8,134 bases of DNA from Bacillota bacterium (lineage in GTDB: Bacteria > Bacillota > Bacilli > Bacillales_B > DSM-18226). The translations under genes and the position numbers were made by a program. Position 1 is the stretch's first letter; each line of letters begins with the position of its first letter. This document shows, in pieces, positions 1-8,134 of this stretch. The notes below the pieces were generated by a model. It was not told the DNA's origin. It did no database searches and saw only the letters and a list, made by a program, of their open reading frames with translations. The stretch lies in assembly GCA_030705665.1 (NCBI GenBank), contig JAUZQA010000169.1, forward strand, positions 1 to 8,134. The letters are read 5' to 3'.

Positions 1-165
1 ACGGACGAGATGCAGAGGATCTATGAATACGTTTGAAAGGAAAAGCTGCCGAAGTGTGCTTTGGTCTCTGAACAAGCATGCTGGGGCTGTTTTCGAATAG
101 GAACAGAACTGTCACGTTTGGGCCATTACCAGCTAAACGTGTTGAGCTATCTTTCGGAAGGTATG
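1..165 (+). promoter_or_regulatory. Lysine riboswitch (L box) aptamer, 5' end cut by the window
   Basis: This is a cis-acting RNA that binds lysine and turns off the permease gene downstream. Conserved L-box blocks are visible: GAAAGG (35-40), GCCGAAG (48-54), GCTGGG (80-85), ACTGTC (108-113) and GAGCTATC (144-151). The expected helices form: P3 56-61 with 74-79, P4 CTGTT 87-91 with AACAG 102-106, and P5 CACGTTT 113-119 with AAACGTG 135-141. The tip of P2 is AGAT 8-11 with ATCT 19-22, and its loop CAGAGG (13-18) can pair with TCTCTG (65-70) in the P3 loop, which matches the known L2-L3 kissing contact. The 5' strands of P1 and basal P2 and the promoter lie before base 1. A terminator and a lysine permease gene follow, which fits the family. 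Lysine specificity follows from the known L-box class. Confidence 0.9.
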
Positions 166-181
166 ATGCGGGGTATAAAAC

Positions 182-213
182 AGCCACACGAATCAACTTC
201 GGTGGCTTTTATT
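182..213 (+). terminator. Riboswitch-controlled intrinsic terminator of lysP
   Basis: The stem is AGCCAC (182-187) with GTGGCT (202-207), extended by CGAA (189-192) with TTCG (198-201) across one bulged A. The loop is TCAAC, and TTTT ATT follows. It lies about 30 bases after the 3' strand of aptamer P1 (GAGCTATC). When lysine is bound this hairpin should stop transcription before lysP. A partial antiterminator pairing is possible between CGTGTTGAGCT (138-148) and AGCCACACG (182-190); that pairing is my inference. Confidence 0.85.
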
Positions 214-219
214 ATTCCA

Positions 220-250
220 AACTCCTTCCAAAAAAAATGAATAAGGAGTT
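220..250 (+). promoter_or_regulatory. Hairpin that could mask the lysP ribosome binding site
   Basis: AACTCCTT (220-227) is an exact reverse complement of AAGGAGTT (243-250), and the second strand contains the Shine-Dalgarno sequence of lysP. The 15-base loop is A-rich. If this 8-bp hairpin forms in the read-through transcript it would cover the ribosome binding site. The pairing is plain in the sequence; a regulatory role is inferred. Confidence 0.45.
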
Positions 251-257
251 AGAACAA

Positions 258-1724
258 ATGCCAACAACAACAGATAGAAAACAATCTATCGTTTCAACAA
301 CTGAAACGACGGAATTAAAACGTGGCTTAAAAGCCCGGCACTTAACAATGATTTCACTTGGTGGTACCATTGGGACAGGATTATTCTTAGCTAGTGGCGG
401 TGCCATTCATACCGCTGGACCTGGCGGAGCACTTCTCTCTTATATTTTAATCGGAGTCATGGTTTATTTTCTTATGACAAGCCTTGGAGAAATGGGTGCT
501 TATATGCCAGTTGCAGGTAGTTTTAGCACATATGCAACTAGGTTTGTTGATCCATCCTTGGGTTTTGCTCTTGGCTGGAATTATTGGTACAACTGGGCAA
601 TTACGATTGCGGCAGAACTGTCTGCTGTTACAATGATTATGAAATTCTGGTTTCCACATACTCCTTCTATCATTTGGAGTGCTATTTTCTTAGTTATTAT
701 GTTTTTATTAAATTATTTATCCGTAAAAGGCTTTGGCGAAGCAGAGTATTGGTTTTCTCTTATTAAAGTAGTAACAGTCATTATTTTTGTAATTGCAGGT
801 GCATTAATGATTTTTGGAATTATGGGCGGGCATTTCATTGGCTTTAAAAACTTTACCATTAAAGATGCACCATTCCATGGCGGTTTTATGTCAATGCTCG
901 GGATTTTCATGGCAGCAGGTTTCTCCTTCCAAGGAACAGAACTGCTAGGGGTTGCATCTGGTGAAAGTGAAGATCCAGCGAAAACCATTCCACTTGCAGT
1001 AAAACAAATATTTTGGAGAATTCTTTTATTCTATGTGCTGGCAATTGCTGTTATTGGCTTACTGATTCCCTACACAAATGGGAATTTAGCAAATGGCGAT
1101 GTTTCCGTAAGTCCATTCACGTTAGTTTTCCAAAAAGCAGGAATAGCTTTTGCGGCTTCTGTTATGAATGCTGTTATTTTAACTGCCGTATTATCTGCAG
1201 GAAATTCTGGAATGTATGCATCAACCAGGATGCTTTGGGATTTAGCCCGTGAAGGTAAAGCACCTAAATTCCTTGGAAAATTAGACTCACGTGGGGTTCC
1301 TGTTAATGCACTAATTGTCACTTCACTGGTTGGAACAGTTGCTTTCCTTGCTTCTTTATTTGGTGATGGTACTGTTTATGTTTGGTTATTAAATGCATCA
1401 GGTATGTCTGGATTTATTGCTTGGTTAGGAATTGCTATTTGCCACTATCGATTCCGAAAAGCTTATATTGCTCAAGGAAGAGATCTAAATGCGCTACCTT
1501 ACAAATCAAGTTTTTATCCTTTTGGACCAATCTTTGCTTTTATCGTCTGTGCAGTTGTTATTTTAGGTCAAAACTATTCAGCATTTATGGGAGCCCATAT
1601 CGATTGGAATGGTGTACTTGTTTCGTATGTCGGGTTACCACTTTTCCTTATCCTATGGCTTGGATATAAATATACAAAGAAAACAAAAGTTATTCCATTA
1701 GAAAAATGTGATTTAAGTAATTAA
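258..1724 (+). CDS. lysP: Lysine-specific permease, APC family (LysP)
   Basis: This is an inner-membrane proton-coupled importer of L-lysine, 488 residues long with about 12 hydrophobic segments. Its length and sequence are very close to E. coli LysP (489 residues). Matching blocks include KARHLTMISLGGTIGTGLF (25-43, the APC family TM1 glycine motif), AGPGGALLSYILIGVMVYF (53-71), LGWNYWYNWA (105-114), FSFQGTELLGVASGESEDPAK (222-242), TAVLSAGNSGMYASTRML (309-326) and SGMSGFIAWLGI (381-392). The frame is open back to base 78, but those codons lie inside the riboswitch and terminator. The start chosen is ATG 258, with AAGGAG nine bases upstream and the N-terminus aligned to LysP. An in-frame ATG at 237 has no ribosome binding site. 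Regulation is by the lysine riboswitch, giving uptake when lysine is scarce. It appears to be transcribed alone, ending in the terminator at 1728. Confidence 0.93.
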   Translation: MPTTTDRKQSIVSTTETTELKRGLKARHLTMISLGGTIGTGLFLASGGAIHTAGPGGALLSYILIGVMVYFLMTSLGEMGAYMPVAGSFSTYATRFVDPSLGFALGWNYWYNWAITIAAELSAVTMIMKFWFPHTPSIIWSAIFLVIMFLLNYLSVKGFGEAEYWFSLIKVVTVIIFVIAGALMIFGIMGGHFIGFKNFTIKDAPFHGGFMSMLGIFMAAGFSFQGTELLGVASGESEDPAKTIPLAVKQIFWRILLFYVLAIAVIGLLIPYTNGNLANGDVSVSPFTLVFQKAGIAFAASVMNAVILTAVLSAGNSGMYASTRMLWDLAREGKAPKFLGKLDSRGVPVNALIVTSLVGTVAFLASLFGDGTVYVWLLNASGMSGFIAWLGIAICHYRFRKAYIAQGRDLNALPYKSSFYPFGPIFAFIVCAVVILGQNYSAFMGAHIDWNGVLVSYVGLPLFLILWLGYKYTKKTKVIPLEKCDLSN

Positions 1725-1727
1725 AAT

Positions 1728-1759
1728 AAAAAGCGCGCCTAGGAGGCGTGCTTTTTATT
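1728..1759. terminator. Terminator shared by lysP and the convergent kinase gene
   Basis: A 13-bp stem pairs AAAAAGCGCGCCT (1728-1740) with AGGCGTGCTTTTT (1744-1756), with one G-U pair. The A tract on one side and the T tract on the other make it usable in both directions. It starts four bases after the lysP stop codon and ends four bases before the kinase stop codon on the opposite strand. Confidence 0.9.
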
Positions 1760-3010
1760 TTAGAAGCTTTCTCTTATCGGTAATTTTATAATGAATGAAG
1801 TCCCTTCCTTTTGTTGGCTCTCAACAGTAATCTGACCATAGTGTGCTTCCACGATCCACTTGGCAATGGATAATCCCAGACCCGTTCCGCCTTCTGATCT
1901 TGATCTACTCTTATCCACTCGAAAGAAACGGTTAAAAATATAAGGCAAATCCTCACTTGAAATTCCGATGCCGTTATCCTTCACAATAATTTTCAAAACA
2001 TTTCCTTCTTTTTTACAAGATATAACGACAGCTCCATTTGCTGGTGTAAATTTAAGAGCATTATCCAATAAAATAACAAACAGTTGGTGTAGTCGTTCTT
2101 GATCGCCACAATAATTAAGGTCTTGTTCAATCATTTCTTTTAGGTGAATATTTTTCAATTCAGCTATTGGTTTAAATTGCTCAACAATTGAAGCAATTAA
2201 TTTATCCATCATAAAATGCCGGGGTTGAATTTGTTGCTCATTCGAATCACTTCTGGCCAATGTGAGTAATTCCTCAACCAATTTATTGATCCGTTTTACT
2301 TCCGAAAGACTTTTAAAAATAGTTTCACTTTCTTCTTCTATCGTTTTTGAAGGATGGCGAAATAGGAGCTCCAAATATGTTTGAATTACGGCTAAAGGTG
2401 TCCGAAGTTCATGTGAAGCGTCTGCGGCAAATTGTGATTGTCTTTCCCATGAGCGCTGGATAGGAATAAGTGCCTTATTTGCTAAGAATAACCCAGCCAA
2501 AAAGGAAAGAAACAATCCTGCCGCACTCCCAATACCTATGATGATAAGCATATTTCTTAACATATTTACTTCTGGGTTAATATTATAAATCAGTTGTATG
2601 AGTTCAACCTGTTTCTTATTTATAACTATATGTTGTGGTTGAATAGATAAAATCCGATAAAACTTTCCATTTAATTCTTCTGTCTTAATACCTTTTTTAA
2701 GTGTGTATGGAGATATTTTTACTAGTTCTTTTTTTAACAAAACATTTTTAGGATTGCTGCCTAACAGTTCCCTATTTTTTCCCCAGAAAAAGTAAATCAC
2801 CGGTCGCTCAGTTTCTTGCTCATTTTCTTCCGATAATGTCTTCTTAAAGTTTTGAGCTACGGTCTTGGCCTTATCTTGGAGCATGTCGTCAATAGAGAAA
2901 TACGTGGTCCGATACATATAAAAGTATAAACTTATGCCCAACAAGAGTAATATAAAGAAGAAAAAAATCGTATATAAGGATACTAGTTTTATTTTAGTCT
3001 TTCGAAACAT
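1760..3010 (-). CDS. Membrane sensor histidine kinase of a two-component system
   Basis: This 416-residue kinase is predicted to autophosphorylate on a histidine and pass the phosphate to the adjacent regulator. In order it has TM1 (about 11-33), an extracellular sensor region (about 34-150) and TM2 (about 151-178). A very short linker leads to the HisKA box ADASHELRTPL with His200. The HATPase_c domain follows, with N box LLDNALKFTP (314-323), G1 DNGIGI (345-350), F box FNRFFRVD (359-366) and G2 GGTGLGLSIAK (374-384). All catalytic motifs look intact. Only about 20 residues separate TM2 from the H box, so no full HAMP domain is evident, as in CiaH-like kinases. The ATG lies inside the end of the regulator gene (17-base overlap) with GGGAG/AAGGA upstream, so the two are translationally coupled. 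The signal it senses cannot be read from sequence. Resemblance to the CiaH/ArlS group is tentative. Confidence 0.9.
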   Translation of the reverse strand: MFRKTKIKLVSLYTIFFFFILLLLGISLYFYMYRTTYFSIDDMLQDKAKTVAQNFKKTLSEENEQETERPVIYFFWGKNRELLGSNPKNVLLKKELVKISPYTLKKGIKTEELNGKFYRILSIQPQHIVINKKQVELIQLIYNINPEVNMLRNMLIIIGIGSAAGLFLSFLAGLFLANKALIPIQRSWERQSQFAADASHELRTPLAVIQTYLELLFRHPSKTIEEESETIFKSLSEVKRINKLVEELLTLARSDSNEQQIQPRHFMMDKLIASIVEQFKPIAELKNIHLKEMIEQDLNYCGDQERLHQLFVILLDNALKFTPANGAVVISCKKEGNVLKIIVKDNGIGISSEDLPYIFNRFFRVDKSRSRSEGGTGLGLSIAKWIVEAHYGQITVESQQKEGTSFIIKLPIRESF

Positions 3011-3686
3011 GTCCTTCGTCTCCCTTTAACATGAAGCCGATTCCTCGAACAGTCCTTATATAATCATCATATCCGAATAATCCTAATTTTTTTCGAAGAT
3101 GATGGACATAAACGTCAACGATATTTAATCCTGCATCAGAGCTAAATCCCCAAATACGATTAAATATTTGATCTCTCAGTAAGATTTGTTCCTTGTTTCG
3201 AATAAAAAATTCAAGCAATAAATATTCTTTTACAGTTAAATTTAATTTATTCCCTTCAATATATCCATCATGCTCATTTTCGATAACTTCAATAGGACCA
3301 TAGGAAAGGTCATTTTCAAATGTTCCACCTTTGCCACGAAGGAGAACTCGAATTCTTGCTAACAATTCTGGAGCGGCGAACGGCTTAATTAAATAGTCAT
3401 CTGCACCTAAATCCAACCCTTTTACACGATCTTCAATGCTATCTTTTGCGGTAAGGAGCAAGATGGGGGTTCGAATTGACTCTTCTCTAAGAGCTTTTAA
3501 AATTGAAAAACCGTCCATTTCAGGAAGCATGATATCAAGAATAATAACATCGTACACACCCTGTTTTGCTAATTGCAGGCCGTCAAAACCATTTAATGCT
3601 GAATCTACTTGATATTTTTCTTCTTTCAAAATATAAGTAATTCCTTCTATTAGCCCCTTTTCATCTTCTACAACTAAGACTTTCAT
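2994..3686 (-). CDS. OmpR/PhoB-family response regulator
   Basis: This 230-residue DNA-binding regulator is the partner of the kinase gene that overlaps its 3' end. The receiver domain (about 1-118) has the acidic pocket VVEDE (5-9), phosphoacceptor Asp51 in ILDIMLPEMDGF, Thr79 in LLTAKD and Lys101 in the IKPF motif. The C-terminal winged helix (about 130-228) shows LTVKEYLLLEFF, IWGF, VDVYVHHLRKKLG and IRTVRGIGFML, typical of the OmpR class. The start chosen is ATG 3686, with GGGGGA four bases upstream. An in-frame TTG at 3698 lies before that ribosome binding site and is unlikely. The regulator comes first in the operon. It resembles CiaR/ArlR, but the target genes are unknown. No neighbour in the window is an obvious regulon member, because the adjoining genes have their own RNA control. 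Confidence 0.92.
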   Translation of the reverse strand: MKVLVVEDEKGLIEGITYILKEEKYQVDSALNGFDGLQLAKQGVYDVIILDIMLPEMDGFSILKALREESIRTPILLLTAKDSIEDRVKGLDLGADDYLIKPFAAPELLARIRVLLRGKGGTFENDLSYGPIEVIENEHDGYIEGNKLNLTVKEYLLLEFFIRNKEQILLRDQIFNRIWGFSSDAGLNIVDVYVHHLRKKLGLFGYDDYIRTVRGIGFMLKGDEGHVSKD

Positions 3687-3729
3687 GTTTTCCCCCAATC
3701 TGCCAAAGTAGTTTGCAATGTTAATTAGA

Positions 3730-3758
3730 ATTATACCTTTAGTTAAGTTTAATTTTAT
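3730..3758 (-). promoter_or_regulatory. Candidate promoter of the two-component operon
   Basis: On the minus strand a perfect TATAAT occupies 3735-3730, about 44 bases before the regulator ATG. At 17-bp spacing the -35 region (3758-3753) reads ATAAAA, a poor match to TTGACA. The flanking 60 bases are very A+T-rich, and TTAAAC-TTAACT lies just upstream of the -10. A strong -10 with a poor -35 would suit activator-dependent or autoregulated expression; this is an inference. Confidence 0.5.
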
Positions 3759-3795
3759 ATTTTTAAAATAACATTAATATATGCCACTATAAAGC

Positions 3796-3850
3796 AAAAA
3801 AGAGAATGCCTTTCGACCAAAGGGAAACCCTTTGTGACATCCTCTTTCAT
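3796..3850 (-). terminator. Intrinsic terminator of asnS
   Basis: Just after the asnS stop, minus-strand RNA can pair AAAGAGGATG (3847-3838) with CATTCTCTTT (3808-3799), containing one G-U pair. Inside is a second stem AAAGGG/CCCTTT (3833-3828 with 3824-3819). A run of T follows (complement of A 3796-3801). The two-part stem with a T tract is a good factor-independent terminator. It separates asnS from the two-component operon on the same strand. Confidence 0.8.
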
Positions 3851-3856
3851 TGATAA

Positions 3857-5248
3857 TTAAAATTCGGCGTTTCCGGTTGTCCTTGGGAAAGGAATAACGT
3901 CCCTAATATTACTCATTCCTGTTAAATACATGATTAATCGTTCGAAGCCTAGGCCATAGCCAGCATGTTTAGTGCCACCATACTTTCTTAATTCGAGGTA
4001 CCACCAGTAATCTTCTTCACTCATACCAAGCTCAGATATTTTATTGGCCAAAACTTCTTCCCGCTCTTCACGCTGACTGCCGCCAATTAATTCACCAATA
4101 CCTGGTACAAGCATATCTGTTGCTGCAACGGTTTTTTGATCATCATTTAATCTCATATAAAACGCCTTAATTTCTTTTGGATAATCTGTTACAAACACAG
4201 GTTTCTGGAAAATTTGCTCACATAAATACCGTTCATGCTCTGTTTGCAAATCTATGCCCCACTCAACAGGATAGCTAAATTCTGCTCCTGAGTTTTTCAA
4301 AAGCTCAATAGCCTCAGTATATGTTACACGTCCAAAATCCGCTGATTTTACGATGTTTAATCGCTCCAACAGGCCCTTGTCAACAAAGCTGTTAAAAAAC
4401 GCCATTTCTTCAGGAGCTTGTTCAAGCACATAGCTAATCACGTATTTTACCATTTCCTCACCAAGATCCATGATGTCGGGAAGCTCTGCAAAAGCGATTT
4501 CTGGTTCAATCATCCAAAATTCAGCAGCGTGTCTGGCTGTATTTGAATTTTCAGCTCTAAAGGTTGGTCCAAAAGTATAAACATTGCGGAATGCCAAGGC
4601 AAATGCTTCAGCAGTTAATTGCCCGCTTACAGTTAAATTCGTTTCTTTATTAAAGAAATCCTGTTTTGCGTCAACTTTTCCTTCTTCATTTTTAGGAAGG
4701 TTATCTAAATCTAAAGCAGTAACCCTAAACATTTCCCCGGCACCTTCCGTGTCACTGCCGGTAATAATGGGTGTATGTACATAAACGAAACCTTTTTCTT
4801 GGAAAAACTTATGAACTGCGTATGAAGCAAGCGAACGAACGCGAAAAACGGCAGAGAAAGTGTTTGTTCTTGGACGCAAATGAGCAATTGTCCGTAAATA
4901 TTCAAAAGTATGTCTTTTCTTTTGCAATGGATAATCAGTGTTTGAAATTCCTTCAATTTCAATTTCAGTTGCTTTTATTTCAAAAGGCTGTTTTGCCTGT
5001 GGTGTTAAAATAAAATTTCCAACTACTTTGATTGAAGAGCTGATCGGAAGTTTGGCAATTTCCTTAAAATTGACCATTTGATCATCAAAAACAATTTGTA
5101 CTCCTTTAAAAAAGCTCCCATCGTTTAGTTCAATAAACCCAAATGTTTTTGAATCACGAACTGTACGGACCCATCCCGACAATTGAACCTGTTGGTCTTT
5201 GAAGTTCTCAGAGTTTCGGTATAAATCCTTTATTAGGGTATCTTTCAT
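3857..5248 (-). CDS. asnS: Asparaginyl-tRNA synthetase (AsnRS)
   Basis: This cytoplasmic class IIb synthetase joins asparagine to tRNA-Asn using ATP. It is 463 residues long, close to the 466 of the E. coli enzyme and like the B. cereus form; B. subtilis AsnS is shorter, about 430. The N-terminal OB-fold anticodon-binding domain is about 18-105 ([21 protein letters not shown]). The catalytic domain has motif 1 around [16 protein letters not shown] (148-163), motif 2 TFRAEN...[12 protein letters not shown] (229-250) and motif 3 YGLGFERL (431-438), ending IRDVIPFPR. An extended frame runs back to 5368 through the leader and its terminator and is not used. AGGAGG (5263-5258) lies 6 bases before ATG 5251 and 9 bases before ATG 5248. 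The second was chosen because it aligns with homologues; the first would add one Met. It is a single-gene unit with its own promoter, leader and terminator. Confidence 0.95.
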
Positions 5249-5251
5249 CAT

Positions 5252-5446
5252 ATAGTTCCTCCTATTTATTTCTATAGAACAGGAAAAAACCTCCCATCTA
5301 ATCGACGAAAGGTAAAATTTAACGGTACTGTCCATCTTGTTCAGATCTAACAAGAATGGATATCTCACCGGCCTAAATTGGCTGGTTCGTCCTGCCTGTA
5401 AATGAATTCTTTGCTATTACTGGCACTCCCGCTTAACTTTTATCCT
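5252..5446 (-). promoter_or_regulatory. Structured asnS leader RNA, attenuator of unknown class
   Basis: About 195 nt separate the predicted transcription start from the asnS start. On the minus strand three helices can form. P1 pairs GGATA (5445-5441) with TATCC (5362-5358). P2 pairs TGCC-A-GTAA (5425-5417) with TTAC-A-GGCA (5401-5393). P3 pairs CCAGCC (5385-5380) with GGCCGG (5373-5368), with one mismatch. A strong hairpin follows, TCCAT-T-CTTGTT with AACAAG-ATGGA (5360-5331), then an intrinsic terminator (5313-5284). GATGGA on the 3' arm of the hairpin can instead pair with TTTCGTC in the terminator 5' arm, so an antiterminator is possible. The segment GTACCG followed by TTTCGTC resembles the end of a T-box leader, but the UGGNACC bulge is not present and no normal Stem I was found. 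Asparagine, uncharged tRNA-Asn or another signal are all possible. The pairings are by eye. Confidence 0.55.
5284..5313 (-). terminator. Leader terminator ahead of asnS
   Basis: Minus-strand RNA pairs ACCTTTCGTC (5313-5304) with GATGGGAGGT (5298-5289) over 10 bp, three of them G-U, with loop GATTA and a following T run (complement of A 5284-5289). It lies before the asnS ribosome binding site and after the promoter, so it would block asnS unless prevented from forming. The weak G-U pairs suit a switchable hairpin. Confidence 0.75.
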
Positions 5447-5451
5447 CCATC

Positions 5452-5481
5452 ATTATATAAAAAATTACAGGTAATAATCAA
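5452..5481 (-). promoter_or_regulatory. asnS promoter
   Basis: On the minus strand the -35 is TTGATT (5481-5476), the spacer is 18 bp, and the -10 is TATAAT (5457-5452), a perfect vegetative (SigA-type) box. Transcription should begin near 5446-5445, at the 5' strand of leader helix P1. Confidence 0.7.
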
Positions 5482-5665
5482 TACACTTATAGTTTTGCGA
5501 CAATTCAAATGAAAACAAAAAAGTGTTAATTTTTTTAGCATCAGAAAAATTGTAGAAAAATGTTTGTTTTTTTTCATCAAGAAAAATTTTTTCAGAAAAT
5601 TCGCAGGAATTTTACTTCTTACGACGAAACTATTTAGTAAAATCACTAGTGGAGGTATTTTTCTT

Positions 5666-5896
5666 ATGGACAAAGTAACATGTATTGCATTTATCCTTTA
5701 TCAATCTGCAAACACACGAGAGAAAAAAGAACTTGCGGTCCAGTTGTTAAATGGTGATATTTCGCTTCGTGATTTAAAAAAAATCCATTCCCTTCTTCCT
5801 GACCTTACATCGGCAGAAGTTTTGTTTAAAAAAAGAGCCGTTGATATAAATTTGGTCCAAGAATTTGCCGCAAAATTCCTTTTTATTGAAGCTTAA
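5666..5896 (+). CDS. Small protein of unknown function, 76 residues
   Basis: I do not recognise this gene. The start is ATG 5666, with GGAGG (5651-5655) ten bases upstream; the frame is open further back, to 5564, but through A+T-rich non-coding sequence. The product is a short, probably mostly helical soluble protein beginning MDKVTCIAFILYQ. It has charged patches (TREKKE, LRDLKK, KKRA) and a hydrophobic, aromatic C-terminus, AAKFLFIEA. It has no obvious signal peptide, zinc motif or known active-site motif. It is divergent from asnS and convergent with the acetyltransferase gene, with only eight bases between the stops and no hairpin there. A weak possible -10, TAAAAT (5638-5643), precedes it. 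The ribosome binding site and a composition like its neighbours argue that it is real. Confidence 0.65.
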   Translation: MDKVTCIAFILYQSANTREKKELAVQLLNGDISLRDLKKIHSLLPDLTSAEVLFKKRAVDINLVQEFAAKFLFIEA

Positions 5897-5904
5897 ATTA
5901 GCAT

Positions 5905-6372
5905 TTATATCAAAACTTTCTCATAGCAAATAATTTCCTTTTGATTTTTACTAATAACTGTATTATAATAGGAAAAACCTAATGACAACCAAAAGTCATG
6001 TGCTTTCTTGTTTTCCTTTATCACACCAAGAAGAATTCGATTTGTCCCGCGATTTACCAACTCTGTTTCAAAATGTTTATAGCTCTGTGAACCAAATCCA
6101 AATCCATGATAATCTCCGTGAATCATTAATAATCCAAGCCAAGGGGTCCGATTTTTTGGATTTTCCATTAAATAATCAATAACCCCAATATAAGTATCAT
6201 CTGCTTTTACTAACAAGCTAAAAGAATTAGAGTGAAGAAATTCTCCAATCATATCCTTTTCTGTTCTTGTCTCTCTCCCATTTTCAATAACATTATATTC
6301 TGGGTTCGAATTAATAATTTCTGCAGCAATGTAAAGATTTTCAAGTGTGATTACTTCAAAGTTTATATCCAT
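5905..6372 (-). CDS. GNAT-family N-acetyltransferase
   Basis: This is a single-domain acetyl-CoA-dependent acetyltransferase of 155 residues, the usual length for the family. The core beta strands and acetyl-CoA pyrophosphate loop are seen at WLGLLMIHGDYHGFGFGS (78-95), with the Q/R-x-x-G-x-G/A signature read as His89-x-x-Gly92-x-Gly94. Motif B is NKKAHDFWLSLGF (121-133), the common N-x-x-A-x-x-F/Y-x-x-x-G-F ending. His in place of the first Gln/Arg is a minor variation. The substrate cannot be predicted. The start is ATG 6372, with AAAGGAG about nine bases upstream. It is divergent from the 46-residue gene, with a 69-base gap, and convergent with the 76-residue gene. No terminator is visible at its 3' end. 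Confidence 0.85.
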   Translation of the reverse strand: MDINFEVITLENLYIAAEIINSNPEYNVIENGRETRTEKDMIGEFLHSNSFSLLVKADDTYIGVIDYLMENPKNRTPWLGLLMIHGDYHGFGFGSQSYKHFETELVNRGTNRILLGVIKENKKAHDFWLSLGFSYYNTVISKNQKEIICYEKVLI

Positions 6373-6377
6373 TTCTC

Positions 6378-6406
6378 TTGACTCCTTTATGATCGAAAAT
6401 TACATC
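6378..6406 (+). promoter_or_regulatory. Weak candidate promoter for the 46-residue gene
   Basis: TTGACT (6378-6383) is a good -35, followed after 17 bp by TACATC (6401-6406), a poor -10 with three matches. It falls in the only intergenic space upstream of the small gene and partly overlaps the ribosome binding site of the divergent acetyltransferase gene. No clear SigB-type promoter was seen here. Confidence 0.3.
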
Positions 6407-6441
6407 AAAAAATAAAATAAAAAAAGAAAGGTGATATTAAG

Positions 6442-6582
6442 ATGGTACAAGTAAATGTTACAGTAAATTTTAAAGGTAGAAATTATTTGACGAATGTTAT
6501 CATTACAAATAATACTTCTGAAGAAGAAATTTTACGTTTAGCCTCTGAACAAGTTCAAAAACAATGGAATAAAGGGCTTTAA
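6442..6582 (+). CDS. 46-residue protein, probable BA3454-family stress response protein
   Basis: The protein begins MVQVNVTVNFKGRNYLTNVI, then a spacer, then TSEEEILRLASEQVQKQWNK. The layout is two beta strands with alternating Val residues, a turn at KGRNY, a third strand and a C-terminal amphipathic helix ending in KQW. This matches my memory of the small Bacillus proteins named the BA3454 stress response family; the biochemical role of that family is not known to me. AAAGGTGAT (6428-6436) fits the 16S rRNA 3' end and sits five bases before the ATG, giving a strong translation signal. A strong terminator follows at 6596, so the gene is a self-contained unit. The family assignment is from recall, not a search. 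Confidence 0.8.
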   Translation: MVQVNVTVNFKGRNYLTNVIITNNTSEEEILRLASEQVQKQWNKGL

Positions 6583-6595
6583 TTTAAAAATAACG

Positions 6596-6635
6596 AAAGG
6601 AACATTATGTAAAAACAATGTTCCTTTTGTTTTTC
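6596..6635. terminator. Terminator between the 46-residue gene and helD
   Basis: AAAGGAACATT (6596-6606) pairs exactly with AATGTTCCTTT (6617-6627), an 11-bp stem with a 10-base A-rich loop, followed on the + strand by TGTTTTT. On the minus strand it lies just after the helicase stop codon and is followed by CGTTATTTTT, so it probably serves both convergent genes, though better in the + direction. Confidence 0.85.
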
Positions 6636-8134
6636 ATACAAGGTCAAACATTTTTCTGTTCACTTTTTTCATTAATGGGCTCATTTCCTCTTTTGAAAAT
6701 ATACATAGTTCATGCATCGCCCGAGTACAAACTGTATAAAACAAATTTTGTTCACTTTCATTCCTGTACTGCGAACTGTCATAAATGATCACCGCATCAA
6801 ATTCAATTCCTTTTGCAAGATAGGATGGAATAACCAATGTGCCTTTTTCATATGTGATGGTTCCTTTTTCAATTAAATGAAGCGGAGTTTGCACATTTAA
6901 ATGATCGAAAACCTGCTTACTTTCTTTTGCTGTTCGGCAGATCACTGCGATCGTCTGATGCCCCATTCTTTTGTATTGTTCTATTTTCCGTGTAATGACA
7001 TTACTGATATCATTTTGTTTTTTTACAATCTCCACTATTGGTTTTGATCCTGGACGATTAAATGGCTCAATATTTCTTCCATTCTCGATTAATTGGCTTG
7101 TAAATTCAACTATTGGTTTTGTAGACCGATATGTTTTCATTAGCACAAATGTTTCAATACTACTTTCCTCAACCGCTAAATCACTCAGAACTGTGCTCGA
7201 CCCGACAGCACCCGAAAAGATTGCTTGATTAATGTCTCCCAATAGTGTCATTTTACTATAGGGAAATAAACGTTGAATAAACGCAAATTGAAAGGGAGTA
7301 TAATCCTGTGCTTCATCTATAAAAATATGTCGGATGGCTCTATTTGATATACGTCCTTCAAGTAAATCCTGTAAATACACAAATGGTGTTGCATCTTCAT
7401 AGGGAATTTCAAAGTGATTTATTTTCTCGATCGTCTGACAACAAATTTCATCCCAATTTTCCGGTAAGTTTTCTTGCCCTATACTTTTAAATAATTGTTG
7501 ATAGATAGTTGGAAGATCAATAAATTTTAATTTTTTAACCCTATTAAACAAAGGTTTAAATTTTTCTTTAACAACCATTTCTGTCAGAAATCTTTGTTCT
7601 TTTTCAAAATCATTAAAGGAACTTTCTGTATACTGTTTTTTCTCCAGCAGTTGGTTAAATGCCTCTAAATAATCCTCCTTATCTAAAAACTGACTTTCTT
7701 CTTCAGCCCAGCTTTTGGAACGTTCCTGTTTTACTCTTTTTTTCAATTCCTTTAAAAGCCAATCTTTTACGATCTCCATTCGATTAGGGATTGAATTACT
7801 TTTTTCAAGAGAGTAGAAGTATTTTGCAATATCCACCTTTGATATAATCACTTCTTTTCGAAAGATAATATCTTTAAAGATCAACCCTTTTGTTGAAAGA
7901 CTGGTTACATATTCATCAATCAATTGCTCATATTCAAGGCTGGCTTTAAAACGGATACCATTTAATCGAGCTAAATCTTGATTACCATTTGATAGTAAAA
8001 ACTCTATTTGATCAAATGGATCTTCAACTTTAAATTCTCTCCCAATTCTTTGGTCTAAATATTCCTGAAATGTTGATTGCTGCATATTTTCTTCACCAAG
8101 TTCGGGAAGAACGGTCGCTACATAACTGTTAAAC
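6634..8134 (-). CDS. helD: HelD-like RNA polymerase-associated helicase, C-terminal part (cut by window edge)
   Basis: This is a UvrD/Rep-type superfamily 1 ATPase of the HelD group, which in B. subtilis frees stalled RNA polymerase from DNA. The last 499 residues are present; full HelD is about 770. ATG 8085 is not the start: the frame stays open to the edge, and the residues before that Met (YVATVLPELGEENMQQSTFQ) are typical internal HelD sequence. Numbered from the Met at 8085, motif II is IFIDEAQDYTP (254-264), motif III LLGDINQAIFSG (281-292), motif IV KTYRSTKPI (317-325), motif V SYLAKGIEFDAVI (421-433) and motif VI FYTVCTRAMHEL (449-460). Residues about 40-240 are charged and helical, in the place of the clamp-arm insertion of HelD. 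Walker A and the N-terminal secondary-channel arm should lie upstream, outside the window. All visible motifs appear intact. Confidence 0.88.
   Translation of the reverse strand, partial: FNSYVATVLPELGEENMQQSTFQEYLDQRIGREFKVEDPFDQIEFLLSNGNQDLARLNGIRFKASLEYEQLIDEYVTSLSTKGLIFKDIIFRKEVIISKVDIAKYFYSLEKSNSIPNRMEIVKDWLLKELKKRVKQERSKSWAEEESQFLDKEDYLEAFNQLLEKKQYTESSFNDFEKEQRFLTEMVVKEKFKPLFNRVKKLKFIDLPTIYQQLFKSIGQENLPENWDEICCQTIEKINHFEIPYEDATPFVYLQDLLEGRISNRAIRHIFIDEAQDYTPFQFAFIQRLFPYSKMTLLGDINQAIFSGAVGSSTVLSDLAVEESSIETFVLMKTYRSTKPIVEFTSQLIENGRNIEPFNRPGSKPIVEIVKKQNDISNVITRKIEQYKRMGHQTIAVICRTAKESKQVFDHLNVQTPLHLIEKGTITYEKGTLVIPSYLAKGIEFDAVIIYDSSQYRNESEQNLFYTVCTRAMHELCIFSKEEMSPLMKKVNRKMFDLV

Follow-up and report, generated by a model that had tools for sequence, protein, structure and literature searches.

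What kind of RNA precedes asnS in this bacterium, and can it still control the gene? The window (the whole stretch of DNA analysed, 8134 bases) carries asnS, encoding an asparagine--tRNA ligase of 464 aa, on its minus strand (3857..5251). From its letters alone, the leader of this gene had been taken for an attenuating RNA other than a standard T box, and three identities had been offered for it: a decayed T box, a divergent tRNA-sensing leader or an unrelated ligand-binding RNA. No report on this asnS leader was found in the open-licence full-text literature. Passages of PMC2494555 report that asnS is under T-box control in a few Firmicutes only, and that the box of one transporter family seems to have degenerated; an excerpt of PMC2916919 indicates that asnS depletion is used in B. 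subtilis.

Organization of the asnS leader

All features of the leader are on the minus strand. Their order is: promoter, RNA of about 130 nt, 10-bp terminator with a T run, ribosome binding site, asnS. The SigA-type promoter of the original prediction is present upstream of asnS (TTGATT-18-TATAAT, 10/12; -35 element, 5476..5481; -10 element, 5452..5457). Within the clade of 66 genes defined below, 65 share this -10 hexamer, as the search pattern required. The predicted 5′ end of the transcript, GGAUAAAAG (5437..5445; +1 placed at 5445 from the -10 spacing), corresponds to the GGGAU with which the short leaders described below begin. The intrinsic terminator, ACCUUUCGUC-GAUUA-GAUGGGAGGU (5289..5313), carries the arm CCUUUCGUC found in sister T boxes; its 10-bp hairpin and the TTTTTT that follows (5283..5288) are as had been described. 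The ribosome binding site AGGAGG (5258..5263) was located by eye.

The window leader has a predicted folding energy of -55.8 kcal/mol, against a dinucleotide-shuffle mean of -40.3 (sd 4.1; z -3.76; 0/200 shuffles as good). The fold is closed by AAAGUUaAGCGG (5429..5440) and CCGUUaAAUUUU (5314..5325), a helix absent from the original prediction; the 3′ strand overlaps the CC of CAGUACC (5324..5330). It can be compared in G069 and G068, whose AsnS proteins are the nearest to that of the window among the 193 family genomes (97% and 94% identity). The 11 pairs of this closing helix (5440-5429 with 5325-5314) are all standard in the window and G069; one A-A is found in G068, where 10/11 stand. The stable hairpin UCCAUUCUUGUU...GAACAAGAUGGA (5331..5360) exists as claimed. 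Its position is that of T-box stem III plus the antiterminator 5′ strand, and 2 of its 11 pairs are lost in G068.

The other helices that had been proposed fared less well. P1 (GGATA/TATCC) lies outside the predicted fold of the window; by eye, its counterpart is GGATA/TGTCC in G069, and G068 lacks it at the aligned place. P2 belongs to the predicted folds of the window and G069, not to that of G068. A possible small hairpin, GGCaGG-ACGAA-CCaGCC (5380..5396), is an alternative to P2 and excludes it. It can form in all three leaders and is a member of the best fold in G068 only, where one pair is altered on both sides (C-G to U-A) and another change affects one side. The pairing of GATGGA with TTTCGTC can form, less well in G068 (by eye). 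On P1 and the nested switch, the original prediction was right only in part. The closing helix is kept in all three leaders and the inner helices differ in G068; the terminator columns of the three-sequence alignment are out of register for G068.

Two other features of the window were recorded. A lysine riboswitch (RF00168, 71.6 bits, plus strand, 1-157), cut at the window edge, precedes an amino acid permease gene; the listed ORF start (78) falls inside the riboswitch, so the true start of the permease is probably further on. A small ORF (5564-5896, plus strand, 110 aa as listed), divergent from asnS, has no Pfam or NCBIfam match; by eye, several related loci seem to have a similar stretch ahead of asnS.

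Comparison with known RNA families

At the gathering score, Rfam has nothing in the window leader. With the cutoff relaxed to E<=10, the only matches are to a snoRNA family and a lncRNA family, and neither a T box nor a riboswitch appears; a known riboswitch was thus rejected as its identity. The G068 leader has no RF00230 match at E<=10 either. The T-box bulge UGGN pairs with the tRNA NCCA end and is described, in passages of PMC7583486, as invariably placed in known T boxes. As the original prediction had noticed, CAGUACC stands in the window where UGGNACC is expected; UAGUACC stands there in G069 and G068. The window leader is hence not a standard T box, as had been claimed. By eye, and with no Rfam match, no stem I with a specifier codon was seen in it; this stem has presumably been lost. 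Outgroup T-box leaders contain GAAGAACACC with AAC, which we take to be the stem I motif and the specifier. The arm CCC, partner of the A1/A2 antiterminator, reads CGA in the window and G069 and CCC in G068 (by eye only).

The leader resembles the T box of the asparagine type (RF00230) in these points: same gene and position, an intrinsic terminator before the gene with the arm CCUUUCGUC, a relic AGUACCG and a hairpin at the place of stem III. The window leader differs from it by the absence of an Rfam match, of a recognizable stem I and specifier, of UGGN (CAGU instead) and of the antiterminator partner CCC in the arm.

Other candidates were rejected. Leader peptide with Asn codons: the ATGs of the short leaders appear unconserved (by eye). 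Widespread aptamer: a search of the 193 family genomes with the leader DNA gave only G069 and G068, the latter over 36 bases. In a plasmid collection, 29 records have similar asnS DNA, all at 60-80% identity, which is uninformative for the leader.

Distribution of T boxes ahead of asnS

Relatives of asnS were taken from named genomes (at least 80 loci kept) and from the 193 family genomes. The closest named relatives among the matches listed belong to Neobacillus and Mesobacillus; the protein matches listed also include other AsnS sequences, with identities of up to 93%. In an Rfam scan of 18 loci, a T box (RF00230) was found ahead of asnS in Mesobacillus selenatarsenatis (L002, 111.5 bits), Clostridium hydrogeniformans (L003, 131.7 bits) and a clostridial MAG (L004, 115.4 bits). 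It lies behind asnS in L028, and the remaining scanned loci have no T-box match at the gathering score. The window type of asnS is common to Clostridia (75% identity in L003). An Rfam T box also precedes asnS in the family genomes G166 and G002, according to match positions compared with asnS positions.

asnS was found at E<=1e-150 in 91 of the 193 family genomes; upstream DNA was taken for these and for the window (92 genes). The other 102 genomes have no asnS match at this threshold, and the family may hold two asnS lineages. Genes with TGGNACC at <=140 nt from the asnS start were called T-box genes. By motif, 25 genes have TGGNACC, 65 lack it and have TATAAT then GG(G)A(T/A), and 2 belong to neither group. 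A quick tree built from the 92 coding sequences has a branch (support 99) that separates the 65 genes and G140 from the rest, which includes every T-box gene. TGGNACC is thus found in none of the 66 genes of the window's clade, and the terminator is kept in 65 of them. The exception is G140, from which terminator and GGGAU are both gone and where asnS remains. Canonical asparagine T boxes with the same terminator arm at their end precede orthologous asnS genes just outside the clade. A single loss of TGGNACC at the base of the clade would be the simplest account. Judging from its named members, the clade probably corresponds to Neobacillus and near kin. T boxes as such were not lost from it: at least 18-26 T-box matches were found in each of seven genomes checked, five of which belong to the clade, and these may not include every weak match near asnS in the clade genomes.

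The 65 leaders were chosen by the pattern TATAAT then GG(G/A)A(T/A) or GGA(T/A), which in part dictates the invariance of TATAAT and of the start letters; of the 67 genes that lack TGGNACC, all but G140 and G180 passed. The terminators of the window and G069 were missed by the clade terminator pattern and were read from a separate terminator call and the sequence. G180 (L154, L213) is an outgroup without TGGNACC that keeps its terminator (CCTTTTGTCCC...GGGATGGAGG), a possible second and separate loss.

Relic T-box sequence in the leaders

A profile was built from 22 of the 25 T-box leaders (G089, divergent, and G078 and G086, near-copies, were left out). The arm CTTTCGTCCC is invariant across the 22 aligned T boxes. 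The last leader bases before the terminator, terminator excluded, were scored against this profile, with 300 shuffles each. Shuffles as good as the leader number 0 for G072, 1 for G068, 1 for G137, 2 for G069 and 10 for the window. Among the 65 leaders, nine have at most 3 and 14 have at most 15 shuffles as good; the relic has faded in most of them, since for 51 of them roughly one shuffle in 20, or more, is as good. It can be read directly: AATTTAGTTGTTACTACGAAATTTACC in G072, GTTGGATAGTACCGTAGAATTTTACC in G068 and GATGGACAGTACCGTTAAATTTTACC in the window versus AATTTGGGTGGTACCGCGGAAATTAAACC in the T box of G163.

With a covariance model of the T-box 3′ half, the top match within the window is the asnS leader (15.6 bits, E 0.01); the scores are 24.7 bits in G068 and 16.3 bits in G069. 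The short leaders L001 (19.2 bits) and L099 (19.1 bits), where only the terminator is concerned, score as highly, so this score measures chiefly the terminator end. That the window retains T-box stem II is no more than a possibility: when the inner domain, with the small hairpin at 5380..5396, was aligned to a stem II profile, 30 of 250 shuffles were as good for the window (17 for G069, 3 for G068), a likeness without significance for the window alone, and an HMM of the T-box inner domain has no match in the window. The short leaders have too little room for stem I.

Taken with the canonical T boxes of sister genes and the shared terminator arm, this relic makes descent of the leader from a canonical asparagine T box well supported at the level of sequence comparison. 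Of the three identities first offered, the decayed T box is the one that gains; no support was found for a divergent tRNA sensor or an unrelated ligand-binding RNA.

The transcript 5′ end as predicted antiterminator

In 62 of the 65 leaders (G143 included), only about 36-60 nt separate the start from the end of the terminator arm. The first five bases, 6 bases past the -10 box, are GGGAU in 61 of these short leaders and GGAAU in one (G126); positions +6 to +14 drift. They are complementary to the end of the terminator 5′ arm, mostly (G/A)UCCC: 305 of 310 positions pair over the 62 leaders, and the five unpaired ones belong to arms with UUCCC. Sliding the register from -6 to +4 leaves 81 to 236 of 310 pairs. 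When the nascent RNA is folded to the arm end, bases 1-4 pair with the arm with a mean of 0.95 (lowest 0.25), against 0.31 in shuffled leaders. G126 has the sole A at +3 and the sole U at the partner position (GGAAU:GUUCC), that is, one compensatory change. Covariation rests on this one gene, because swaps of arms and 5′ ends between species cost almost nothing (539 of 5000 permutations as good, not significant). By eye, no GGGAU was seen at the equivalent place in the outgroup leaders G163 and G166.

The start pattern TATAATNNNNNAGGGATA has a single match, at asnS, in 7 of 10 genomes (reversed control: 3 matches in the 10); the unmatched G069, G068 and G126 have different starts. The start-plus-terminator pattern matches asnS alone, again in 7 of 10 genomes (control: 0). 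That the transcript's own 5′ end forms a new antiterminator is a good prediction, with little covariation. Upstream in the 62 genomes with short leaders, TTTGTTGAATATTGCTTAT (about -46 to -27) is conserved over more than a plain -35 box and could be a regulator site.

The window, G069 and G068 have a longer form of leader, which starts with GGAUAAAAGUUnAGCGGGA and has 130-140 nt before the terminator. Its 5′-end segment GAUAAAAG is complementary to the terminator 5′ arm CUUUCGUC, a weaker version of the GGGAU pairing. Enforcing this helix costs 1.9 (window), 2.4 (G069) or 0.3 (G068) kcal/mol relative to the best nascent fold, with one non-standard position in G068; the inner part of the closing helix then stays. 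The first two Gs have another partner in the best nascent fold: the CC of the terminator base. AAAG can thus pair with UUUU (terminator free) or with CUUU (terminator blocked). Competition between GAUAAAAG:CUUUCGUC and the closing helix is predicted from these three sequences.

Proposed mechanism and alternatives

The leader is probably an attenuator that descends from a T box, has ceased to read tRNA and uses the transcript's 5′ end as its antiterminator; we hold this reading somewhat more firmly than its alternatives together. tRNA reading would have been lost in the ancestor of the clade, UGGN having gone and stem I with its specifier having become unrecognizable. The terminator is kept; therefore, the RNA can still attenuate transcription, yet should not read tRNA-Asn. 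The first transcript nucleotides would pair with the terminator 5′ arm and so replace the tRNA-stabilized antiterminator; most short leaders would do this by GGGAU and (G/A)UCCC, the window by GAUAAAAG and CUUUCGUC. In the long form, the same 5′ strand would have a second partner just upstream (AAAGUU with AAUUUU). As the second partner leaves the terminator free, the 5′ strand could shift from an ON register to an OFF register and back. This account supposes that transcription starts at the G run and that read-through into asnS really varies under some signal. The median energies are -6.9 kcal/mol for the nascent fold and -16.4 for the terminator hairpin; the antiterminator, being far weaker, cannot win at equilibrium and needs kinetics or help. 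Most likely, folding during transcription makes the leader a partly leaky attenuator.

The weakness of this antiterminator and the minimal covariation also fit a pure relic: a dead T box in which a leaky constitutive terminator sets basal asnS expression, GGGAU being a promoter feature (GTP initiation) complementary to the arm by chance or descent. G140, which keeps asnS with neither element, can also be read in this way. Such a relic is rather unlikely. The retention of the terminator in 65 of 66 genes, the first five bases, nearly fixed where the middle of the leader varies freely, nascent pairing well above that of shuffles and the joint change of both partners in G126 speak against it.

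Less probable still is control of the pyrG kind (CTP synthetase, reiterative transcription), in which the polymerase would slip on the GGG start, extra Gs would strengthen the pairing with the pyrimidine-rich arm and nucleotide pools would set asnS read-through. The pyrG leaders of eight genomes share the plan of the short leaders (TTTGGGCTCC and an arm with CTCCC in 8/8, by eye), which most relatives of the window have: a start at a G run and a CCC run in the arm that can pair with the 5′ end. The gene is different, asnS leaders start with GGGAU and pyrG leaders with GGGCU, the window has an extra structured domain, and slippage is only conjectured here. Only two Gs begin the predicted transcripts of the window, G069, G068 and G126, which disfavours slippage as a general rule, and G126 restores pairing, not the G run. 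To our knowledge, asnS has no link with a nucleotide pool. According to passages of PMC4448216, attenuation of pyrG in B. subtilis is prevented when Gs are added at its start.

That the 130-nt domain of the window, G069 and G068 is a ligand-binding aptamer, or binds tRNA in a new way, is very improbable: the three folds are stable (z -3.8, -4.0 and -3.3; the folded stretch ends at the start codon for the window and at the T run for G069 and G068) and a closing helix competing with an antiterminator is riboswitch-like, but the domain is represented by three sequences only, matches by leader DNA in just the 2 of 193 family genomes cited above, has no Rfam match and, unlike an aptamer core, has inner helices that differ between window/G069 and G068.

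Implications

The T-box-derived attenuator with a 5′-end antiterminator can be extended, speculatively and with much less confidence than the reading itself, to a single conversion: at the base of the clade, the T box may have become a minimal attenuator in which initiation events (start-site choice, G slippage, GTP/ATP balance) replace tRNA charging as the control of asnS.

These leaders offer a traceable case in which an RNA switch lost its sensor and kept its actuator, with intact outgroups, the long form of the window and its two relatives, and many short forms. If the 5′-end antiterminator works, one regulatory RNA logic would have been rebuilt into another by deletion and a few point changes, and an aminoacyl-tRNA synthetase would join the genes whose attenuation may depend on initiation.
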